Below, in pieces: positions 1 to 64,000 of a DNA stretch of 64,000 nt (position 1 is its first letter; each line of letters starts with the position of its first letter). The position numbers were made by a program, and so were the translations under genes. Location: NCBI GenBank assembly GCA_023664865.1, contig JAMPEU010000010.1, positions 1 to 64,000 on the forward strand. Reading direction: 5' to 3'. This stretch comes from Butyrivibrio sp. Lineage in GTDB: Bacteria; Bacillota; Clostridia; Lachnospirales; Lachnospiraceae. The notes beneath the pieces were generated by a model that worked only from the letters and a program-made list of their open reading frames with translations, was not told the DNA's origin and did not search any database.

Positions 1-886
1 TTTCCCCTACTATGATGCCGGAGCCGCTCGCCTGCGCTTCGCTCGTATATGTCTGTCCAAAATAGGATATTCTTTCGGTATAAGTATTATTAATAGATAC
101 TACAGCAGGCATAACTGAGGCAACCATATCCGATACGTCTAAAGCCGTTGCTGTAACATCTATCTCTGTTTCCTTTACAGAGCCTGATACCACCTCTTCG
201 GCAGTGTCCATAATTTCATCTGTTTCATCTAAAAGGGCATTTGTTACTTCCTCTTCTGGAATATGAACAGCTGTATTTTCCGTCTGCTCTACGGCATCAT
301 TCCCACCGGTAAGCGACTCTATCGCATAAAAGCCAAGTCCCGCGCAGATGCCAAATATCAATCCCAGTGAAACACACACTAACGCTTTCTTAAAATATCC
401 GTTTCCCTTTTTCTCTTTTTTTACTTTTTCCTTCTTTACTGCTGCGTAACTACTCTGATTCGTGTTTCCACTCTGGTAAACATTCCCGCTCTGATACGCA
501 TTTCCTGTTTGATATGTGCTTCCGGCCTGATACGCACTTCCATTTCGGTAAGTATTCCCGCTTTGGTACGCATTTCCTGTCTGATATGTGTTTGCGTTTT
601 GATGCGTACTTCCATATTGATAGCCTGTTGAGTTACTTCCGGTGCTTTGCCTGTAATTCTGATTCTGCCACGTCCCCTGCGCATACCTGTAATCATTTTG
701 CTGATTATTACTATAATGATTGTCGTTTACAGTTTGCGAACTGAATCTTCCTTCCGTAAGCCTTAAGCCTGCGCCGGTTACATTGTCACTACTATTTACG
801 GTATTGGCGCTACTTACATTGTCTGTACTGTTTACATTATTTTCCATCCCATTATTAACAATGTTCAAATCTTGTTCTTCATACAT
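1..886 (-). CDS. HtrA/DegP-like membrane-anchored serine protease, N-terminal part (runs off the window)
   Basis: Partial gene: the reading frame stays open from the ATG at 886 to base 1 (295 codons). AAGGGAG lies 8 nt before the ATG. Residues 1-160 are Asn/Gln/Tyr-rich and cytoplasmic, with about eight hexapeptide repeats of the form GNxYQS (residues 88-147), followed by a Lys-rich stretch. One membrane segment lies at about 164-190. After an acidic linker, the sequence near residue 255 (VASVMPAVVSI, then the GSGIIVG block) is the start of a trypsin-like HtrA protease domain. The catalytic triad and any PDZ domain lie outside the window. HtrA proteins of this layout act outside the membrane in quality control of exported proteins. 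glmS lies 115 nt upstream on the same strand. The family call is good; substrate unknown. Confidence 0.8.
   Translation of the reverse strand, partial: MYEEQDLNIVNNGMENNVNSTDNVSSANTVNSSDNVTGAGLRLTEGRFSSQTVNDNHYSNNQQNDYRYAQGTWQNQNYRQSTGSNSTGYQYGSTHQNANTYQTGNAYQSGNTYRNGSAYQAGSTYQTGNAYQSGNVYQSGNTNQSSYAAVKKEKVKKEKKGNGYFKKALVCVSLGLIFGICAGLGFYAIESLTGGNDAVEQTENTAVHIPEEEVTNALLDETDEIMDTAEEVVSGSVKETEIDVTATALDVSDMVASVMPAVVSINNTYTERISYFGQTYTSEAQASGSGIIVGE
445..625 (-). repeat. 18-nt coding tandem repeat (GNxYQS hexapeptides)
   Basis: About eight degenerate copies of an 18-bp unit inside the N-terminal, predicted cytoplasmic part of the HtrA-like gene. Each encodes a Gly-Asn/Ser-x-Tyr-Gln-x hexapeptide. 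Such repeats are prone to copy-number change between strains. Confidence 0.7.
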
Positions 887-1001
887 AATAAAAACTCCCT
901 TCAAGCAACTTTCTCATTGACTATGAGCACAGTATAGCTTCCAATTGTGAATAAATTGTGATAAAAATTTTTATTTTTTGTGTTTTTTATCCTATCAGCT
1001 T

Positions 1002-2828
1002 CTATTCAACAGTAACCGATTTTGCCAGATTTCTCGGCTTATCAACGTCGCAGCCTTTTCCTACCGCTACATAATATCCGAATAACTGCAGCGGAATAAT
1101 TGCGAGCGAATTGGCAAAATACGGATTGGTTTCCGGAATATATATTACATAATCTGCCGCTTTCTCAATTTCCTTATTAGCCTCGCAGGTAACTGCCAGT
1201 ACGAACGCACCTCTTGCTTTCACTTCTACCATATTGCTGATTGTCTTAGCGTATAAATCCGGCTGTGTGGATACCGCCGCCACTAAGGTTCCTTCTTCAA
1301 TCAGGGAAATCGTCCCATGCTTAAGTTCTCCTGCAGCATATGCCTCCGAATGTATATAGGAAATTTCCTTTAATTTAAGCGAACCCTCAAGAGATATTGC
1401 ATAGTCAATTCCGCGCCCTATAAAGAATACGTCCTTTGCACCGACATAGCGGTTTGCAAATTTCTGGATTTTAAGCTTATTGTTCAACAACAGCTCTATC
1501 TGGTCGGGCAGGCATTTTAAATCTTCCAACATGGATGCAAAATCTTTCTCAGATATCTTTCCCCTTACTTTTCCAAGCTTCATCGCTAACAGATATAATG
1601 CAATTAGCTGTGCGCTGTATGCCTTAGTCGTCGCTACCGCTATTTCAGGTCCCGCCCATGTATACATGACATTATCGGCTTCTCTTGCTATGGAACTTCC
1701 AACCACATTGACAATTCCAAGAACCTTAAAGCCTCTGGCTTTAGATTCCCTAAGCGCTGCCAGCGTATCGGCTGTCTCTCCTGACTGGCTGATTACTACC
1801 ACCATAGCCCCTTCTTCCAAAATCGGGTTACGATAACGAAACTCGGAAGCCAAGTCCACTTCCACGGGAATCCTTGCTATGCCTTCCAGCACATACTTGC
1901 CTGTCATTCCGGCATGATAGGCGGAACCGCAGGCAACAATATGTATTTTACTAATTTTCTTTAACTCATCATCTGACATATTCAGTTCTTCTATTACGAT
2001 ATCGTTTCCTTTGACTCTGGGAGTCAATGTATCTGAAACGGTTTTGGGCTGCTCATACATCTCTTTTAACATAAAATGCTCATATCCGGCTTTTTCCGCC
2101 GCATTCGCGTCCCAGTCAATCATAACCGGCTCTTTCTTAATCTCCTCTTCATCCACGGTATAAAAGTGCATATGGTCGGTACGCAGCCTTACTACTTCCT
2201 GATTATCCACATAATATACTTTTCTGGTATATTTCAAAATCGCGGGTACATCAGAGGCGATAAAGCAGCCGTCCCCATTCTGGCCTACTATGAGCGGACT
2301 GTCCTTCCTTGCAGCAAAAATCTGATCCGGACAGTCAGCAAACATAATGCCAAGCGCATATGAACCTTCTACTCTGTGAAGCACTTTAGATACCGTTTCT
2401 AAAGGATTCCCCTTATAATAGTAATCCAATAAATGAGCCAATACTTCCGTATCTGTTTCTGAACGGAATTTATAGCCCTTTCCTGTTAATTTCTTTCTAA
2501 GCTGTATATAATTTTCTATAATTCCGTTGTGAACCACGGCAATAGTTTCAGACTCATTAAAATGCGGATGTGCATTCACATCGCTGGGCGCTCCGTGGGT
2601 TGCCCATCTGGTATGTCCTATGCCGCATAGACCAGGCATGCTTTCGCCGCCATGAGTCATATTTTCAAGTATTTTAAGCCTGCCTACCGACTTCTGAATA
2701 TTTATTTTCTCTCCGTCATACACAGCCATTCCTGCAGAGTCATATCCCCTATACTCAAGCCGTGATAAACCGTCCAAAATAATCGGAGCCGCCTGTTTAG
2801 TTCCGATATATCCCACTATTCCACACAT
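1002..2828 (-). CDS. glmS: Glutamine--fructose-6-phosphate aminotransferase (isomerizing)
   Basis: Makes glucosamine-6-phosphate from fructose-6-phosphate and glutamine, the entry step to UDP-GlcNAc for peptidoglycan and wall polymers; cytoplasmic. 608 residues, normal for the family. It begins Met-Cys-Gly-Ile-Val, which puts the nucleophilic Cys at position 2 of a class-II glutamine amidotransferase domain (1 to about 220). Two SIS sugar-isomerase domains follow (for example the SQSGETADT motif), and the protein ends in the conserved KSVTVE. I chose this Met because Cys must be N-terminal after Met removal; the frame stays open for 22 further codons upstream. AGGAG lies before the start, one base after the stop of the preceding glycosyltransferase, so the two are probably translationally coupled. 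There is no leader able to hold a glmS ribozyme. Confidence 0.97.
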   Translation of the reverse strand: MCGIVGYIGTKQAAPIILDGLSRLEYRGYDSAGMAVYDGEKINIQKSVGRLKILENMTHGGESMPGLCGIGHTRWATHGAPSDVNAHPHFNESETIAVVHNGIIENYIQLRKKLTGKGYKFRSETDTEVLAHLLDYYYKGNPLETVSKVLHRVEGSYALGIMFADCPDQIFAARKDSPLIVGQNGDGCFIASDVPAILKYTRKVYYVDNQEVVRLRTDHMHFYTVDEEEIKKEPVMIDWDANAAEKAGYEHFMLKEMYEQPKTVSDTLTPRVKGNDIVIEELNMSDDELKKISKIHIVACGSAYHAGMTGKYVLEGIARIPVEVDLASEFRYRNPILEEGAMVVVISQSGETADTLAALRESKARGFKVLGIVNVVGSSIAREADNVMYTWAGPEIAVATTKAYSAQLIALYLLAMKLGKVRGKISEKDFASMLEDLKCLPDQIELLLNNKLKIQKFANRYVGAKDVFFIGRGIDYAISLEGSLKLKEISYIHSEAYAAGELKHGTISLIEEGTLVAAVSTQPDLYAKTISNMVEVKARGAFVLAVTCEANKEIEKAADYVIYIPETNPYFANSLAIIPLQLFGYYVAVGKGCDVDKPRNLAKSVTVE

Positions 2829-2829
2829 T

Positions 2830-3852
2830 TTATAATTTTTCTCCTCTCCTTGCCAACTCTTCTTCCGAGCGTCCATATCCCTTGGTCGCATCAATTCCTT
2901 TATTTGCCTTAATCAGACTGTCCTGCTCCCAATATTCCTTACTTGCAGAGCATTTCAAAATAAGCTTTGCCGGAAGCTTCTTATAGTTTTTACCGGCAAG
3001 ATAGCCCATATACTTAAATCCGCTCTTAATAATGACGTTGGGGATTTGCTTTTTCTGTTTTGTATCCTTTAAATATGAAATTGTCGCATTTACCAGTTTG
3101 ATACCTTCTGATTCTGAAGGAATATCTGCAAAAACCTCAGGATGATCCGCTTGGGATACTCCTAAATCAAAGTTTCTTCTAAACTGCTCCATGTTGCTAT
3201 AGTCATGCGAGTGGTACACCCTTGCCTCCGGCTGATAAGAAATGGCATAGTCGTTTTTTATAGCCCCGGCAGCAAAAATCATATCTTCATTAAATATAGT
3301 ATGATTTATGAATCCGCCTAACGAATCAAAAATCTTTCTTTTATATGCCGCACACACATTAGAGCAGAAAAAAGTTTTAATTCCCAGCTTTTCAATATCT
3401 GCTTTAGTTTTTATGCTTTTCCCCTCAGGATAATTAAAATTTCTGGTGTAGCGCTCCGCTGCCGAACAAGCGTCGTCCGCAAGCTGCCTTCCGTATGCTA
3501 TTGCCACATTCTCCGGCTCTAGCGCCTCAAGCAGCTTCTCAACCATATATTCATCCGCCGGGACCGCATCCTGAGTCATCATAATGAATACTTCCGCATC
3601 AGAATAGCTGACCGCCTGATTTCTGGTGCGTCCATGATCGTACTCCCGCTTTGAGAGATGCCTTACCAATACATTCCTGTACTTTTTAGAAAAAGAAGTG
3701 CCATAAGTCAATCTGTCAAAATATTTCTGTTCCGTATTCATAATAATAATGCGATTAATGGAAACTGTCTGATTTTCCAGCATTTCCATTAATTTCAAAA
3801 ACTTGCCGTCCGGCTTATACGTCGGGATAATGACGTCAACGCTGTCTATCAA
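2830..3852 (-). CDS. GT2 glycosyltransferase, rhamnosyltransferase-like
   Basis: Family 2 glycosyltransferase of about 340 residues. It starts with DVIIPTYKPD, the beta-strand opening of a GT-A fold. It also has the KREYDHGRTRNQA block and the MTQDAVP segment (the DxD-like position), both typical of rhamnosyltransferases of the RfbF/RgpB kind that extend lipid-linked glycans at the inner membrane face. I place the start at TTG 3852-3850 because AGGGGG sits 6-7 nt upstream. An in-frame ATG at 3894 has no ribosome binding site. The stop is one base before glmS. It lies downstream of the LCP gene, separated by a hairpin, so it may have its own weak promoter or be read through. Rhamnose as substrate is inferred from motif similarity and from rfbABC in the window. 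Confidence 0.8.
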   Translation of the reverse strand: MIDSVDVIIPTYKPDGKFLKLMEMLENQTVSINRIIIMNTEQKYFDRLTYGTSFSKKYRNVLVRHLSKREYDHGRTRNQAVSYSDAEVFIMMTQDAVPADEYMVEKLLEALEPENVAIAYGRQLADDACSAAERYTRNFNYPEGKSIKTKADIEKLGIKTFFCSNVCAAYKRKIFDSLGGFINHTIFNEDMIFAAGAIKNDYAISYQPEARVYHSHDYSNMEQFRRNFDLGVSQADHPEVFADIPSESEGIKLVNATISYLKDTKQKKQIPNVIIKSGFKYMGYLAGKNYKKLPAKLILKCSASKEYWEQDSLIKANKGIDATKGYGRSEEELARRGEKL

Positions 3853-3918
3853 ATTTTTACCCCCTACACCAATATATACTTTAAACCAGCACATTAATAC
3901 ATATTATATAATATCATG

Positions 3919-3944
3919 AAAGGGGCTGAATTACCAGCCCCTTT
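3919..3944 (-). terminator. Hairpin, likely terminator after the LCP gene
   Basis: Perfect 10-bp inverted repeat (AAAGGGGCTG / CAGCCCCTTT) with a 6-nt loop, 30 nt after the LCP stop. The U-tract is short on both strands, so termination may be partial. Confidence 0.6.
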
Positions 3945-3973
3945 GCTTTTCTATTGCCTATTAATAACAGGTG

Positions 3974-5146
3974 TTAGTCTACTTTTGGATACTTAGCGTA
4001 ATCCTCCGCAATTACTTTGCTGCACTCTTTTACAGTATCAGACGGATCATAGTTCTCAACGCCAAACAGGAATTCATGCAGCCATGCAACATTTTCCGTC
4101 AAATCTATCGGCGCTATGCAGGCGCCTTTCTTCGGATGAGCCATATCAGCCCACTTCCCGTCAGCCGGGAAACCTGCGGTCTCTACAATATTATATTTGC
4201 TAATATCCTTTAACAGTTCAAGTATTTCGTCTAAGCTGAGTGAAGTATACACTTCATTGAAAACACTGGTCGCAGTTTGTTCAAGTGAAGATACCGACGC
4301 TTTCTTTGCCTGATCCGCGACTGCCATTAAGACCTGCCTCTGATGCATTGCACGATCCAAATCGCCTCGCGGGAGGCCATAACGTATACGACAGTATGCT
4401 GTCGCCTGAAGCCCGTTAAGAACCTGATATCCCGGACTCTCTACCTTTGTGTAGCTACGTTTCAAATTCTCAGAGATAGTCAACTGATAATTATTTAAGT
4501 GGATAATCTCATTGCTCTGCACATCGATGTATACGCCGCCAAGGGCATCAATTGCATCCGTCAGGCCTGCAAAACCTACCGTAACAAAATCCGTAATGTT
4601 CAAATCCAGATTCATATTAAGCATATTCATTGCCATCTCAGGGCCGCCGCTATTATAAGCGGAATTACATTTAGTATAAGTATCATTGCTCAGATTCAGG
4701 TAAGTATCACGGTATACGGATACCAGTCTGCAATCGCCTGTGTCCTGATTAATCGACGCAATCATAATCGTGTCGCTTCGGGTATTCTTCGTTAATGCCC
4801 CGGCAGTAGAATCAACGCCGAACAATGCGATATTGCGGTATCCGCGCAGAGTCGTCTCTTCCGCCTCTTTAACCTGTTGGTTGATTACAATATCTTCCTC
4901 ATTTATCTCCACACGCCTTTCAGGCTTAATTTTCAACACTTCCCACAAAACCATCACCATAACTACAAGAACAAGGATTTCTGCGGTGAAAAATATTATT
5001 CTTCTTCTTGTCTTCTTCGCCTGTTCTTTTTTGCTGAGTTCTTTCTTTACCGGCTTTTTAGCAGGCTTCTTTCCTGTCGGCTTTTGAGAAGGTTTCTTTG
5101 TAGTTCTTCTTTCATCATCATACGCATCTTTATTATTTTTTGTCAT
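3974..5146 (-). CDS. LytR-CpsA-Psr (LCP) family wall-polymer ligase
   Basis: LCP proteins move finished glycopolymers from a polyprenyl-diphosphate carrier to peptidoglycan outside the membrane. This 390-residue protein has a Lys/Arg-rich cytoplasmic tail (1-47), one membrane segment (about 48-71) and an extracellular LCP domain from about 101. That domain shows the expected Asp112, the RSD at 123-125 and the VYRD at 144-147, which hold the lipid diphosphate and metal. The start at 5146 follows AGGGAG by 8 nt; an upstream in-frame ATG lacks a binding site. The gene has its own promoter (5211-5238) and a hairpin behind it, so it can be expressed apart from the large operon ending at 5329. It is the probable anchoring enzyme for the polymer built by the neighbouring genes. 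Confidence 0.92.
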   Translation of the reverse strand: MTKNNKDAYDDERRTTKKPSQKPTGKKPAKKPVKKELSKKEQAKKTRRRIIFFTAEILVLVVMVMVLWEVLKIKPERRVEINEEDIVINQQVKEAEETTLRGYRNIALFGVDSTAGALTKNTRSDTIMIASINQDTGDCRLVSVYRDTYLNLSNDTYTKCNSAYNSGGPEMAMNMLNMNLDLNITDFVTVGFAGLTDAIDALGGVYIDVQSNEIIHLNNYQLTISENLKRSYTKVESPGYQVLNGLQATAYCRIRYGLPRGDLDRAMHQRQVLMAVADQAKKASVSSLEQTATSVFNEVYTSLSLDEILELLKDISKYNIVETAGFPADGKWADMAHPKKGACIAPIDLTENVAWLHEFLFGVENYDPSDTVKECSKVIAEDYAKYPKVD

Positions 5147-5210
5147 ATCATGTACTCCCTTTACATCCTGTTTTTGCACACGTCACAAAATAATGCGACT
5201 ACCTTCTAAG

Positions 5211-5238
5211 ATTATACTACATATTGTAATAATTGCAA
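5211..5238 (-). promoter_or_regulatory. Sigma-A-type promoter of the LCP gene
   Basis: On the minus strand, TTGCAA (5238-5233), a 16-bp spacer and a perfect TATAAT (5216-5211), about 65 nt before the LCP start codon. Confidence 0.6.
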
Positions 5239-5328
5239 CAACTTTGTAATAAATTTGCCGTTTTTTACAAATTCTTAAGAAATTTCCGCGAAAAATACGT
5301 ATATCATGCCATTTATATTATTATCTCT

Positions 5329-6738
5329 TTAGTATGCGTTTTTATTTATGAAGCCTTTGAAGATAGTTAAAAACATAATCTTGATATCAAAGGCAAGCGT
5401 CCAATTCTCAATATAAAAAATATCGTACTCTATACGACGTTTAATCGAGGTATCGCCACGATATCCGTTAATCTGCGCCCAGCCTGTCAGACCCGGCTTA
5501 ACCTGATGCTTTACCATATACCTTGGTATTTCCTCTTTAAATTTCTCTACAAACTGCGGCCTTTCCGGCCTGGGTCCTACCACGCTCATATCGCCCTTCA
5601 AAATGTTAAAAAGCTGTGGCAACTCGTCCATGCTTGTCTTACGCAGCAGTTTTCCCACCTTGGTAACGCGAGGATCATTTTTTACAGTCCAGCCGCTCTT
5701 CTCAGTGCTTGACTTCTGAATTTCCATCGTCCTGAACTTATACATCTCAAACGGTTTATTATGCAGCCCGATCCTCTCCTGTTTAAATATAACCGGTCCT
5801 TTGCTACTGCATTTAATCGCAATCGCCGCAATAAGCATAACCGGCGAGAATACCACGGCTCCAATTAACGACACTACGATATCCACTATTCTTTTGATGA
5901 TACGGTTTAAAGTATTCGTAAGCGGCACATAACGTATATTTACGACTGAAAGCCCCATCATATCCTCCGTATACGGCTTGCTTGGGAAAAGACTGTGGTA
6001 ATCAGGTATGAACTTAGTATGCACGCCGGATTTCTCACACAACGCCACTATTTTCTCCAGACGGTCGTAGTCGCCAAGGGATAATGTAATCGCAATTTCA
6101 TCCAGCTTGTTTTCCGGCAGGATATAGAGCAGATTGTCAATCGAGCCTATTACCTTTACGCCTTTATATACCGCGCCTCTTGGTACGTTATCGTCTAAAA
6201 TTCCGCGTATCACATATCCCCATTGGGGATTGGAGTCGATTCTTTTTATATATTCCTCCGCTGCTCTTGAATAACCAACCAGTAAAATATATTTCAGGTT
6301 AAAGCCTTTATTTCTAAGGCGTTGGAGCGCCATCCTGATTACGGAGCGGTATATAGCCGTAAATGCTATATTAAAAACATAAAACATCGCCATCATGCTA
6401 CGCGAAAAGTCCATCTGCTTAACTGCGTACATTCCGACCATCAGCATTATAACCCCGACCGTATTTGCCTGAATAATATTAATAATCTCATACTTATGTG
6501 CAGTCGCCCGTTTGGGCGTATACAGCTTAAAATAGTAACACAGGATCACATAACCCGGCACGATAAAATAAAGCATCTCAAAATAGGTGTTCTGTGAAAG
6601 CACTCCTATCGCCGGATCCATATCGGAAAATGGGCTTTCAAACTTCAAATACCACGCAAGAATATAAGAAATAGCGACAACGATTGCATCTAATAACAGA
6701 TGTAATCTATTGAAATATTTCTGATTGTCTTTGATCAT
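5329..6738 (-). CDS. Undecaprenyl-phosphate sugar phosphotransferase (initiating enzyme)
   Basis: Polyprenyl glycosylphosphotransferase of the WbaP/PssY class, 469 residues. It loads the first sugar-1-phosphate onto undecaprenyl phosphate and so starts the polymer. About four N-terminal membrane segments (9-130) are followed by a Rossmann-like CoA-binding-type middle region, a further membrane helix near 290, and the catalytic bacterial sugar transferase domain. That domain carries KFRTM, DELPQ, VGPRPE and the PGLTGWAQ motif. The start at 6738 is 7 nt after AAGGGGG; an upstream in-frame ATG has no binding site. It is the last gene of the long operon, 17 nt after a GT2 gene. Glucose or galactose is the usual substrate; here it is not determined. 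Confidence 0.92.
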   Translation of the reverse strand: MIKDNQKYFNRLHLLLDAIVVAISYILAWYLKFESPFSDMDPAIGVLSQNTYFEMLYFIVPGYVILCYYFKLYTPKRATAHKYEIINIIQANTVGVIMLMVGMYAVKQMDFSRSMMAMFYVFNIAFTAIYRSVIRMALQRLRNKGFNLKYILLVGYSRAAEEYIKRIDSNPQWGYVIRGILDDNVPRGAVYKGVKVIGSIDNLLYILPENKLDEIAITLSLGDYDRLEKIVALCEKSGVHTKFIPDYHSLFPSKPYTEDMMGLSVVNIRYVPLTNTLNRIIKRIVDIVVSLIGAVVFSPVMLIAAIAIKCSSKGPVIFKQERIGLHNKPFEMYKFRTMEIQKSSTEKSGWTVKNDPRVTKVGKLLRKTSMDELPQLFNILKGDMSVVGPRPERPQFVEKFKEEIPRYMVKHQVKPGLTGWAQINGYRGDTSIKRRIEYDIFYIENWTLAFDIKIMFLTIFKGFINKNAY

Positions 6739-6755
6739 TGATAAGCCCCCTTTCC

Positions 6756-8156
6756 CTAGAGTTTTATCGTAATCTGCGGATTCCACACGACCAGATATCC
6801 CAACCTTGCCGCAGCCTCTCCCAGCTTCAGGCTGAGTTTACGGTATCCTTCCTCATCACACAAAATTCCGGAAACATCTGCCAGATTTTGCTTTCCGCTT
6901 TCTCTATAGGTAACATGCGTTATTTCTTCAAATACAGGCTGTAATTCACTTCTTACGCGCATACAGCGTATATCCACCGCCGCACAGTCCTGAATAAGGG
7001 CCGCCCTATGAGTCCTTCCGCCACTGTATTCCTTATGGACTCCTACATACAGCCTTTCTCCATTTTCATTATATATCCCCGACATTATTTTATTCTGCCC
7101 GTTCAAAATCCTTCCGCCTATAATGCCTATATCCAAACGGGCAGAAAACATATCGGGCAGATATTCTATTCTGTAAAATCCCAGATGCAATGAATGGCTT
7201 GTCTGAGTTTTCCAACCCTGCTTTTCACAAAAATCCGCTAAAGCCGCTTTACCTGCTTCATATGCGTATGACTTGCTTGCGGTGTTTTCCGCCGTAGAAT
7301 TTTCATGACAACGCCAGTGGTACAGAACCTTAGACACATGAAGCACACTCTTATTCAACTCATTGGCATCCGTCTTTCCTTTTGATGAAAGTAATCTGCC
7401 TATAATTCTTAATACCAAATCATAGTCTTGAGCGCCGTCGTATCTGCTCCGTAATTTTAAGTTTTTCATCATAGCAGCATCTGTCACCATAAAATGACAG
7501 ATGTAATTATTGGACAATATCAAGTCCAGATTAAAATCATATTTTCTATTTACGTCTTTATATACATTTGTGCCGCTATCAAACTTATCCTCGTCAGAAT
7601 ATACCAGCACTGGCTTATTCCCTTTCTTTTCCGCCTTATAAATAACGCTTGCTATTTCATATAGCGCGTCCGCGCTGAGAACATCGTCATGATCCAGCAA
7701 TCCGATATAATCTCCCTCGGCAGCCTCAATGCCTGTGTTAGTGTTCTCGGATATTCCCTTGTTCTCCATCAGGCGAATATACCTGATTCGTCTCTCATGC
7801 CCTTTCTCTTGATATTCTGATACTATTTCCTCTACGCAGCCGCTTGCGCTGGCATCGGCAATAATAAGCTCCCATCTTTCATAACTTTGCTTTCTGACTG
7901 AATCTATTAGCGCACGCATATATTCTTCCTTAGTTTCATATGCGGGCACTACAATGCTAAACCTATATGGAAATTCTTTCCAGCCCCTTTTTTGCGCTGC
8001 CAGTACATCTCCTTTAGGCTCTTCATATATATAATCTGATTTTCTTTCTTCCTCTATTCGTTCCCTTGCCGCATAATATACTTGTCGGATTCCATTTTTT
8101 TGTAAATAATTTATGGTTTTCCTAATATTTGCCGTATTAAAAAGATGATTGCCCAT
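6756..8156 (-). CDS. GT2 glycosyltransferase, single domain with C-terminal extension
   Basis: 466 residues. After about 70 N-terminal residues, a GT-A domain starts with FSIVVPAYET and carries the acidic LLDHDD metal motif and the YSDEDKFD block. A later YDGAQDYDLVLR segment is typical of large wall-polymer GT2 enzymes. The C-terminal 130 residues have no glycosyltransferase motif and resemble the degenerate tails of such proteins. Its first domain is closely similar in layout to that of the enzyme at 9986-11941, so the two are probably paralogues with different acceptors. It probably acts on lipid-linked chains at the cytoplasmic face. GGGGA precedes the ATG closely (4-5 nt). Substrate unknown. 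Confidence 0.85.
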   Translation of the reverse strand: MGNHLFNTANIRKTINYLQKNGIRQVYYAARERIEEERKSDYIYEEPKGDVLAAQKRGWKEFPYRFSIVVPAYETKEEYMRALIDSVRKQSYERWELIIADASASGCVEEIVSEYQEKGHERRIRYIRLMENKGISENTNTGIEAAEGDYIGLLDHDDVLSADALYEIASVIYKAEKKGNKPVLVYSDEDKFDSGTNVYKDVNRKYDFNLDLILSNNYICHFMVTDAAMMKNLKLRSRYDGAQDYDLVLRIIGRLLSSKGKTDANELNKSVLHVSKVLYHWRCHENSTAENTASKSYAYEAGKAALADFCEKQGWKTQTSHSLHLGFYRIEYLPDMFSARLDIGIIGGRILNGQNKIMSGIYNENGERLYVGVHKEYSGGRTHRAALIQDCAAVDIRCMRVRSELQPVFEEITHVTYRESGKQNLADVSGILCDEEGYRKLSLKLGEAAARLGYLVVWNPQITIKL

Positions 8157-8170
8157 TTTTCCCCGATAGT

Positions 8171-8204
8171 ATAGAATCGCCCTAAAGCATCAGGACGATT
8201 CTAT
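8171..8204. terminator. Intergenic hairpin (attenuator-like)
   Basis: Inverted repeat ATAGAATCG / CGATTCTAT extended by CCT / AGG past one mismatch, with an 8-nt loop, between the phosphoglucomutase stop and the next gene. The U-rich side is on the plus strand, so on the minus strand it may only stabilise or attenuate the operon message. Confidence 0.4.
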
Positions 8205-8217
8205 CTTCTTTTAATTA

Positions 8218-9939
8218 TTATAAATATGCTTTTAAATCCTCGGTAAGTTTACCCAGTTTAGCTTCCGCGTCTTTTAAGTCAGTTCCCTTAACTCCCATGT
8301 AGAACTTAATCTTCGGCTCTGTTCCCGAAGGCCGTGCGCAGCACCATGAGTCATTAGTCAAATCGAAATAAAGCACGTTAGACTGTGGCAGCCCCGTCTC
8401 ACCCTCCTCACCGGTCTCAAGGTTCAGAGTCTTGCCTGTATCATAATCCCTGAATTCTTTCACTTTCAGATCACCGAAATTCTTAGGCGGATTGCTTCTT
8501 AATTTATCCATGAGTTCCTCAATCTGTTTAGCTCCGTCGATGCCTTTCATCGTAATAGAATACTGGCCTTCTTTAAAATAACCGTACTTCTCATATAAGG
8601 CAATCATCTGATCCCACACGGTCAGACCGTTTTTCTTACACCATGCAGCCATTTCGCACAAGCACATTACCGCAACGATGGCATCCTTGTCCCTTGCGTG
8701 GGTTCCGGCAAGGCAGCCGTAACTTTCTTCCAGACCGAATACATAATTGTTAGAGCCGGACTGCTCGAAGAATTTAATCTGCTCGCCTATATACTTAAAT
8801 CCGGTCAATACTTCGATAAACCTGACTTTGTAATCCTCGCTAATCGCCCTTGCCATATTAGTAGTAACAATCGTCGTAACAAGTGCGGGATTCTCAGGCA
8901 TCTTGCCTGTTGCCGTCCTCTCCCTTAATATGTATTCCGCAATCAGCATTCCCGACATATTCCCTGTAAACGGCACATACTCGCCGCTCTTGGTATCCAA
9001 TGCGTAAATACCGAGCCTGTCAGCATCGGGGTCTGTGGCAAGCACGATGTCCGCATTCTTTTCTTTTGCCAGTTCAAGCGCTAATGTAAATGCTTTCGGG
9101 TCTTCCGGATTAGGATATTCGAGCGTGGTAAAATCGGGATCAGGCATCTCCTGTTCAGGCACTACGTAGACGTTCTTAAAGCCGATTTCGTCCAAAATCC
9201 TTCTTACAGGCAGATTTCCCGTGCCATTGAACGGTGAATATACAATCTTAATGTCGTCGGCAACTTCTTTGATAATCTCAGGATGAATAATCTGTTTCTT
9301 AAGTTCAACCATATATTTATCATCGATTTCCTTGCCGATAACCTGATATAAGCCCGCTTTAACCGCCTCTGACTTAGGCATTGTCTTAACGGTATGGTAA
9401 TCAGTCACATTATTTACTTCCGTAATAATTTCTTTATCCCTCGGAGCCGTTACCTGTGCGCCGTCTTCCCAATAACATTTATATCCGTTATATTCAGGCG
9501 GATTATGGCTTGCCGTAATAACGATGCCCGAAACGCAGCCTAAAGTGCGCAGCGCAAACGATAACTCCGGCGTAGGCCTTAAGGAATCAAATACATAAGC
9601 CTTAATGCCGTTTGCCGCAAGGCACAACGCCGCTTCATCAGCAAATTCAGGAGATTTACGCCTTGAATCGTAAGCAATAGCCACGCCTTTAGCTTCCGCG
9701 CCCTGCTTCTTAATATAATTTGCAAGCCCCTGTGTCGCCTTACGTACAGTGTAGATATTCATCCTATTGGTTCCTGCGCCTATAACGCCCCTGAGTCCGC
9801 CGGTGCCAAATGCCAGTTCCTTATAAAAGCGATCTTCTATTTCCTTCTCATCGCCCTTAATTCCCTGAAGTTCCTTTTTTGTGTCCTCATCAAAGTAAGA
9901 ATCTTCCAACCAGAATTCATATTGCTCTTTGTAGCCCAT
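8218..9939 (-). CDS. pgcA: Phosphoglucomutase/phosphomannomutase
   Basis: Interconverts glucose-6-phosphate and glucose-1-phosphate, the precursor of both dTDP-glucose (used by rfbA here) and UDP-glucose (used by ugd here). 573 residues, normal for the PgcA-type alpha-D-phosphohexomutase. Visible motifs are the phosphoserine loop TASHNPPEYNG, the metal loop DPDADR, the sugar-binding GLEESYG and the phosphate-binding RPSGTEPK near the C-terminus. The start at 9939 follows GGAGGT by 7 nt; an in-frame ATG 15 nt upstream overlaps that binding site and is unlikely. It sits between glycosyltransferase genes of the operon, which ties sugar-nucleotide supply to polymer synthesis. Confidence 0.95.
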   Translation of the reverse strand: MGYKEQYEFWLEDSYFDEDTKKELQGIKGDEKEIEDRFYKELAFGTGGLRGVIGAGTNRMNIYTVRKATQGLANYIKKQGAEAKGVAIAYDSRRKSPEFADEAALCLAANGIKAYVFDSLRPTPELSFALRTLGCVSGIVITASHNPPEYNGYKCYWEDGAQVTAPRDKEIITEVNNVTDYHTVKTMPKSEAVKAGLYQVIGKEIDDKYMVELKKQIIHPEIIKEVADDIKIVYSPFNGTGNLPVRRILDEIGFKNVYVVPEQEMPDPDFTTLEYPNPEDPKAFTLALELAKEKNADIVLATDPDADRLGIYALDTKSGEYVPFTGNMSGMLIAEYILRERTATGKMPENPALVTTIVTTNMARAISEDYKVRFIEVLTGFKYIGEQIKFFEQSGSNNYVFGLEESYGCLAGTHARDKDAIVAVMCLCEMAAWCKKNGLTVWDQMIALYEKYGYFKEGQYSITMKGIDGAKQIEELMDKLRSNPPKNFGDLKVKEFRDYDTGKTLNLETGEEGETGLPQSNVLYFDLTNDSWCCARPSGTEPKIKFYMGVKGTDLKDAEAKLGKLTEDLKAYL

Positions 9940-9985
9940 CGCTTCTACCTCCATAATATATAGTTATTCTGAGTATACCACACTA

Positions 9986-11941
9986 TCATATAATTTTCAA
10001 AGCAAAGTCACTTCTATCTAAAGAAAAATTAGGATTATAATATGGGTCCCCTGCTTCAAGGACTTTCTTCCACTTCGTCCTGAACCGCTCAGACTCTTCA
10101 TTATACCTTGCCGCTCTCTCACCACTATCGTCCAAGCCCCTCGATTTGGACTCATAATGGTAAAGCTCCGCAAACGGCGTAAATACGTTCAAATAGCCCT
10201 TTTCCCGCAGTTTCAGGCAGAAATCCACATCGTTTAAAGAGACTGCAAAGCTTTCATCCAAGCCGCCTACTGCATCGAACAGCGATTTCTTCACCAAAAG
10301 GCACGCGCCCGTGACCGCCGAGACGTTCTGCGCATAACACAGCCGCCCCATATACCCTAAGTTATCCCTATGCTGTCCATAGTGGCTGTGTCCTGCTGTC
10401 CTATGCGCTCCCAAGGCAAGCACAACCCCCGCATGCTGTATGGTCTTATCTGCATAATAGAGTTTGGCCCCGACTGCACCCACATCCTCACGCTGTGCAT
10501 ACATCAGCATTTCCTCTATCCAGTTCACGGTAATAACCTGTGTGTCATTGTTAAGAAGAAGAAGGTATTCGCCCGACGCATTGGCAGCTCCCAGATTATT
10601 TACCGCCGAATAATTAAATTCTCCCTCATATTTAACCACTTTAACCCTATCGTCTTCCTTAAGTTCTTCATAATAAGCGAAAATGTCTGCCTCCGTACTA
10701 TTATTTTCCACCACGATAATCTCAAAATTCTCATATGTGGACTTTTCAATAACCGATGTTATTATTCTTTTCAAATCCCCTGCATGGTCCTTATTGGCAA
10801 TAATTATCGATATCTTAGGACTCCCTATAATCTGATATCTTATCTTAAAAATAGTTTCAAATGCGCGTGTGGAAGTAATCTGAAAATGTTCAAACCCATG
10901 CCGCCTAAGATGGTCCGCCACGGCTCCCTTCGCCGATTCAATAGCATACGGCTTCGCATTTATATCCGCCGCCGTGCTGCCCGGATGACTCCGCCAGTAA
11001 TACATAAGCTTCGGAATATGCACTACGTTCTTCGCCCTGTCTGTCAGGCGCAGAATCATATCATGGTCCTGGCTTCCGTCAAACCTTGGACGGAAAAGTT
11101 CCGTACCGTCAAGCAGTTTCCTCGAAAACACGCTGAAATGACAGATATAATTATTAGCGCGCAGATTATCTATGGCATAATCGGGCTTAAAGTGCATAGT
11201 CAGCATATGGTTGATGTCGCCGCTCTTAAATGTAGTCTCATCACAGTACAAATAATCTGCATCTTTTTCATTTATTGCCTTGACATATTCATAAAGGACG
11301 CTGGGGTGAAGTATATCGTCATGGTCGAACAAGCCTATATATTCTCCTGTAGCAATTTCCAGGCATCTGTTAGTATTTCCGGAGATTCCCTCGTTCTTTT
11401 CCAATTTCTTATAGGCTATCCTGCCCTGTTTATCTTTCTCCTGATATTCCTCCACTATTTTTCTTACATTATCATGCTCAGAGTCCGAGCCATCCGCCAG
11501 ACACAGCTCCCAATTTTCATAAGTCTGCGCCGTTACAGACTCAATCATTTCGCGAAGGAACGGTTCGGGAGTATTATAAAGCGGTACCAGAATACTGAAT
11601 TTAACCATTCTTTGAAAACGCTGCTCCCGCTGCCTCTTTGCCTCTTGTGCATCAGGAAAGCTCTGAGTGCCATATCCTAACATCGCCTTCTTCTCAATCT
11701 TCTTGTATCCAACCTTAGAAAGGACTCCCCTTATACTGCCGCAGTTCTTAAGCCTGCGCGCCTGCCTTATGACAAAATGCATCAAACGGCGCAAAGGAGC
11801 GGACGCTTTCCATACCGGATTGGTTTTAATCCTGTTTAACTGAAACTGCAGTTCGTCGCATTTTGCTTCTAAATCCGCCACGCGCCCCGCTAAATCAGCG
11901 TTGCGCAAATGCTCATTCTCATACGCCTCTCTATAATCCAT
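9986..11941 (-). CDS. Tandem-domain GT2 glycosyltransferase
   Basis: 651 residues with two GT-A domains. An N-terminal coiled-coil-like stretch (about 15-45) comes first. Domain 1 starts at FSILVPLYNTPEP with DHDDILH as the metal motif. Domain 2 starts at ISIIIANKDH with LLLNNDTQV and the CLLVKKSLFDAVGGLDE and NDVDFCLKLREKGY blocks. Bifunctional enzymes of this plan (rhamnan and O-antigen synthesis) add two linkages in turn to lipid-linked chains at the inner membrane face. The ATG is preceded by AAAGGGG at a rather long distance, about 13 nt. It is operonic with the GT2 genes on both sides. Sugar specificity cannot be read from sequence. Confidence 0.88.
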   Translation of the reverse strand: MDYREAYENEHLRNADLAGRVADLEAKCDELQFQLNRIKTNPVWKASAPLRRLMHFVIRQARRLKNCGSIRGVLSKVGYKKIEKKAMLGYGTQSFPDAQEAKRQREQRFQRMVKFSILVPLYNTPEPFLREMIESVTAQTYENWELCLADGSDSEHDNVRKIVEEYQEKDKQGRIAYKKLEKNEGISGNTNRCLEIATGEYIGLFDHDDILHPSVLYEYVKAINEKDADYLYCDETTFKSGDINHMLTMHFKPDYAIDNLRANNYICHFSVFSRKLLDGTELFRPRFDGSQDHDMILRLTDRAKNVVHIPKLMYYWRSHPGSTAADINAKPYAIESAKGAVADHLRRHGFEHFQITSTRAFETIFKIRYQIIGSPKISIIIANKDHAGDLKRIITSVIEKSTYENFEIIVVENNSTEADIFAYYEELKEDDRVKVVKYEGEFNYSAVNNLGAANASGEYLLLLNNDTQVITVNWIEEMLMYAQREDVGAVGAKLYYADKTIQHAGVVLALGAHRTAGHSHYGQHRDNLGYMGRLCYAQNVSAVTGACLLVKKSLFDAVGGLDESFAVSLNDVDFCLKLREKGYLNVFTPFAELYHYESKSRGLDDSGERAARYNEESERFRTKWKKVLEAGDPYYNPNFSLDRSDFALKII

Positions 11942-11961
11942 TCAATAACCATGCCCCTTTC

Positions 11962-14058
11962 TCACTTTACCTCCAAAACCCAATTACTCCAATTCACCAG
12001 CCTCTGCCTTGAACATAAATCCTGCGCAAGCATACCGAAACGATATGTTCCCTCGATGAGGCTGCCCTCTGGAATCTTAGCTGAAAATCCCGTCAGGCCA
12101 ACATTTAACTGATCTTGCAGATTGTTTCTTATATCCTCTCTGTATACGTTTTCCACGGGAACGCTGCATATTGCGCCGGTATGCTTATTCTGCAGCAGCA
12201 GTTCCTTTCTATAACACGCGTTATCTGCCCCGATCACAAAGGAATACCCCTGAAAGAAATATCCCATGTCTTGGGGCTTGGCAGCTATCTTCCCTTTCTG
12301 CCTTGAAACGCCGTACTTCCATTTATAGATGTCCATAGCGCACTCCATGCCGACAACCAGACATTTATCCTCTCTGGCGCTTTCCACGCTTTTAGCGGCA
12401 TCCTTCACCTTCGACCACGCCATATCTTCCAGCATATGGTAGCGGTAGTCCAAAGTATAGCCGGCATCCAGCCTGTCCGTAGTCAGGTATTTATGATAAA
12501 ACGGGTCTTTTCCGTATAATTCGCGATGCCTTTCGTAGAGGACGTCTTTTTCCTTCATAAGGCGTATCTGCTTTTCCTCGGATTCTCCGTCATGCCCCCT
12601 GCTTAACGACTCATGGTGATACAATACTACATCGTTTCGCACTATGTTATAATATCCGTTTTCATAAATAGAATAGCATAAATCCACATCGTTAAACGCT
12701 ACGGCAAGCTCCTCCGGAAAGCCCCCAGCCTGCCAAAAGACCTCTTTTCTAACCATAAGGCATGCCCCCGTTACTGCCAGCACGTTATGGACTCCCCTGT
12801 TTTTTCCAAAATAGTGTATCTCTTCGTCGTCTAAAAACTGCAGCTTATGGGCCGGTCCCACTCTCAGATTGGTTATCCCCGCATGCTGGATAATATGTGA
12901 GTCGGGGTACAAAAGCTTAGCGCCCACAGCTCCGGCATATGGCAGCGTTGCTTTTCCCGCCAGCATATCCAGCCAGTCCGCCTGAATAATCTCCATATCG
13001 TCATTCAGAAAAAGCAAAAGCTCTCCCTTAGATTCCTCCGCACCCATATTGCACATAAGGGAAAAGTTAAACTGCATCGGTTTATAAATATAGCGGCAGC
13101 CTGAAAAACCATCGTTCATGCTCTTTGCCGTATTATTAAGGCGTTCTGTCCATGCTTCGATTTTACCTTTATTTTCCTCACTGCTGCCATTATCTATCAG
13201 AATGATCTCAAAGATATAGTCGGTTTTAGTCTTGTCAAGCAAAGATTCCACGCACTTAAACAGGGTATCGGGATTGTCCTTAGATGGGATAACCACGGAT
13301 ACAACATCTTCACCTGACTTGGGTGTATGCGTAGTTGTATGCAACTTGTCAGCAGCTTCTGCGGGTAATTTTTGAAATGCGTTTTCTTTGCAATTAAATA
13401 ACACTTGTTGTATATGACAGACCGGAACACAAGGGCGTGCGTTCCATTTATCGAATCCGCCGCTGTCCCTAATCATATCAAAAAGCAGCATATACAAATC
13501 ATAATCACCGTTTCGCAAAGCCGACTGCGCCAATTCTTCCGTCCTGACCGCAATAAGCCCGCCAAAGTACAGCATGTCGAGAAAATTGTCAGGCGACCAG
13601 TCCGGCTTAAGCCATGGATTCTCACGCACTTCTCCATTCAATGCGTCTTCGTCCCCATATGCTAAAACGATGCCGCTGTTCTCACGGAATTTCTCATCTA
13701 TCAGCGGCAGCGCGATATCGTTGATTTTTCCATCGTACATTTTGAATATGATAATGTCTGAAATGTACTTTTTAAGGACAGCCTCTTTATTCTCCTCAAA
13801 TACGTCGGCTGAAATGATGGTATATATCCGTCCTTTTCCGTTTCTGTCTGTAATTTCCAGTTGTGTAAAGGGTTCTTCCGCAGTTTCCTGCTTTTTCTCC
13901 CTTATCCGCGCAATAAGCGAAGCGGCGTTCAATTTCTCTTCCTGCGCCCTAATCCAAGCATCATAATAGGTGAGGTTTTTCTCCACTACCTCTTTTTGAT
14001 ACCGCTTATGCTGTTTATTAACCAAAAGCTGTTTTATTCCTTGTTTCAGGGATGCCAC
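11962..14058 (-). CDS. Large GT2 glycosyltransferase with a degenerate first domain
   Basis: 698 residues, starting at a GTG codon (14058-14056) with AAGGGC about 9 nt upstream. The central GT-A domain (about 250-490) begins VVSVVIPSKDNPD and has FLNDDMEI, a GAKLLYPD block, CLMVRKEVFW and the FNDVDLCYSIYENGY motif. The first 240 residues keep the late part of another GT2 domain (GDEDALN, KPDWSPDNFLDMLYFGG) but lack its nucleotide-binding start, so this is a tandem enzyme with a decayed or structural first half. The last 150 residues match no family I recognise. It lies 27 nt after the methyltransferase-kinase gene, in the same operon. Probable chain-extending enzyme. Confidence 0.85.
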   Translation of the reverse strand: MASLKQGIKQLLVNKQHKRYQKEVVEKNLTYYDAWIRAQEEKLNAASLIARIREKKQETAEEPFTQLEITDRNGKGRIYTIISADVFEENKEAVLKKYISDIIIFKMYDGKINDIALPLIDEKFRENSGIVLAYGDEDALNGEVRENPWLKPDWSPDNFLDMLYFGGLIAVRTEELAQSALRNGDYDLYMLLFDMIRDSGGFDKWNARPCVPVCHIQQVLFNCKENAFQKLPAEAADKLHTTTHTPKSGEDVVSVVIPSKDNPDTLFKCVESLLDKTKTDYIFEIILIDNGSSEENKGKIEAWTERLNNTAKSMNDGFSGCRYIYKPMQFNFSLMCNMGAEESKGELLLFLNDDMEIIQADWLDMLAGKATLPYAGAVGAKLLYPDSHIIQHAGITNLRVGPAHKLQFLDDEEIHYFGKNRGVHNVLAVTGACLMVRKEVFWQAGGFPEELAVAFNDVDLCYSIYENGYYNIVRNDVVLYHHESLSRGHDGESEEKQIRLMKEKDVLYERHRELYGKDPFYHKYLTTDRLDAGYTLDYRYHMLEDMAWSKVKDAAKSVESAREDKCLVVGMECAMDIYKWKYGVSRQKGKIAAKPQDMGYFFQGYSFVIGADNACYRKELLLQNKHTGAICSVPVENVYREDIRNNLQDQLNVGLTGFSAKIPEGSLIEGTYRFGMLAQDLCSRQRLVNWSNWVLEVK

Positions 14059-14085
14059 GCTACTACGCCCTTTCTATATCATCTA

Positions 14086-16314
14086 TTATCTGTTCAACAA
14101 TGCCGCCAAACCGGTCTGTTCCTTTTTATTCATATGTGCCACGGTCTCACTTGGCATCCTTGTAACCTGCATGGATACCTGTAGAAAATTCGCCTGCCTC
14201 TGCTCCATCTCGGATACCCGTATGGTAATGTTAGGATCTAAAGTATCAAAGGCATACAGATTGTCTCCTATCTTAAATCCGTTTGTCGATATGCACTTAT
14301 TCTTTGAAGTAATCGCCGTATCGTTCCATTTTATTTCCTTAAGCCATACTACGCAGCTGTCGCTGCAAGGGTCCAATCGCAGGCTTTTTACGCCTGTCTT
14401 TATCTCTACCCTGAAATCCCTGCCGTTTGTATCGGGATTCTCGGTAAAATATTCTTTTTCAGTCTCTTCAGACGCATAAAGTTCTTCTTCGAGTATCTTT
14501 TTTAATGGGAGTTCGTCGGGAAAGAAGGAATTCTGCTCCGAAAACCCTTCGCCCATATCCTCATAAATCTGTACCTTGTTTTTCCGCTTTTCAATAATCT
14601 TATCTTCAATCAGCCCTTCAACATCATAAACGGGCTGACCTATTATATCGCGGATTTCAATCATCGACCTTTTTCTTTCCGTGACATACTTCTGGAACTC
14701 TTTTTCATTATGCCTGAATTGTTCGGCATCTTCCTGAGTAACATTCAGCTTGTCCAAAATAAAGTCAAAATCCAGTTTGTTTCTTTTCTCATTTTCAAGC
14801 AGATAACAATAAACCGCACGAAACGCTATTTCTTTTACTTCTACCTGCTTCTCGAAAGTCCATTCGTAATCTATCACATGCCATTTGCCATCCGGCGCAA
14901 CCAGAATATTTGAAAATACTAAATCATAATCCGTAACCGCCATTTCGGAATTATAAGAAATACATTCCAGATACTCATTAAATAACATATGGAATTTATC
15001 CATGTCATTTTTCGCCAGACATTCGTCCAGAAGTTCTTCCAGCGTCCTGCCTTCAAGGTATTCAAATACGGCATATACGCCGTCACAGTCACTTTTTGAC
15101 AAATCCACTGGCGTGTCCATGACTGTATTCATAGATGTGTCCGTAAGCATGTCTCCCGTCGGCTCGACAAGCCCACATCTGTTTATCAAAAGTTTCCCCC
15201 CGGCAAACCGTTCTGAAAGCCTTTCATACGCCTTCTCCATCTGTATAATATGTTGTTGCGCCTCTTTAGATAACGCATGTTTTTCTATTTGTTTTTTGAT
15301 ATTATACGTAACAAGTGTTTTTATTTTATAGGCATCCGCCCTGTCATTGGAATACTTAGCATACTTTATGCTAAGCTGCGGTCCTAACACCATCATATAT
15401 GAGTTGGAAAATAACGGAAACTGCCCTTCCTTAATAAGAGTATCGAATACTAGTTTTTCATCAAATAACTGCATCCTGTCCCTATCAAAGTTACGCAGAT
15501 TTGCCGACAGCTCTCCCGATTTAGGCAGACGCTCATCCGAATAAAGATGTGTCATAAATTTATAGTCAGGATACGGATAATACATGGATATATCAGAAAA
15601 GCCGCAGCTTTCCGCAATTTTAACAAGACCGTCCTTAGTAAATGTCCTTGCCGGACTGCCTTTAGAATAATCCTCCAGACTGTCAAACCACGTTCCCAGA
15701 TGGTCTTCTTTGCACCCCGCCCAATACTTTAAGCCTAATTTGTTCTCGATGGCGATAACGATATGTCCGTCAGCTTTTCTATGTCTGGCTATAATATTAA
15801 GAAAATCTTCGTATGGGTTTTCCGAGTCGATATATGCCTGTCCGTATTCAAATACGCCAATCAGACAGATATAGTCATAATCGCAGGAAAGAGTAGATTC
15901 TATATCCTGAAAATTGCCTACATGGATAGTCACATTGTCACAATCCATATGCCTGTAGGCATTTATCATGCTTCTTTTTTTAGACAGCTCAATACAGGTC
16001 ACTTCTTTCGCTTTTCTTGAAAGCGCGCCCGTAATTGCGCCGCAGCCTGCGCCAATTTCCAATACTTTCATGCTTTTATCAATCGGCAGCCATTCCACGA
16101 TATTTTCGCGAAAAGGCGACAAATGATAAAGGATGGGCCAGCTCCTTCTTTCTTCTATAATCTTTAAATATTCAACTTCGGAATAATTTCGGGCAATATT
16201 AAGCAGCTCGTCCTCAATTTCACCGTCGCAGTAATAGTCTTCACCCGGATATTGCGATAAATCCAGTTTGATTTTGCCAATCTCTTCAATTATTTCTTTG
16301 TTTTTATCTTCCAT
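14086..16314 (-). CDS. Methyltransferase-kinase fusion, WbdD-like chain-capping candidate
   Basis: 742 residues. Residues about 60-250 form a class I SAM-dependent methyltransferase: motif I VLEIGAGCGAITG at 84-96, an acidic CIEL at 107-110, and an IENKLGLKYW block. From about 310 a protein-kinase-like fold follows: IKYAKYSNDR (candidate ATP-site Lys), the family-type TDYDLVFSNIL at 461-471 (catalytic Asp464, Asn469) and IDYEW at 481-485 in place of DFG. The C-terminal 200 residues look beta-rich and are unassigned. Methyltransferase then kinase is the order seen in WbdD, which ends O9a-type chains by phosphorylation and methylation; a Wzt-type exporter then recognises the cap. The gene lies directly after an ABC exporter whose ATPase has such a C-terminal domain. 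Domain calls are firm; the capping role is inferred. Confidence 0.75.
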   Translation of the reverse strand: MEDKNKEIIEEIGKIKLDLSQYPGEDYYCDGEIEDELLNIARNYSEVEYLKIIEERRSWPILYHLSPFRENIVEWLPIDKSMKVLEIGAGCGAITGALSRKAKEVTCIELSKKRSMINAYRHMDCDNVTIHVGNFQDIESTLSCDYDYICLIGVFEYGQAYIDSENPYEDFLNIIARHRKADGHIVIAIENKLGLKYWAGCKEDHLGTWFDSLEDYSKGSPARTFTKDGLVKIAESCGFSDISMYYPYPDYKFMTHLYSDERLPKSGELSANLRNFDRDRMQLFDEKLVFDTLIKEGQFPLFSNSYMMVLGPQLSIKYAKYSNDRADAYKIKTLVTYNIKKQIEKHALSKEAQQHIIQMEKAYERLSERFAGGKLLINRCGLVEPTGDMLTDTSMNTVMDTPVDLSKSDCDGVYAVFEYLEGRTLEELLDECLAKNDMDKFHMLFNEYLECISYNSEMAVTDYDLVFSNILVAPDGKWHVIDYEWTFEKQVEVKEIAFRAVYCYLLENEKRNKLDFDFILDKLNVTQEDAEQFRHNEKEFQKYVTERKRSMIEIRDIIGQPVYDVEGLIEDKIIEKRKNKVQIYEDMGEGFSEQNSFFPDELPLKKILEEELYASEETEKEYFTENPDTNGRDFRVEIKTGVKSLRLDPCSDSCVVWLKEIKWNDTAITSKNKCISTNGFKIGDNLYAFDTLDPNITIRVSEMEQRQANFLQVSMQVTRMPSETVAHMNKKEQTGLAALLNR

Positions 16315-16375
16315 GCCCTGATTACCTCAACGATATTTAGTAAATGTGCAGGCCTGCCAAATAGTTACAGTATCC

Positions 16376-17668
16376 CTATCGTATTTCTATCTCAGAATTC
16401 ATATCATAGAATCCCACAGTATCCTTGTCTGAAATAACCGTCAGGTTCAAAACGTCATACAGCCTGTGGTAAACCGTAAAGTCGTTCCCCTCATATCCCG
16501 TCACTCCAAGAGAAAGCAAATATTCTCCGCCCTGAAGGTTCATCTGCTGCTTAAAAATAATTTCTTTGGTTTCGCCCGCTTTGACCGATTCAAGAAACAC
16601 CTTCTCAAACATCGTATTCGTCCCTGTAATCTCAGTGCCTTTGATGTCTTTAATTGTAAACGCAAAAACAGGCGCCGCTATATCCTCCGCCATTTCCACT
16701 TTCATATGAATATTAAAATTATCGCCTTTAATAATCGCCGAAGTTTTTTTGTCTTTATTGTCAGTTATAAAGTATTCCGTAATTACGGCTTTTTTGGAGC
16801 CATACTCCAACAGCTCCGGATTGACGTTCGCATCCTTTACATCTGCAATTCCCGCTTTTTTTGCTGCGGCTGCGCGAACCTGTTCATCATCAAGCAGATG
16901 TACGCCTTCATGCTCATCGGTCGGATACTGCCCTACAAGCACCTGCTTATAAGCGTCTATCATCTCTTTCGGTTCGCCCTCGCCCAGCTTAACGCCCTGG
17001 TTTAACAGCACCACTCTGTCACAATATTTGCTGATACTGCTTAAATCATGGCTGACAAATACAATGGTTTTCCCCATGCGCTTAAATTCTTCAAATTTAT
17101 GATAACATTTCGCCTGAAAAAAAACATCCCCCACGGAAAGCGCCTCGTCAACAATAAGTATTTCCGGATCGATATTAATTGCTACGGCAAATGCAAGCCT
17201 TACAAACATACCGCTGGAATAGGTCTTCACAGGCTGGTAGACATACTCCCCGATATCGGCAAAATCCAGGATGTCCTGCATTCTTTCATCAATTTCCTTT
17301 TTGGAAAAGCCTATCATGGTGCCGTTAAGGTATATATTGTCAATTCCGTTGTATTCCATGTTAAAACCCGCGCCAAGCTCTAGGAGCGCGGAAATCCGCC
17401 CATTGACCGTAACCTCTCCGCCCGTGGGGTTTAATACTCCTGTAATAATCTTTAGAATGGTGGATTTACCCGAGCCATTGGTTCCTATTATCCCTACGGT
17501 TTCACCCTGATGGATGGTTAAATCCACTCCCTTTAAGGCGTAATGCTCAGTGTGCCTTTTCTTCCTGCCAAGCCCAAGGGTTTCAATTAATCTGTCAGAA
17601 GACTTATTATACAGTTTGTATGATTTTTCCAAGTTTTTTACCTGAATGGCAATATTTTCACCTTCCAT
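16376..17668 (-). CDS. ABC exporter ATPase with C-terminal Wzt-type carbohydrate-binding domain
   Basis: 430 residues. The nucleotide-binding domain (1 to about 245) has Walker A GTNGSGKS (62-69), the modified signature YSSGM (150-154) and Walker B LIVDEAL (171-177), as in polysaccharide exporters of the Wzt, TagH and RgpD group. Residues about 260-430 form an extra beta-sandwich-like domain resembling Wzt-C, which in Gram-negative systems binds the modified end of the chain. The start at 17668 follows GGGAGG and AGGG; an upstream in-frame ATG is poorly placed. It pairs with the permease gene 16 nt upstream and flips or exports the finished lipid-linked chain. The C-terminal domain suggests recognition of a cap made by the next gene. 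Confidence 0.9.
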   Translation of the reverse strand: MEGENIAIQVKNLEKSYKLYNKSSDRLIETLGLGRKKRHTEHYALKGVDLTIHQGETVGIIGTNGSGKSTILKIITGVLNPTGGEVTVNGRISALLELGAGFNMEYNGIDNIYLNGTMIGFSKKEIDERMQDILDFADIGEYVYQPVKTYSSGMFVRLAFAVAINIDPEILIVDEALSVGDVFFQAKCYHKFEEFKRMGKTIVFVSHDLSSISKYCDRVVLLNQGVKLGEGEPKEMIDAYKQVLVGQYPTDEHEGVHLLDDEQVRAAAAKKAGIADVKDANVNPELLEYGSKKAVITEYFITDNKDKKTSAIIKGDNFNIHMKVEMAEDIAAPVFAFTIKDIKGTEITGTNTMFEKVFLESVKAGETKEIIFKQQMNLQGGEYLLSLGVTGYEGNDFTVYHRLYDVLNLTVISDKDTVGFYDMNSEIEIR

Positions 17669-17684
17669 ATAAACCCTGCCTCCC

Positions 17685-18719
17685 CTAAAGCACATCTGCA
17701 AAATGCACCCGCAGCTTCTTAAAAATCAACGTCCCTAAGCAGAACAGGCTGACCGTAAATATCCAGAAATAGGTAGACGAATAAAAATGCTCCCAAAACC
17801 AAATCTTTTCATAAATTGCACTGCGATATCCGTTGACGATATATACCAACGGATTAAGTTTAAAAAACGCCTTCATCGAATCGGTCTTCAGCATGGAAAT
17901 ATCCCACAGAATCGGCGTCGCCCACATGCCAATCTGCAGCGCTATATTAATAATAGGCTGCAAATCCCTGAAAAAGACAACCAGAGCGCAGGTAAAGTAA
18001 CTCATGCCCAGCACCAGAAGGAACAGGCATATAGTGTAATATAGTATCTGCAAGGTATATATGCTTGGATAATACCCATATGCGATTGCCACAATCAGCA
18101 GAATACATGTGAAAAAAACATGGATAAATGTTGCAGCAATAACCTTGATGATAGGCAGTATGCTTATATTAAAGACAACCTTCTTAACCAGATAATTATA
18201 TTCCAAAAGCGCCGTAGTGCCTTGGGTAATCGCCTCCGTGAAGTAAAACCATGGCACAAGCCCCGCCGTCAGATATAACACATACGGCACTTCTATCCCG
18301 CCTGCCACCAACTGGCTCCTTGTATCAAATACCCGGTCAAACACTATCCAGTACATAACCACGGTAACTACCGGCTGCGCTAACGCCCAGATTATCCCCA
18401 GATACGAACCCGCGTAGCGTTTCTTAAAATCATTTTTGGCGAGTTTCCATATCAGCCTGCGGCTCTGGAAAAGTTCTTTCGGGATAGTCGTAATCCCATC
18501 ATAAAAAAGAGTAAAAATAATACAAGTAAACACTGTCAGCGTACACCCGCTGACTTTTTTCATGATTTCCGTATCCTGATCCGCCAATGGATTATGATGC
18601 AATACGATAACCATGAACATAATCAAACCAAGCCCCCAGAAAATAGCAATCGCTGCGGGCTTAGAAATAACAAATTGTTTAATTGTATTATTTGCACTTT
18701 TTTTCATATGAAATCTCAT
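17685..18719 (-). CDS. ABC-2 type polysaccharide export permease (Wzm-like)
   Basis: 344 residues with two N-terminal membrane segments (about 18-65) and the six-segment ABC-2 permease core after the amphipathic stretch WKLAKNDFKKRYAGSYLGIIWALAQP, a hallmark of the Wzm/TagG/RgpC family. It forms the membrane channel for the ATPase encoded next. Two starts are possible: ATG 18719, with AGGA very close upstream, and ATG 18707 (MKKSANN), with GAGA 7 nt upstream. The two extra membrane helices before the standard core are unusual, since most relatives are near 260-280 residues. The gene follows rfbC by 33 nt in the same operon. Confidence 0.9.
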   Translation of the reverse strand: MRFHMKKSANNTIKQFVISKPAAIAIFWGLGLIMFMVIVLHHNPLADQDTEIMKKVSGCTLTVFTCIIFTLFYDGITTIPKELFQSRRLIWKLAKNDFKKRYAGSYLGIIWALAQPVVTVVMYWIVFDRVFDTRSQLVAGGIEVPYVLYLTAGLVPWFYFTEAITQGTTALLEYNYLVKKVVFNISILPIIKVIAATFIHVFFTCILLIVAIAYGYYPSIYTLQILYYTICLFLLVLGMSYFTCALVVFFRDLQPIINIALQIGMWATPILWDISMLKTDSMKAFFKLNPLVYIVNGYRSAIYEKIWFWEHFYSSTYFWIFTVSLFCLGTLIFKKLRVHFADVL

Positions 18720-18752
18720 TTTTCCTACGAAATCTTCTGCCTTGTTTCCGCT

Positions 18753-19316
18753 TTATCCACGGTATTCTTTAGTAAACTCCCTAATGCCGCCCCACTTAGT
18801 ATCCCTCTCTGACTGAATCAGTTTCATTCCTTCTTCAATAGGCCACTCTATACCGATATCAGGGTCATTCCACAAAATACCGCCCTCATCATTAGGATGA
18901 TAAAGTTCGGTACATTTATACGCAAATTCCGCATAATCCGACAGCACAAGGAATCCGTGCGCGAAATTCTTCGGCACAAAAAACTGTTTCTTATTCTCTG
19001 CGGAAAGCCTTACTCCATACCATTTGCCATAAGTCTTAGAGCCTTGACGCAAATCCACTACAACATCATAGACCTCTCCCTGTAAAACCCGCACCAGCTT
19101 ATCCTGCGGATAATTAATCTGGAAATGAAGCCCCCTTAAGACTCCCTTAACAGACGCCGACTGGTTGTCCTGAACAAATACCTGATCGATGCCCGCCGCC
19201 TTAAAATCTTCATATTGATAGGTTTCCATGAAATATCCTCTTGCATCGCCATGCACCTGCGGCGTAATAATCTTAAGACCTTCTATCTCGCATGTCTCTA
19301 CGGTTATCTTTCCCAT
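18753..19316 (-). CDS. rfbC: dTDP-4-dehydrorhamnose 3,5-epimerase
   Basis: Third step of dTDP-L-rhamnose synthesis: epimerises dTDP-4-keto-6-deoxyglucose at C3 and C5. 187 residues, normal length, cupin fold. The active-site region GVLRGLHFQ (His base) is present, as are the conserved NFAHGFLVLSD and YKCTELYHPNDEGG blocks and the IEWP end. It is separated from rfbA by a GH25 gene. The last enzyme, the reductase RfbD, is not encoded in the window. Confidence 0.95.
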   Translation of the reverse strand: MGKITVETCEIEGLKIITPQVHGDARGYFMETYQYEDFKAAGIDQVFVQDNQSASVKGVLRGLHFQINYPQDKLVRVLQGEVYDVVVDLRQGSKTYGKWYGVRLSAENKKQFFVPKNFAHGFLVLSDYAEFAYKCTELYHPNDEGGILWNDPDIGIEWPIEEGMKLIQSERDTKWGGIREFTKEYRG

Positions 19317-19368
19317 TTCAATTAAAATCCTTTCCTTGATTTCTAATTTCTCTTTCCTATTTTGTTAT

Positions 19369-20730
19369 CTAATCAGTCGGCACATTGCCGATATCACCAT
19401 TCACAATTCCTGTGTAGCCCATAGAATATGCCGAATGATCGATGGATGTATCTATATTCATGTAAGACAAGTTTAAATCCACGTTTGTCGTGATTCCCTC
19501 TATCCTGCCTTTTGAAGTATACTGCCACATATGGTAATAACCCTCATATGTCGGCACATCGGCGTACTGCGCCAGCCACGTATTATAATTCGATAATTCA
19601 GTCATATCCACTCTGCCATTCAGCCAGTTAGTAGAACCATATACTCCTGTAGCATAACCGGCAGAAGCAACCGTCTGCATAAATGCCTTATGGTTTCTTG
19701 TGCGCTGCTCTGTCGTAAGAGCGTCCGCCCTTCCGTTTCCGCCCGCGCTCTCACTGTCCAAAAATACCGGATAATCCACATCATACTTTGCTATAAGATT
19801 GATTACCATACTTGCCTCTTCCACAGCTTCTACTTCGTTTATCGCCTGTGTGAAAAAATAGACTCCGACAGGAATCCCTGCATTAATTGCACCCGTTATG
19901 TTTTCTTCATAAAGCGGATCGATAATCAGATATCCCGTAGATGAACCCCTGTAACCGCACCGTATAATTGCAAATTCCACTCCATCCGCTTTTACCGCTT
20001 CCCAGTCAATATGCTGATTCCACTTGGAGACATCTATTCCCTTGCGGGCATCTTGCCCTGAAACCGTAAACGCAGTATTCTCCGTACCGTCAGCTTCTTC
20101 CTCTGCACCTTTTACTTCGGTATCCTCTTTTGATGCGTCTACATCATCTTCCGTCAGCATCATATATTCCACGCCTTCAAGCACCCGGTAATCAATATCC
20201 TGCTTTACCTTAATAGTGGTTACCGTATTGGGAATCCTAAAGCCCTCGGCTTCATTCATATAAACGCTGTATTCTCCGGCGCGCAGCTTATCTATATATA
20301 TAATTCCGTCCTCATTATTATCCACATACTCGCCCAATCCCTGTATCGTTACTGAAAAAGGCGTTCCTGTCACAAGCCTGCCCGCGCTGTTCACTATCAT
20401 TATGCGCAAATCCTTGGCAACGCTGCTCATAACCATGAAAACATTTCGTCCTGAATAAGTCTCTATGCTTTTATAATGGACATCAGGATCAAAGAATGTT
20501 TCGTCCTGCATAAAAGCATAAAGGTCATTGCCAACCTGCTTGCTGTCTTCATTTGTTATAATTTCATCCTGCCCTGCGTTTTCATTTTGTACGCTGCTAT
20601 TTTGCATATTTTCCTGCATGCCAAACTTTTTTTGCAGCAAATCCCTATTTGTTACTACAATAACGCCTGTTATCGCAATAAACATCAGCACCATCGCAAA
20701 TAAAGTTTTTCGCAATTTCTTAGAGTCCAT
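19369..20730 (-). CDS. Membrane-anchored GH25 lysozyme
   Basis: 453 residues: a short basic N-terminus, one membrane helix (about 8-28), an extracellular region with a prealbumin/SpaA-like domain ([19 protein letters not shown], then AGEYSVYM), an acidic linker and a C-terminal GH25 muramidase. The muramidase has GIDVSKWN near the start, the FLDSES motif (Asp and Glu of the active site) and WQYTSKG near the end. GH25 enzymes cut the MurNAc-GlcNAc bond of peptidoglycan. The start at ATG 20730 follows GAGGT by 7 nt and overlaps the end of rfbA by 11 nt, showing that it is a true operon member. It is a shorter paralogue of the protein at 22779-25700. A role in making room for, or attachment of, the wall polymer is inference. 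Confidence 0.88.
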
Positions 20731-21589
20731 CTGCAACCTCTATCAAATATTTTCCATAATTGGTCTTCGTTAGCGGTTCCGCCAGTTTCATAAGCTGCTC
20801 TTTATCAATAAAGCCTCTCTTATATGCAATTTCCTCTATACAGGAGATGTAAAGCCCCTGACGTTTCTGAAATGCCGCGACAAAATCCGCCGCATCTAAG
20901 AGCGAATCGTGGTTTCCCGTATCGAGCCACGCAAAGCCTCTTCCCAACGTCTCGACATGGAGCGTCCCCCTGCGCAGATATTCGTTATTTATACTTGTAA
21001 TTTCAATCTCGCCGCGTGCGGAAGGTTTAACATTAGCGGCAATTTCCACTACATCATTATCATAAAAATACAAACCCGGCACAGCATAATTGCTCTTCGG
21101 ATTTTCAGGCTTCTCTTCAATAGAGATGGCAAGTCCTTTTTCATCAAATTCTACGACACCGTATTCTCTAGGATCCCTGACATAATATCCGAAGATAGTC
21201 GCGCCTAACTGTCTTGATGCTGCTTCCTTAAGCACTTTGGAAAAACTCTGTCCATAAAAAATATTATCTCCGAGTATCAGCGCCACGCTATCGTTACCAA
21301 TAAATTCCGCCCCGATAATAAATGCGTCGGCAAGCCCCCTAGGAGTCTCCTGCACGGCATATTCCATTCTTAAACCAAGCTGTTCTCCTGTTCCGAACAA
21401 TTCTTTAAATGTCGGCAAATCCCTCGGAGTGGATATAATAAGGATATCCCTGATTCCCGCCAGCATCAGTATTGATAGTGGATAATAAATCATCGGTTTA
21501 TCATACACCGGCATGATTTGTTTGGATATAGCTTTTGTCAACGGATACAGGCGCGTTCCCGAACCGCCCGCCAGAATAATTCCCTTCAT
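20720..21589 (-). CDS. rfbA: Glucose-1-phosphate thymidylyltransferase
   Basis: Makes dTDP-glucose from glucose-1-phosphate and dTTP. 289 residues with the signature [11 protein letters not shown] near the N-terminus, followed by [21 protein letters not shown] and the late [12 protein letters not shown] block. The start at ATG 21589 is 10 nt after AAGGTGAG; a GTG five codons upstream overlaps that site. It lies 44 nt after rfbB and overlaps the next gene by 11 nt. Its product feeds RfbB and then either RfbC (rhamnose branch) or the RffA-type aminotransferase encoded at 50920-52047. Confidence 0.96.
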
Positions 21590-21633
21590 ATCGCAGATAC
21601 TCACCTTTCTGTCATTTAATTCTATACATTCAA

Positions 21634-22722
21634 TTAATTGCCCTTTGAATTATACATATCATTATAATACTTCTGGTAATCTCCGCTTGTCGCGTTTTTC
21701 ATCCAGTCTTCGTTTTCAAAATACCACTGAATTGTACGACGGATTCCTTCTTTGAACATCGTCTCAGGTTCCCAGCCGATTTCAGCCTTAATCTTGTCCG
21801 GAGCAATGGCATAACGCCTGTCATGCCCCTTTCTGTCTTCAACATAAGTAATCAACTCTTCTGTGGCAAGTTTCTTTCTTGGATCATCGTAACCTAACAT
21901 TTCCTGAAGAGTGTCCAGAATAATATGCAGTATCTCTATATTCTGTTTCTCATTGTGTCCGCCTATATTGTAAGTCTCAAACAGCCTTCCCTTTTCCTGA
22001 ACCATGTCGATCGCCTTCGCATGATCCTCTACATACAGCCAGTCACGGACATTTTTGCCATCGCCATATACCGGCAGTTTTTTGCCTTGAAGGGCGTTAT
22101 TGATAACCAACGGTATAAATTTCTCCGGAAACTGATAAGGTCCATAATTATTGGAGCAGTTCGTAATATTTGCCGGAAAATGGTAAGTATCCATATAAGA
22201 TTTTACCAGCATATCAGAGCCTGCCTTGCTTGCGGAATACGGACTGTGCGGCGCATATGGAGTCGTTTCATAGAAATATCCGCCATCCTCTTCAAGAGAA
22301 CCGTAAACTTCATCAGTGGAAACATGAAGGAATTTTTTATCCGCCTTATATGTGCCGTCAGGCAGTTCCCATGCTTCCTTGGCACAGTTAAGCATAACCG
22401 CCGTGCCAAGCACATTGGTTCTGATAAATACTTCAGGATTTTTAATGCTTCTGTCCACATGGCTCTCTGCTGCAAAATGCACTACCCTGTCAATATCATT
22501 TTCGGCAAAAATCTTCCTTATTGCCTCTTTATCGCAGATATCAGCCTTGATAAAAGAATAATTTTCTCTGTTTTCAACGCTCTTTAGGTTCTCTAAATTA
22601 CCCGCATAAGTCAGGGCATCCACATTAATAATCCTTATTTCATCACCATATTTCTTAAACATATAGTGGATATAGTTAGAGCCGATAAATCCTGCTCCCC
22701 CTGTTACAAGATAAGTTCTCAT
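21634..22722 (-). CDS. rfbB: dTDP-glucose 4,6-dehydratase
   Basis: Converts dTDP-glucose to dTDP-4-keto-6-deoxyglucose, the branch point for L-rhamnose and for 4-amino-4,6-dideoxy sugars. 362 residues, extended SDR family: NAD-binding [10 protein letters not shown] at the N-terminus, [11 protein letters not shown], the catalytic YSASKAGSD (Tyr-x3-Lys) and [17 protein letters not shown] precedes the ATG. It lies 56 nt after the large GH25 gene with no visible promoter or terminator between them. Confidence 0.97.
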
Positions 22723-22778
22723 CTTATTATATAATCTCCTTTTTACAACATAATATTTTATATCGCCATATGGCCAAG

Positions 22779-25700
22779 CTAATTCATATAATTGATGTTC
22801 ATGTCAACATTTCCATTTATTCCGCTGATAGTTCCTTTGCTGGAATACTGCCACATATCAATTCTGGTCCTTGTATAAGTAGGCGCTGCCGCATACTGTG
22901 CAAGCCATATCCTATAACTTGTAAGCGCAGGCGCATTTATAAAGCTTTCAAACCATGTCTTATTTGCATATATGCCCGCCTTATATCCGGAATTCTGTAT
23001 CGTCTGGCAGAACGCCTGACATACAGCCGTTCTGGAATCCGCACTGATTGCATCCCCACGCCCGTTACTTGGCTCAACATCCAAAAATACGGGCAGAGAC
23101 AGGTTATATCCCTTAATTAAGCTTAATACCATAGATGCCTCTTCTACCGCTTCCACGTCATTTACCGCCTGAGTAAAGAAATATACCCCGACTTTGATTC
23201 CGGCATTCTGCGCTCCCTGTATGTTGGCGCGGAATTTCGGGTCTTCAATCAAGGCGCCCGTAGTAGAACCACGGTATCCGCATCTTATTATAGCATATGA
23301 GATGCCGGAACTTTTAACGGCATTCCAATCAATATTGCCATTCCACTTGGACACATCTATTCCCAGCACGCCCGAACCGGAAGAAAGTCGCCCGGTAGCG
23401 TCAAATGAATATTTTGCACCCTGAATGACCTGTTCCCCTGTAACATAGTTGCCGTTCTTATCGTAGAAATACGTATAACCGTCTATCGTCTGCCAGCCTG
23501 TATATAAATATGCAGCGTTAGCGTTCTTTAAGTAAAATGTGGAATTAGTATAATAATCTGCATATACTGCCTCTACATAACTGCCGTCAGCTTTTTTAAT
23601 ATAGACTTGCACGCCGTTTTTGTTTTTCAGTTTCGAAGTATAATCGCCTGCGGCATCATTAACGACTTTCACTTTCCACTCCGCCTTGGCATCTCCACAA
23701 GTTCCGGTAATAGTTGCCTCTCCTGCCTTAACGCCTGTTATTGTTCCGTCGGCATCTATCTTCGCAATATCGCTGTTACTGCTCGTCCATGCAACTTGTC
23801 CACCCTCCGGTTTAGTCGTCGCAGTAACTTTCCCGGTCTTGCCTACGCTGACAGTGCTGTCACCGGATATGGTTACAGATTCGTACTTAATTATGGGTTC
23901 GGTAACGGTAACGGTAATGGTTGCAATTACTTCCTTATTCTCATTATTACTATTTATATAACTGCATTTAGCTGTAATTGTAGCCGTTCCAGCAGTAACG
24001 CCCGTTATTTCACCGCTGCCATCTACCGTAACATTGCCATTATCACTAGACCATGTAACAGGACCACCTTCTGGAGTCGTCGTTGCATTAAGTTTTTGTT
24101 TGTTGCCTTTAACTATACTGATACTGCCGCCTTCATCTATTATGACTGCTGTATATTCCTTGGACTGCTGGTCAGTCGATGGATTATTTGGGTCAGTCTG
24201 ATTTGAATCTTTCGGTGGATTCTCTAAACCAGGGTTTTGCGCGTCACCGCCGCTAGGAGGATTTAATTCATTTTCTTTGTCTGATTCACTTTCGCCTGTC
24301 TCACCTGATTCCGGTTTATTTTCTTCAGCCCCTCCGCCATTTTCACCAGTTTCCTCCTCTGTTTTACTTCCCGGAGTCACATTAGATTCGTCCGTATTCG
24401 TAAACTTCATAAACCCTGCCGCTCTTGCGATAGTCGCCGGGTCTGGAATATCAGATGCGTTAATCTGGGTATAATTACTGTCAGAGTTAAGCTCGGTTTT
24501 AGTGGAAGGTATCCACTCTACGGTATCAGTCAAGACTGATTCTATTTCCGTATTCTGCTGCGCCGTATCTTCTACTGCAACGTTAATCTCCGCCTCTGTC
24601 TTGATTTCGTCCTCTACATCTACCTTCTTATACTCTATCGTATCTATGACCTTTATGCTTTGTCCCTCTGAAGGCAGTGAGTACTTGCTATAAGCCTCGT
24701 CTGTCAGGGCTACTGCTCTTACAGTGTATGTACCGGCTGCAATTCCCGCCTGATATATGATTCCGTCCTTATCATCATCTTTAAGGTTGTACGTCTTATC
24801 GACTCCTACAACCTCTACTTCAAAAGGCACGCCGCCAATCAGTTTGTTCGTTTTCTTATTATCAAACTTAATCTTAATATCAGATTTAATGGTTGTAATA
24901 TTTATACCGACTTCTATAACATTAACGACTTGATTTTCTTCCTGTTCACCGCCGCCCTGTTCTTCTACACTGTCTCCTGCCGTCAACATCTGTGACAGCC
25001 TTGCAGATTCTGCATCTGCAACGGCTATAAGCCCGCTTTCTCCAATGACCTCTATACCCTCTACTTCTGTTCCAATCTCTGCAAAAGCTTCTACCTGTTT
25101 ATCCTCAGCCCTTGCCGACAAATATATGTTTCCTACTATAATGGCGGCTATCAATATAAAGCAGCCAAATACTCCTACAACATAATCCAAGGGTGTAAGC
25201 TGCTTAAAGAAGTAAACTACGCGGTCAAGTACATTCCCTGTATATTCCTCACTATGCTCATATTCTTCCTCTTCATCCTCGTCTTCATCTTCATAGTCTG
25301 TCTCGTCGTCATCGTTCTCATCCTCGTACTCTGCCTCGTCGTCATCATAGTCCTCGTCTTCGTACTCCGCTTCGTCGTCCTCATAGTCCTCGTCTTCGTA
25401 CTCCGCTTCGTCGTCCTCATAGTCCTCATCCTCGTACTCTGCTTCGTCCTCTTCATAGTCCTCATCTTCGTACTCCGCTTCGTCCTCTTCATAGTCCTCG
25501 TCTTCGTACTCCGTTTCGTCCTCTTCATAGTCCTCGTCTTCGTACTCCGTTTCGTCCTTATAACGGCTTCGCAGACTTCTCTTCGGCTTGGAAACATGGG
25601 TGTTTCGTCCATAGGATTCGATAGTTTCATCGTCCAAGCTCAAAAACTCTAATGTATCTTCAAGGTTATGCTGATTATTTTTATCTGTTCTTTTCATCAC
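22779..25700 (-). CDS. Large GH25 surface protein with acidic cytoplasmic repeats and Ig-like domains
   Basis: About 973 residues, type II membrane topology. Residues 1 to about 155 are cytoplasmic and contain roughly seven copies of a 12-residue Asp/Glu/Tyr repeat. A membrane helix lies at about 165-193. Outside come a prealbumin/SpaA-like domain (DKDGIIYQAGIAAGTY), a long Pro/Gly/Glu/Asn-rich linker, two bacterial Ig-like (BIG2) domains (for example ITGVTAGTATITAKC), choline-binding-type repeats (GWQTIDGYTYFYD) and a C-terminal GH25 muramidase with GIDVSKWN and FLDVEPS. The best ribosome binding site (GAGGGG) fits the GTG at 25700; ATG 25697 is next. It heads the polysaccharide operon, with its own promoter. 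Probable cell-wall-remodelling enzyme; the acidic tail has no known function. Confidence 0.88.
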   Translation of the reverse strand: MMKRTDKNNQHNLEDTLEFLSLDDETIESYGRNTHVSKPKRSLRSRYKDETEYEDEDYEEDETEYEDEDYEEDEAEYEDEDYEEDEAEYEDEDYEDDEAEYEDEDYEDDEAEYEDEDYDDDEAEYEDENDDDETDYEDEDEDEEEEYEHSEEYTGNVLDRVVYFFKQLTPLDYVVGVFGCFILIAAIIVGNIYLSARAEDKQVEAFAEIGTEVEGIEVIGESGLIAVADAESARLSQMLTAGDSVEEQGGGEQEENQVVNVIEVGINITTIKSDIKIKFDNKKTNKLIGGVPFEVEVVGVDKTYNLKDDDKDGIIYQAGIAAGTYTVRAVALTDEAYSKYSLPSEGQSIKVIDTIEYKKVDVEDEIKTEAEINVAVEDTAQQNTEIESVLTDTVEWIPSTKTELNSDSNYTQINASDIPDPATIARAAGFMKFTNTDESNVTPGSKTEEETGENGGGAEENKPESGETGESESDKENELNPPSGGDAQNPGLENPPKDSNQTDPNNPSTDQQSKEYTAVIIDEGGSISIVKGNKQKLNATTTPEGGPVTWSSDNGNVTVDGSGEITGVTAGTATITAKCSYINSNNENKEVIATITVTVTEPIIKYESVTISGDSTVSVGKTGKVTATTKPEGGQVAWTSSNSDIAKIDADGTITGVKAGEATITGTCGDAKAEWKVKVVNDAAGDYTSKLKNKNGVQVYIKKADGSYVEAVYADYYTNSTFYLKNANAAYLYTGWQTIDGYTYFYDKNGNYVTGEQVIQGAKYSFDATGRLSSGSGVLGIDVSKWNGNIDWNAVKSSGISYAIIRCGYRGSTTGALIEDPKFRANIQGAQNAGIKVGVYFFTQAVNDVEAVEEASMVLSLIKGYNLSLPVFLDVEPSNGRGDAISADSRTAVCQAFCQTIQNSGYKAGIYANKTWFESFINAPALTSYRIWLAQYAAAPTYTRTRIDMWQYSSKGTISGINGNVDMNINYMN
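25297..25558 (-). repeat. 36-bp tandem repeat encoding an Asp/Glu/Tyr-rich 12-mer
   Basis: About seven near-identical 36-bp units within the large GH25 gene, coding for EYEDEDYEEDEA-like 12-mers. Differences between copies are mostly third-base or Asp/Glu changes. The 36-bp unit keeps the reading frame when copies are gained or lost. Confidence 0.85.
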
Positions 25701-25744
25701 TCAATATAGCCCCTCTGTAGAATCTGAAAAATATATTCTTTGAC

Positions 25745-25773
25745 ATTGTACCACATTATAAAATTATAGACAA
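25745..25773 (-). promoter_or_regulatory. Promoter of the GH25-rfb-exporter operon
   Basis: On the minus strand, TTGTCT (25773-25768), a 17-bp spacer ending in TGTGG, and TACAAT (25750-25745), about 45 nt before the GH25 start. The TG near the -10 box strengthens it. It is the only clear promoter seen upstream of the run of genes down to 5329. Confidence 0.6.
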
Positions 25774-25777
25774 GGAC

Positions 25778-25811
25778 TTAATACGCGATACTGCGATTAA
25801 TGCGCGATACT
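25778..25811. promoter_or_regulatory. 15-bp direct repeat upstream of the operon promoter, possible operator
   Basis: TTAATACGCGATACT (25778-25792) and TTAATGCGCGATACT (25797-25811) match at 14 of 15 positions with starts 19 bp apart, 5 bp upstream of the -35 box of the minus-strand promoter. The placement fits an activator or response-regulator site; the protein is unknown. Confidence 0.45.
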
Positions 25812-25848
25812 TAACACCCCTTTTTTACCATTTTCTGCCTGAATACCC

Positions 25849-25879
25849 TTGACTTTACCTTCTAAAACTGACACAATAT
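25849..25879 (+). promoter_or_regulatory. Possible promoter of the zinc-ribbon gene
   Basis: TTGACT at 25849-25854, then ACAATA/CAATAT at 25873-25879 (18-19 bp spacer), about 55 nt before the start at 25932. The long spacer makes this tentative. Confidence 0.4.
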
Positions 25880-25931
25880 AAGTGCAACATTACAATTTCA
25901 ACATTATCAACTGAGAAAAGGGGAATTTTTC

Positions 25932-26255
25932 ATGATGTACATGCACTATTGTAAGCGTTGCCACCGTGTCCATATGCTCAATGGACACAAGCGTTCCTGC
26001 CCTAACTGTAGTGAAAGCATTACCGAGCTTAAGATTCCTTACATGGAATACATAGCCATGAACAGGGAAGAAAGGGAGCTTTTCCTTGCCCGTCTTGAGG
26101 ACGATGCACAGCTCAAAGGGTTAAGTACCACCTACCGTATGTATAAATACAGCAAATGGTACAAAGAGCTTCACAATCAGCTTTCGGGGAATGCAATTAT
26201 CACATACGCAATTACGGGCGAAACAAAGATGGACAACGCGGCATCTGCTGTTTAG
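25932..26255 (+). CDS. Small zinc-ribbon protein of unknown function
   Basis: 107 residues, starting at ATG 25932 after AAGGGG. The N-terminal 35 residues hold two CxxC pairs (CKRC and CPNC) about 17 residues apart, a typical zinc ribbon. The middle is charged and helical (MNREERELFLARLEDDAQ), and no membrane segment or signal peptide is seen. I do not recognise the family beyond the ribbon. It has its own promoter and a very strong terminator, so it is a single-gene unit. It is divergent from the large GH25 operon, with 230 bp of shared control region. A regulatory or nucleic-acid-binding role is possible but not shown. Confidence 0.75.
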   Translation: MMYMHYCKRCHRVHMLNGHKRSCPNCSESITELKIPYMEYIAMNREERELFLARLEDDAQLKGLSTTYRMYKYSKWYKELHNQLSGNAIITYAITGETKMDNAASAV

Positions 26256-26268
26256 CAAAACAGCGCAG

Positions 26269-26322
26269 GAAGGAGTGCTGCCAGTAAAATTTTACACTGG
26301 CAACACTCTTTCTTACTTTTTT
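26269..26322 (+). terminator. Strong intrinsic terminator after the zinc-ribbon gene
   Basis: A 17-bp stem with one mismatch and one G-U pair (26269-26285 with 26296-26312), a 10-nt loop and a T-rich tail to 26322. It begins 14 nt after the stop. Confidence 0.85.
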
Positions 26323-26472
26323 CTTAAATTTTTGCGAATACATGGATTTTTATGGATATTCATAGTAAAATACAAATATATTTGGAAATAATCCTATATG
26401 AGTAAATGTTTAAAATACCGGAAAGAACAGTGTAAATATTTCCACGCTGTGAGAAAGGAGTATGGTTATTAT

Positions 26473-27525
26473 ATGAGCCGTAACAAAAAAGAAAATACTA
26501 AGGAGCAAAATATTCAAGAGACAAGTATGCCGGAGCAAAATATAGATGCCGATGAAGATATTGAGGCCAAAAAGCCCGCCTTTCGGATAAATGCACATGT
26601 CATATTCATATCCGTAATTGTCCTTATTTTTGCTATTATCGTTTTTAGGCTTTATAAGTGGAATAAAGGAGTCCAGTCCAGTTACGATCCCAACGCTGAT
26701 ATAGAGGTCATAGAGCTTGAGCCGTTAGACATTATCATTCCGATGGATCCCGACAATTTAGAGGGGCATGAGGACGATGGCGTTACCACTATCCTCTGTC
26801 TGGGAAATGACACGTTTTTCCAGAATAAAGGCGAAAAGAACGGGCTTGCGGAATTAATTGCCGCCAAGACCGGCGCGACAGTCTACAACGGTTCTTTTGG
26901 CGGTTCGTGCATCGCCGCTTCAAGCACTACCTATAGCGATGAAGAATGGCTTGACGCTTTTAGCATGCCGTATTTGTCACAGGCAATATGTAACGGTGAT
27001 TTTTCCACACTAAAAAGCATAGCCGAACTCCATAGCGGCGAAGCTGACTTTGTTCCTACGATAGAAATGTTTGAAAACCTTGACATGGATTCCGTTGACA
27101 TTATATGTATAATGTACGACGCCAGCGACTATCTTAAGCAAAGGGGCTGCGACGACCCGAATAACCCTTATTCCATAGTCGCATATACCGGAGCTTTAAA
27201 CTTTGCCCTTTCCAACATTCGGGAGACATATCCCTTTATAAGGATTGTCATTATGTCGCACCCATTCTGTCTTACCGAAGACGGTGAAAGCGGCCGCGTC
27301 GCTAATTTAGGCAACGGTACGGTATACCATTATTTTTTGAAAGAAATAGATGTTTCGCAATCTCACGGAGCTTCCATAATAGATAACTACTATGGCTCCA
27401 TCAGTGAGGCGAATTATTCAGAATATCTAATTGATAATATCCATCTGAACGATAAAGGGCGGGAGTTGATTGCCCAACGCTTTAAAGACTGTATTTTCGG
27501 TAATGACGGGGATGATGAAAAATAA
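26473..27525 (+). CDS. Membrane-anchored SGNH/GDSL-hydrolase-like protein
   Basis: 350 residues from ATG 26473, preceded by AAAGGAG at a long 12-nt distance; the open frame reaches further upstream without a better site. The protein has a charged cytoplasmic tail (1-40), one membrane helix (41-61) and an extracellular domain. That domain has the order of SGNH esterase blocks: LGND at 110-113 where GDS is usual, NGSFGG at 139-144 (the Gly block) and DNIHLNDKG near the C-terminus (catalytic Asp/His block). The usual nucleophile Ser is Asn here, so it may be inactive or belong to a divergent subfamily with a GND start. Relatives remove or add O-acetyl groups on surface sugars. It is convergent with the next gene, with only 5 bp between stops. 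Confidence 0.65.
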   Translation: MSRNKKENTKEQNIQETSMPEQNIDADEDIEAKKPAFRINAHVIFISVIVLIFAIIVFRLYKWNKGVQSSYDPNADIEVIELEPLDIIIPMDPDNLEGHEDDGVTTILCLGNDTFFQNKGEKNGLAELIAAKTGATVYNGSFGGSCIAASSTTYSDEEWLDAFSMPYLSQAICNGDFSTLKSIAELHSGEADFVPTIEMFENLDMDSVDIICIMYDASDYLKQRGCDDPNNPYSIVAYTGALNFALSNIRETYPFIRIVIMSHPFCLTEDGESGRVANLGNGTVYHYFLKEIDVSQSHGASIIDNYYGSISEANYSEYLIDNIHLNDKGRELIAQRFKDCIFGNDGDDEK

Positions 27526-27530
27526 CCATT

Positions 27531-28301
27531 CTATTTAAAGACGTCCAAGTCCTTATAAATCATATAATTGGCAGTCTGTGCGAACAGTTCAAATCCATAA
27601 TCGGTAAGCGGCTCGCTAAGCTGCCTGTCCTTGCGCAGGACCACATACAGACAATAGCTGTCCCTTGTCAGTTCTACAAATGAGGGAGTTTCTATAACTT
27701 CAGACTGCTCCATAACCTTATATAAATCGCTTTGGAAATTCCATCTTGCAATCAGCATCTCCCTGCCATACGGCAGGGCGATTCTATCCGTATATTGTCT
27801 GATAAAATGAATCATTTCCGCCGGAACCACCGCCATTATGCGCCCTCCCTCGCCGGGATCCATCAATTCCGCCGCCTCGACAACTTCATTCGGTATATGA
27901 TAGAGATTTTCCGCCTTAGTAATATTCACACTGTTGTAAACAAAGCTCCCGCATGAGATTATTGCCACGCACATAACCGCCAGCATAAGCTTTCTGTATT
28001 TTCCACACAGTTTCATCGCGCCATATGCGCTTATCAAGCTCATCTGCAGCAGCCACAGCAGCCGGTAGTATGTTTCCTCTTCATTGAGCAGCAAAGTAAA
28101 TAACATGCGGAACGGCGGACAGAAAAAACATACAAGCAGCACTGTCGGAACATATACAAAAAGAGTGCGGAACAATTTATTTTTTTCTGCTTTCCACAGA
28201 TAAAGCAGGAAAAACAAATAGATGCCAAACAGATACTTATTCTGTCCGTATCCGACATAATTCTTAAATATATTAACGCTTTCCAAGAATATATCCCACA
28301 T
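27531..28301 (-). CDS. Multi-spanning membrane protein of unknown function
   Basis: 256 residues with about four hydrophobic segments in the first half (20-40, 48-70, 82-100, 108-125) and a soluble, probably extracytoplasmic C-terminal half (about 130-256). The latter holds EVVEAAELMDPGEGG and FIRQYTDRIALPYGR. I do not recognise the family. AGGAG lies 8 nt before the ATG, 20 nt after the stop of the preceding membrane protein, so it is the last gene of the ugd operon. It could be the natural C-terminal partner of that protein, since longer relatives of the first gene might hold both halves, but the good binding site argues for two separate genes. Confidence 0.6.
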   Translation of the reverse strand: MWDIFLESVNIFKNYVGYGQNKYLFGIYLFFLLYLWKAEKNKLFRTLFVYVPTVLLVCFFCPPFRMLFTLLLNEEETYYRLLWLLQMSLISAYGAMKLCGKYRKLMLAVMCVAIISCGSFVYNSVNITKAENLYHIPNEVVEAAELMDPGEGGRIMAVVPAEMIHFIRQYTDRIALPYGREMLIARWNFQSDLYKVMEQSEVIETPSFVELTRDSYCLYVVLRKDRQLSEPLTDYGFELFAQTANYMIYKDLDVFK

Positions 28302-28321
28302 GTGAACCGCTCCTAATCAAT

Positions 28322-29407
28322 CTATATTAACGCAAGGTAAATAACGACATAAACCGCGCTGGGAATACAGGTAAGCCCCAGTTTAAGCAATATCTTCGCA
28401 TTGCGCTCCACTATCGCAAAACATAGCGCCGCTACGGCAAGCAGAATTGCTAAAATAAAGACGGCAAGCGAACTGCATATCCCGGTCGCCATATTAAGGC
28501 AGACTAACATTATCCACAAGCCCTCACTATGTCCCCCTTTATCCGTTTTCCTACTAAATATCCATAACAGCAATAGAAACATCATCGGAATTATAACGCT
28601 GCATACCACTGCCTTGCCCTGCCATGTGCGCGTCAGGAAAAAAGTTTCATTAGTATAAATCGAAACATTGCCGAACATCTGAAACATTCCCATGATAATC
28701 ATAAAAACAGGAATGTTCTCTTTCCGGTCAGCAAAGAGAACTTTTGCAATCTCATAATAGATAATATAACTAAGCGGTATCAGTATAAGCGGCATAACCA
28801 CATGAGATACTATGGTCGCATGAATATCCGACCTGACAGCCACGAAAGCAACCCACATGGGAAATACCGCCAGCGCATGTCTGGCGTCCAATGAAGTCGT
28901 CCAGCCCGTATACGGCAGATATTTATACATGGTTCCGGTCTGCTGTGAAATCAGCGAGTGTACCACATAATAGGCATCGTCGCCATCAAACGAAACCCTT
29001 GTCACAGCCATATAAAGCTGAAATCCTACCAGCGCAAGAAACAGCAGCCACTCGACTTTAGTTTCTATATCATGCTTTAAAAACGAAGGGATATCGGAGA
29101 ATTTAAGCTTAAGCTTAAAGCCGGTATTATTTTTTCTTATGTCAAGAAACCGCATGCCGACGCCCAGCGCGGCAAAGAGAATGGAAATCACAGTAAACCA
29201 TCTTACCACAAATGTAAAATTAGCATCTTGAATCCAAATCACAGCGGGAATGGTAATCACTTCAAATGACGCCCACATAAGCAGATAGCCCGCAAGCAAA
29301 ATCACTCCCGGGTTATTTTTTTTATCCGATATGAAATTAACCGGCGCCATACCGATGCAAAACGGAATGACTAAAAGCCAGAAAATAATGCCGATTATAT
29401 GTGCCAT
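28322..29407 (-). CDS. DUF6077-like multi-spanning membrane protein
   Basis: 361 residues from ATG 29407, 4 nt after the GtrA stop (AAGGTG lies 12 nt upstream). About ten hydrophobic segments. A loop with FDGDDAYYVVHSL after a mid-protein helix resembles the acidic first-loop motif of GT-C glycosyltransferases. The overall look is of the DUF6077 proteins common in Lachnospiraceae surface-sugar clusters (my recollection, not checked). Placement right after ugd, the epimerase and GtrA suggests it uses or moves a lipid-linked uronic acid or related sugar. The assignment to glycosyl transfer is inference. Confidence 0.6.
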   Translation of the reverse strand: MAHIIGIIFWLLVIPFCIGMAPVNFISDKKNNPGVILLAGYLLMWASFEVITIPAVIWIQDANFTFVVRWFTVISILFAALGVGMRFLDIRKNNTGFKLKLKFSDIPSFLKHDIETKVEWLLFLALVGFQLYMAVTRVSFDGDDAYYVVHSLISQQTGTMYKYLPYTGWTTSLDARHALAVFPMWVAFVAVRSDIHATIVSHVVMPLILIPLSYIIYYEIAKVLFADRKENIPVFMIIMGMFQMFGNVSIYTNETFFLTRTWQGKAVVCSVIIPMMFLLLLWIFSRKTDKGGHSEGLWIMLVCLNMATGICSSLAVFILAILLAVAALCFAIVERNAKILLKLGLTCIPSAVYVVIYLALI

Positions 29408-29411
29408 AAAG

Positions 29412-29867
29412 CTAAATTGCACCTTCTTTTCCCACTTTTTTAAATACAAAAAACTTTTGCCCGAAAAAGTTCATCGCGGTAAACAATACCATGCCGACTA
29501 TTATTGCAATATTCTCCACAACCACTACAGGCTGTGATGACAAGACATATCTTACCAACGGTTTCGCCACGCCATACGCAATCAAATAACATACGACGAT
29601 ATTAACCGCAAACCTGACCGGCAGCCATTTGTCGCGGTCTTTTTCTTCTACCTTAAAAGTAACTTTAGCATTGGCAAAATATGAAAATACGCCGCCTATG
29701 AAGTAGGATATTCCGCTTGATGCCCAATAATTGAAATGGATAAGGTTATATAATATCTCTATTATTATAAGCCCCATCAACGTATTGATAACGCCGACTA
29801 TGCAGAAATGAATCACTTCCATTATAAAAGTCTTATTTTTTTCATATAACTGTTTCAATTTACCCAT
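29412..29867 (-). CDS. GtrA-like flippase family protein
   Basis: 151 residues with four membrane segments, in the usual GtrA layout: a basic N-terminus, HFCIVGVINTLMGLIIIE as helix 1, YFIGGVFSYFANAKVTF as helix 2 and its loop, and TAMNFFGQKFFVF at the end. GtrA proteins move polyprenyl-phosphate-linked sugars across the membrane for GT-C enzymes to use outside. The start at ATG 29867 is 8 nt after AAGGTG and overlaps the stop of the epimerase gene (ends 29870) closely. Its presence here suggests that UDP-uronate-derived or other sugars are moved to the outer face. Confidence 0.85.
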   Translation of the reverse strand: MGKLKQLYEKNKTFIMEVIHFCIVGVINTLMGLIIIEILYNLIHFNYWASSGISYFIGGVFSYFANAKVTFKVEEKDRDKWLPVRFAVNIVVCYLIAYGVAKPLVRYVLSSQPVVVVENIAIIVGMVLFTAMNFFGQKFFVFKKVGKEGAI

Positions 29868-29869
29868 TA

Positions 29870-30868
29870 TCAATTCACCTTATAATACTCCCTATACCAT
29901 GAGACGAAACCGCTAAGCCCGTCCTCTATAGTAGTATCCGGTTTAAAGTCATAATCATTCATCAAGCCGCTTACATCGGCATATGTCTGATACACATCGC
30001 CCGGCTGCATCGGAAGAAATTCTTTGACCGCCGTTCTTCCAAGACACTTCTCCAACGTCTCAATAAAATCCATCAGCTTCTCAGGCTTATTATTGCCGAT
30101 ATTGTACAGCCTGCTGCTCGCTCCTTTAGCGTCAGTCTCAGGCGGATTGCACAGAATATTCTCAATCCCCTTGACAATATCGTCAATATAGGTAAAATCG
30201 CGGTACATATCGCCCTGATTATATATTTGAATGGGTTCGCCCGCCAATATCTTCTTGGTAAATTTAAAATATGCCATATCAGGTCTTCCAAAAGGACCGT
30301 AAACGGTAAAAAAGCGAAGCCCCGTAACAGGAATCTTATACAGCTTGCTATAGGCATAAGCCATCAGTTCATTGGATTTCTTCGTTGCCGCGTACAGACT
30401 CACAGGCTCGTCCACCTTATCTTCCGTAGAAAAAGGAACCTTGTCGTTGCCGCCGTAGACGGAACTGGACGAGGCATATACGAGATGCTCTACCGGAAAA
30501 TAACGACAGCTTTCCAGTATGTTAAAAAATCCGACCATATTTGACTGTATATAGGCATCAGGATTATCAATACTGTAGCGCACGCCTGCCTGCGCCCCCA
30601 GATTCACTGCTATCTGAGGCTGATGCTCCTTGAAAATCCGCATCATTTCCTGCTTGTCCGCCAAATCGCCCTTAATGAACGTATATTTGTCATACTGCTG
30701 CAGGATTTCCAATCTGTCTTCCTTCAGCTTAACGTCATAATAATCATTCATATTATCCAGCCCAATGACTGACGCGCCCTGCTCCAACAGCCTTTTAGAC
30801 AGATGAAAACCGATAAATCCGGCACCGCCGGTAATGAAATATTTCTTATTTATATCCAACGAATTCAT
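29870..30868 (-). CDS. UDP-glucuronate 4-epimerase
   Basis: Interconverts UDP-glucuronate and UDP-galacturonate. 332 residues, extended SDR: NAD site GGAGFIGFHLS, LDNMNDYYD, NLGAQAGVRYS, the catalytic YAATKKSNE (Tyr-x3-Lys) and RFFTVYGPFGRPDMA, the last strongly typical of the UDP-glucuronate epimerase group. The start at 30868 is 6 nt after AGGAG; an upstream in-frame start lacks a site. It follows ugd by 16 nt, so the two enzymes form a two-step route from UDP-glucose to UDP-galacturonate. Confidence 0.93.
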   Translation of the reverse strand: MNSLDINKKYFITGGAGFIGFHLSKRLLEQGASVIGLDNMNDYYDVKLKEDRLEILQQYDKYTFIKGDLADKQEMMRIFKEHQPQIAVNLGAQAGVRYSIDNPDAYIQSNMVGFFNILESCRYFPVEHLVYASSSSVYGGNDKVPFSTEDKVDEPVSLYAATKKSNELMAYAYSKLYKIPVTGLRFFTVYGPFGRPDMAYFKFTKKILAGEPIQIYNQGDMYRDFTYIDDIVKGIENILCNPPETDAKGASSRLYNIGNNKPEKLMDFIETLEKCLGRTAVKEFLPMQPGDVYQTYADVSGLMNDYDFKPDTTIEDGLSGFVSWYREYYKVN

Positions 30869-30884
30869 ATATGCTCCTGACCGG

Positions 30885-32195
30885 TCAACGACCAATACTG
30901 TAATACTCGACTCCTGCGTCCTTCATTTCCTTAACGCCGAACACATTTCTTCCGTCATACACGAGCGGAGTTCTCATCAGTTCTTTAAATTCTGCAGCTT
31001 TGAGCGCTTTTATTTCGTCCCATTCGGTAAAAACAAAGCATATGTTGGCAGCTTTCAATGCCTCCTGCGGAGAATCTACATAGTGTATAGAGCCTTTCAA
31101 ATTGCCGCCCTCAGGATAACGCGCCTGAAAGTTCTTAGCTGCAACAGGATCATAAGCATATATATCCGCGCCGTTTTCTAACAGCAGCCTCACATTATCC
31201 AAGGACGGCGCTTCCCTCAAATCATCAGTTCCCGGTTTAAAGGCAAGTCCCAAAACCGCTGTCCGCAGATTCTGGAAAGTAATCATGCGGTCGCTTGCCT
31301 TCTTATAAAGCCTGGTTTTCTGCTCCGCATTTACATCCACTGCCGCCTCTACGGTGCGCAGCGTATATCCGTGCTGATGCGCCAGATACTTTAACGCCTT
31401 GGTATCCTTAGGGAAACAGCTGCCGCCATATCCGATTCCGGCATTCAGGAATTTGGAGCCTATACGGGCGTCATAGCTCATTCCTTCCGCTACCGCATCA
31501 ATATCTGCGCCTACCAGTTCGCACAGATTAGCTATATCGTTCATATATGAAATCTTCAGGGCCAGAAAATCGTTACATGCGTATTTAATCATTTCCGCCG
31601 AGCGTCTGTTTACTGATACAATCGGAATATTAAAAGGTTCATAGATTTTCTTCAATGTGCTTTCAGCTTCCTTACTCTCTGTCCCTATTATAATTCTTGC
31701 CGCGTACAATGTATCGTGTACCGCAGAACCCTGCGCCAAAAATTCAGGATTGGAAGCGACCTCTACCTTTACGTCCCTTACTAAAAAGTCGTGTATAAAT
31801 TGCTCCACCTTATCGTTTGTACCCACTGGAACCGTAGACTTTACGACCACCAGACAGTCCTTCTCCACGGATTCCGCAATCTGTCTGGACACAGTCGCTA
31901 TATAGCTTAAATTGGCAGAACCGTCGCTTTGCTCAGGCGTGCCTACGCCGATAAAAATCGCATCGGCATCCCTATAGGCATCCTGATAATCAGTCGTAAA
32001 GCTGAGTCTGCCCGCTGCTATGTTCTTCTTCATGAGTTCCTGAAGACCTTCTTCATATATCGGAGTCACGCCCGACTCCATCAATTTTACTTTCTTCTCA
32101 TCAACATCGACGCAGGTTACATCGTGTCCTTTTTCCGCCAGACATACTCCCGAAACCAAGCCGACATATCCTGTGCCTGCTACCGTTATCTTCAT
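30885..32195 (-). CDS. ugd: UDP-glucose 6-dehydrogenase
   Basis: Oxidises UDP-glucose to UDP-glucuronate with two NAD. 436 residues, normal length. N-terminal GTGYVGLVSG dinucleotide site, central helix with FLALKISYMNDIANLCE, catalytic Cys in GYGGSCFPKDTKAL, and the C-terminal UDP-binding domain beginning at LGLAFKPGTDD. GGGAG precedes the ATG. It is first in a five-gene operon and is separated from the upstream kinase gene by a bidirectional hairpin; its promoter must lie in the short stretch 32196-32249, where I see no convincing -35/-10 pair. Confidence 0.96.
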   Translation of the reverse strand: MKITVAGTGYVGLVSGVCLAEKGHDVTCVDVDEKKVKLMESGVTPIYEEGLQELMKKNIAAGRLSFTTDYQDAYRDADAIFIGVGTPEQSDGSANLSYIATVSRQIAESVEKDCLVVVKSTVPVGTNDKVEQFIHDFLVRDVKVEVASNPEFLAQGSAVHDTLYAARIIIGTESKEAESTLKKIYEPFNIPIVSVNRRSAEMIKYACNDFLALKISYMNDIANLCELVGADIDAVAEGMSYDARIGSKFLNAGIGYGGSCFPKDTKALKYLAHQHGYTLRTVEAAVDVNAEQKTRLYKKASDRMITFQNLRTAVLGLAFKPGTDDLREAPSLDNVRLLLENGADIYAYDPVAAKNFQARYPEGGNLKGSIHYVDSPQEALKAANICFVFTEWDEIKALKAAEFKELMRTPLVYDGRNVFGVKEMKDAGVEYYSIGR

Positions 32196-32249
32196 TTAAT
32201 CATTATACTCCCTTCTCAACCTGTGAATATTATTATGCAATATAAAAAT

Positions 32250-32279
32250 AAGATAAAATTCCTATAAGAATTTTACCTT
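32250..32279 (-). terminator. Terminator between the AgrC-like kinase and ugd
   Basis: A 12-bp stem with one mismatch (32250-32261 with 32268-32279) and a 6-nt loop, followed on the minus strand by ATTTTTAT. The plus side is also T-rich, so it may work both ways. Confidence 0.65.
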
Positions 32280-32319
32280 ATTTTATATCAATATGCAATG
32301 AGCAATTGCACCCGCCATA

Positions 32320-33645
32320 TTATTTTGGCAGCAAATGCAAGTATGCAGAAACAGAATCCGCCTGATGTTCAGAGCCTTCATATTCGTCCTCAGCCGGCAA
32401 AATCACATCAACGACATATCTGCCGCTGCTTTTATTATTCTCAATAATTCCGCCATATTTTCTTACAATGCCTTGCACGCTGTTTAACCCAATGCCATGC
32501 TTATTGCCTATCTGTTCCATGCTTTTTTCTATAGTCTTCCCCATGCCCCGCCTACTGTCATAGTCATTTTCAAGATGTATGACAATATGCCCGCCTTCTC
32601 TCGCCGTTTTCATACTAAGAAGAATCCCATCCTGTTTGCCGGCGCGTTTCTGCGCGTCTATGGCATTATCCAGTAAATTGCCTATAAGGGCTACAAGGTC
32701 AAGGTCTTCCATATTCCGAAAGCGCAAGGGTTCAATAACCTCTATATCCAGAGGGACGCAATTATCGTCAGCATATCCCTTTCTTTCCAGCAACAGTGCA
32801 TTCAACACCTTATTACTGCATATTATCCCCTTCTCTATATTGCCAATGCCAATTCTCATTTGAGCAATAATGCTGCCTATGTTTTCGCAATCCCCTTCTT
32901 CCGCCAACGCCGCCACTGCCCTCATTTGATGCCTCATATCATGTATAAATGTGTCATACTTTTCATGCAGTTCTTCCATATTCTGATAATACTCAGCAGT
33001 CTTTTCAAAATGAATGTTTATATTTTCAATTTCACGAGCTTTCATAATCGCCGCCCCAAATATCCAGTCCAAACAAACCATCGCCAAGACAGATATTATA
33101 AGCACAATCTCCGCTATAACAAAAGCGATGCCCATCCCGATACTCTTATCGAGTATGTCCTCCAAAATATAAAGACAGACAGCAAATCCGCATATGGCTG
33201 CCGAAATAAGCCCAAATATCAGGTCGTGTTCCCTTGAATAATTCATATTTATGGTAGAATTTTTCTTTGAAGCTGACAGTGACTTTACCAGATATAATAT
33301 AGCAATCAACAGAACGCTTTCCACCAAAAGCTCCAGCACGTCAATTGCGAAATGTCCCGACAGACATTCCACCGACAAGCAGATGGCATGATTAGCAATG
33401 GCATAGAAAAACAGCATTCCACGGTGTCCATTGAAAAGAATCATCGAAACAATAAGGCTGCATGCAATGCCCAATAACATGGAAAGCGTTGTGTTTTCCA
33501 TTCCGTTTAAAAAGCACCTGACAATAGAAACGAATAAAATAACGGCAGATATTATTTTATTGTTCAGTTGGCGATTGTTCACAAAGCCTTTTAACCATAT
33601 GTACAGAAACCCTGTCTCCAATAGAGCTGTCAATAACTTAAGCAT
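32320..33645 (-). CDS. AgrC-like GHKL sensor histidine kinase (kinase 1)
   Basis: 441 residues. About six membrane segments (1-200) are followed by a kinase core: H-box FIHDMRHQMR with His235, N-box GNLLDNAIDA and G-box NKHGIGLNSV. This is the HPK10 type that senses cyclic peptides. It is divergent from agrB with 277 bp between start codons, a region holding a LytTR-type direct repeat. AAGGGA lies about 10 nt before the ATG. It ends 40 nt before a terminator, so it is a single-gene unit. It is a natural candidate receptor for the peptide from agrD, but a second kinase at 34638-35942 competes for that role. Confidence 0.9.
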   Translation of the reverse strand: MLKLLTALLETGFLYIWLKGFVNNRQLNNKIISAVILFVSIVRCFLNGMENTTLSMLLGIACSLIVSMILFNGHRGMLFFYAIANHAICLSVECLSGHFAIDVLELLVESVLLIAILYLVKSLSASKKNSTINMNYSREHDLIFGLISAAICGFAVCLYILEDILDKSIGMGIAFVIAEIVLIISVLAMVCLDWIFGAAIMKAREIENINIHFEKTAEYYQNMEELHEKYDTFIHDMRHQMRAVAALAEEGDCENIGSIIAQMRIGIGNIEKGIICSNKVLNALLLERKGYADDNCVPLDIEVIEPLRFRNMEDLDLVALIGNLLDNAIDAQKRAGKQDGILLSMKTAREGGHIVIHLENDYDSRRGMGKTIEKSMEQIGNKHGIGLNSVQGIVRKYGGIIENNKSSGRYVVDVILPAEDEYEGSEHQADSVSAYLHLLPK

Positions 33646-33746
33646 TTCGCGGCATTCCCTTCATTCTTGTATACGATTTTCGCAATTACATAATATGTAT
33701 TTGGTTCTATATTGCCGCAAAATTTAGGGTTATTGGGGATATCCGC

Positions 33747-33776
33747 CCGAACCGTATATTTTTTATACCGAACGTG
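33747..33776. promoter_or_regulatory. LytTR/AgrA-type direct repeat operator
   Basis: On the minus strand, two 9-bp units, CACGTTCGG (33776-33768) and ACGGTTCGG (33755-33747), with starts exactly 21 bp apart (12-bp gap). Each fits the known LytTR half-site pattern at 8 of 9 positions. It lies about 100 bp before the kinase-1 start and about 147 bp before agrB. Binding by either LytTR regulator encoded nearby is inferred. Confidence 0.6.
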
Positions 33777-33922
33777 TCGCTAAATGTAAAAATTAGCAAT
33801 TTTAGTCAGTTTTTTGGAAATTTTTTCCACTTGAGAGCGAAATTTGTCATTTAAAGCTCAAAAAACGATTGTTGGGTATTTTTGTATTAGAATTAAAAAA
33901 ACATAAGGAAGGGGGCGCTCAT

Positions 33923-34495
33923 ATGGATGCTATTTTGAATAAGGTGCAAAAAGAATATGGATATTCTGACTATGAGATTAAGTTGATAAAGTTTTCCATC
34001 ACTGGAATCTTTTATGATTTGAGTAAAACATTAATATTTCTGATTTATTTCTCCGCTGTCGGCAAGTTCATGGAATTTATCTTTGCCGCAGTGCCGCTTA
34101 TACTGTTGCGCACCAAGACAGGCGGAATACATTTAAAGAAATACTGGTCGTGTTTCATGTTCTCGCTTATCTATTTCTTTGCAGTTATATATGCACTGCC
34201 TACATTAATAACAGTACATCCTCTGGTGGTGTATTTAATCTTATTAATATGTGCAGTTATGGATTATATGCTCGGTCCCAACACATTGAGCAAAAGACCT
34301 GCTCCGGCGGAAGATTTTATTAAGAAAGCAAAGATACAAAGCTTTCAAGTAATTTTCATTGTCGCAATACTGTTTTTTATCTTTCCTGATGTTCCTTATC
34401 TTATTGTTAGTTTTTGGACTGTCGTATTGCATACGGTTCAATTGTCTATAGCAAAATTATTAAAGGAGGTGAAACATCATGAAGAATTGGCTTAA
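33923..34495 (+). CDS. agrB: AgrB-family autoinducer peptide processing protease
   Basis: 190 residues from ATG 33923, 7 nt after AAGGAAGGGGG. About five to six membrane segments. The catalytic pair is His70 and Cys77 in GGIHLKKYWSC, with the same His-x6-Cys spacing as staphylococcal AgrB. A basic, proline-containing loop (LSKRPAPAEDF) follows, also typical. AgrB cuts the C-terminal tail from AgrD in the membrane and closes the (thio)lactone ring. Its last 17 nt overlap agrD. It lies between two GHKL kinases on the opposite strand. Confidence 0.93.
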   Translation: MDAILNKVQKEYGYSDYEIKLIKFSITGIFYDLSKTLIFLIYFSAVGKFMEFIFAAVPLILLRTKTGGIHLKKYWSCFMFSLIYFFAVIYALPTLITVHPLVVYLILLICAVMDYMLGPNTLSKRPAPAEDFIKKAKIQSFQVIFIVAILFFIFPDVPYLIVSFWTVVLHTVQLSIAKLLKEVKHHEELA

Positions 34496-34607
34496 GAGGA
34501 ATATGCCTACTATTTGTAGTCTTTGTCTTGGATATACAGTATGGTATCGTATTAGTTCATACAGTTTTGTTCTTTTTGGGGAGCCAGATTTCCCAGTTGA
34601 GGACTAA
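34479..34607 (+). CDS. agrD: AgrD-like cyclic lactone autoinducer precursor (42 residues)
   Basis: Short gene overlapping agrB by 17 nt, with a strong AAAGGAGGTG 8 nt before ATG 34479 and stop at 34605-34607. Residues 1-23 form a basic, hydrophobic leader (MKNWLKRNMP...). The tail GEPDFPVED (34-42) has the acidic, two-proline pattern of AgrD tails. Aligning that tail with Listeria-type precursors puts the AgrB cut before Gly34, so the five-residue ring would be Ser29-Phe-Val-Leu-Phe33. Ser at the ring position means a lactone rather than the commoner Cys thiolactone; the two Cys residues (13, 16) lie in the leader. A terminator follows at once. The family call rests on size, position and tail. 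Ring boundaries are inferred. Confidence 0.87.
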   Translation: MKNWLKRNMPTICSLCLGYTVWYRISSYSFVLFGEPDFPVED

Positions 34608-34618
34608 ACAGACCTCCC

Positions 34619-34661
34619 AAAGAGACAGGAATCTTCTTTATGGTTTCTGTCTCTTTATTTT
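34619..34661 (+). terminator. Terminator of agrBD
   Basis: Perfect 10-bp stem AAAGAGACAG / CTGTCTCTTT (34619-34628 with 34647-34656) followed by ATTTT, 12 nt after the agrD stop. It overlaps the 3' end of the convergent kinase gene. Confidence 0.8.
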
Positions 34662-35942
34662 AGGTATTAATACCGTAAAGGCAAGATAATTCTCGCCACC
34701 GCGCTTTTCATTGCTTACGATTATATTTCCATTTTTCTCATGCACCAACCGTTTCAATTTAGACAGACCGATTCCTCGCCCTTTTCCTTTGCTGCTGTAT
34801 CCATTCTCAAAGAAACGCTCCGTCATATCTTCCTCATAATATGCGCTAGCATTTGCCACAACCAGTTCTATATATTCTTCCACATCTTTTATGGAGAAAA
34901 ATATTTTTCTGATAATGCCACCGTCTTCTGTATCAAAGTTATTCAGCGCCTCTATGGCGTTGTCAGTCAAAATACCCAACATTTCTACCAGTTCATATTC
35001 CGGTATAGTTAAGGATTCTTTCTTAATCTCAATTTCATACTCTACTTCAATTCTTTTGCCTTCCGCTTCTTGTATCTTACTGTACATAAAGCCTGCAATC
35101 AGTGGATTCCCTGATGCAAGCACCAGTTTTGTCTTTTCATTTTGTTCAATTACATATCCGCAATATTCCTGCTGTTTCTCTGCCAGTTCTTCATAATTAT
35201 CCGTAGTGTATATCATACTTAAGATAGCATTAATATGATTCTTCATATCATGCTGACGCTCCCTGACAAGCATAATCAAATTATCATACGCGCCATAATA
35301 TAGATTATTCATTTCCAGCTGCGCTTTTCTTTTTTCTGCTTCGACTCTGGATTTCTGCCACTCATATATGATAAATAAAAATATTAATATGAAATATACC
35401 ATTTGAATATATAATTCTTTTAATATTGCGCCTTCCCCTTTCATTTTATAAAAATTCATACCTAATCCAAAAAATACAAGAATTGTAACTCCTGCAATTA
35501 TCTTGTCTCTTTTGATGAAAAAGTCAGATAATCTCTTTAGATTCACTTTATAACTGAGTAAAATAATAATTATAAAGCAACCCATATTAATTAGCAGTTC
35601 ATTTATGTAACCTTGTTTATAGTTCCTATAAAATATGCAATACAACGGCAAAAATACTAGTAATTGAAAAATCGCAACCGTTATATAAGCAAGAGAACAA
35701 TTTACCAACGTAAGTTTTACACTTTCAGCATAATATATTAATCCATACAAAAACATTCCAATGTAAATTAATGAACCCAAGTACCTAGGAAATCCATAGT
35801 TATCAATACCAACTATCAAAAATAATACAGCTATGACCAACACAACAGCGTGAATACTAATTTTCAGCTTCTTCCCAAACAATTCAGCCAGACAATATAA
35901 ATATGCAAATAGCTCTATAAGATTTTTAATATTCCTAATCAT
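34638..35942 (-). CDS. GHKL sensor histidine kinase (kinase 2), AgrC-like
   Basis: 434 residues with about six membrane segments (1-195), a coiled linker and a GHKL kinase: H-box RQHDMKNHINAI with His231, N-box GILTDNAIEAL, G-box GKGRGIGLSKLK. Its coding sequence looks more AT-rich than its neighbours, especially in the membrane part. It is convergent with agrBD, whose terminator overlaps its last codons. Upstream come a 149-bp palindrome and a tandem repeat, then the two LytTR regulators on the same strand. A regulator-regulator-kinase unit is therefore likely, with the repeats as an insertion or leader. Ligand unknown; the AgrD peptide is the obvious candidate. Confidence 0.9.
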   Translation of the reverse strand: MIRNIKNLIELFAYLYCLAELFGKKLKISIHAVVLVIAVLFLIVGIDNYGFPRYLGSLIYIGMFLYGLIYYAESVKLTLVNCSLAYITVAIFQLLVFLPLYCIFYRNYKQGYINELLINMGCFIIIILLSYKVNLKRLSDFFIKRDKIIAGVTILVFFGLGMNFYKMKGEGAILKELYIQMVYFILIFLFIIYEWQKSRVEAEKRKAQLEMNNLYYGAYDNLIMLVRERQHDMKNHINAILSMIYTTDNYEELAEKQQEYCGYVIEQNEKTKLVLASGNPLIAGFMYSKIQEAEGKRIEVEYEIEIKKESLTIPEYELVEMLGILTDNAIEALNNFDTEDGGIIRKIFFSIKDVEEYIELVVANASAYYEEDMTERFFENGYSSKGKGRGIGLSKLKRLVHEKNGNIIVSNEKRGGENYLAFTVLIPKIKRQKP

Positions 35943-35978
35943 TTCTTTCGTTCCTCAAATACTTATTTCAACCGTCAA

Positions 35979-36127
35979 GAGCATGGACGCATATGCTTCC
36001 TCTTGAGGTCCTTGGAAAACGCCGGCACTTAGTGAAAAAGACGCAAAGCGGCTTTTGAACTTAGTACCGCTGCGATTTTCCACGGAGCGAGAGCGTACCT
36101 CAAGTGGAAACATATGCGTCCATGCTC
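35979..36127. repeat. 149-bp near-palindromic element with 31-bp inverted ends
   Basis: The 31-bp ends (35979-36009 and 36097-36127) are inverted copies matching at 29 of 31 positions. Inside, GCGTTTTCCAAGG-like and GCGATTTTCCACGG arms (36010-36022 and 36072-36085) and shorter inner pairs extend the fold, with an 11-nt bulge on one side. The whole element can form one long hairpin. No transposase, tRNA or known RNA motif was recognised. It starts 37 bp before the kinase-2 ATG. The stretch 35943-36280 has no gene and holds only this element and the tandem repeat. Confidence 0.75.
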
Positions 36128-36250
36128 CCAACAGCCTAAATATATGTGCCACGCTCCCAACAACCTAAATATATATGCCACGTTCCCAACAACCTAAATA
36201 TATATGCCACGCTCCCAACAACCTAAATATATATGCCACGCTCCCAACAT
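36124..36250. repeat. 29-bp tandem repeat, about 4.4 copies
   Basis: Units at 36124-36152, 36153-36181, 36182-36210 and 36211-36239, plus 11 bp of a fifth, with consensus from GCTCCCAACAACC to TATGCCAC. Copies differ at one to three positions. The first unit overlaps the end of the palindrome by 4 bp. No spacers, so it is not a CRISPR array. Confidence 0.9.
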
Positions 36251-36280
36251 CTGAAATGCTACAATAACCTTACTTCCACC

Positions 36281-37009
36281 TCAGCCGCTAATCATCATAT
36301 GTTTCAGCAACTTCTGCTTAAATGTATTGCCAAATTCAATCAGTTCTTTTACATCCCTAAGTTGCACATACCTGTTGACAACATCAACCTTATCTATGTA
36401 ATCCACGTTTATTATATGATACCTGCTGCATTGTACGAACCTGTCAGAACCCAGTTCCTGCAATATTTTCTTATTGGCTTTATAAGGCAGGCTAAGATTC
36501 CCATTAGTACAGTGAACAATCTGTCCCGCCCTGCTGTTCTCTATGTAGATAATATCAGAGATTTCCTTCTTATACAGAATCCCATCCTTGCGGAAGAAGA
36601 TGCTCTGAGACGTATTATCATTTACCGGAAAGTCGAGCGCCTCAGCAATCACCTCGGATACCTTCTGCACGTCATACGGTTTCTCAACATAATAATAACA
36701 ATGAAGGTCACTGTAGGCATATAATTCAGGGTCTTCTAACGCAGTAGTAAATATTATAGGCGTATACTTATATTTCTGGAATGTACGAAGGTATTTGGCA
36801 AAACTCATTCCTGATACGTCGCTGGGATTGGCAGTGTCTAAGACAATATCCAGCATAAACAAGTCAATATTGTTTTTAACTGCCAGAAGCGTCGCCTCTT
36901 CCTCGTTAGAAGCTGTTTTTATTTCCACATCATTTCTAACATTCTCTATTATCTTGACAAGCATATCCCTGCTTCTAATGTTATCTTCTACGATAAGAAC
37001 CGTTTTCAT
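36281..37009 (-). CDS. LytTR-family response regulator 1 (AgrA-like)
   Basis: 242 residues. The receiver domain (1 to about 120) has the acidic pair at 8-9, phospho-acceptor Asp54 in LFMLDIVLD, and VEKPY with the conserved Lys. The LytTR DNA-binding domain (about 138-242) contains FRKDGILYKKEISDIIYIE and the CSRYHIINVDYI block. LytTR regulators bind 9-bp direct repeats about 21-22 bp apart; one such site lies at 33747-33776. GGGAAGAG precedes the ATG. It follows regulator 2 by 23 nt, so the two are co-transcribed. Likely partner of one of the two GHKL kinases. Confidence 0.92.
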   Translation of the reverse strand: MKTVLIVEDNIRSRDMLVKIIENVRNDVEIKTASNEEEATLLAVKNNIDLFMLDIVLDTANPSDVSGMSFAKYLRTFQKYKYTPIIFTTALEDPELYAYSDLHCYYYVEKPYDVQKVSEVIAEALDFPVNDNTSQSIFFRKDGILYKKEISDIIYIENSRAGQIVHCTNGNLSLPYKANKKILQELGSDRFVQCSRYHIINVDYIDKVDVVNRYVQLRDVKELIEFGNTFKQKLLKHMMISG

Positions 37010-37032
37010 GCTGTATCTCTTCCCGTCAGTGA

Positions 37033-37767
37033 TTATAAAATGTATCTTACGCAGGCTGCCCTGAATGATTTCTCCTTCGACCTGCTTATGCTTAAGCGCG
37101 TGCCGTTTTTCAACTCAAGTTCATGGGTATCCCATTGTTTCAAGTAATGGCAGTTTACCAGATAACTGTTATGTGGAAAGGCAAAGCCAAACACGCATAA
37201 CTGCTCATACAGTTCTTTAGTCTTTTCTTTGACATTGATAACCGACACTTCATCAGGCACATCATAATAGTGGATATTGCTTCCATTCTTGGCAATTTCT
37301 ATATAAAGAATCTTGTCCACGTCAATGGGCATCATAGTTTTGCCTCTGGTAACCATAATCCGATTTTTCTCACAGCGTCTGTACATCTCCTGCACCGTTT
37401 CCAGCAGGCTTTTTCTCAGTTCTCGTTTCTGCTCTTTACGCACATACCGATAAGGCGTACATTTAAAGTCTGATGTCTTCGGTAAAGTTTTATCCGTACA
37501 AAATACCAACAGCCCATCTTTATTTAACTTCCTATACTCCTTGGCAATTTCCCTTCCGCTTTTACCCGGCAGCATAATATCCATTATAACCAGATTATAT
37601 CTGCTCACGCTTGCCTTGAGCAAATCCTCGCCATTGTTAAACATGGATATCTTAAAGTCTCCCTGTTTTAGTTCGCCCTCAAGCAGAATGTCCCTTATCT
37701 CTCGTGCGCTCTTCCTTTCATCATCGCAAATTGCAATCCATAATAATTCTTCGCCTGTGTAATACAT
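37033..37767 (-). CDS. LytTR-family response regulator 2 (AgrA-like)
   Basis: 244 residues. Receiver with the acidic pair in ICDDE (13-17), Asp63 in LVIMDIMLPG and FCTDKTLPKTS; then a LytTR domain with MVTRGKTMMPIDVDKILYIE and FPHNSYLVNCHYLKQWD. It is closer in style to the single-domain-linker regulators of peptide systems than regulator 1, and the two are not near-identical. GAGGGCGGAG precedes the ATG. It is the first gene of the regulator-regulator unit; upstream lies an 8-bp inverted repeat and then the divergent XRE gene. Two regulators with two kinases suggests either two parallel pathways or cross-talk around one AgrD signal. Confidence 0.92.
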   Translation of the reverse strand: MYYTGEELLWIAICDDERKSAREIRDILLEGELKQGDFKISMFNNGEDLLKASVSRYNLVIMDIMLPGKSGREIAKEYRKLNKDGLLVFCTDKTLPKTSDFKCTPYRYVRKEQKRELRKSLLETVQEMYRRCEKNRIMVTRGKTMMPIDVDKILYIEIAKNGSNIHYYDVPDEVSVINVKEKTKELYEQLCVFGFAFPHNSYLVNCHYLKQWDTHELELKNGTRLSISRSKEKSFRAACVRYIL

Positions 37768-37816
37768 ACTCTCCGCCCTCTTACAGTCTTTCTATTTATT
37801 TTATTTTACATCATTA

Positions 37817-37846
37817 ACTATGTTTATTTTCTATTTACAACATAGT
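37817..37846. promoter_or_regulatory. 8-bp inverted repeat upstream of response regulator 2
   Basis: ACTATGTT (37817-37824) and AACATAGT (37839-37846) form a perfect inverted repeat with a 14-bp gap, 50 bp upstream of the regulator-2 start. It could be an operator or a weak hairpin; it differs from the TTGTTGT sites of the XRE genes. Confidence 0.4.
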
Positions 37847-37892
37847 ATGGTAGTTATTTTCATTTTATTACACTTTATAGTATTTCATCAAA

Positions 37893-37928
37893 CAACAACT
37901 TGTTGTGTGATAATATCTGTAACAACAA
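37893..37928 (+). promoter_or_regulatory. Operator-like inverted repeats before the first XRE gene
   Basis: TTGTTGT (37900-37906) and ACAACAA (37922-37928) are inverted with a 15-bp spacer. The first arm also belongs to the 13-bp palindrome CAACAACTTGTTG (37893-37905). The same TTGTTGT-GTG arrangement recurs before the second XRE gene, so it is a likely autoregulatory site. Confidence 0.55.
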
Positions 37929-37977
37929 ACGCAATAATTTATGTGTATTTTTCGCATTAAAATCAGAAAATAAGGTT

Positions 37978-38325
37978 ATGAAAACATTAAACACCATTTT
38001 AAGAGATTTAAGAGAAGATAATGATTATAAGCAGGAAACTGTTGCCAAATATCTGGGCGTGTCACAGCAGACGTACTCTAACTATGAAAATGGAAGGCGC
38101 GAAATCCCCATTGAAGCTGTCAAAAAGTTGTCCGCATTATATAAGGTAAGCACTGATTATCTTTTGCGTTCAGATACCGCATATATGGGAAATCTGGATA
38201 TGAAGGCAACTTATATTGATAATATCACAATGCACGATATTGTCTATGATTTGCAGTCACTGAACGATGCAGACCGAAAGAATCTTGTGAAATATATCAA
38301 ATTCCTGCATCAAGAGTCCGATTAA
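37978..38325 (+). CDS. XRE-family transcription regulator 1
   Basis: 115 residues from ATG 37978 (AAGG lies only 2 nt upstream, so initiation may be weak; the open frame extends upstream without a better site). A helix-turn-helix occupies residues 5-60: ETVAKYLGVSQQTYSNYENG and YKVSTDYLLRSD. The C-terminal 50 residues (helical) probably dimerise. It is clearly paralogous to the next gene: same length, and HDIVYDLQSLNDADRKNLVKYIKFL matches HDFIYNIQQFDDEKRKSLAQFVRFL in pattern. It is divergent from the LytTR regulators, sharing their control region. Likely a repressor or modulator acting at the TTGTTGT sites. Confidence 0.88.
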   Translation: MKTLNTILRDLREDNDYKQETVAKYLGVSQQTYSNYENGRREIPIEAVKKLSALYKVSTDYLLRSDTAYMGNLDMKATYIDNITMHDIVYDLQSLNDADRKNLVKYIKFLHQESD

Positions 38326-38356
38326 CATACATTCGTATGTTTGTTTTTTCTTTTTG
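38324..38356 (+). terminator. Terminator of the first XRE gene
   Basis: AACATAC / GTATGTT stem (38324-38330 with 38335-38341), 4-nt loop and a T-rich tail (TTTTTTC TTTTT), overlapping the stop codon. Confidence 0.8.
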
Positions 38357-38391
38357 TCAACATCAATACGTTGTAAAACCTTGTTTTCAAT

Positions 38392-38421
38392 TTGTTGTGT
38401 GTTATCTTAGTTTTACAACAA
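38392..38421 (+). promoter_or_regulatory. Operator-like inverted repeat before the second XRE gene
   Basis: TTGTTGT (38392-38398) and ACAACAA (38415-38421) with a 16-bp spacer, 50 bp before the ATG; the same arms and the same GTG after the first arm as at 37900-37928. Confidence 0.55.
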
Positions 38422-38470
38422 GTTGAATTGTGTATGAACATATATTTAAGAAAGAAGCAAGGTCGCAAGT

Positions 38471-38815
38471 ATGAAACAAATACATGAGTTTATGCGTGCA
38501 TTAAGGGAGCAACATGGCTATACTCAGGAGTATATTGCCAAATACTTAGGAATCACGCAGCAGACATATTCAAACTATGAATTAGGGACTCGTGAAGTTC
38601 CTCTACATCATATCGTCAGGCTATCACACCTTTATCAGGTAAGCACAGACTATTTGCTGGGAATCAAAAATCCATACGCCGGAAACATCAATCTGTCACA
38701 AGAGTATTTCGACGGACTCTCTCTGCATGACTTTATATATAACATCCAGCAGTTTGATGATGAAAAGAGAAAAAGTCTTGCCCAGTTTGTACGTTTCCTG
38801 AACAGTCAAGAATAG
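38471..38815 (+). CDS. XRE-family transcription regulator 2
   Basis: 114 residues from ATG 38471, after AAGAAGCAAGG. Helix-turn-helix at about 5-60 with EYIAKYLGITQQTYSNYELG and YQVSTDYLLGI. The C-terminal part mirrors regulator 1, so the pair arose by duplication. It has its own promoter region and a TTGTTGT operator. It ends 4 bp from the convergent O-antigen-ligase-like gene with no terminator visible between them. Target genes unknown; the flanking Agr island and polysaccharide genes are candidates. Confidence 0.88.
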   Translation: MKQIHEFMRALREQHGYTQEYIAKYLGITQQTYSNYELGTREVPLHHIVRLSHLYQVSTDYLLGIKNPYAGNINLSQEYFDGLSLHDFIYNIQQFDDEKRKSLAQFVRFLNSQE

Positions 38816-38819
38816 AGTC

Positions 38820-41330
38820 TCACACCCTGCCGGCAGTATCGGCGGATTTGCCGCGCACATCGCAAATAAGCGGCGTCAATGCAAGCATCAGTCCAAGCGT
38901 AAGCGGATTGCACGGATGGAAAACCCATTCCGTAAGTCCGGCGACGGCAAATACGATTACCACAGTAAGCGGAAGCAGACTGCACATTCTGTCTTCCTTC
39001 CTTTTATTATAATAAACCGCCGACTGTATAAACGTATACAGTATAAACAAAATAAATATAATTCCTACAGGAATCCCATGGTCGTATGCCACTTGAATAT
39101 ATATGTTGTGTGCATGAACATTGCCAACGCTGCCGTCCTCGCTCCTAAGCTCCATGTCGTCATGCCCTGCCATATTCAGATGCGATATATATAGCTTAAA
39201 TAAGTCCAGCCTGCCGTTGGAATATGTTTGCAGTTTTTCTTCCTGTGTCTCCTCCTCAGTTTCAGAAGGCAGCATGGCGCCGATGGAATTTACTGATGCC
39301 AGCAGCATTTTGTCAACATCATTATCGTTTTTTGAAGTTATAATCGATTCAATGCAGTCCTCTTCCGGGATTCCTAGCACCTTCATCTCAAATAATCGTA
39401 TAAATCCACGAATAGTCATATAATACTGACCATCCATTTTTCTTACATCTATAATATCGGCTGGCAACCATTCAATATCAAATTTTTCCGGCTGGGCGAC
39501 AACGGAGGGCACAATACGCTGCAGAGTAAAAACTGCCGGAAAGCATGCAATAACTGCTGCAATTAACAGCGCTGCCACAGATAATGCCTTTTTCTTAAAA
39601 TGATTGCTCAAGCATACAATTGGGAAAGCCACAATGAACATTAAAACAATTGCAAGGTAGCCTGTCCGGGTTAATGTCAAAATAAGATATACCACAGAAA
39701 TTCCAAACAGCGACAATTCTTTCCAGATATAAGAAAGTTTAGGGTTATTGCGATATAAATGTATGAGTTTGACAAATGCCGCACACGCTATCAATAACAG
39801 ATACTCAGCGGTAACTGTTACTGTATGGAAAATAAACGGGTATCTTGACTGCTGGAAGATAACATAAGGCCTGTGCATCAGACAATAACATGTCATTACA
39901 GCAAAATGGAGCAATATCCCATTGCAAATATTACATAACAGCCGTTCTTTTTTGTCCCATGCCGCAATGCGCAAATAATAAAGCGCAAAAACGCATGCCA
40001 AATATATAGTCCAGCCTCTGGTATTGCGGAATATAATCAGCAGCGCAAGGAATACCGCCACAATTATTCCGTACTTTGAGATTCCTTTGACCTGCTTACG
40101 AAGCAAAATAGCAACCGTATTAATAATGACAATTCCCGCAATCACAGCCGCGTATATAGTAAGCCGCAGAATCTGCATTCCATCTTCTGTTGCAACATTC
40201 GCCACATGTGCGTTGTAATATAAATATCCGGCGGCGGCAGCTATTATAATGTATAACAGGTTAATACGGTTAAAAATTTCCTTGCGCTTATATGTTACTA
40301 TAAGTGACAGCCCCAAATAGAACAACATCTCCAGATATGCGATTGTATGCTGATCCTCATAAAGTGCATTCATATAATGAACCGTCGCCTGAAATGCCAA
40401 AGCCAAAAAAGCTGCCTGAAGATAGTCCGTCCATCTGTCACGCAAAATCGACAAACCCATATCATTGCTCTTATGCTCTCTCTTATGGTACACACCATAC
40501 AGCAGAATTGATGCCACAATCAAAATACCTGTCTCAAAGAAAATTATATCCAAACCATCATAAATAACATAGCTATTAAGGGCCGCGGTATTTTTAAATA
40601 GATTGCACGGCCATATTGCAATCATACATATGGCAGCGGCAACTACAATTATCGGACCTGCTATCCGTTTCCACACTGTCTCCACCGTAAGCAGATAATT
40701 CTTCTCAGGATGTTTCTCATAGTGTTTCTTTGATAAGAAAGTAATAAGCATGCCTAATAGCACAATAGCGGCATAACACGCAAACGATTTGCCTTTTCCA
40801 AACGGCAGCTCATAGTCATATTCCGTTATAATATTCCTGCCCCTGACTTCCGTACCGCCATAAAATAACTGTTTGTTATAGGTCGTTCCTGATGTCGCCG
40901 TATCCTCATACGCCACATAGAACTCTTCCGAAACCCCCTGTATCATATAGCAGTATTCCTTACCGGCTTCCACGTCCTGATCAAGCTCTATCGCATATAA
41001 TCCGGGCAGTCCTTCCGCATTTTCGACAATGACGTTCTTGTCCATAATGGGGTTATAATCTGCGTCAAACAGAATAAACCTGAATTCTCCGCCCGCATTT
41101 TCGTTCAACAGGTAGATTTTGATATCCGCTATATGGCTGTACGTCGCAACAAACCTCTGCGCCGCCAGATTATCGCCTTTTATGGCTTCTGAGTATGCAG
41201 AAATCTCCTGATTGCTTACTACGACAGGATTTTCGGTTACGAAACGCGTCGGCCGCAATATTAAAATACAACAAATCACAATCCAGGCCACCCCGCAGAG
41301 CGCCTGATGCTTATTAATAATTTTATCCAT
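38820..41330 (-). CDS. O-antigen ligase/polymerase-like membrane protein
   Basis: 836 residues. An N-terminal helix is followed by an extracellular beta-rich domain (about 35-170; KIYLLNENAGGEFRFILFDAD), then about 12 membrane segments. A late large loop contains SNGRLDLFKLY and GNVHAHNIYIQVAYDHG, the Arg and His-Asn-x-Tyr motifs of the Wzy/WaaL (O-antigen ligase) family. Such enzymes polymerise or transfer lipid-linked glycans on the outer face of the membrane. The extra extracytoplasmic domain before the helices is not usual. It is convergent with the XRE gene and last in the minus-strand run of GT-C-like genes. Family confident; polymerase versus ligase cannot be decided. Confidence 0.82.
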   Translation of the reverse strand: MDKIINKHQALCGVAWIVICCILILRPTRFVTENPVVVSNQEISAYSEAIKGDNLAAQRFVATYSHIADIKIYLLNENAGGEFRFILFDADYNPIMDKNVIVENAEGLPGLYAIELDQDVEAGKEYCYMIQGVSEEFYVAYEDTATSGTTYNKQLFYGGTEVRGRNIITEYDYELPFGKGKSFACYAAIVLLGMLITFLSKKHYEKHPEKNYLLTVETVWKRIAGPIIVVAAAICMIAIWPCNLFKNTAALNSYVIYDGLDIIFFETGILIVASILLYGVYHKREHKSNDMGLSILRDRWTDYLQAAFLALAFQATVHYMNALYEDQHTIAYLEMLFYLGLSLIVTYKRKEIFNRINLLYIIIAAAAGYLYYNAHVANVATEDGMQILRLTIYAAVIAGIVIINTVAILLRKQVKGISKYGIIVAVFLALLIIFRNTRGWTIYLACVFALYYLRIAAWDKKERLLCNICNGILLHFAVMTCYCLMHRPYVIFQQSRYPFIFHTVTVTAEYLLLIACAAFVKLIHLYRNNPKLSYIWKELSLFGISVVYLILTLTRTGYLAIVLMFIVAFPIVCLSNHFKKKALSVAALLIAAVIACFPAVFTLQRIVPSVVAQPEKFDIEWLPADIIDVRKMDGQYYMTIRGFIRLFEMKVLGIPEEDCIESIITSKNDNDVDKMLLASVNSIGAMLPSETEEETQEEKLQTYSNGRLDLFKLYISHLNMAGHDDMELRSEDGSVGNVHAHNIYIQVAYDHGIPVGIIFILFILYTFIQSAVYYNKRKEDRMCSLLPLTVVIVFAVAGLTEWVFHPCNPLTLGLMLALTPLICDVRGKSADTAGRV

Positions 41331-41402
41331 TCTTATATAAACTCTTTCCTATATTTTTTAATACCACATTAATGTCTCTTATAATAAAATTATACGCTGC
41401 TT

Positions 41403-42935
41403 TCATTCTCTGAGTTTCCAGATATGGGCATTTCCATATTCCGTTATCATCTCTTTCCCTCCCTGTTCGCAAAGCAAATCAATCTCTGAGCCTATGCTTG
41501 TCAGAATATATTTGGATTGTAGTCCTGCAAAATCCTCCATATTAATTTCTTTGGTGTACAGTTCTATGCCAGCGCCTTCGGGTATTGCATACAGATATGT
41601 ATAGTCTACTGTAATCGGCCATATAATCGTATTATCCCAAGGCGTATCGGCAGCCAAATCACAGAAATCCACCTTCATCATGTCATTTCTGCCTTTTTCC
41701 AACATAGCCTCTTTTTCGTATGTATACATTGGCAAAGAATATATACACGAATCAGCCTCTTTTATGCCAAAAGCCCATACAAAAGCAGCTAATGCTAATA
41801 TATATCCCTTCACGGATTTTACCTCAAGAGAAAAAATAAATATAAATATTAAAATAAAGGCTGCCGAATACCGAACCCCATTACCAATGTTCGCCAGATA
41901 AATAATGGCTAAAAGCATTACGCAAAAATAGAACAACCACCAGCTTAGCCATCTCCTTCTCTCTTTATTATCTTTGTTTAACAGAATCACACAGAGAAAA
42001 TAAGCTATTGCTATAAAATATATAAAATATATCCCCCCCATAGGAAGTCCATATATATTGGTTTCCCAAAAGCTTTCCCATATTTGTTGTATAGCTGAAA
42101 CAAATATTATTATAATATTATATACCCCATATATCGGGCTATCAAATAATATCTTTAACCAGCTAAGCTTAATCATGCTTTCAGTATATGCCGAACAAAA
42201 ATTTCGGCTAATAAAAACAGCCATTCCACAACTGAACAATACCCATGCAATCTCAAGAAGAACAACCGATTTCTTATGATGCTTTTTATACAAAAAGTAC
42301 CCCGGCAATACCATCAGAATCAAAAAATATGGCCTCATCTGGAATAATAGGAATAGTATGACATTCATTATAACCACATAACGAATCTTAACATCATACA
42401 GATTCCTATACATCTTAATAGAAATTCCAAGAAAAATTATTGTCAAAGCATATACAGGCGTTTCCATCATTCCTGACAAAACATATCGCGTCATAAATGT
42501 ATGAGAGCAATATAACAGACAGATAAATAATGCTTGACTCAATGATGGACGTACAAGTATTGCAAATATGACCATCGAAATTGTCATAAGCAGAATATTG
42601 CAGTATATGGGTGACAGCAGAGACCAGCCAAAAATTTTGGCATACACAACGTGCATCAACATTATAACAAAGTTCCACGGCCCCAGCGTTCCAATATTGG
42701 CTGTACTGCCATTGTATCCGAAGTAACCCAATGGCATATTATACTTTGCCATACCTTCAATCATTTTATAATAAAAAATCTCATCATTCCAAGTAGAATT
42801 TGCAATAAAAATATTGGTTAGATCAAGGGTATGGCATGTTCTTAGACACAACAGCAAACAAGACAATATTGGCGTTAATGAGAAACCCAATACTGACAAA
42901 ATAAATTTATAATCTATTTTTTTTGCCCCCGCCAT
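41403..42935 (-). CDS. Multi-spanning protein, candidate GT-C glycosyltransferase
   Basis: 510 residues with about eleven membrane segments and a soluble C-terminal domain (about 400-510). After the first helix comes WNDEIFYYKMIEGM, an acidic Asp-Glu pair in the first outer loop, as in GT-C enzymes that use polyprenyl-phosphate sugars. I do not recognise the exact family. The coding sequence looks more AT-rich than the operon to its right (long runs of AT-rich codons). GAGGTGG lies 11-12 nt before the ATG. It lies 71 nt after a similar protein and 72 nt before the ligase-like gene, so the three are probably co-transcribed. Confidence 0.6.
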   Translation of the reverse strand: MAGAKKIDYKFILSVLGFSLTPILSCLLLCLRTCHTLDLTNIFIANSTWNDEIFYYKMIEGMAKYNMPLGYFGYNGSTANIGTLGPWNFVIMLMHVVYAKIFGWSLLSPIYCNILLMTISMVIFAILVRPSLSQALFICLLYCSHTFMTRYVLSGMMETPVYALTIIFLGISIKMYRNLYDVKIRYVVIMNVILFLLFQMRPYFLILMVLPGYFLYKKHHKKSVVLLEIAWVLFSCGMAVFISRNFCSAYTESMIKLSWLKILFDSPIYGVYNIIIIFVSAIQQIWESFWETNIYGLPMGGIYFIYFIAIAYFLCVILLNKDNKERRRWLSWWLFYFCVMLLAIIYLANIGNGVRYSAAFILIFIFIFSLEVKSVKGYILALAAFVWAFGIKEADSCIYSLPMYTYEKEAMLEKGRNDMMKVDFCDLAADTPWDNTIIWPITVDYTYLYAIPEGAGIELYTKEINMEDFAGLQSKYILTSIGSEIDLLCEQGGKEMITEYGNAHIWKLRE

Positions 42936-43006
42936 ACTTTATCACCACCTCTTCTTTTCGGTTCAAATCTGCCATTTATGGCAGATATAAATCCAGCTAT
43001 ATGTAC

Positions 43007-44221
43007 TTAGAATATTAATTTATATAAATAATATAAACCGGAAATAGCAGGATTAAAAGCGCCATTCGTATATAAATAACGTATTCCTGAACAAACATGC
43101 AAAATTAACAGTATCCAGCCAACTATCAGCCTTATATTATTTCCTCTACTCTTATTTCTTTCTGCATGCCACAGTATAAAAATCTTTACAGCCTCAAGCC
43201 ACAATAGCGCCCCTCCTAAATAATAGCCCCAGAAAAAATTACCGTGCCATCTTCTCTCTCCTTTTTCCGCTAAAATCGCAGCCTCCAGAAAGCCTGCAAA
43301 GAAAACGCTTAATGAAATTTTTGTTCCAACATCCCATATCCTTATACTCAATAGAAGAACATAAAGAGGAAATGCAATAAATAACAATATGGATATATAT
43401 GGATTAGGTGAAAAAATCTTCCACACACCCATCCACTCAATCTCTATTCCCGTCGTCAAACTTGCCATAGCCTGAAATAACGCTACTAACGCCGCAGGAA
43501 TAAAGGCACAGGCAACCTGAAAATGAAGGCTAAATTTCTTATATCCTGATATGCACATATCCATCAACATATATAATCCCAACCCCGGAATAAATACATA
43601 AAAGAAACTCGGTTTAGCCAGATTAGCAAGCACACTCAGCCCTGCCAAAAACCACCATTCTTTTTTAAAAGCTATATGTTTTTCATTCTTGATATAAATA
43701 TAGCATATCAGCAAAAAAATAATTATGCCTATGGGTTTTACAATAAGATAAGTCGGATTATGATATATATTAATAGAGCCTTGCCCCAAGTATACATTTT
43801 TATTAAACCATGGCATATAAATTGCCTGTACCAACATTAGAATCAGGGTAAAGCCTATGCCATACTCTCTTATACGTATATCCTTCTCCCTGCATATAAA
43901 GTCCAAATAGAAAAATATTATACAATAAGTCAATAGATTACATGCTATAACAACAATGCCAGCACAGTAATTCAGCGATATTCCCATAATTTTATACAAA
44001 AAATTTACAATAACATGATAGAGCGGATATGAAATAGTATTAAACATTGATTTAATGCCATTTATTGTACATGCCTGCTGTGAATGCCAATATATGTCCG
44101 ATTCCGGCAGCTGCATCTGTTTCATGGTAAATGCAAATGACCCTGCTGCAATAAAAAATACTGCCAACATCTGGAGTATACGATATCTGATTTTCATTTT
44201 TTTGTCATTTAAACTGTACAT
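43007..44221 (-). CDS. Multi-spanning protein, candidate GT-C glycosyltransferase
   Basis: 404 residues, about ten membrane segments. The loop after helix 1 has PESDIYWHSQQ, with an Asp followed by Tyr-Trp-His, comparable to first-loop catalytic motifs of GT-C proteins. It then has YPLYHVIVNFLYKIMG, a pattern common in glycan polymerase-like or mannosyltransferase-like proteins. No closer family recognised. Starts at ATG 44221 (AAGAAG 3 nt away) or ATG 44197. AT-rich by eye. A promoter-like pair lies 70-100 nt upstream, so this gene may begin a separate transcript including the next two genes. Confidence 0.55.
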   Translation of the reverse strand: MYSLNDKKMKIRYRILQMLAVFFIAAGSFAFTMKQMQLPESDIYWHSQQACTINGIKSMFNTISYPLYHVIVNFLYKIMGISLNYCAGIVVIACNLLTYCIIFFYLDFICREKDIRIREYGIGFTLILMLVQAIYMPWFNKNVYLGQGSINIYHNPTYLIVKPIGIIIFLLICYIYIKNEKHIAFKKEWWFLAGLSVLANLAKPSFFYVFIPGLGLYMLMDMCISGYKKFSLHFQVACAFIPAALVALFQAMASLTTGIEIEWMGVWKIFSPNPYISILLFIAFPLYVLLLSIRIWDVGTKISLSVFFAGFLEAAILAEKGERRWHGNFFWGYYLGGALLWLEAVKIFILWHAERNKSRGNNIRLIVGWILLILHVCSGIRYLYTNGAFNPAISGLYYLYKLIF

Positions 44222-44294
44222 ATACTTCTTGTATGATATTTATAGGAATAAAACACCATAACTTCCTTTCTTTTTCACTATTCACAACATCTAC

Positions 44295-44323
44295 ATAATA
44301 TCACATTTTCTTCTTCTTGAAAA
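44295..44323 (-). promoter_or_regulatory. Possible internal promoter in the GT-C cluster
   Basis: On the minus strand, TTTTCA (44323-44318), a 17-bp spacer ending in TGTGA, and TATTAT (44300-44295) in the 140-bp gap between two membrane-protein genes. The -35 box is weak (4 of 6). Confidence 0.4.
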
Positions 44324-44361
44324 TTGATTTAGCGTATCTCAAAAAGCGAAACTCCACTCTT

Positions 44362-45801
44362 TTACTTTAATGTGAGAAGGTATACATCCACCAAGGTGCC
44401 GCTTTCAAATACTTCCTTAAGAAACCGCCAGTCATAGAAATCCGAATATTTCTCAGGTATATCACTGCCTGAATCCAGTAATAGTATAATCTCTTGGTTG
44501 GCCGCTAAATCAAATTCCCCTATATTAGCCAAATTATCATATGGTTCCGCGGCAGTAACAATCTGGTCCACATATACCGGCTTATCCGGCGCATAATACG
44601 ATAAAACGCCATAAATAGCCTGCGGCAGGGAAGTCTGAATGACATAAGAGTCACAGGATGCGTTTTCGTCGGCAAAAGATTTGTCTATTGGATTTTCCAC
44701 AATCAAACCTTCCTCCTGAAAATTTTCCTTATAATTGACGGCTCCGCCGCAAAGCGCGACTACCATTATAACCGCTGCCAATGCCTTAAACTTAATATGG
44801 CAGAGTCCGACTGCCATAAAAACAATAAGAAATGGGGCTGCGGGTATCACATAGCGGATTACAAACACAGGCCGGACCAAGAGCGATGCCGCTACGCCGA
44901 TTATTATTGTGCCTGCCGGAACGGACAAGGCACAGGCAGAAACCGCTATCGCCTTTTTACTGCCGGACAAAATGACAAATGCAAATACAATTATATACGA
45001 ACACACGGCAAGTATTTCAAAATGTTCCAACCCTGCTGCCGAAAACATTGTTATTACATATTCCTTTATCGTCCAGCGCGTTATTTCAGAAATCCAATAA
45101 TCATTATTTACCTTATAGACAAGCTGACTGATAAAACTGCCTATCCACGGCAGATACAACACCGCTGTTATAAGCACGGCCGCAGACCACTGCTTTAATA
45201 TTCTTTTTTTCTTTAAAAACGCCGCTGCCAGCAGAATACAGTATATGATTCCTACGGATACCATCGCGAAATAATGGGTATAGCTGGCGCATACTCCGGA
45301 AATAATCCAAATCCAGTAACTCTTTTTAGTGTTTTCCTCATAATACTCATACGCATAGATTCCATTGATAAAAACAAAAAGAGCTGCAAGGGAATACATG
45401 CGTATCTCAATGGCATATGCAAGCAGGAAAGGATAAAGCAGAAACAAGATCATAAATATAAGCGAGACTTTTTCATTAAATATCTTTTTTAACCTTCCCC
45501 CCCCAATTACTAAAATCAGAACAAACGGCGCTATTGAAAAGATTTTCGCGGCAATAATAGAATAGCGAAAAGGCTGTATACAGAATTTTAGTAAAATATA
45601 ATAGAGCGGAGGATGGACGTCTGCCGCCGTAATTTTACAAATCTGCGCATAGCCATGTTTTATAAGGGAAAGCGTGTATGCCTCATCAGCCCAGATATAC
45701 CGCCCCCTCATCAATAATATATACATGAGCGTACCCACAGCCGTAATAACTCCAAACAGAATATGGTAACGCATGTTATCTTTATGCAGTCTTGCTTTCA
45801 A
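44362..45801 (-). CDS. Glycosyltransferase family 39-like membrane protein
   Basis: 479 residues, about eleven membrane segments and a short soluble C-terminal domain. RYIWADEAYTLSLI in the first outer loop and ADVHPPLYYILLKF a little later are the hallmark pair of the GT39/ArnT/PMT-like group, which uses polyprenyl-phosphate sugars at the outer membrane face. The start is probably TTG 45801, since GGAGG lies 8-9 nt upstream; the next ATG (45774) has no site. It overlaps the preceding gene by 20 nt. The acceptor is unknown; the polymer made here or a surface protein are both possible. Confidence 0.82.
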   Translation of the reverse strand: MKARLHKDNMRYHILFGVITAVGTLMYILLMRGRYIWADEAYTLSLIKHGYAQICKITAADVHPPLYYILLKFCIQPFRYSIIAAKIFSIAPFVLILVIGGGRLKKIFNEKVSLIFMILFLLYPFLLAYAIEIRMYSLAALFVFINGIYAYEYYEENTKKSYWIWIISGVCASYTHYFAMVSVGIIYCILLAAAFLKKKRILKQWSAAVLITAVLYLPWIGSFISQLVYKVNNDYWISEITRWTIKEYVITMFSAAGLEHFEILAVCSYIIVFAFVILSGSKKAIAVSACALSVPAGTIIIGVAASLLVRPVFVIRYVIPAAPFLIVFMAVGLCHIKFKALAAVIMVVALCGGAVNYKENFQEEGLIVENPIDKSFADENASCDSYVIQTSLPQAIYGVLSYYAPDKPVYVDQIVTAAEPYDNLANIGEFDLAANQEIILLLDSGSDIPEKYSDFYDWRFLKEVFESGTLVDVYLLTLK

Positions 45802-47608
45802 ATTTCTTTCCCTCCAATGTCACAGCCACAAAAAGAGGCAATGCAAACCACAGAATCAGTGCGTATCTGACCAGATACGTCGGTCCAAGGAGCATCGTCA
45901 GCCAGACCAAAAACATCATCAGATACGGCGGCAGGACATAATACTTTCTCCTATAAACGGCGTAACTAAAAGCAAAAGAATAACACCAAAACATAAACCC
46001 CGGAGAAAACAGCATGGAGACAAGCGGTATTTTCTCCTTGGCAATTTCCAGTGACATTTTTCTATATACTTCATCCAACCACGGAAGCTTGCTTTCCCTT
46101 ACGCCGGGCTGCTCCGTTTCATACTCAAAATAAGAACTATCCTGATACACAAATGTAAACTTATTATGACCTCTATATACATCAATAACTGTATCAGGAT
46201 ACCATAAGCCATAGGTATTTACCAGCCACGCATTAATATAAGTCAAGGGTTTCTTTAAGCCGATTTTTGCCCACAGTTTCATATACTTAAGTTTGTCCGC
46301 CTCATAAGCGGCATTTTGAAATTGATATTTGACTTCATCCGACAGCTTGGGATTATAAAGTTCAAGCGCCTCTTCCGGCAGTATTTCGTGCAGCGTGGCA
46401 ATGTCGGCGTCTTCAAACGCATCCTTATTATATTTATATGCCCTTGTAAGCTGCTGTATCGGCACTGTCAATATTTCCTGATTTTCTGAATCATCGGCAT
46501 GGAGTACAAATGTCAGCGTTTCGTCTATCAGAAAAAAGGAAACAAAAATAACGGCTATCATCAGGGCAATTTTGCGAAAATACTTTTTAAAAAATATTAA
46601 AATAACTGGTGTCATGATAATAAAAGCATACAGGGCGTTTCTTCTAAACAATAGCATAACAAGCGTACTGAAAACAAAAATAAGCATTTTTATTTTTGAT
46701 GTAAAAAAGCCCTCAGGCTCAATGCCCATCTCCAGCATACTTATCACTACGATTAACAAAGCCGCCGTAAAAATCGTATCCTTAGTTGAACACATGGCAT
46801 ACATTACAATCACGGGGAACAGTGCATAATATATTACAGAGGCAAGCCTAAGCCGCCCTGACACCTTCCTTTTTTTGAGAAAGTTTAACAGATACGTAAA
46901 TGTTCCCGCTACGATAAGCATCTGCACAATCATATAACAGGCGATGCCAAGGTTATAAGAACCCGTTACTTTATGCACTGCGCAGATTATGCCGCCAAGC
47001 ATCAATACATGCACAAGCGGGTGATGAGTGGAAAATGTCCTTAACGCTACCTGCAGATATTCCGTCTGCGCATCATATACGAAAAACCCCGGATACACTG
47101 CAAGCAGCACGGGAATCCAGCATATAAACAAGCACAGATATATCATTAAGTTTTCATGTTTTTTAATAAAATCAATAAACTGCGGCACTTTTACAGACTG
47201 CGCATGATTTGACGCTCTTCCCTCTATATCCCCTATAACTTTCCAGAGCTTTCGTATGGGAATGGCGAAAAAGCATGTTAATATGGGAATTGCAATCCAC
47301 AATTCCAATTCTTTAAAATTGACGCTCCCCTCCGTATCTAAGCGTACTCCAAAAAGCATTGCCACAGAAAATAGAAATGATAAAATTCCGGCGATTATCC
47401 AGCCCCTTGTTTCATGTATGTCAATGCCGTTAAGCGAAGAATTTAACACATATATACATAAAATCCATGCAAATACCGCGAATATGCTATTCGTAAATCC
47501 TAAATTACCGTCTTCTAAATTTAATATCTGCGGGAAGCAAAAAACTCCTACTGTGGCAATTACAACGGAAATAATTTTCAGATTTATTTTACATTTACCC
47601 TCGTTCAT
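45782..47608 (-). CDS. DUF6020-like multi-spanning membrane protein
   Basis: 608 residues with about twelve membrane segments and a long outer loop (about 370-500). The block YPGFFVYDAQTEYLQVALRT, with FSTHHPLVHVLML next, matches my memory of the DUF6020 family of Firmicutes, which has GT-C character (a DxQ-type acidic motif followed by HHP). The start at ATG 47608 lies 7 nt after GGGAG and overlaps the preceding GT2 gene by 14 nt; the next gene overlaps its end by 20 nt. Tight coupling with the GT2 suggests it uses the lipid-linked sugar that the GT2 makes. Confidence 0.7.
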   Translation of the reverse strand: MNEGKCKINLKIISVVIATVGVFCFPQILNLEDGNLGFTNSIFAVFAWILCIYVLNSSLNGIDIHETRGWIIAGILSFLFSVAMLFGVRLDTEGSVNFKELELWIAIPILTCFFAIPIRKLWKVIGDIEGRASNHAQSVKVPQFIDFIKKHENLMIYLCLFICWIPVLLAVYPGFFVYDAQTEYLQVALRTFSTHHPLVHVLMLGGIICAVHKVTGSYNLGIACYMIVQMLIVAGTFTYLLNFLKKRKVSGRLRLASVIYYALFPVIVMYAMCSTKDTIFTAALLIVVISMLEMGIEPEGFFTSKIKMLIFVFSTLVMLLFRRNALYAFIIMTPVILIFFKKYFRKIALMIAVIFVSFFLIDETLTFVLHADDSENQEILTVPIQQLTRAYKYNKDAFEDADIATLHEILPEEALELYNPKLSDEVKYQFQNAAYEADKLKYMKLWAKIGLKKPLTYINAWLVNTYGLWYPDTVIDVYRGHNKFTFVYQDSSYFEYETEQPGVRESKLPWLDEVYRKMSLEIAKEKIPLVSMLFSPGFMFWCYSFAFSYAVYRRKYYVLPPYLMMFLVWLTMLLGPTYLVRYALILWFALPLFVAVTLEGKKFESKTA

Positions 47609-48530
47609 CAATGCACTCCCTTACCACATATTGCGGCGAGTTATTAAGCGATATATAAATCCTCCCGATGTATTCCCCTATTATGCCGAGCATAAGCATC
47701 ATCATGCCGCCGATGAACATAATTGCCGCCATAAGCGAACTGAAACCGATTACCACATTGGGATCTATTAGTTTCCTTATAATTGTATAGATTCCGTATA
47801 TAAATCCCATACACGCTGCCAATGCACCAATAAAAGTGGCAATCCTGAGCGGTTTGATGCTAAACGCCGTAAAGCCGTTAAACCACAGCGCAAGCAGTTT
47901 GCCCAGAGTATATCCGGAAGAGCCGATTTCACGCTCCCTGTGATTAACGTCTACATTTGCTATTTTTTTGGTTGTACGGAGAACCAGCCCGATTACATAG
48001 GGATATGGATTGGTATAACGCACCATTTCATCAATTATAAATCTTCTTACTGCAAAATAACTGGATACATACAGGTCTTTCGCCTTTCCCAGCATCACTC
48101 TGGCCATTAATTCATTGACTTTACTTCCAAAATTGCGGAATGCCGAATGTTGTTTATGTTTATATCTGGCATATACTGCGTCATATCCTTCTTCCAATTT
48201 CTCGAGCAGTTTCCCGACTTCATCGGCGGGCGTCTGGCCATCATCATCAAGGCATACTACAATATCGCCGTGTACATAGTGGAATCCCGCCATCAACGCC
48301 GCGTGCTGTCCGAAATTTCTGGCAAGATTTACCCCGCAGACATTATTTTTCTCTTTACAGATGCGTTTTATTTCTTCAAAAGTATCATCAGGCGAACTGT
48401 CATTTACCAGCACAATTTCATACTCATACTCTTTCATTGTTTCCATTGCCGCATTAATTTCTTCTACCACTTTACCAATTGTGCGCGACGAATTATAGCA
48501 TGGAATTACAAAGCTAACCAACTTGCTCAT
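47595..48530 (-). CDS. Polyprenyl-phosphate glycosyltransferase (GtrB/DPM1-like GT2)
   Basis: 311 residues. GT-A domain (1-225) with FVIPCYNSS at the start, NDSSPD, CLDDDGQTP (metal motif) and RNFGQHAALMAGF; two C-terminal membrane helices (about 232-258 and 265-295). This is the plan of enzymes such as GtrB and ArnC that attach one sugar to undecaprenyl phosphate on the inner face. Perfect GGAGG 9 nt before ATG 48530, with a 4-nt ATGA overlap with the GNAT gene. It probably supplies the donor for the GT-C proteins encoded next; GtrA at 29412-29867 could flip it. Sugar not known; an acetylated amino sugar is possible from context. Confidence 0.88.
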   Translation of the reverse strand: MSKLVSFVIPCYNSSRTIGKVVEEINAAMETMKEYEYEIVLVNDSSPDDTFEEIKRICKEKNNVCGVNLARNFGQHAALMAGFHYVHGDIVVCLDDDGQTPADEVGKLLEKLEEGYDAVYARYKHKQHSAFRNFGSKVNELMARVMLGKAKDLYVSSYFAVRRFIIDEMVRYTNPYPYVIGLVLRTTKKIANVDVNHREREIGSSGYTLGKLLALWFNGFTAFSIKPLRIATFIGALAACMGFIYGIYTIIRKLIDPNVVIGFSSLMAAIMFIGGMMMLMLGIIGEYIGRIYISLNNSPQYVVRECIDERG

Positions 48531-49060
48531 TTATTTGCCTCCATAAAGATGACTTTTCTTTCTATACCATTTATCATAACCATGTCCTGCCTGTCTTTCA
48601 ACAATTTAAAACCTGCCTTATCATAACTCCTTATAGCGCTGATATTGTCCGCAAACGCCCTTAAAAATACTGATTTAAGCTTAAGCTCTTTAAATGCGTA
48701 CTCAAGCGCAAGTTGCGCCGCTAAGGTTCCGTATCCTTTGCCTACGGCGTCGTCTTCCCCGATAAATATACCGTACTCTGCCGTAGCGTTATCTTTGTCT
48801 ATATCCCTAAAGTATACGCTTCCTACGGCGCGTCCGCTTTCATTTTCACATATAATAAACTGAACGACATAACCGGGCTTTACCTGCGTTTCTATCCAGT
48901 TAAGATGCCCTTCCACGGTAAACGGTTTCTGATATATAAAGTTGTTCCGCACTCTTGGATTATTACGCCATTCTACAATTTTTTCAGTGTCAGACGCTTC
49001 CATCAGGCGCAGATAAATCAGCCCTGATTTCCCACATATTTTTTCTTCCATGTGATTCAC
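48527..49060 (-). CDS. GNAT N-acetyltransferase, possibly for a dideoxy-amino sugar
   Basis: 177 residues from GTG 49060 (GGGAG 9 nt upstream) or 174 from ATG 49051. A full GNAT domain: LRLMEASDTEKIVEWRNNP at the start, GSVYFRDID, the acetyl-CoA loop VGKGYGTLAAQ and NISAIRSYDKAGF near the end. Its layout resembles RimJ/RimL-type and sugar N-acetyltransferases such as PseH and WecD. The RffA-type aminotransferase two genes upstream makes a free 4-amino group on a dTDP-sugar, which this enzyme could acetylate to give a Fuc4NAc-type donor. That pairing is inference from context; a protein substrate cannot be excluded. Confidence 0.75.
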   Translation of the reverse strand: MNHMEEKICGKSGLIYLRLMEASDTEKIVEWRNNPRVRNNFIYQKPFTVEGHLNWIETQVKPGYVVQFIICENESGRAVGSVYFRDIDKDNATAEYGIFIGEDDAVGKGYGTLAAQLALEYAFKELKLKSVFLRAFADNISAIRSYDKAGFKLLKDRQDMVMINGIERKVIFMEANK

Positions 49061-49081
49061 TGTCCTTATCTCCCATTATGC

Positions 49082-50887
49082 TTATTCCGCCACTACCTGA
49101 CAGACTGCAAACCTTTCTTCAATTAAATCTATCTGCCTGACATGAGCCGTAACGCCTTTTTGCGCGTAATATTCCTCAAGCCAGCCGGTATTGCCGGTCT
49201 GTTCTTCCATATCGACTATGAAATATACAAATGGGTTATATAAAAGCCCGTCCTCCATAGTCGTAATGCCGGCTTTTTTTAGCTTTTCTTTATAAAGCGG
49301 GCTTTTACACATCCAACCGCCCATTATATCATAATTGGCAAATGAATTATCCACATCTTTAAATATTTTCTGAGAAAAACCCACAGTTGAGTATACGTCC
49401 TCAAAGTAATAATTTTCAGGATGCGCCCTGCAATACTCTGCGATAGCCTGTCCGCCCCTGTTAGCTTCTTCTCTGCTTTGCATATCCAGACTCACTGTCT
49501 GAAAACTCTTAGGAACAAAAATTATGCACATTAATATTATAAGCGCTGGCGTCGGCAGCATCAATATTTCCGGCAACTCCCTAATGTTTTTCCAACATAT
49601 CAGTCCCACTTCCGGCAGTCTTATACTCTTCATCCTCATGCACAACAGTCCCATAAGCACCATAAATTCCGCCAGATACAGGGAGTGGGTGATTCTTTCA
49701 GGGTATCTGCCCTGCATCAGAATATACAGCCACAATACCATTCTGAATATTACAAGCATGGCAAGCTGCCAGAGGAATGAAAGCCTTCTGCCCATTGTCT
49801 CTTCTGTGCGCATATTCAGAATCCCCAATATGAAAACACATATATATCCTAAAAGCACCAGCATATTATATGGTGCGTCTTCTGCATGGAAAAGGCGATA
49901 AATACAGAGTTTTGTCTGCTGCATTAAACGTCCTGCCAAGGATGCGTTATCGCCTGTTGTTGCAGCATAGTCTGCAATCCGCTCCATGGTTTCGCCATCA
50001 ATATCCTCAGATAATCCAAAATTATAATTGGCAAGGAGTTCCTGGTGCGAATCGTTTAATCCAATCGATGCAAGATATTCCCCATGTTCACCGCTTGTAA
50101 GTATATCATAATGGAAATCGTAGACTTCTGTTCTGCTGTTAAAGAAAGAAACAAAAGACTTCCAGTCCTCACTTCCATAGGCAGCAAAATCAATCAACCT
50201 GCTAACAAGCATTCCGCATAAAATAACACATATTATGATTCCATATTTCAAAAAGTTCTCTTTTTGAAAAAACTTCTTTTCCTCAGCCCATCTGAATAAA
50301 CCGGCAATACATATGAAGGGAAATAACAGCAAAAGCATCTCGGTGCGAAGCTGATAAGCGAAAATAACAAGCGTTATTGCAGGGATATTCTTAAATACAA
50401 ACTCCTTTATCGACAATTCGCTCTTAGTAGTCATAAAAAGAAATATTGCCGCAGCCGCCATCATGGCGCAAGTCAATGTATACTGTATGGCGATAATATG
50501 TGGCAACGTTATCCCCCACACAAACGCAGTAACCAACGCCATACACCCCGCCTTAGCATATCGCTGCTTACACATCTGCAGCAATCGCAAGCCTACCAGA
50601 TAGACACAGCCCATCTGGCAGATAAACAAAAACAGACCATACCATGGAATATTCCCGCACAGTCTGTAAAGTAAACTTATAAATACTCCCAAAATATACA
50701 GCGTCTGCATGTTATGACCGTCAGGGGTTCCCGAATAAGCCCCTGACATAATGTCTTTCATCATAACATCATCGTTCATATCATAATAAAAATCAAAGAG
50801 CAGACTCAGCAGAATTATATTGACTATTACAGTCAAGCAGGCAATTATACAGTTCTCATATTTCGCCCAAGCTTTTTGAATCTTCAT
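49082..50887 (-). CDS. Large membrane protein of unknown family, candidate GT-C
   Basis: 601 residues, about twelve membrane segments and a C-terminal soluble domain (about 480-601). After helix 1 comes DMNDDVMMKDIMSG, an acidic Asn-Asp-Asp motif at the place where GT-C enzymes keep a catalytic Asp, followed by YSGTPDGHNMQT. I recall similar unnamed proteins in Lachnospiraceae surface-sugar loci but cannot name the family. It lies between the aminotransferase (32 nt upstream) and the GNAT (21-30 nt downstream), so it belongs to the same amino-sugar operon. Confidence 0.6.
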   Translation of the reverse strand: MKIQKAWAKYENCIIACLTVIVNIILLSLLFDFYYDMNDDVMMKDIMSGAYSGTPDGHNMQTLYILGVFISLLYRLCGNIPWYGLFLFICQMGCVYLVGLRLLQMCKQRYAKAGCMALVTAFVWGITLPHIIAIQYTLTCAMMAAAAIFLFMTTKSELSIKEFVFKNIPAITLVIFAYQLRTEMLLLLFPFICIAGLFRWAEEKKFFQKENFLKYGIIICVILCGMLVSRLIDFAAYGSEDWKSFVSFFNSRTEVYDFHYDILTSGEHGEYLASIGLNDSHQELLANYNFGLSEDIDGETMERIADYAATTGDNASLAGRLMQQTKLCIYRLFHAEDAPYNMLVLLGYICVFILGILNMRTEETMGRRLSFLWQLAMLVIFRMVLWLYILMQGRYPERITHSLYLAEFMVLMGLLCMRMKSIRLPEVGLICWKNIRELPEILMLPTPALIILMCIIFVPKSFQTVSLDMQSREEANRGGQAIAEYCRAHPENYYFEDVYSTVGFSQKIFKDVDNSFANYDIMGGWMCKSPLYKEKLKKAGITTMEDGLLYNPFVYFIVDMEEQTGNTGWLEEYYAQKGVTAHVRQIDLIEERFAVCQVVAE

Positions 50888-50919
50888 GAAGTATATACCT
50901 TCCTGATATCCCCGCCTAA

Positions 50920-52047
50920 TTAAGCATAGAACAGCTTAATCTGCTCTGTAATATATTCAACCTCGTCCGCCGTCAGCTTATAGAACATAGGCAGACGCAG
51001 CAGCCTGTCGCTTTCTGCGGTTGTATATCTATCTTCCCCGTGAAATCTTCCGAATTTAACGCCTGCCGGCGCCGTATGAAGCGGAACATAATGAAATACT
51101 GCCATTATATCCTTTTCCTTAAGGAAAGCGCTCAATCGGCTTCTTTCCTCCAAGTCTTTCGTTTTAATGTAAAACATATGCGCATTATGGCTGCAATGTT
51201 CAGGAATGTATGGAAGTTCTATCCTGCCGCTGTCCGCAAGCGGAGTAAGCAGTTCCTTATACTGATTCCATCTGTCCATACGCGCCTTGGTGATTTCGTC
51301 GGCGATTTCCAACTGAGCATACAGATAAGCGGCATTCATATCGCTTGGCAGATATGAAGAGCCATAGTTCTGCCAACGGTACTTATCCACCTGCCCCCTG
51401 AAATATTTACTGCGGTCTGTGCCTTTCTCCCTGAATATCTCAGCATTCTCAATATTTTTTTCATCACGGATCAGTAAAGCTCCGCCCTCGCCCATACTGA
51501 AGTTCTTCGTCTCATGAAAACTGAAACAGCCGAAATCTCCAAATGTTCCAAGCGCTTTGCCTTTATATGACGCCATAATGCCCTGTGCAGCGTCTTCTAC
51601 TACCATCAGATTATGTCTGCGGGCAATATCCATAATGGTATCCATCTCGCAGCCTACTCCTGCGTAATGTACAGGCACTATAGCTTTCGTATGCTCAGTA
51701 ACAGCATCTTCAATCAGGTTCTCATCGATATTCATGGTATCCGGTCTGACATCCACGAATACAGCTTTCGCTCCGCGCAGTACGAAAGCGTCCGCTGTGG
51801 AGACAAAAGTATATGAAGGCATGATTACCTCATCGCCCTCTTTGATATCAGCAAGCAGCGCCGCCAATTCCGTCGCATGGGTACAGGAAGTCGTCAGAAG
51901 ACATTTAGTGGTTCCGGTTTTCTCCTCTATCCATTCACTACACTTTCTTGTAAATGGACCGTCACCGCATATCTTCTGGTTCTCAATGGCTTCCTTCATG
52001 TACTTAAGTTCGTTACCCGTATAGGGGGGTACGTTAAAACTTATCAT
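50920..52047 (-). CDS. rffA: dTDP-4-amino-4,6-dideoxygalactose transaminase (WecE/RffA type)
   Basis: 375 residues, DegT/DnrJ/EryC1 family, PLP-dependent. It converts dTDP-4-keto-6-deoxyglucose (from RfbB) to the 4-amino-4,6-dideoxy sugar. Visible motifs: TTSCTHATELAALL, VIMPSYTFVSTADA, VEDAAQG, the PLP-lysine region FSFHETKNFSMGEGGAL and RGQVDKYRWQNYGSSYLPSD. The N-terminus ISFNVPPYTGNE is very typical of RffA. The stop of glgP lies 6 nt upstream and its last codons carry the AGTAGGT binding site. With the GNAT two genes on, it outlines a route to a Fuc4NAc-type sugar. Sugar identity is inferred from family. Confidence 0.9.
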   Translation of the reverse strand: MISFNVPPYTGNELKYMKEAIENQKICGDGPFTRKCSEWIEEKTGTTKCLLTTSCTHATELAALLADIKEGDEVIMPSYTFVSTADAFVLRGAKAVFVDVRPDTMNIDENLIEDAVTEHTKAIVPVHYAGVGCEMDTIMDIARRHNLMVVEDAAQGIMASYKGKALGTFGDFGCFSFHETKNFSMGEGGALLIRDEKNIENAEIFREKGTDRSKYFRGQVDKYRWQNYGSSYLPSDMNAAYLYAQLEIADEITKARMDRWNQYKELLTPLADSGRIELPYIPEHCSHNAHMFYIKTKDLEERSRLSAFLKEKDIMAVFHYVPLHTAPAGVKFGRFHGEDRYTTAESDRLLRLPMFYKLTADEVEYITEQIKLFYA

Positions 52048-52053
52048 TTTTAC

Positions 52054-54531
52054 CTACTTTCCACTCTTCTTCGGTATTACCACCTTGTCAAGCTTCCAAA
52101 TTTCGTCTACATACTCCTGAATAGTTCTGTCGGACGTAAACTTGCCACAGCACGCCGTATTCAATATGGCGCTCTTCGCCCATGCTTTCTCGTCCTTATA
52201 CGCTGCTTCCACTTTCCTTTGCGCCTCGGCATATGCCTTGAAGTCTTTCAGAATAAAGTACATATCCGCCTTTGAAGTACTCTGCGTATTCAATAAAGAA
52301 TTATACAGAGTCCTGAACAGTTCAGGGTCATTCGGTGAGTAAGTGCCGTTAATAAGCTGCATCAGCACTTTCCTTACGTCCGGGTCGTTGTTGAAAATTT
52401 CCATCGGATTATATCCGCCGTTGTTCTCATAATTAATTACTTCATCAGAACTCAATCCGAAGATAAAGGCGTTTTCTTCTCCAACTTCTTCAACAATCTC
52501 CACATTTGCGCCGTCCATGGTTCCAATTGTAAGCGCACCGTTAAGCATAAACTTCATGTTGCCGGTTCCCGACGCTTCCTTGCTTGCCGTAGATATCTGC
52601 TCGGATACGTCTGCTGCCGCAAATATAATCTCAGCATTGGACACCCTGTAATTCTCAATAAATACAACTTTTATCTTGCCGTTGATTGCCGCGTCGTTAT
52701 TTATCACGTCGGCAACCGAGTTGATAAGCTTGATAGTCAGCTTGGCGTTGCGGTAGCCTGCTGCCGCTTTCGCGCCGAAGATAAAGGTCCTCGGATAGAA
52801 ATCCATATCCGGATGCTCTTTTAACTCATTATACAGATACATAACATGCAGTATGTTAAGAAGCTGGCGTTTGTATTCATGCAGCCTCTTAACCTGAACA
52901 TCGAAGATGGAGCGCGGGTCTACTTCAATACCGTTATTCTCTAAGATATATTTTGCCAGACGCACCTTATTCTGATACTTGATATTCATAAATTCCTGCT
53001 GCGCTTTTTCATCGTCGGCATATACCTTTAACTTGCTGATTTTGGATAAATCGGTAATCCAGTCATTTCCTATATGGTCCGTTACCCAGTTTGCAAGCAG
53101 CGGGTTGGCATGAAGAAGGAAACGCCTCTGGGTAATGCCGTTGGTCTTATTATTGAATTTCTCGGGCATCATCTCATAGAAGTCCCTCAGTTCCTGATTT
53201 TTAAGGATTTCCGTATGTAATCTCGCCACGCCGTTGACCGAATAACCGGCTGCAATGGCAAGATGCGCCATCTTAACCTGTCCGTCATAGATAATCGCCA
53301 TCTTGCGGACTTTCTCCTGATTGCCCGGATAACGCTGTTCTATACGCGCAATAAATCTGCGGTTGATTTCCTCGATAATCTGATATACGCGCGGAAGGAG
53401 TCTGGAGAAAAGTTCAATCGGCCATTTTTCCAAAGCTTCCGACATAATGGTATGGTTGGTATATGCGCAGGTCTTAGTCGTAACTTCCCACGCCTCATCC
53501 CATGTAAGATAATAATCGTCCATCAGGATGCGCATCAATTCCGCTACCGCTACCGTAGGGTGCGTATCGTTCAACTGGAACGTAACCTTCTCATGGAACT
53601 TCCTTATATCATCATGCTTACGCATATATTTCTCCACAGCTTCCTGAACAGAAGCAGAGATAAAGAAATACTGCTGTTTTAAACGCAGCTCTTTTCCTGC
53701 GTAATGGTTATCGTTAGGATAAAGCACCTCTACGATATTCCTTGCAAGGTTCTCCTGCTCTACTGCTTTATGGTAATCGCCCTTATCGAAGGAATCAAGC
53801 TGGAAACACTCTACCGGCTCGGCATCCCAGATACGCAGCGTATTAACTATTCCGTTTCCGTATCCTACAATCGGGATATCATAAGGAATCGCACGTACCG
53901 ACTGATAACCTTCCTGCTTAAAGTTATTTCTGCCGTTTTCATCCACATAGACATTGACATATCCGCCGAATTTAACTTCTTTAGCATATTCAGGCCTGCG
54001 AAGTTCAAACGGATTGCCGTCTTTTAACCAGTTGTCCGGCACCTCTACCTGATAACCGTCCCTGATTTCCTGCTTGAACATACCGTAACGATATCTTATA
54101 CCACAGCCATACGCCGCATATCCCAGAGTAGCAAGGGAATCCAGAAAACATGCCGCAAGCCTTCCCAGACCGCCGTTGCCAAGCGCAGCGTCCGGTTCCT
54201 GGTCTTCCACTACGTTGATGTCAATGCCTAATTCATTCAGCGCATCTTTGAATACTTCATACGCCTGCAAGTTAATCATATTATTGCCAAGCGCACGTCC
54301 CATCAAAAATTCCATTGACAGGTAATATACCATCTTGGGATCCTGTTTCTCATATTCCTGCTGGCTTGCAAGCCACTGATCCACAATCGCATCCTTGACC
54401 GCGTATGATACCGCCTGAAAAATCTGCTGGTCTGTTGCTTCCTCAAGAGTCTTACGATAAAGCGTCTTTACATTATATAAAACACTTCTTTTAAAAAGCT
54501 CTGTGTCAAATGTTACTGGTTTCTTCTGCAT
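52054..54531 (-). CDS. glgP: Glycogen/maltodextrin phosphorylase
   Basis: Cleaves alpha-1,4-glucans with phosphate to glucose-1-phosphate. 825 residues, the usual bacterial length. Conserved blocks visible: YLSMEFLMGRALGNN, ALGNGGLGRLAACF, the catalytic VKRLHEYKRQLLN and the PLP-Lys site EASGTGNMKFMLNGAL with IGTMDGANVEI. The product is the same glucose-1-phosphate used by rfbA and by UDP-glucose synthesis, which makes its position directly before the sugar operon (6 nt to rffA) metabolically sensible. It follows ileS by 51 nt. Confidence 0.97.
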   Translation of the reverse strand: MQKKPVTFDTELFKRSVLYNVKTLYRKTLEEATDQQIFQAVSYAVKDAIVDQWLASQQEYEKQDPKMVYYLSMEFLMGRALGNNMINLQAYEVFKDALNELGIDINVVEDQEPDAALGNGGLGRLAACFLDSLATLGYAAYGCGIRYRYGMFKQEIRDGYQVEVPDNWLKDGNPFELRRPEYAKEVKFGGYVNVYVDENGRNNFKQEGYQSVRAIPYDIPIVGYGNGIVNTLRIWDAEPVECFQLDSFDKGDYHKAVEQENLARNIVEVLYPNDNHYAGKELRLKQQYFFISASVQEAVEKYMRKHDDIRKFHEKVTFQLNDTHPTVAVAELMRILMDDYYLTWDEAWEVTTKTCAYTNHTIMSEALEKWPIELFSRLLPRVYQIIEEINRRFIARIEQRYPGNQEKVRKMAIIYDGQVKMAHLAIAAGYSVNGVARLHTEILKNQELRDFYEMMPEKFNNKTNGITQRRFLLHANPLLANWVTDHIGNDWITDLSKISKLKVYADDEKAQQEFMNIKYQNKVRLAKYILENNGIEVDPRSIFDVQVKRLHEYKRQLLNILHVMYLYNELKEHPDMDFYPRTFIFGAKAAAGYRNAKLTIKLINSVADVINNDAAINGKIKVVFIENYRVSNAEIIFAAADVSEQISTASKEASGTGNMKFMLNGALTIGTMDGANVEIVEEVGEENAFIFGLSSDEVINYENNGGYNPMEIFNNDPDVRKVLMQLINGTYSPNDPELFRTLYNSLLNTQSTSKADMYFILKDFKAYAEAQRKVEAAYKDEKAWAKSAILNTACCGKFTSDRTIQEYVDEIWKLDKVVIPKKSGK

Positions 54532-54582
54532 TTAGCTACCTCCTCATGCTGACTTTTTATAGTTATTATTATATTACTCTGT

Positions 54583-57500
54583 TTATTGTTTTTCAATCCC
54601 GATAATAACCTTTTCTCCATTGACGTTCCATTCTTTGGATACCGCAAGCTGCTCATTGTCCGTAATGCCCTGTGCCAGAACCTTGCTTGATATTACGGTT
54701 TCATTTTTATGCACTATCTTGGATATCTTCTCATTACCGCAGATTGATACCTTAATGTGATCCATTACCTCAAAGTCCGCATCCTTACGCATGGTCTGGA
54801 TTTTGCTTATCACCTCATATACAAAGCCTTCCTCAATAAGCTCGTCAGTCAGTTTAGTATCCAGTACGACAGTAACAGTGTTGTCAGCCTCCGATACATA
54901 GCCTTCTTTCTGCGCCATCTCAATGAGCAAATCTTCTTTAGCCAGGGAAATCTCCACTCCATCCACTTCAAACTTAAGCGCGCCTTTATCATTCAGCTCA
55001 TCCATCGCCAAATTGCCGTCCACACTGCTTAAATGTTTCTGGATGCCGCCAAGCTGCTTGCCGTATTTAGGCCCTACCGTGCGAAGCTGCGGCTTGAAAC
55101 TATAGCTTGTAAATTCCCGCACATCGTCGGTAAAGACAATCTGCTTCACGTTCAATTCGTCTTTTATGATATCCTGATAAAATTCGCTTAATGTATTCTG
55201 CGCTTTGACAAGCATGGTGCCGATTGGCTGGCGGTTCTTAATATTAGCGGCGTTACGCGCTGCGCGCCCCATCACGACAATCTTCAAGACCTCTTCCATA
55301 TCTTCTTCCAGCTTTGCGTCAATCATCTTCTCATCCGCAGCAGGGAAATCACACAAATGAATACTCTCCGGAGCATCTTTGTCAATGCTTCTTACCAAAT
55401 TCTGATATATTTCCTCTGTCATAAAAGGAACCATGGGCGCAGCAGCTTTGCATATATTAACAAGCGCCGTATATAAAGTCATATAAGCGTTAATCTTATC
55501 CTGCTCCATGCCCTTAGCCCAGAAACGCTCGCGGCTTCTCCTGACATACCAGTTGCTCATTTCATCGACGAAATTATCCAGCACGCGTGCCGCCTCCGGA
55601 ATCTTATATTCGTTCAGATTGGCGTCTACTTCCTTGACCGCCGTATTCAGCTTGGATAAAAGCCACTTATCCATGACGGGGAGTTTATCATAGTCCAGCG
55701 AATACTTCGTCGCGTCAAAATTATCAATATTCGCATACAATATGAAAAAGGCATAGGTATTCCATAATGTGCCTAAGAACTTGCGCTGTCCTTCCTGCAC
55801 CGCCTTGCCGTGGAACCTGTTCGGCAGCCACGGTGCGGAATTGATATAGAAATACCAGCGGATTGCGTCTGCGCCGTAAGTCTCAAGAGCCTCAAACGGA
55901 TCTACGGCGTTGCCTTTGGACTTGGACATCTTCTGACCGTTTTCGTCCTGTACATGTCCAAGCACAATTACATTTTCAAAGGGAGCCTTATTAAACAGCA
56001 GGGTTGATTCCGCCATCAGGGAATAGAACCATCCGCGCGTCTGGTCCACAGCTTCCGAGATAAACTGCGCTGGGAACTGCTTTTCAAATAAATCCTTATT
56101 TTCAAACGGATAATGATGCTGTGCAAAAGGCATCGCTCCCGAATCAAACCAGCAGTCTATAACCTCCGGCACACGTTTCATAGTCTTGCCGCAGTCAGGG
56201 CATTTAATCGTAATCTCATCTATATAAGGTCTATGCAGTTCCACCGTCTTAGCCGCTGGATTGCCGCTCATCTTCTCAAGCTCTTCGCGTGAACCGATTG
56301 ACTCCATATGTCCGCATGACTCGCACTCCCAGACATTAAGCGGCGTTCCCCAATAACGGTTGCGGGAAATGCCCCAATCCTGAATATTTTCCAGCCAGTT
56401 TCCGAAACGTCCCTCGCCGATGGGCTCCGGAATCCAGTTGACAGTCTTATTATTGCGCACTAAATCATCACGCACCGCGGTCATTTTAATAAACCACGAC
56501 TCTCTCGCATAATAAATAAGCGGGGTATCGCATCTCCAGCAGAATGGATAATCATGCTCAAATTTGGGCGCGTCAAACAATTTTCCTTCTTTATCCAAAT
56601 CCTTCAGAATTTCGGGATCGGCTTTCTTTACAAACATTCCGGCATAAGCAGTCTCCTGCGTCATTTCACCTTTGCCGTTTACAAACTGCACAAAAGGCAG
56701 GTCGTATTTGCGCCCTACCTGCGCATCGTCTTCACCGAATGCAGGCGCTATATGGACGATGCCTGTACCGTCCGTCATGGTAACATAGGTGTCGCAGGTT
56801 ATAAAATGCCCCTTCTTATGCTGTTTTGCCGCCGCTTCTCCTGCACAGGCAAACAAAGGCTCGTATTCTTTATATTCCAAATCCGTTCCCACATAAGTTT
56901 CCAGTATTTCATACGCCGGCTTTCCTTCCTCCGCCAGCTTGCCAAGCACGTTATCAAGAAGAGCCTGCGCCATATAATAAGTATAGCCGTCAGCCGCTTT
57001 TACTTTTACATATGTCTCATTCGGATTCACGCACAACGCTACGTTAGAAGGCAGCGTCCACGGTGTCGTGGTCCATGCGAGGAAATATGCGTCTTCCCCT
57101 ACCGCCTTAAAGCGTACCACGGCGGAGCGTTCTTTTACCGCCTTATAGCCCTGAGCCACCTCATGCGATGAAAGCGGAGTCCCGCAGCGCGGACAATACG
57201 GCACTATTTTAAATCCTTTATATAATAAGCCCTTATTCCAAATCTCTTTTAACGCCCACCATTCGGATTCTATAAAATCGTCATGGTAAGTGACATATGG
57301 GTCGTCCATGTCAGCCCAGAAACCAACCGTTCCGGAGAAGTCTTCCCACATGCCCTTATATTTCCAGACCGATTCCTTACATTTACTGATAAATGGATCC
57401 AGTCCATATTCTTCTATCTGCTCTTTTCCGTCCAGTCCCAGCAGTTTCTCAACTTCCAATTCTACCGGGAGTCCATGCGTATCCCAGCCTGCCTTTCTAG

Positions 57501-57738
57501 GCACCATATAGCCCTTCATAGTGCGGTATCTTGGAATCATATCTTTTATTACACGGGTAAGCACATGCCCTATATGCGGCTGTCCGTTCGCCGTCGGCGG
57601 TCCGTCATAAAAAGTATAAGTTTCTCCTTCTTTACGGGAGTCGATGCTCTTCTGAAAGATATCGTTCTCTTTCCAAAACTGACAAACTTCTTTTTCCCTG
57701 TCTACAAAATTTAAGCTGGCGTCAACTTTTTGATACAT
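54583..57738 (-). CDS. ileS: Isoleucyl-tRNA synthetase, type-2-like
   Basis: 1051 residues, longer than the common bacterial type 1 (about 930). HIGH motif as PHIGH in PPTANGQPHIGHV, KMSKS as KMSKSKGN, and the editing domain with WTTTPWTLPSN. WDTHGLPVELEVEK and the extended C-terminal region are features of the type 2 (eukaryote-like) IleRS found in many clostridia; some members of that group are naturally insensitive to mupirocin, which cannot be judged here. GGAGG lies before the ATG. The leader is only about 73 nt from the promoter, too short for a T-box. Confidence 0.96.
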   Translation of the reverse strand: MYQKVDASLNFVDREKEVCQFWKENDIFQKSIDSRKEGETYTFYDGPPTANGQPHIGHVLTRVIKDMIPRYRTMKGYMVPRKAGWDTHGLPVELEVEKLLGLDGKEQIEEYGLDPFISKCKESVWKYKGMWEDFSGTVGFWADMDDPYVTYHDDFIESEWWALKEIWNKGLLYKGFKIVPYCPRCGTPLSSHEVAQGYKAVKERSAVVRFKAVGEDAYFLAWTTTPWTLPSNVALCVNPNETYVKVKAADGYTYYMAQALLDNVLGKLAEEGKPAYEILETYVGTDLEYKEYEPLFACAGEAAAKQHKKGHFITCDTYVTMTDGTGIVHIAPAFGEDDAQVGRKYDLPFVQFVNGKGEMTQETAYAGMFVKKADPEILKDLDKEGKLFDAPKFEHDYPFCWRCDTPLIYYARESWFIKMTAVRDDLVRNNKTVNWIPEPIGEGRFGNWLENIQDWGISRNRYWGTPLNVWECESCGHMESIGSREELEKMSGNPAAKTVELHRPYIDEITIKCPDCGKTMKRVPEVIDCWFDSGAMPFAQHHYPFENKDLFEKQFPAQFISEAVDQTRGWFYSLMAESTLLFNKAPFENVIVLGHVQDENGQKMSKSKGNAVDPFEALETYGADAIRWYFYINSAPWLPNRFHGKAVQEGQRKFLGTLWNTYAFFILYANIDNFDATKYSLDYDKLPVMDKWLLSKLNTAVKEVDANLNEYKIPEAARVLDNFVDEMSNWYVRRSRERFWAKGMEQDKINAYMTLYTALVNICKAAAPMVPFMTEEIYQNLVRSIDKDAPESIHLCDFPAADEKMIDAKLEEDMEEVLKIVVMGRAARNAANIKNRQPIGTMLVKAQNTLSEFYQDIIKDELNVKQIVFTDDVREFTSYSFKPQLRTVGPKYGKQLGGIQKHLSSVDGNLAMDELNDKGALKFEVDGVEISLAKEDLLIEMAQKEGYVSEADNTVTVVLDTKLTDELIEEGFVYEVISKIQTMRKDADFEVMDHIKVSICGNEKISKIVHKNETVISSKVLAQGITDNEQLAVSKEWNVNGEKVIIGIEKQ

Positions 57739-57817
57739 AATAATCCTCCATTCCTGCTCAACCTACGAATATTGCCAAACCAGATACTGTCTTCTTCAAC
57801 ATCTTTGCTCTTCGCAT

Positions 57818-57857
57818 ATTATACCATATTGTAATATTATGAAAATAGGATTGTCAA
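57818..57857 (-). promoter_or_regulatory. Promoter region of ileS
   Basis: On the minus strand, a perfect TTGACA (57857-57852) with TACAAT 18 bp on (57833-57828); a perfect TATAAT also lies at 57823-57818 after TGG. Either -10 box gives a leader of about 70-85 nt. Confidence 0.65.
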
Positions 57858-57863
57858 GGCGGA

Positions 57864-58334
57864 TTATTCCTTATTTTTGCCCTTTAATAAATTAATAGCA
57901 GCCACACATACAGCTATAATCAGTATCGGAATCAATATTTCCCATATTTCAGACTTGTTCCTTTGCTCTTCTGCCTGCTGCACTTCATCATAAATCCTAT
58001 GATTATCGTTCATACTCTGTTCAAATTCCTGATTAATTAAATCCTGGTCTCCCAGAGTTTTCAGATAGCCAATCTGAATATAACCCGTATGCTCTCCGGC
58101 AGAAATCCTGCACCAATTATTTTCCGCATTTTCTGTTGTAAATACTACCGTTCCCGCCTCTAGGGCTGTCACTATATCAGATTCCTCTGACGCTTCTTCA
58201 TGCAAATCTGCCGGCGCATTTGTTTCGAATATCATATTTGATTTTATCTCATCCAAATTCGCAGCACATACCGGAAACTGCATGATAAGCAGCATAATTA
58301 TTCCTACTACGGACATAGTTAATAATTTTCTCAT
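57864..58334 (-). CDS. Exported SH3-domain protein with C-terminal membrane helix
   Basis: 156 residues: signal-type hydrophobic N-terminus (5-24, with a CAANL cleavage-like site), one bacterial SH3 domain (about 35-95; NAPADLHEEASEESDIVTALEAG, then WCRI and GYIQIGYL), a charged linker and a C-terminal membrane helix (about 130-148). SH3 domains of this kind bind cell-wall peptide or glycan. It lies between ileS and the next small exported protein on the same strand. Exact role unknown. Confidence 0.8.
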   Translation of the reverse strand: MRKLLTMSVVGIIMLLIMQFPVCAANLDEIKSNMIFETNAPADLHEEASEESDIVTALEAGTVVFTTENAENNWCRISAGEHTGYIQIGYLKTLGDQDLINQEFEQSMNDNHRIYDEVQQAEEQRNKSEIWEILIPILIIAVCVAAINLLKGKNKE

Positions 58335-58371
58335 CTATTCTTTCTCCTGTTATGAAATTTTAACAAACTAA

Positions 58372-58392
58372 GGGAATGCCAAAGGCATTCCC
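58372..58392 (-). terminator. Terminator after the exported Ala/Ser/Thr-rich protein
   Basis: Perfect 9-bp stem GGGAATGCC / GGCATTCCC with a 3-nt loop; on the minus strand TTAGTTTGTT follows. Confidence 0.65.
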
Positions 58393-58463
58393 CATAGTCG
58401 CTTAATTATATAAATTAATTTTTTCTAAATCAAACAACCTCAATTTGATTGTATGCCAAGCAA

Positions 58464-59129
58464 TTACTTAGCAACGATTGCATAAGCTCCAAGTCCTACA
58501 TTAACTGCAAACGTAACTGTATCCGGATTAGTATCCAAATCTTCAAGAACCGTTATTACGCCACCTTCCTGAACACAGATTACATAGTATGTCAGCGACG
58601 GGTCAGCATTTTTAGGAAGTCCTGTCATAAGTGCAACACTTCCATTTTCCAATTCAACCCATTTGCCGCTCTCTTTAGCTCCAAGTTCAACCTGAATACA
58701 TGCAACAACGTCAGTTTCCAAAGCTTCTGCCGCCGCATTAATGCTTGCCATTGCGTTTACGCTCTTCTTCGTATCTACATCATAAACAAAGATTGTAGGT
58801 TTCTGGCCTTCAGTTAAGCCAAGAGATGCCGTTATCTCTTCAGCAGATGTCGTAACTGCCGCACCCTGCACTGTCGCAACATCATATATTCCTGAAACAG
58901 ATGTTTTTACTGATGTGCCAGCTACATTTATACTAGCATTCGCTCCTTTAGTTACACTTGCAATATGCAACATTGCAGGCGACTCACTAGTTACAGAGCT
59001 TGATGTTGTACTTGTACTATTACCAGACACATCATTGTCAGATACGGCACACACCATTAATGTAGCTGACATAAGCATTGTTGTTGCAACGGTTGCTGCC
59101 ATGATTTTTTTCATTCTTTTTAAATTCAT
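58464..59129 (-). CDS. Secreted protein of unknown function
   Basis: 221 residues, starting at ATG 59129 with a strong AGGAGGAGA upstream. Signal peptide about 1-28 (MKKIMAATVATTMLMSATLMVCAVS), then a Ser/Thr-rich stretch (30-50) and a small-residue-rich body with no Cys except at the signal end and at two body positions, and no domain I recognise. The end FAVNVGLGAYAIVAK is neat and hydrophobic. A strong promoter and terminator make it a single-gene unit, probably well expressed. Secretion is well supported; function unknown. Confidence 0.78.
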   Translation of the reverse strand: MNLKRMKKIMAATVATTMLMSATLMVCAVSDNDVSGNSTSTTSSSVTSESPAMLHIASVTKGANASINVAGTSVKTSVSGIYDVATVQGAAVTTSAEEITASLGLTEGQKPTIFVYDVDTKKSVNAMASINAAAEALETDVVACIQVELGAKESGKWVELENGSVALMTGLPKNADPSLTYYVICVQEGGVITVLEDLDTNPDTVTFAVNVGLGAYAIVAK

Positions 59130-59176
59130 TTTACTTCTCCTCCTATATAATTATTATAGCTTTTGATGATGAAGAT

Positions 59177-59205
59177 ATTTTAATACACCTTTATACGGAT
59201 TGCAA
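59177..59205 (-). promoter_or_regulatory. Promoter of the secreted-protein gene
   Basis: On the minus strand, TTGCAA (59205-59200), a 17-bp spacer and TAAAAT (59182-59177), about 48 nt before the start codon. Confidence 0.6.
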
Positions 59206-59353
59206 CTATTTTTTTAGTTTTTATACACAATGTAAGTATTTTCCATTTTAGATGTATCTATTTTTTTATTTAACTTAAAATAAAACACTTTTATATTTCT
59301 CCAACTGGGTGTAAAATAAATATAAAATATAATTATATGAAAAGGAAAACAAT

Positions 59354-60238
59354 ATGCTGCGTATAATTACTGATTCTGCAACCGATTTACCCAAAAGTTA
59401 CATTGAAGAGCATAAACTCCACGTCATTCCTACGCCTGTGGTTATAGACGACGTAGACTATTTTGACGGTGCAACAATTCAGACCGGCGAATTTTATACG
59501 ATTTTGGACGATATTAAGCGCGACGTCAAAACATATCATATCAATCCTGATATGTTTACTAAAGCCTTTACACCATATGCGCAGGCGGGTGACAGCATTA
59601 TTTATCTCTGCTTTTCGACCGGAATCGCCGGAACCTATAATGCCGCCAATATTGCCAAGAATAATGTATTAGAGGAATATCCTGATTTTGATTTGACTAT
59701 TATTGATTCCAAGTCTGCGTCTATCGGATTCGGATTATTGGTATCCAAGCTGGTTACCATGTTGGAAAAGGGAGCCTCCAAAGAAGAAATCATAGAGGCT
59801 GCCGACTATTTTATTTCCCATATAAGGCATGTGTTCACAGTGCAGACTCTCGCTTATCTGATTAAGGGCGGCCGCCTCACCAAATTTAAAGGCGTGATTG
59901 CGGAAACCCTGGACATGAAACCGGTACTGGAAGTGGATAAGAATGGGGCGTTAGCGGTTATCAAAACAGTGCGCGGACGCAAGAAATCCATCCGCAGCCT
60001 GATGGATTACGCCAAAGAATACGGCTATCATTTGGAAAATCAGGAAATAGCAGTCTGCCACGGTGAAGATCCTGATTCTCTTGCCATGATGAAATCACTT
60101 ATCGAAGAAGAATTTCATCCCAAATCAATTCTCGTTGCCGTTGTAGGCTGTGCAATCGGCGCACACACGGGACGCGGAATAGTAGGGTTCTGTTTCTTTG
60201 ATGCCGATGATGGCAAATATGCTCATTATTTTTCTTAA
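59354..60238 (+). CDS. DegV family fatty-acid-binding protein
   Basis: 294 residues, standard for DegV. N-terminal RIITDSATDLPKSYIEEH, the phospholigand-binding ISTGIAGTYN-like segment (FSTGIAGTYNAANIA), IDSKSASIGFG and the C-terminal VGCAIGAHTGRGIVGFCFF block. DegV/FakB proteins hold fatty acids for phosphorylation by FakA; no fakA is seen here. AGGA lies 7 nt before the ATG. It stands alone on the plus strand, divergent from the secreted-protein gene. Confidence 0.92.
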   Translation: MLRIITDSATDLPKSYIEEHKLHVIPTPVVIDDVDYFDGATIQTGEFYTILDDIKRDVKTYHINPDMFTKAFTPYAQAGDSIIYLCFSTGIAGTYNAANIAKNNVLEEYPDFDLTIIDSKSASIGFGLLVSKLVTMLEKGASKEEIIEAADYFISHIRHVFTVQTLAYLIKGGRLTKFKGVIAETLDMKPVLEVDKNGALAVIKTVRGRKKSIRSLMDYAKEYGYHLENQEIAVCHGEDPDSLAMMKSLIEEEFHPKSILVAVVGCAIGAHTGRGIVGFCFFDADDGKYAHYFS

Positions 60239-60260
60239 TTCCTTTAATAATGCGTAGACA

Positions 60261-60297
60261 AAAATTCCAAGACAGTTATGCTCTGTCTTGGAATTTT
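60261..60297 (+). terminator. Bidirectional terminator between degV and spoVT
   Basis: Perfect 15-bp stem (60261-60275 with 60283-60297) ending in TTTT, with a 7-nt loop, placed between two convergent genes and A/T-rich at both ends. Confidence 0.85.
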
Positions 60298-60333
60298 GCA
60301 TTATATTGCTATATGCTTACACAGCCCCATTTA

Positions 60334-60879
60334 TTACTGCTCCATCTGCCTGCCTAAGAAACCTGCCGCAGATTGTATAAGTTTCTGTTCTACTTCCCCC
60401 ATCTTAGACTTATTATCCATTTCCAGTAAAATTACGGCGCCTATAACGTCGCCCTCGCATATAATCGGACTGATTGCCTCATGCTGGTATTCGTCGTCCG
60501 ACTCATGGCAGATGGAAATAAAATTCCTGTCGCCCTTAGCGGCTACAACGCTCTCCCTATTATTAATTTTCTCCTCCAAATCCTTACTTATGGATTTGCC
60601 GAGAACATTCTTCATACCGCCCGAAACGGCAATAAACTGGTCTCTGTCGGATATCATCGCAATATGCCCTGATACCTGCGCCATACTTTCTGCGTACTGC
60701 TTAGCGAATGTCCCCATTTCACCGATTGGAGAATACTTTTTTAAAATAATCTCACCTTCCCTATCCGTATAAATTTCCAGCGGGTCAGCTTCCCTAATCC
60801 TAAGAGTCCTCCTTATCTCCTTAGGAATAACGATACGTCCAAGGTCATCTATTCTTCTAACAATTCCTGTCGCTTTCAT
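60334..60879 (-). CDS. spoVT: Stage V sporulation regulator SpoVT
   Basis: 181 residues. An AbrB-type swapped-hairpin DNA-binding domain (1-50; MKATGIVRRIDDLGRIVIP and LRIREADPLEIY) is followed by a GAF-like C-terminal domain (about 60-180). This is the exact layout and length of SpoVT, which controls late forespore genes. Its presence suggests a spore-forming, or ancestrally spore-forming, clostridial lineage. It is convergent with the DegV gene across a strong hairpin. Confidence 0.92.
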   Translation of the reverse strand: MKATGIVRRIDDLGRIVIPKEIRRTLRIREADPLEIYTDREGEIILKKYSPIGEMGTFAKQYAESMAQVSGHIAMISDRDQFIAVSGGMKNVLGKSISKDLEEKINNRESVVAAKGDRNFISICHESDDEYQHEAISPIICEGDVIGAVILLEMDNKSKMGEVEQKLIQSAAGFLGRQMEQ

Positions 60880-60997
60880 ATAATATAACCCTCCATTTAT
60901 TCTAATAGTATTTTATAAGTCTGCTACTATTATCTGTAAATGGTGGGAGTTTATACCTGAATTAATAATTTTTCTGTCAACGGCATTATCAGTCCGC

Positions 60998-62782
60998 CTA
61001 ATCAACCCGCCCTGAAATATTCATCTTTTCCGCCTCATACAAAATAAATTTTTGGTTAGAAAAAGTCTCAGCATATCCATATTCTTCCATGTAGTCTAAA
61101 ATCAATGAAAGTTTTGTAGCTTTCATGGCATCTTCCGCGGCATAAACATCCGTATCATGGCTTAAAATTACAACAGGCAGCTCTTTCCCTTCTGAAATTT
61201 CCCTCTTAAGTGCATCAAACGCCGCAGCCATGGTCTCTTCACTATATGACGCCAAATCACTCCACGGATTAAAACATGACGGCATTTCAAGATAAAAGCT
61301 CAGCGCAGGAATCTCGCCATATAGAATAACCTCTCTTCCGGCAAGATTTTTGTCCGAGACATATGCCGAAAGTTCTTTCATTTGTTCTGCCCTGTCGCTG
61401 CTCGTATATATGCCCTTAAGCACGGCATTGTTTTCAACTTTGGAATCCATCGCCTTATCTCTTTCAGATTCCACGAAAACATATCCTATTCCGAAACCGA
61501 CGCTCTGAACACAGAATAGGCATAAAAACGCAGCTCCCATCGCCTTAACCGCAAATAACCGCATATCATTTTTTCTGCACAGCCTGTATACATTCCACAA
61601 TACATAAGGCAGGGCAAGAAATAAATTGTTAATGCTTGTAAGCAGCCTGTTATTACTTCCAAGCGCGCTTATAAATAATGCCAATATTATCATGACTGCA
61701 AGCAGTTTCTCATTCTTTTCCGTTTTCTTTGAGAAAATACGCAGTATGCACACAAATATAGTCAGCATTAAAAATACTATGCCCAGCCTATATATTGCAC
61801 CATCACTGTTAAATTGAAAGTTAAAGCAATTTTTACTATAAAGCCATACTATTGCCGCTGCTGAAAAAAATATACATATTAATCGTTTTATCCATTTCCA
61901 AGACTTAGGGAAAAGAAAACACGCTATTACGCTGGGAACCATAAATATCAGAATCCTGTTAAGCCAATATAAATTCTGTATATAGTCACTAAATACTCCA
62001 TATAACATGGAAGACGCTTTATAATCCGCAGCGTTTTCCGTCATGGCAAACAGCCTTCTTATGCCCTCCACATAGCTCATAAATCCATACCGTAGTGATA
62101 TATATCCCAGCCATAATATAACGGCGCCGACATATCCGAGAAGGCAGAAACCTGTCTCCTGCATGACTTTTTTGATTTTCTTATGGCATATGCCCCCATA
62201 TGCCCATACCGCCACAATCAGGCCTGCCTCCGGCAGATTGGAGAAACGGACGAATATATTCGTGCCAAGCGCTGCTCCCGCGATTATCAGATATATTTCT
62301 TTTTCCTGCGTAAGTCCTTCATATACAAGCAGTATGCCCACAAGGAAAAACAAATATGTCATGTAATTATATAAGACCGCCGTAGGAGACCAACATAGGC
62401 TTATCGCCATCAGCTCGCCTGTGAATACTATTAACTCCGGTATTTCCAAACGTTTTGCCAGAAATCTATAAGAAATAAGCGCCAATGCGCTTACCAAAAG
62501 AGCTGTATATAAATTCATGAAAATGAGCGTATGGCCGCCCGGCAAAAGCGTCAGAATATGTCCTGTTACATTTGCCAGATATGTAGAAAAAAACCACATG
62601 GAATCCATGTGTTCAAGCCCAGAATATCTGAAATTAGCATAGTTATAGCCTGTATCCGCCAAATCCAGCCCCATATTTATATGGCGCAGAGGATATAGCA
62701 GCAAAATAAGCGGAAATATATATAGGCACGCTCTATAAATCTTAGAGTTCTTTAGGATATCCATATTCTTTAATTTATCCAT
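60998..62782 (-). CDS. Large membrane protein, candidate GT-C glycosyltransferase
   Basis: 594 residues, about twelve membrane segments and a soluble C-terminal tail (about 470-594). After helix 1 comes NMGLDLADTGYNYANF, with Asp residues in the first outer loop as in GT-C enzymes. The start at ATG 62782, 8 nt after AAGGA, overlaps the upstream acyltransferase gene by 8 nt; an earlier in-frame start has no site. No named family recognised. Pairing with an acyltransferase suggests a surface glycan that is both extended and O-acylated. Confidence 0.6.
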   Translation of the reverse strand: MDKLKNMDILKNSKIYRACLYIFPLILLLYPLRHINMGLDLADTGYNYANFRYSGLEHMDSMWFFSTYLANVTGHILTLLPGGHTLIFMNLYTALLVSALALISYRFLAKRLEIPELIVFTGELMAISLCWSPTAVLYNYMTYLFFLVGILLVYEGLTQEKEIYLIIAGAALGTNIFVRFSNLPEAGLIVAVWAYGGICHKKIKKVMQETGFCLLGYVGAVILWLGYISLRYGFMSYVEGIRRLFAMTENAADYKASSMLYGVFSDYIQNLYWLNRILIFMVPSVIACFLFPKSWKWIKRLICIFFSAAAIVWLYSKNCFNFQFNSDGAIYRLGIVFLMLTIFVCILRIFSKKTEKNEKLLAVMIILALFISALGSNNRLLTSINNLFLALPYVLWNVYRLCRKNDMRLFAVKAMGAAFLCLFCVQSVGFGIGYVFVESERDKAMDSKVENNAVLKGIYTSSDRAEQMKELSAYVSDKNLAGREVILYGEIPALSFYLEMPSCFNPWSDLASYSEETMAAAFDALKREISEGKELPVVILSHDTDVYAAEDAMKATKLSLILDYMEEYGYAETFSNQKFILYEAEKMNISGRVD

Positions 62783-63950
62783 GTATTTCGTCCTTTTTAT
62801 AGTCAATATTAAGTCCGTTCAGCCATTTAACAAAGCGCCTGTAAATGTTAATATTCATAAGCGCCGAATGTATTACGCCAAACAGCAAGCTCCTCAACAT
62901 GTCCAGAATAATACCTATTACAAATACCGATACTATCGCAAGTATTAATGTTGCAATTAAAGAAACAATGCCATGCGGTGCGCCTGTGATATTATAAAGC
63001 CAGCCTGTCCATTCATATCTTATTGCCATATGTTCATGCCACAGGTAAACACCGAGGGTATATGGCGCAATCCGGCATATAATGCGGCTGAGTGTGTAGC
63101 TTTTTATTTTTATGTAATAGAAACAATAGAATAATGCAACCGAAGCTAATAATACCAGAATATGATTGTAATCATAACAAATATCCAGTATTTGCTCCAG
63201 TTTACCTGTATTCATATATACAAATCGCAACAACAAAGTAATTCCCAAAATACATACTGCCGACGCTAAATAAACAAGCAGTGAACGTGCTGCATTTTTG
63301 AAAAACGGAATGCCATATATTCTTATATACGCGGCAATTAGGAAAATGCACAGATACCATATGCAGTCATATCCGCCCATGTCCGCTGCAAGCCTTACAG
63401 GAGCCACTGATTTAATAAGCGAGAACGCACAAATCATAATCACCAGCACGGTTTGAAACTGCCGTTTCGTCAGTCTCTTAATCCCTTGCGCCAATATAGG
63501 GGAAAATAAATACATAAATACATATGCCGTCATAAACCAGTAATGGTTCGTAGAAATTGGCAGGAATAACTGTGCCAGATAGTACATGGAAAATCCGCCT
63601 TCAGGTATATAGCCGAATACTGCTGCCACAATGCCTACTCCTATACTGTAAAACCATATTTGCAAAATAAGTGTAATCAAACGCTTCACTTTAAAACAGC
63701 TCTCTACCAAAAAATATCCGCTAAGCAGCATATAAATATTAACAGCCACGGACGCAAGCGCTTCAATCCCCCATGCAAGATAACCATATGCCGGAATTTC
63801 CGGCTGCTCTAACGCAACAAGACAGCCGCCTTTCCACAAAAAATGCAGCGCCACAACAAGCAGCATGGAAACGATTCTAAGCAGTTCCATGTTGTCAAGG
63901 CGGGGATTGGATACATTATTTGATTGTGTTTCCGTATTATTATCACACAT
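62775..63950 (-). CDS. Membrane acyltransferase family 3 (O-acetyltransferase-like)
   Basis: 391 residues with about ten membrane segments. RLDNMELLRIVSMLLVVALHF near the N-terminus carries the Arg and His of the acyltransferase-3 (OafA/WecH-like) family, and STNHYWFMTAYVFMYLFSPIL is also typical. These proteins move acyl groups, usually acetyl, onto surface sugars. ATG 63950 lies 8 nt after GGAGTG; the open frame upstream has no better start. The last 50 bases of the window (63951-64000) hold only its leader. Confidence 0.85.
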   Translation of the reverse strand: MCDNNTETQSNNVSNPRLDNMELLRIVSMLLVVALHFLWKGGCLVALEQPEIPAYGYLAWGIEALASVAVNIYMLLSGYFLVESCFKVKRLITLILQIWFYSIGVGIVAAVFGYIPEGGFSMYYLAQLFLPISTNHYWFMTAYVFMYLFSPILAQGIKRLTKRQFQTVLVIMICAFSLIKSVAPVRLAADMGGYDCIWYLCIFLIAAYIRIYGIPFFKNAARSLLVYLASAVCILGITLLLRFVYMNTGKLEQILDICYDYNHILVLLASVALFYCFYYIKIKSYTLSRIICRIAPYTLGVYLWHEHMAIRYEWTGWLYNITGAPHGIVSLIATLILAIVSVFVIGIILDMLRSLLFGVIHSALMNINIYRRFVKWLNGLNIDYKKDEIHG

Positions 63951-64000
63951 GCTTATCACTCCAATATGCAATATACCACTGCTGGAACACAAAATATGAC

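Follow-up and report, generated by a model that had tools for sequence, protein, structure and literature searches.

The window analysed here, a stretch of 64,000 nucleotides from a Butyrivibrio sp. contig (JAMPEU010000010.1), contains a small overlooked gene whose sequence indicates that it most likely encodes a ring-shaped signal peptide closed through a serine rather than the usual cysteine. We consider it very probable, from the sequence of the locus and its relatives, that this gene and agrB form an agrBD quorum-sensing module in which the precursor would give a serine-lactone AIP, sensed by the kinase that we call HK2 and relayed by the response regulator RR1. The relatives of the gene suggest in addition that serine is the normal choice within the branch of AgrB proteins to which the AgrB of the window belongs.

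A 42-codon agrD gene overlaps the end of agrB

The features of the agrBD pair are as follows.

33923..34495, plus strand: agrB, encoding a membrane peptidase predicted to cut and cyclise AgrD (PF04647, E = 1.2e-27)
34462..34471, plus strand: ribosome binding site AAAGGAGGTG, read from the sequence
34479..34607, plus strand: agrD-type signal precursor gene of 42 codons, with its ATG at 34479
34563..34577, plus strand: predicted five-residue ring Ser29-Phe-Val-Leu-Phe33, closed through Ser29
34578..34604, plus strand: C-terminal tail GEPDFPVED, which AgrB is predicted to cut off

The agrD reading frame translates as MKNWLKRNMPTICSLCLGYTVWYRISSYSFVLFGEPDFPVED followed by a stop, and its leader appears by eye to be both basic and hydrophobic. 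A short reading frame adjoining an AgrB gene is one mark of the AgrD class, and here the start codon lies inside the 3' end of agrB, giving an overlap of 17 nucleotides that recurs in all 17 close loci (the window included). Seventeen of the 20 AgrD matches found in a search of the genus, again counting the window, are 42-codon genes with the same -17 offset and an RBS; the other three (L089 to L091) are related, more distant, and start at -20. Comparison of the window agrD with the copy on contig C7 of its own genome gave 14 synonymous and 8 nonsynonymous differences (pS 0.58, pN 0.08), and pairwise coding constraint was clear in six of the seven pairs tested and weak in one (L078/L086; pS 0.44, pN 0.31). 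A chance reading frame was rejected on the basis of the constant offset, the RBS and the coding constraint. The gene is real in the form originally predicted, as a 42-codon agrD with an RBS, overlapping agrB.

The original prediction had also called the gene unlisted, and this is plausible because no Pfam or NCBIfam model matched the window peptide at E values of up to 1. The quorum_AgrD model TIGR04223 (cut-off, 19 bits) was among those that gave no match; none of seven precursors of the window type exceeded its cut-off (best, 16.9 bits, in L048) versus three of the three QP-type precursors tested, QP being the second AgrD type described below.

The C7 copy (L092) lies on a contig of 4653 bp and is 95% identical to the window locus in UDP-glucose dehydrogenase, 66% in HK1 and 86% in AgrD. 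Instead of being a true second copy, it may belong to a related strain present in the assembly, for which contamination is 5.11%.

A profile built from five sequences, that of the window among them, matched AgrD in at least 19 of the 77 genomes searched within the genus (20 hits), at least 8 of 397 genomes in a family sample (with two hits spanning only positions 9 to 32), at least 2 of 295 in an order sample and at least 2 of 299 in a phylum sample, the window's own genome being included in each count. No AgrD-like reading frame was found for the second match in the phylum sample (L154), nor for L041 or L042 (both matching at positions 9 to 32 only), and all three were dropped. The genome searches score a capped number of candidates in many genomes and so may miss members; within that scope, and among the matches listed, this AgrD type is patchily distributed in a single bacterial family, probably the Lachnospiraceae.

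The predicted ring-closing position is nearly always serine or cysteine

We gathered the AgrDs that accompany further AgrBs from the genus and the family and pooled them to 48 distinct precursors, the window included. At position -5 from the predicted cut, 40 have Ser, 7 have Cys and 1 has Pro, while the neighboring columns are free, with 12 kinds of residue at -6 and 11 at -4. At the cut, the 48 precursors share a motif in which F, L or I precedes G-E or G-D (E-E in one case). A Cys or Ser placed to act as ring nucleophile, at constant spacing ahead of a conserved cut motif, is a further mark of the AgrD class, and 47 of 48 have Ser or Cys at -5. Among the 17 close loci, no change is seen at F33, G34, E35, P36 or P39; position 29 holds Ser in 15 loci and Cys in the remaining 2 (L083 and L087); and positions 26 to 28 and 30 are variable, with nine kinds of residue at 28 and six at 30. 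Alternation of Ser and Cys at -5, between two free columns, is the behavior expected of a ring-closing residue. The codons at this position, read in 42 genes, are AGY for 33 of 34 serines and TGY for all seven cysteines (Ser29 itself is AGT, at 34563-34565, and Gly34 starts at 34578). The simplest account of the alignment is that the -5 residue would act as the nucleophile in ring closure, with a single base change converting Ser to Cys or back.

The homologues thus support the predicted start of the ring at Ser29, the cut before Gly34 and the ring size of five. The prediction had been made to depend on conservation of Ser29, and the two departures among the 17 close loci, both to Cys, support the ring reading because Cys is also able to close such a ring; the wider set of 48 adds the one Pro. 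The statement that serine lactones are less common stands for the known AIPs and fails for this branch, in which Ser is the majority. The sole Pro, in L070 (G155:C170), occurs in the sequence NTHCPFIII-GEP, which has Cys at -6 and perhaps forms a six-residue Cys ring, and L037, L039 and L145 have Cys one or two residues before the Ser. Ring size may therefore differ in some relatives.

A larger ring, closed through Ser26, Ser27 or the leader residues Cys13 or Cys16, could be drawn for the window peptide, which has all four residues. We regard this as very improbable, since across the 17 close loci position 26 is Gly in 9, Ser in 6, Thr in 1 and Phe in 1 and position 27 is Ser in 9, Gly in 4, Thr in 2, Glu in 1 and Ala in 1, whereas position 29 is only ever Ser or Cys; moreover, Cys13 is unconserved among five aligned rows, and L086 has Ile at position 16. 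Ring residues other than the one at -5 were rejected on this column makeup.

The first extraction of precursors had required a C, S or T near the cut, a filter that could favor a Ser/Cys result, and for that reason it was repeated with no demand on the residue. The same picture emerged: one Ser precursor (L045) was gained, one spurious match (L050) was dropped, and 3 of the 41 earlier precursors (L036, L046 and L057) were missed by the narrower motif. L052 and L070 were manual additions to the first set, and L152 came from a separate, wider search. Five further precursors, read by their position after agrB, all have Ser, one of them within a fused reading frame. Of the 98 distinct AgrBs in the first extraction, 25 contributed no AgrD to the counts. 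Among these 25, L063 (at a contig end), L064, L065 and L067 lean to the window type by HMM score and were left uncounted; L067 could be read as having Cys at -6 followed by Ser at -5, and this reading was likewise uncounted. In L065, similar translations occur upstream and downstream of AgrB, seemingly from the same short stretch on both sides, which is perhaps a repeat or the edge of a mobile element.

AgrB proteins of the window type form their own branch

The AgrB of the window scores 96.9 bits against PF04647 (gathering cut-off, 23) and has the catalytic His and Cys expected of the family, a dyad (His70 and Cys77) retained in all 67 aligned AgrBs. A search by sequence for a solved AgrB relative found none. 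In a quick tree of the 67 proteins, 42 of the window type were separated by a starred branch (99) from 25 AgrBs that accompany a Cys-type "QP" AgrD, and the residues K35, W165 and Q173 mark the window type (42, 41 and 41 of 42, respectively). QP-type AgrDs (the TIGR04223 type) occur in the same bacteria and resemble the window type in having an AgrB partner, a short precursor and a ring before a proline-containing tail but differ from it in the AgrB branch, in exceeding the TIGR04223 cut-off (in the three tested) and in having Cys in all 26 counted, a figure partly built into their definition. The QP set was initially defined by Cys, and a new search with no such demand yielded L114, which has Cys, and one doubtful reading frame (L129).

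When the ring residue was placed on the AgrB tree (with the Pro case scored as Cys), eight Ser/Cys changes were counted overall, seven of them within the window type, and the starred branches by themselves force at least five changes of the Ser label across the whole tree. The tree, from which one fragment (L135) was left out, has several long branches and is unrooted, and hence it gives no direction to the changes. We see an even chance, judging from these sequences, that this AgrB branch is two-handed, accepting Ser or Cys with Ser as the default, and that AGY-TGY exchanges of a single base have switched lactone and thiolactone signals about seven times, possibly as a fast route to changing or insulating the signaling dialect. 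In PMC10482373, S. aureus AgrB1 and AgrB2 are reported to be unable to process a Ser AgrD, and acceptance of Ser by the AgrB of the window is for that reason an assumption on our part.

It could be supposed that AgrB closes no ring and that a linear hydrophobic peptide, or a dead remnant, is all that results, as the window peptide matches no curated AgrD model. The intact dyad in every aligned AgrB, the Ser or Cys at -5 in all but one precursor, the coding constraint on agrD in most of the pairs and the retention of a receptor-type kinase nearby argue against such a product, to which we attach hardly any probability.

Several related loci have unusual architectures. In L005 (1016-3043) and L021 (1501-3521), AgrB continues, within a single long ORF, into a von Willebrand factor A domain (PF00092/PF13519) at the C terminus; L009 has a long ORF similar to these two, which were the ones covered by the domain scan, and a Cys-type YQP AgrD lies upstream in all three. 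L151 (4426-5010), near a contig end, appears to be an AgrB-AgrD fusion in which AgrB is without its last part and the tail reads SIIFF-GEPEYP. The window's own genome contains a fourth AgrB (L004, contig C129, 1432-2027), which is shortened in its N-terminal half but retains the His and Cys; the AgrD downstream of it contains SIFLF-GEYPYP. In another AgrB branch, L150 (4344-4493, minus strand) encodes an AgrD-like peptide with NSISRFDAYEPEED, which is possibly an independent Ser ring (SRFDA).

A convergent AgrC-like kinase is the probable receptor

Four regulatory genes flank agrBD.

32320..33645, minus strand: HK1, a second GHKL kinase, divergent from agrB, a possible extra receptor
34638..35942, minus strand: HK2, the probable receptor kinase, AgrC-like, with a GHKL domain
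36281..37009, minus strand: RR1, a probable AgrA-like LytTR response regulator with Response_reg and LytTR domains
37033..37767, minus strand: RR2, a second LytTR response regulator by domain match, with relatives in several close loci

We looked at 47 loci besides the window, 36 with long flanks (21 + 15) and 11 with short flanks. An HK2-like kinase is present near agrBD in 33 of the former and 9 of the latter, or 42 of 47 (the match in L073 is weak, at 63 bits), and is convergent in 41 of these 42, being co-directional in L140. One ORF lies between agrBD and the kinase in L100, L101 and L102, and in L146 the kinase is split into two ORFs. The five loci in which it is missing are L107, L108 and L151 (the last two at contig ends) and L004 and L070, which have little flanking DNA. 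An RR1-like regulator accompanies the kinase in 27 of 33 long-flank loci; of the six misses, four are due to contig ends and two (L097 and L098) are real. Thus, a membrane GHKL kinase and a LytTR regulator, the makeup of an AgrC-AgrA pair, are linked to agrBD.

By sequence, the solved structure closest to HK2 is that of the kinase module of S. aureus AgrC (4bxi; E = 4.7e-10). Among NCBIfam models, HK2 scores highest with a DcuS/MalK kinase model (79.6 bits) and reaches 49.7 bits with the staphylococcal AgrC model NF046015, both far below cut-off. Because the latter score falls short of the cut-off of 500, we class HK2 only as AgrC-like. The putative sensor and kinase parts of HK2 differ in conservation: no change is seen at H231 or the residues around it in any of 16 sequences, and between the window and L034, a locus from a Clostridiales MAG, identity is 50 to 75% over residues 1 to 200 versus 92 to 95% over residues 201 to 280. 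Against the C7 copy, the contrast is weaker (68 to 90% versus 95%). Such a contrast would be expected if a receptor tracks a changing ligand, and the gene neighborhood and sequence matches make HK2 the likely receptor.

Alternatively, HK1 may be the receptor in place of HK2, or both may listen, since HK1 is also a GHKL kinase, is predicted to cross the membrane several times and varies strongly in its sensor part. Counting the window, 16 of the 17 close loci have an HK1 relative next to agrB (often shorter or with a partial match); the L098 locus is truncated at a contig end. However, an HK1-like kinase is rare elsewhere, being present in 1 of 15 wider loci (L137, beside another AgrB) versus 14 with an HK2-like kinase, and HK1 scores 19.8 bits with the AgrC model versus 49.7 for HK2, both under the cut-off. 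We rate a receptor role for HK1 as rather unlikely and retain HK2 as the probable receptor.

Upstream repeats and neighboring genes

Two further elements lie on either side of agrBD.

33796..33848, plus strand: three imperfect direct repeats (33796-33807, 33816-33827 and 33837-33848), possible LytTR binding sites, with a consensus derived by eye from the same sequences
34619..34656, no strand assigned: terminator-like hairpin between agrD and HK2, read from the sequence by eye, with a 10-bp stem, AAAGAGACAG / CTGTCTCTTT

LytTR regulators often bind such repeats, and autoregulation of agrB through a LytTR regulator is therefore likely. The repeats, spaced by ~21 bp, are kept upstream of agrB in five close loci, and the score of three copies at this spacing was reached by none of 200 dinucleotide shuffles in each of these five sequences, from which the consensus was itself derived. 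In the window, a lag of 30 ties with that of 21, and the C7 copy is strongest at a lag of 10. No 9-base word is common to all 17 close loci, the best being present in 5.

The agr locus lies amid polysaccharide genes (window positions 28322-48530), including those for a UDP-glucose dehydrogenase, an epimerase, a Wzy-type ligase and a glycosyltransferase; of 10 neighboring ORFs scanned, 4 are polysaccharide genes, 5 had no match and 1 encodes a DUF protein. A UDP-glucose dehydrogenase gene is found near the agr locus in 13 of the 17 close loci, including the window, and the polysaccharide genes are a possible target of the agr system. The window contains no tRNA and no Rfam match at the gathering score. 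Nine matches to CPBP proteases were found in the genome, none on the contig of the window.

Proposed pathway

From the gene and its neighbors, the AgrB dyad, the Ser/Cys column and the tail, we infer the cut, the lactone bond, the export, the receptor and the feedback as follows. AgrB would cleave AgrD after Phe33, and the hydroxyl of Ser29 would accept the acyl group from the AgrB cysteine, giving the five-residue lactone Ser-Phe-Val-Leu-Phe. A second protease would then detach the leader, leaving a signal that probably carries a short tail with Tyr28 as its last residue. The calculated masses are 594.3286 for [SFVLF], 757.3919 for Y[SFVLF], 844.4240 for SY[SFVLF] and 931.4560 for SSY[SFVLF], each linear form being heavier by 18.01. 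The exported peptide would be sensed by HK2, which would signal through the adjoining RR1, and RR1 would probably feed back on the agrB promoter.

The lactone might instead be only an intermediate: were the leader cut exactly before Ser29, an O-to-N acyl shift would produce the all-amide cyclo(SFVLF). According to PMC11297923, pentameric thiolactones that lack an exotail convert to homodetic peptides, and a compound in that paper, which we read as the lactone analogue, had undergone 48% O-to-N rearrangement after 22 h (37°C, pH 7). Nevertheless, nothing in the sequence points to cleavage directly before Ser29, and we leave the all-amide ring a small chance, with the lactone as the preferred product.

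Relation to known systems and significance

Serine lactones are a known kind of signal, as Ser rings have been recorded in S. pseudintermedius, C. difficile and E. faecalis. A 2025 primer (PMC12312760) lists RIPT[STGFF] of S. pseudintermedius and NSA[SSWVA] of C. difficile agr2 as five-residue Ser rings and also presents E. faecalis GBAP as a Ser ring. The peptide of S. pseudintermedius and S. intermedius is, like that predicted here, a five-residue Ser lactone with a closing Phe (PMC12312760 and PMC3673130), but it appears in the same primer and in PMC10482373 as an exception among staphylococci, whereas here Ser is the majority in an AgrB branch (40/48). The C. difficile signal shares the five-residue Ser ring and comes from a clostridial agrB2D2C2A2 locus (PMC12312760), with a different ring sequence. 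GBAP (Fsr) is a serine lactone from an agr-like locus but has a nine-residue ring and the gene order fsrBDCA. The S. aureus AgrBDCA system has in common with the window the AgrB enzyme, a five-residue ring, removal of the tail, an AgrC-like GHKL kinase and a LytTR regulator. It differs in its Cys thiolactone and its single agrBDCA operon, whereas in the window HK2 and RR1 form a convergent unit and AgrD falls outside the curated models tested.

A search of open-access titles and abstracts, with subscription papers and preprints outside its scope, found no Ser-ring AgrD described as the rule in a branch of Clostridia. As far as the literature searched shows, what is new is a lineage with serine as the default, mixed with Cys forms and unseen by TIGR04223. 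If this reading is true, serine signals are the rule in one Agr branch and have been missed by that model, and chemistry that traps thiolactones would, we infer, miss them too. Since Ser and Cys forms are near neighbors on a single AgrB tree, they would provide natural pairs with which to ask what lets AgrB use an alcohol or a thiol.
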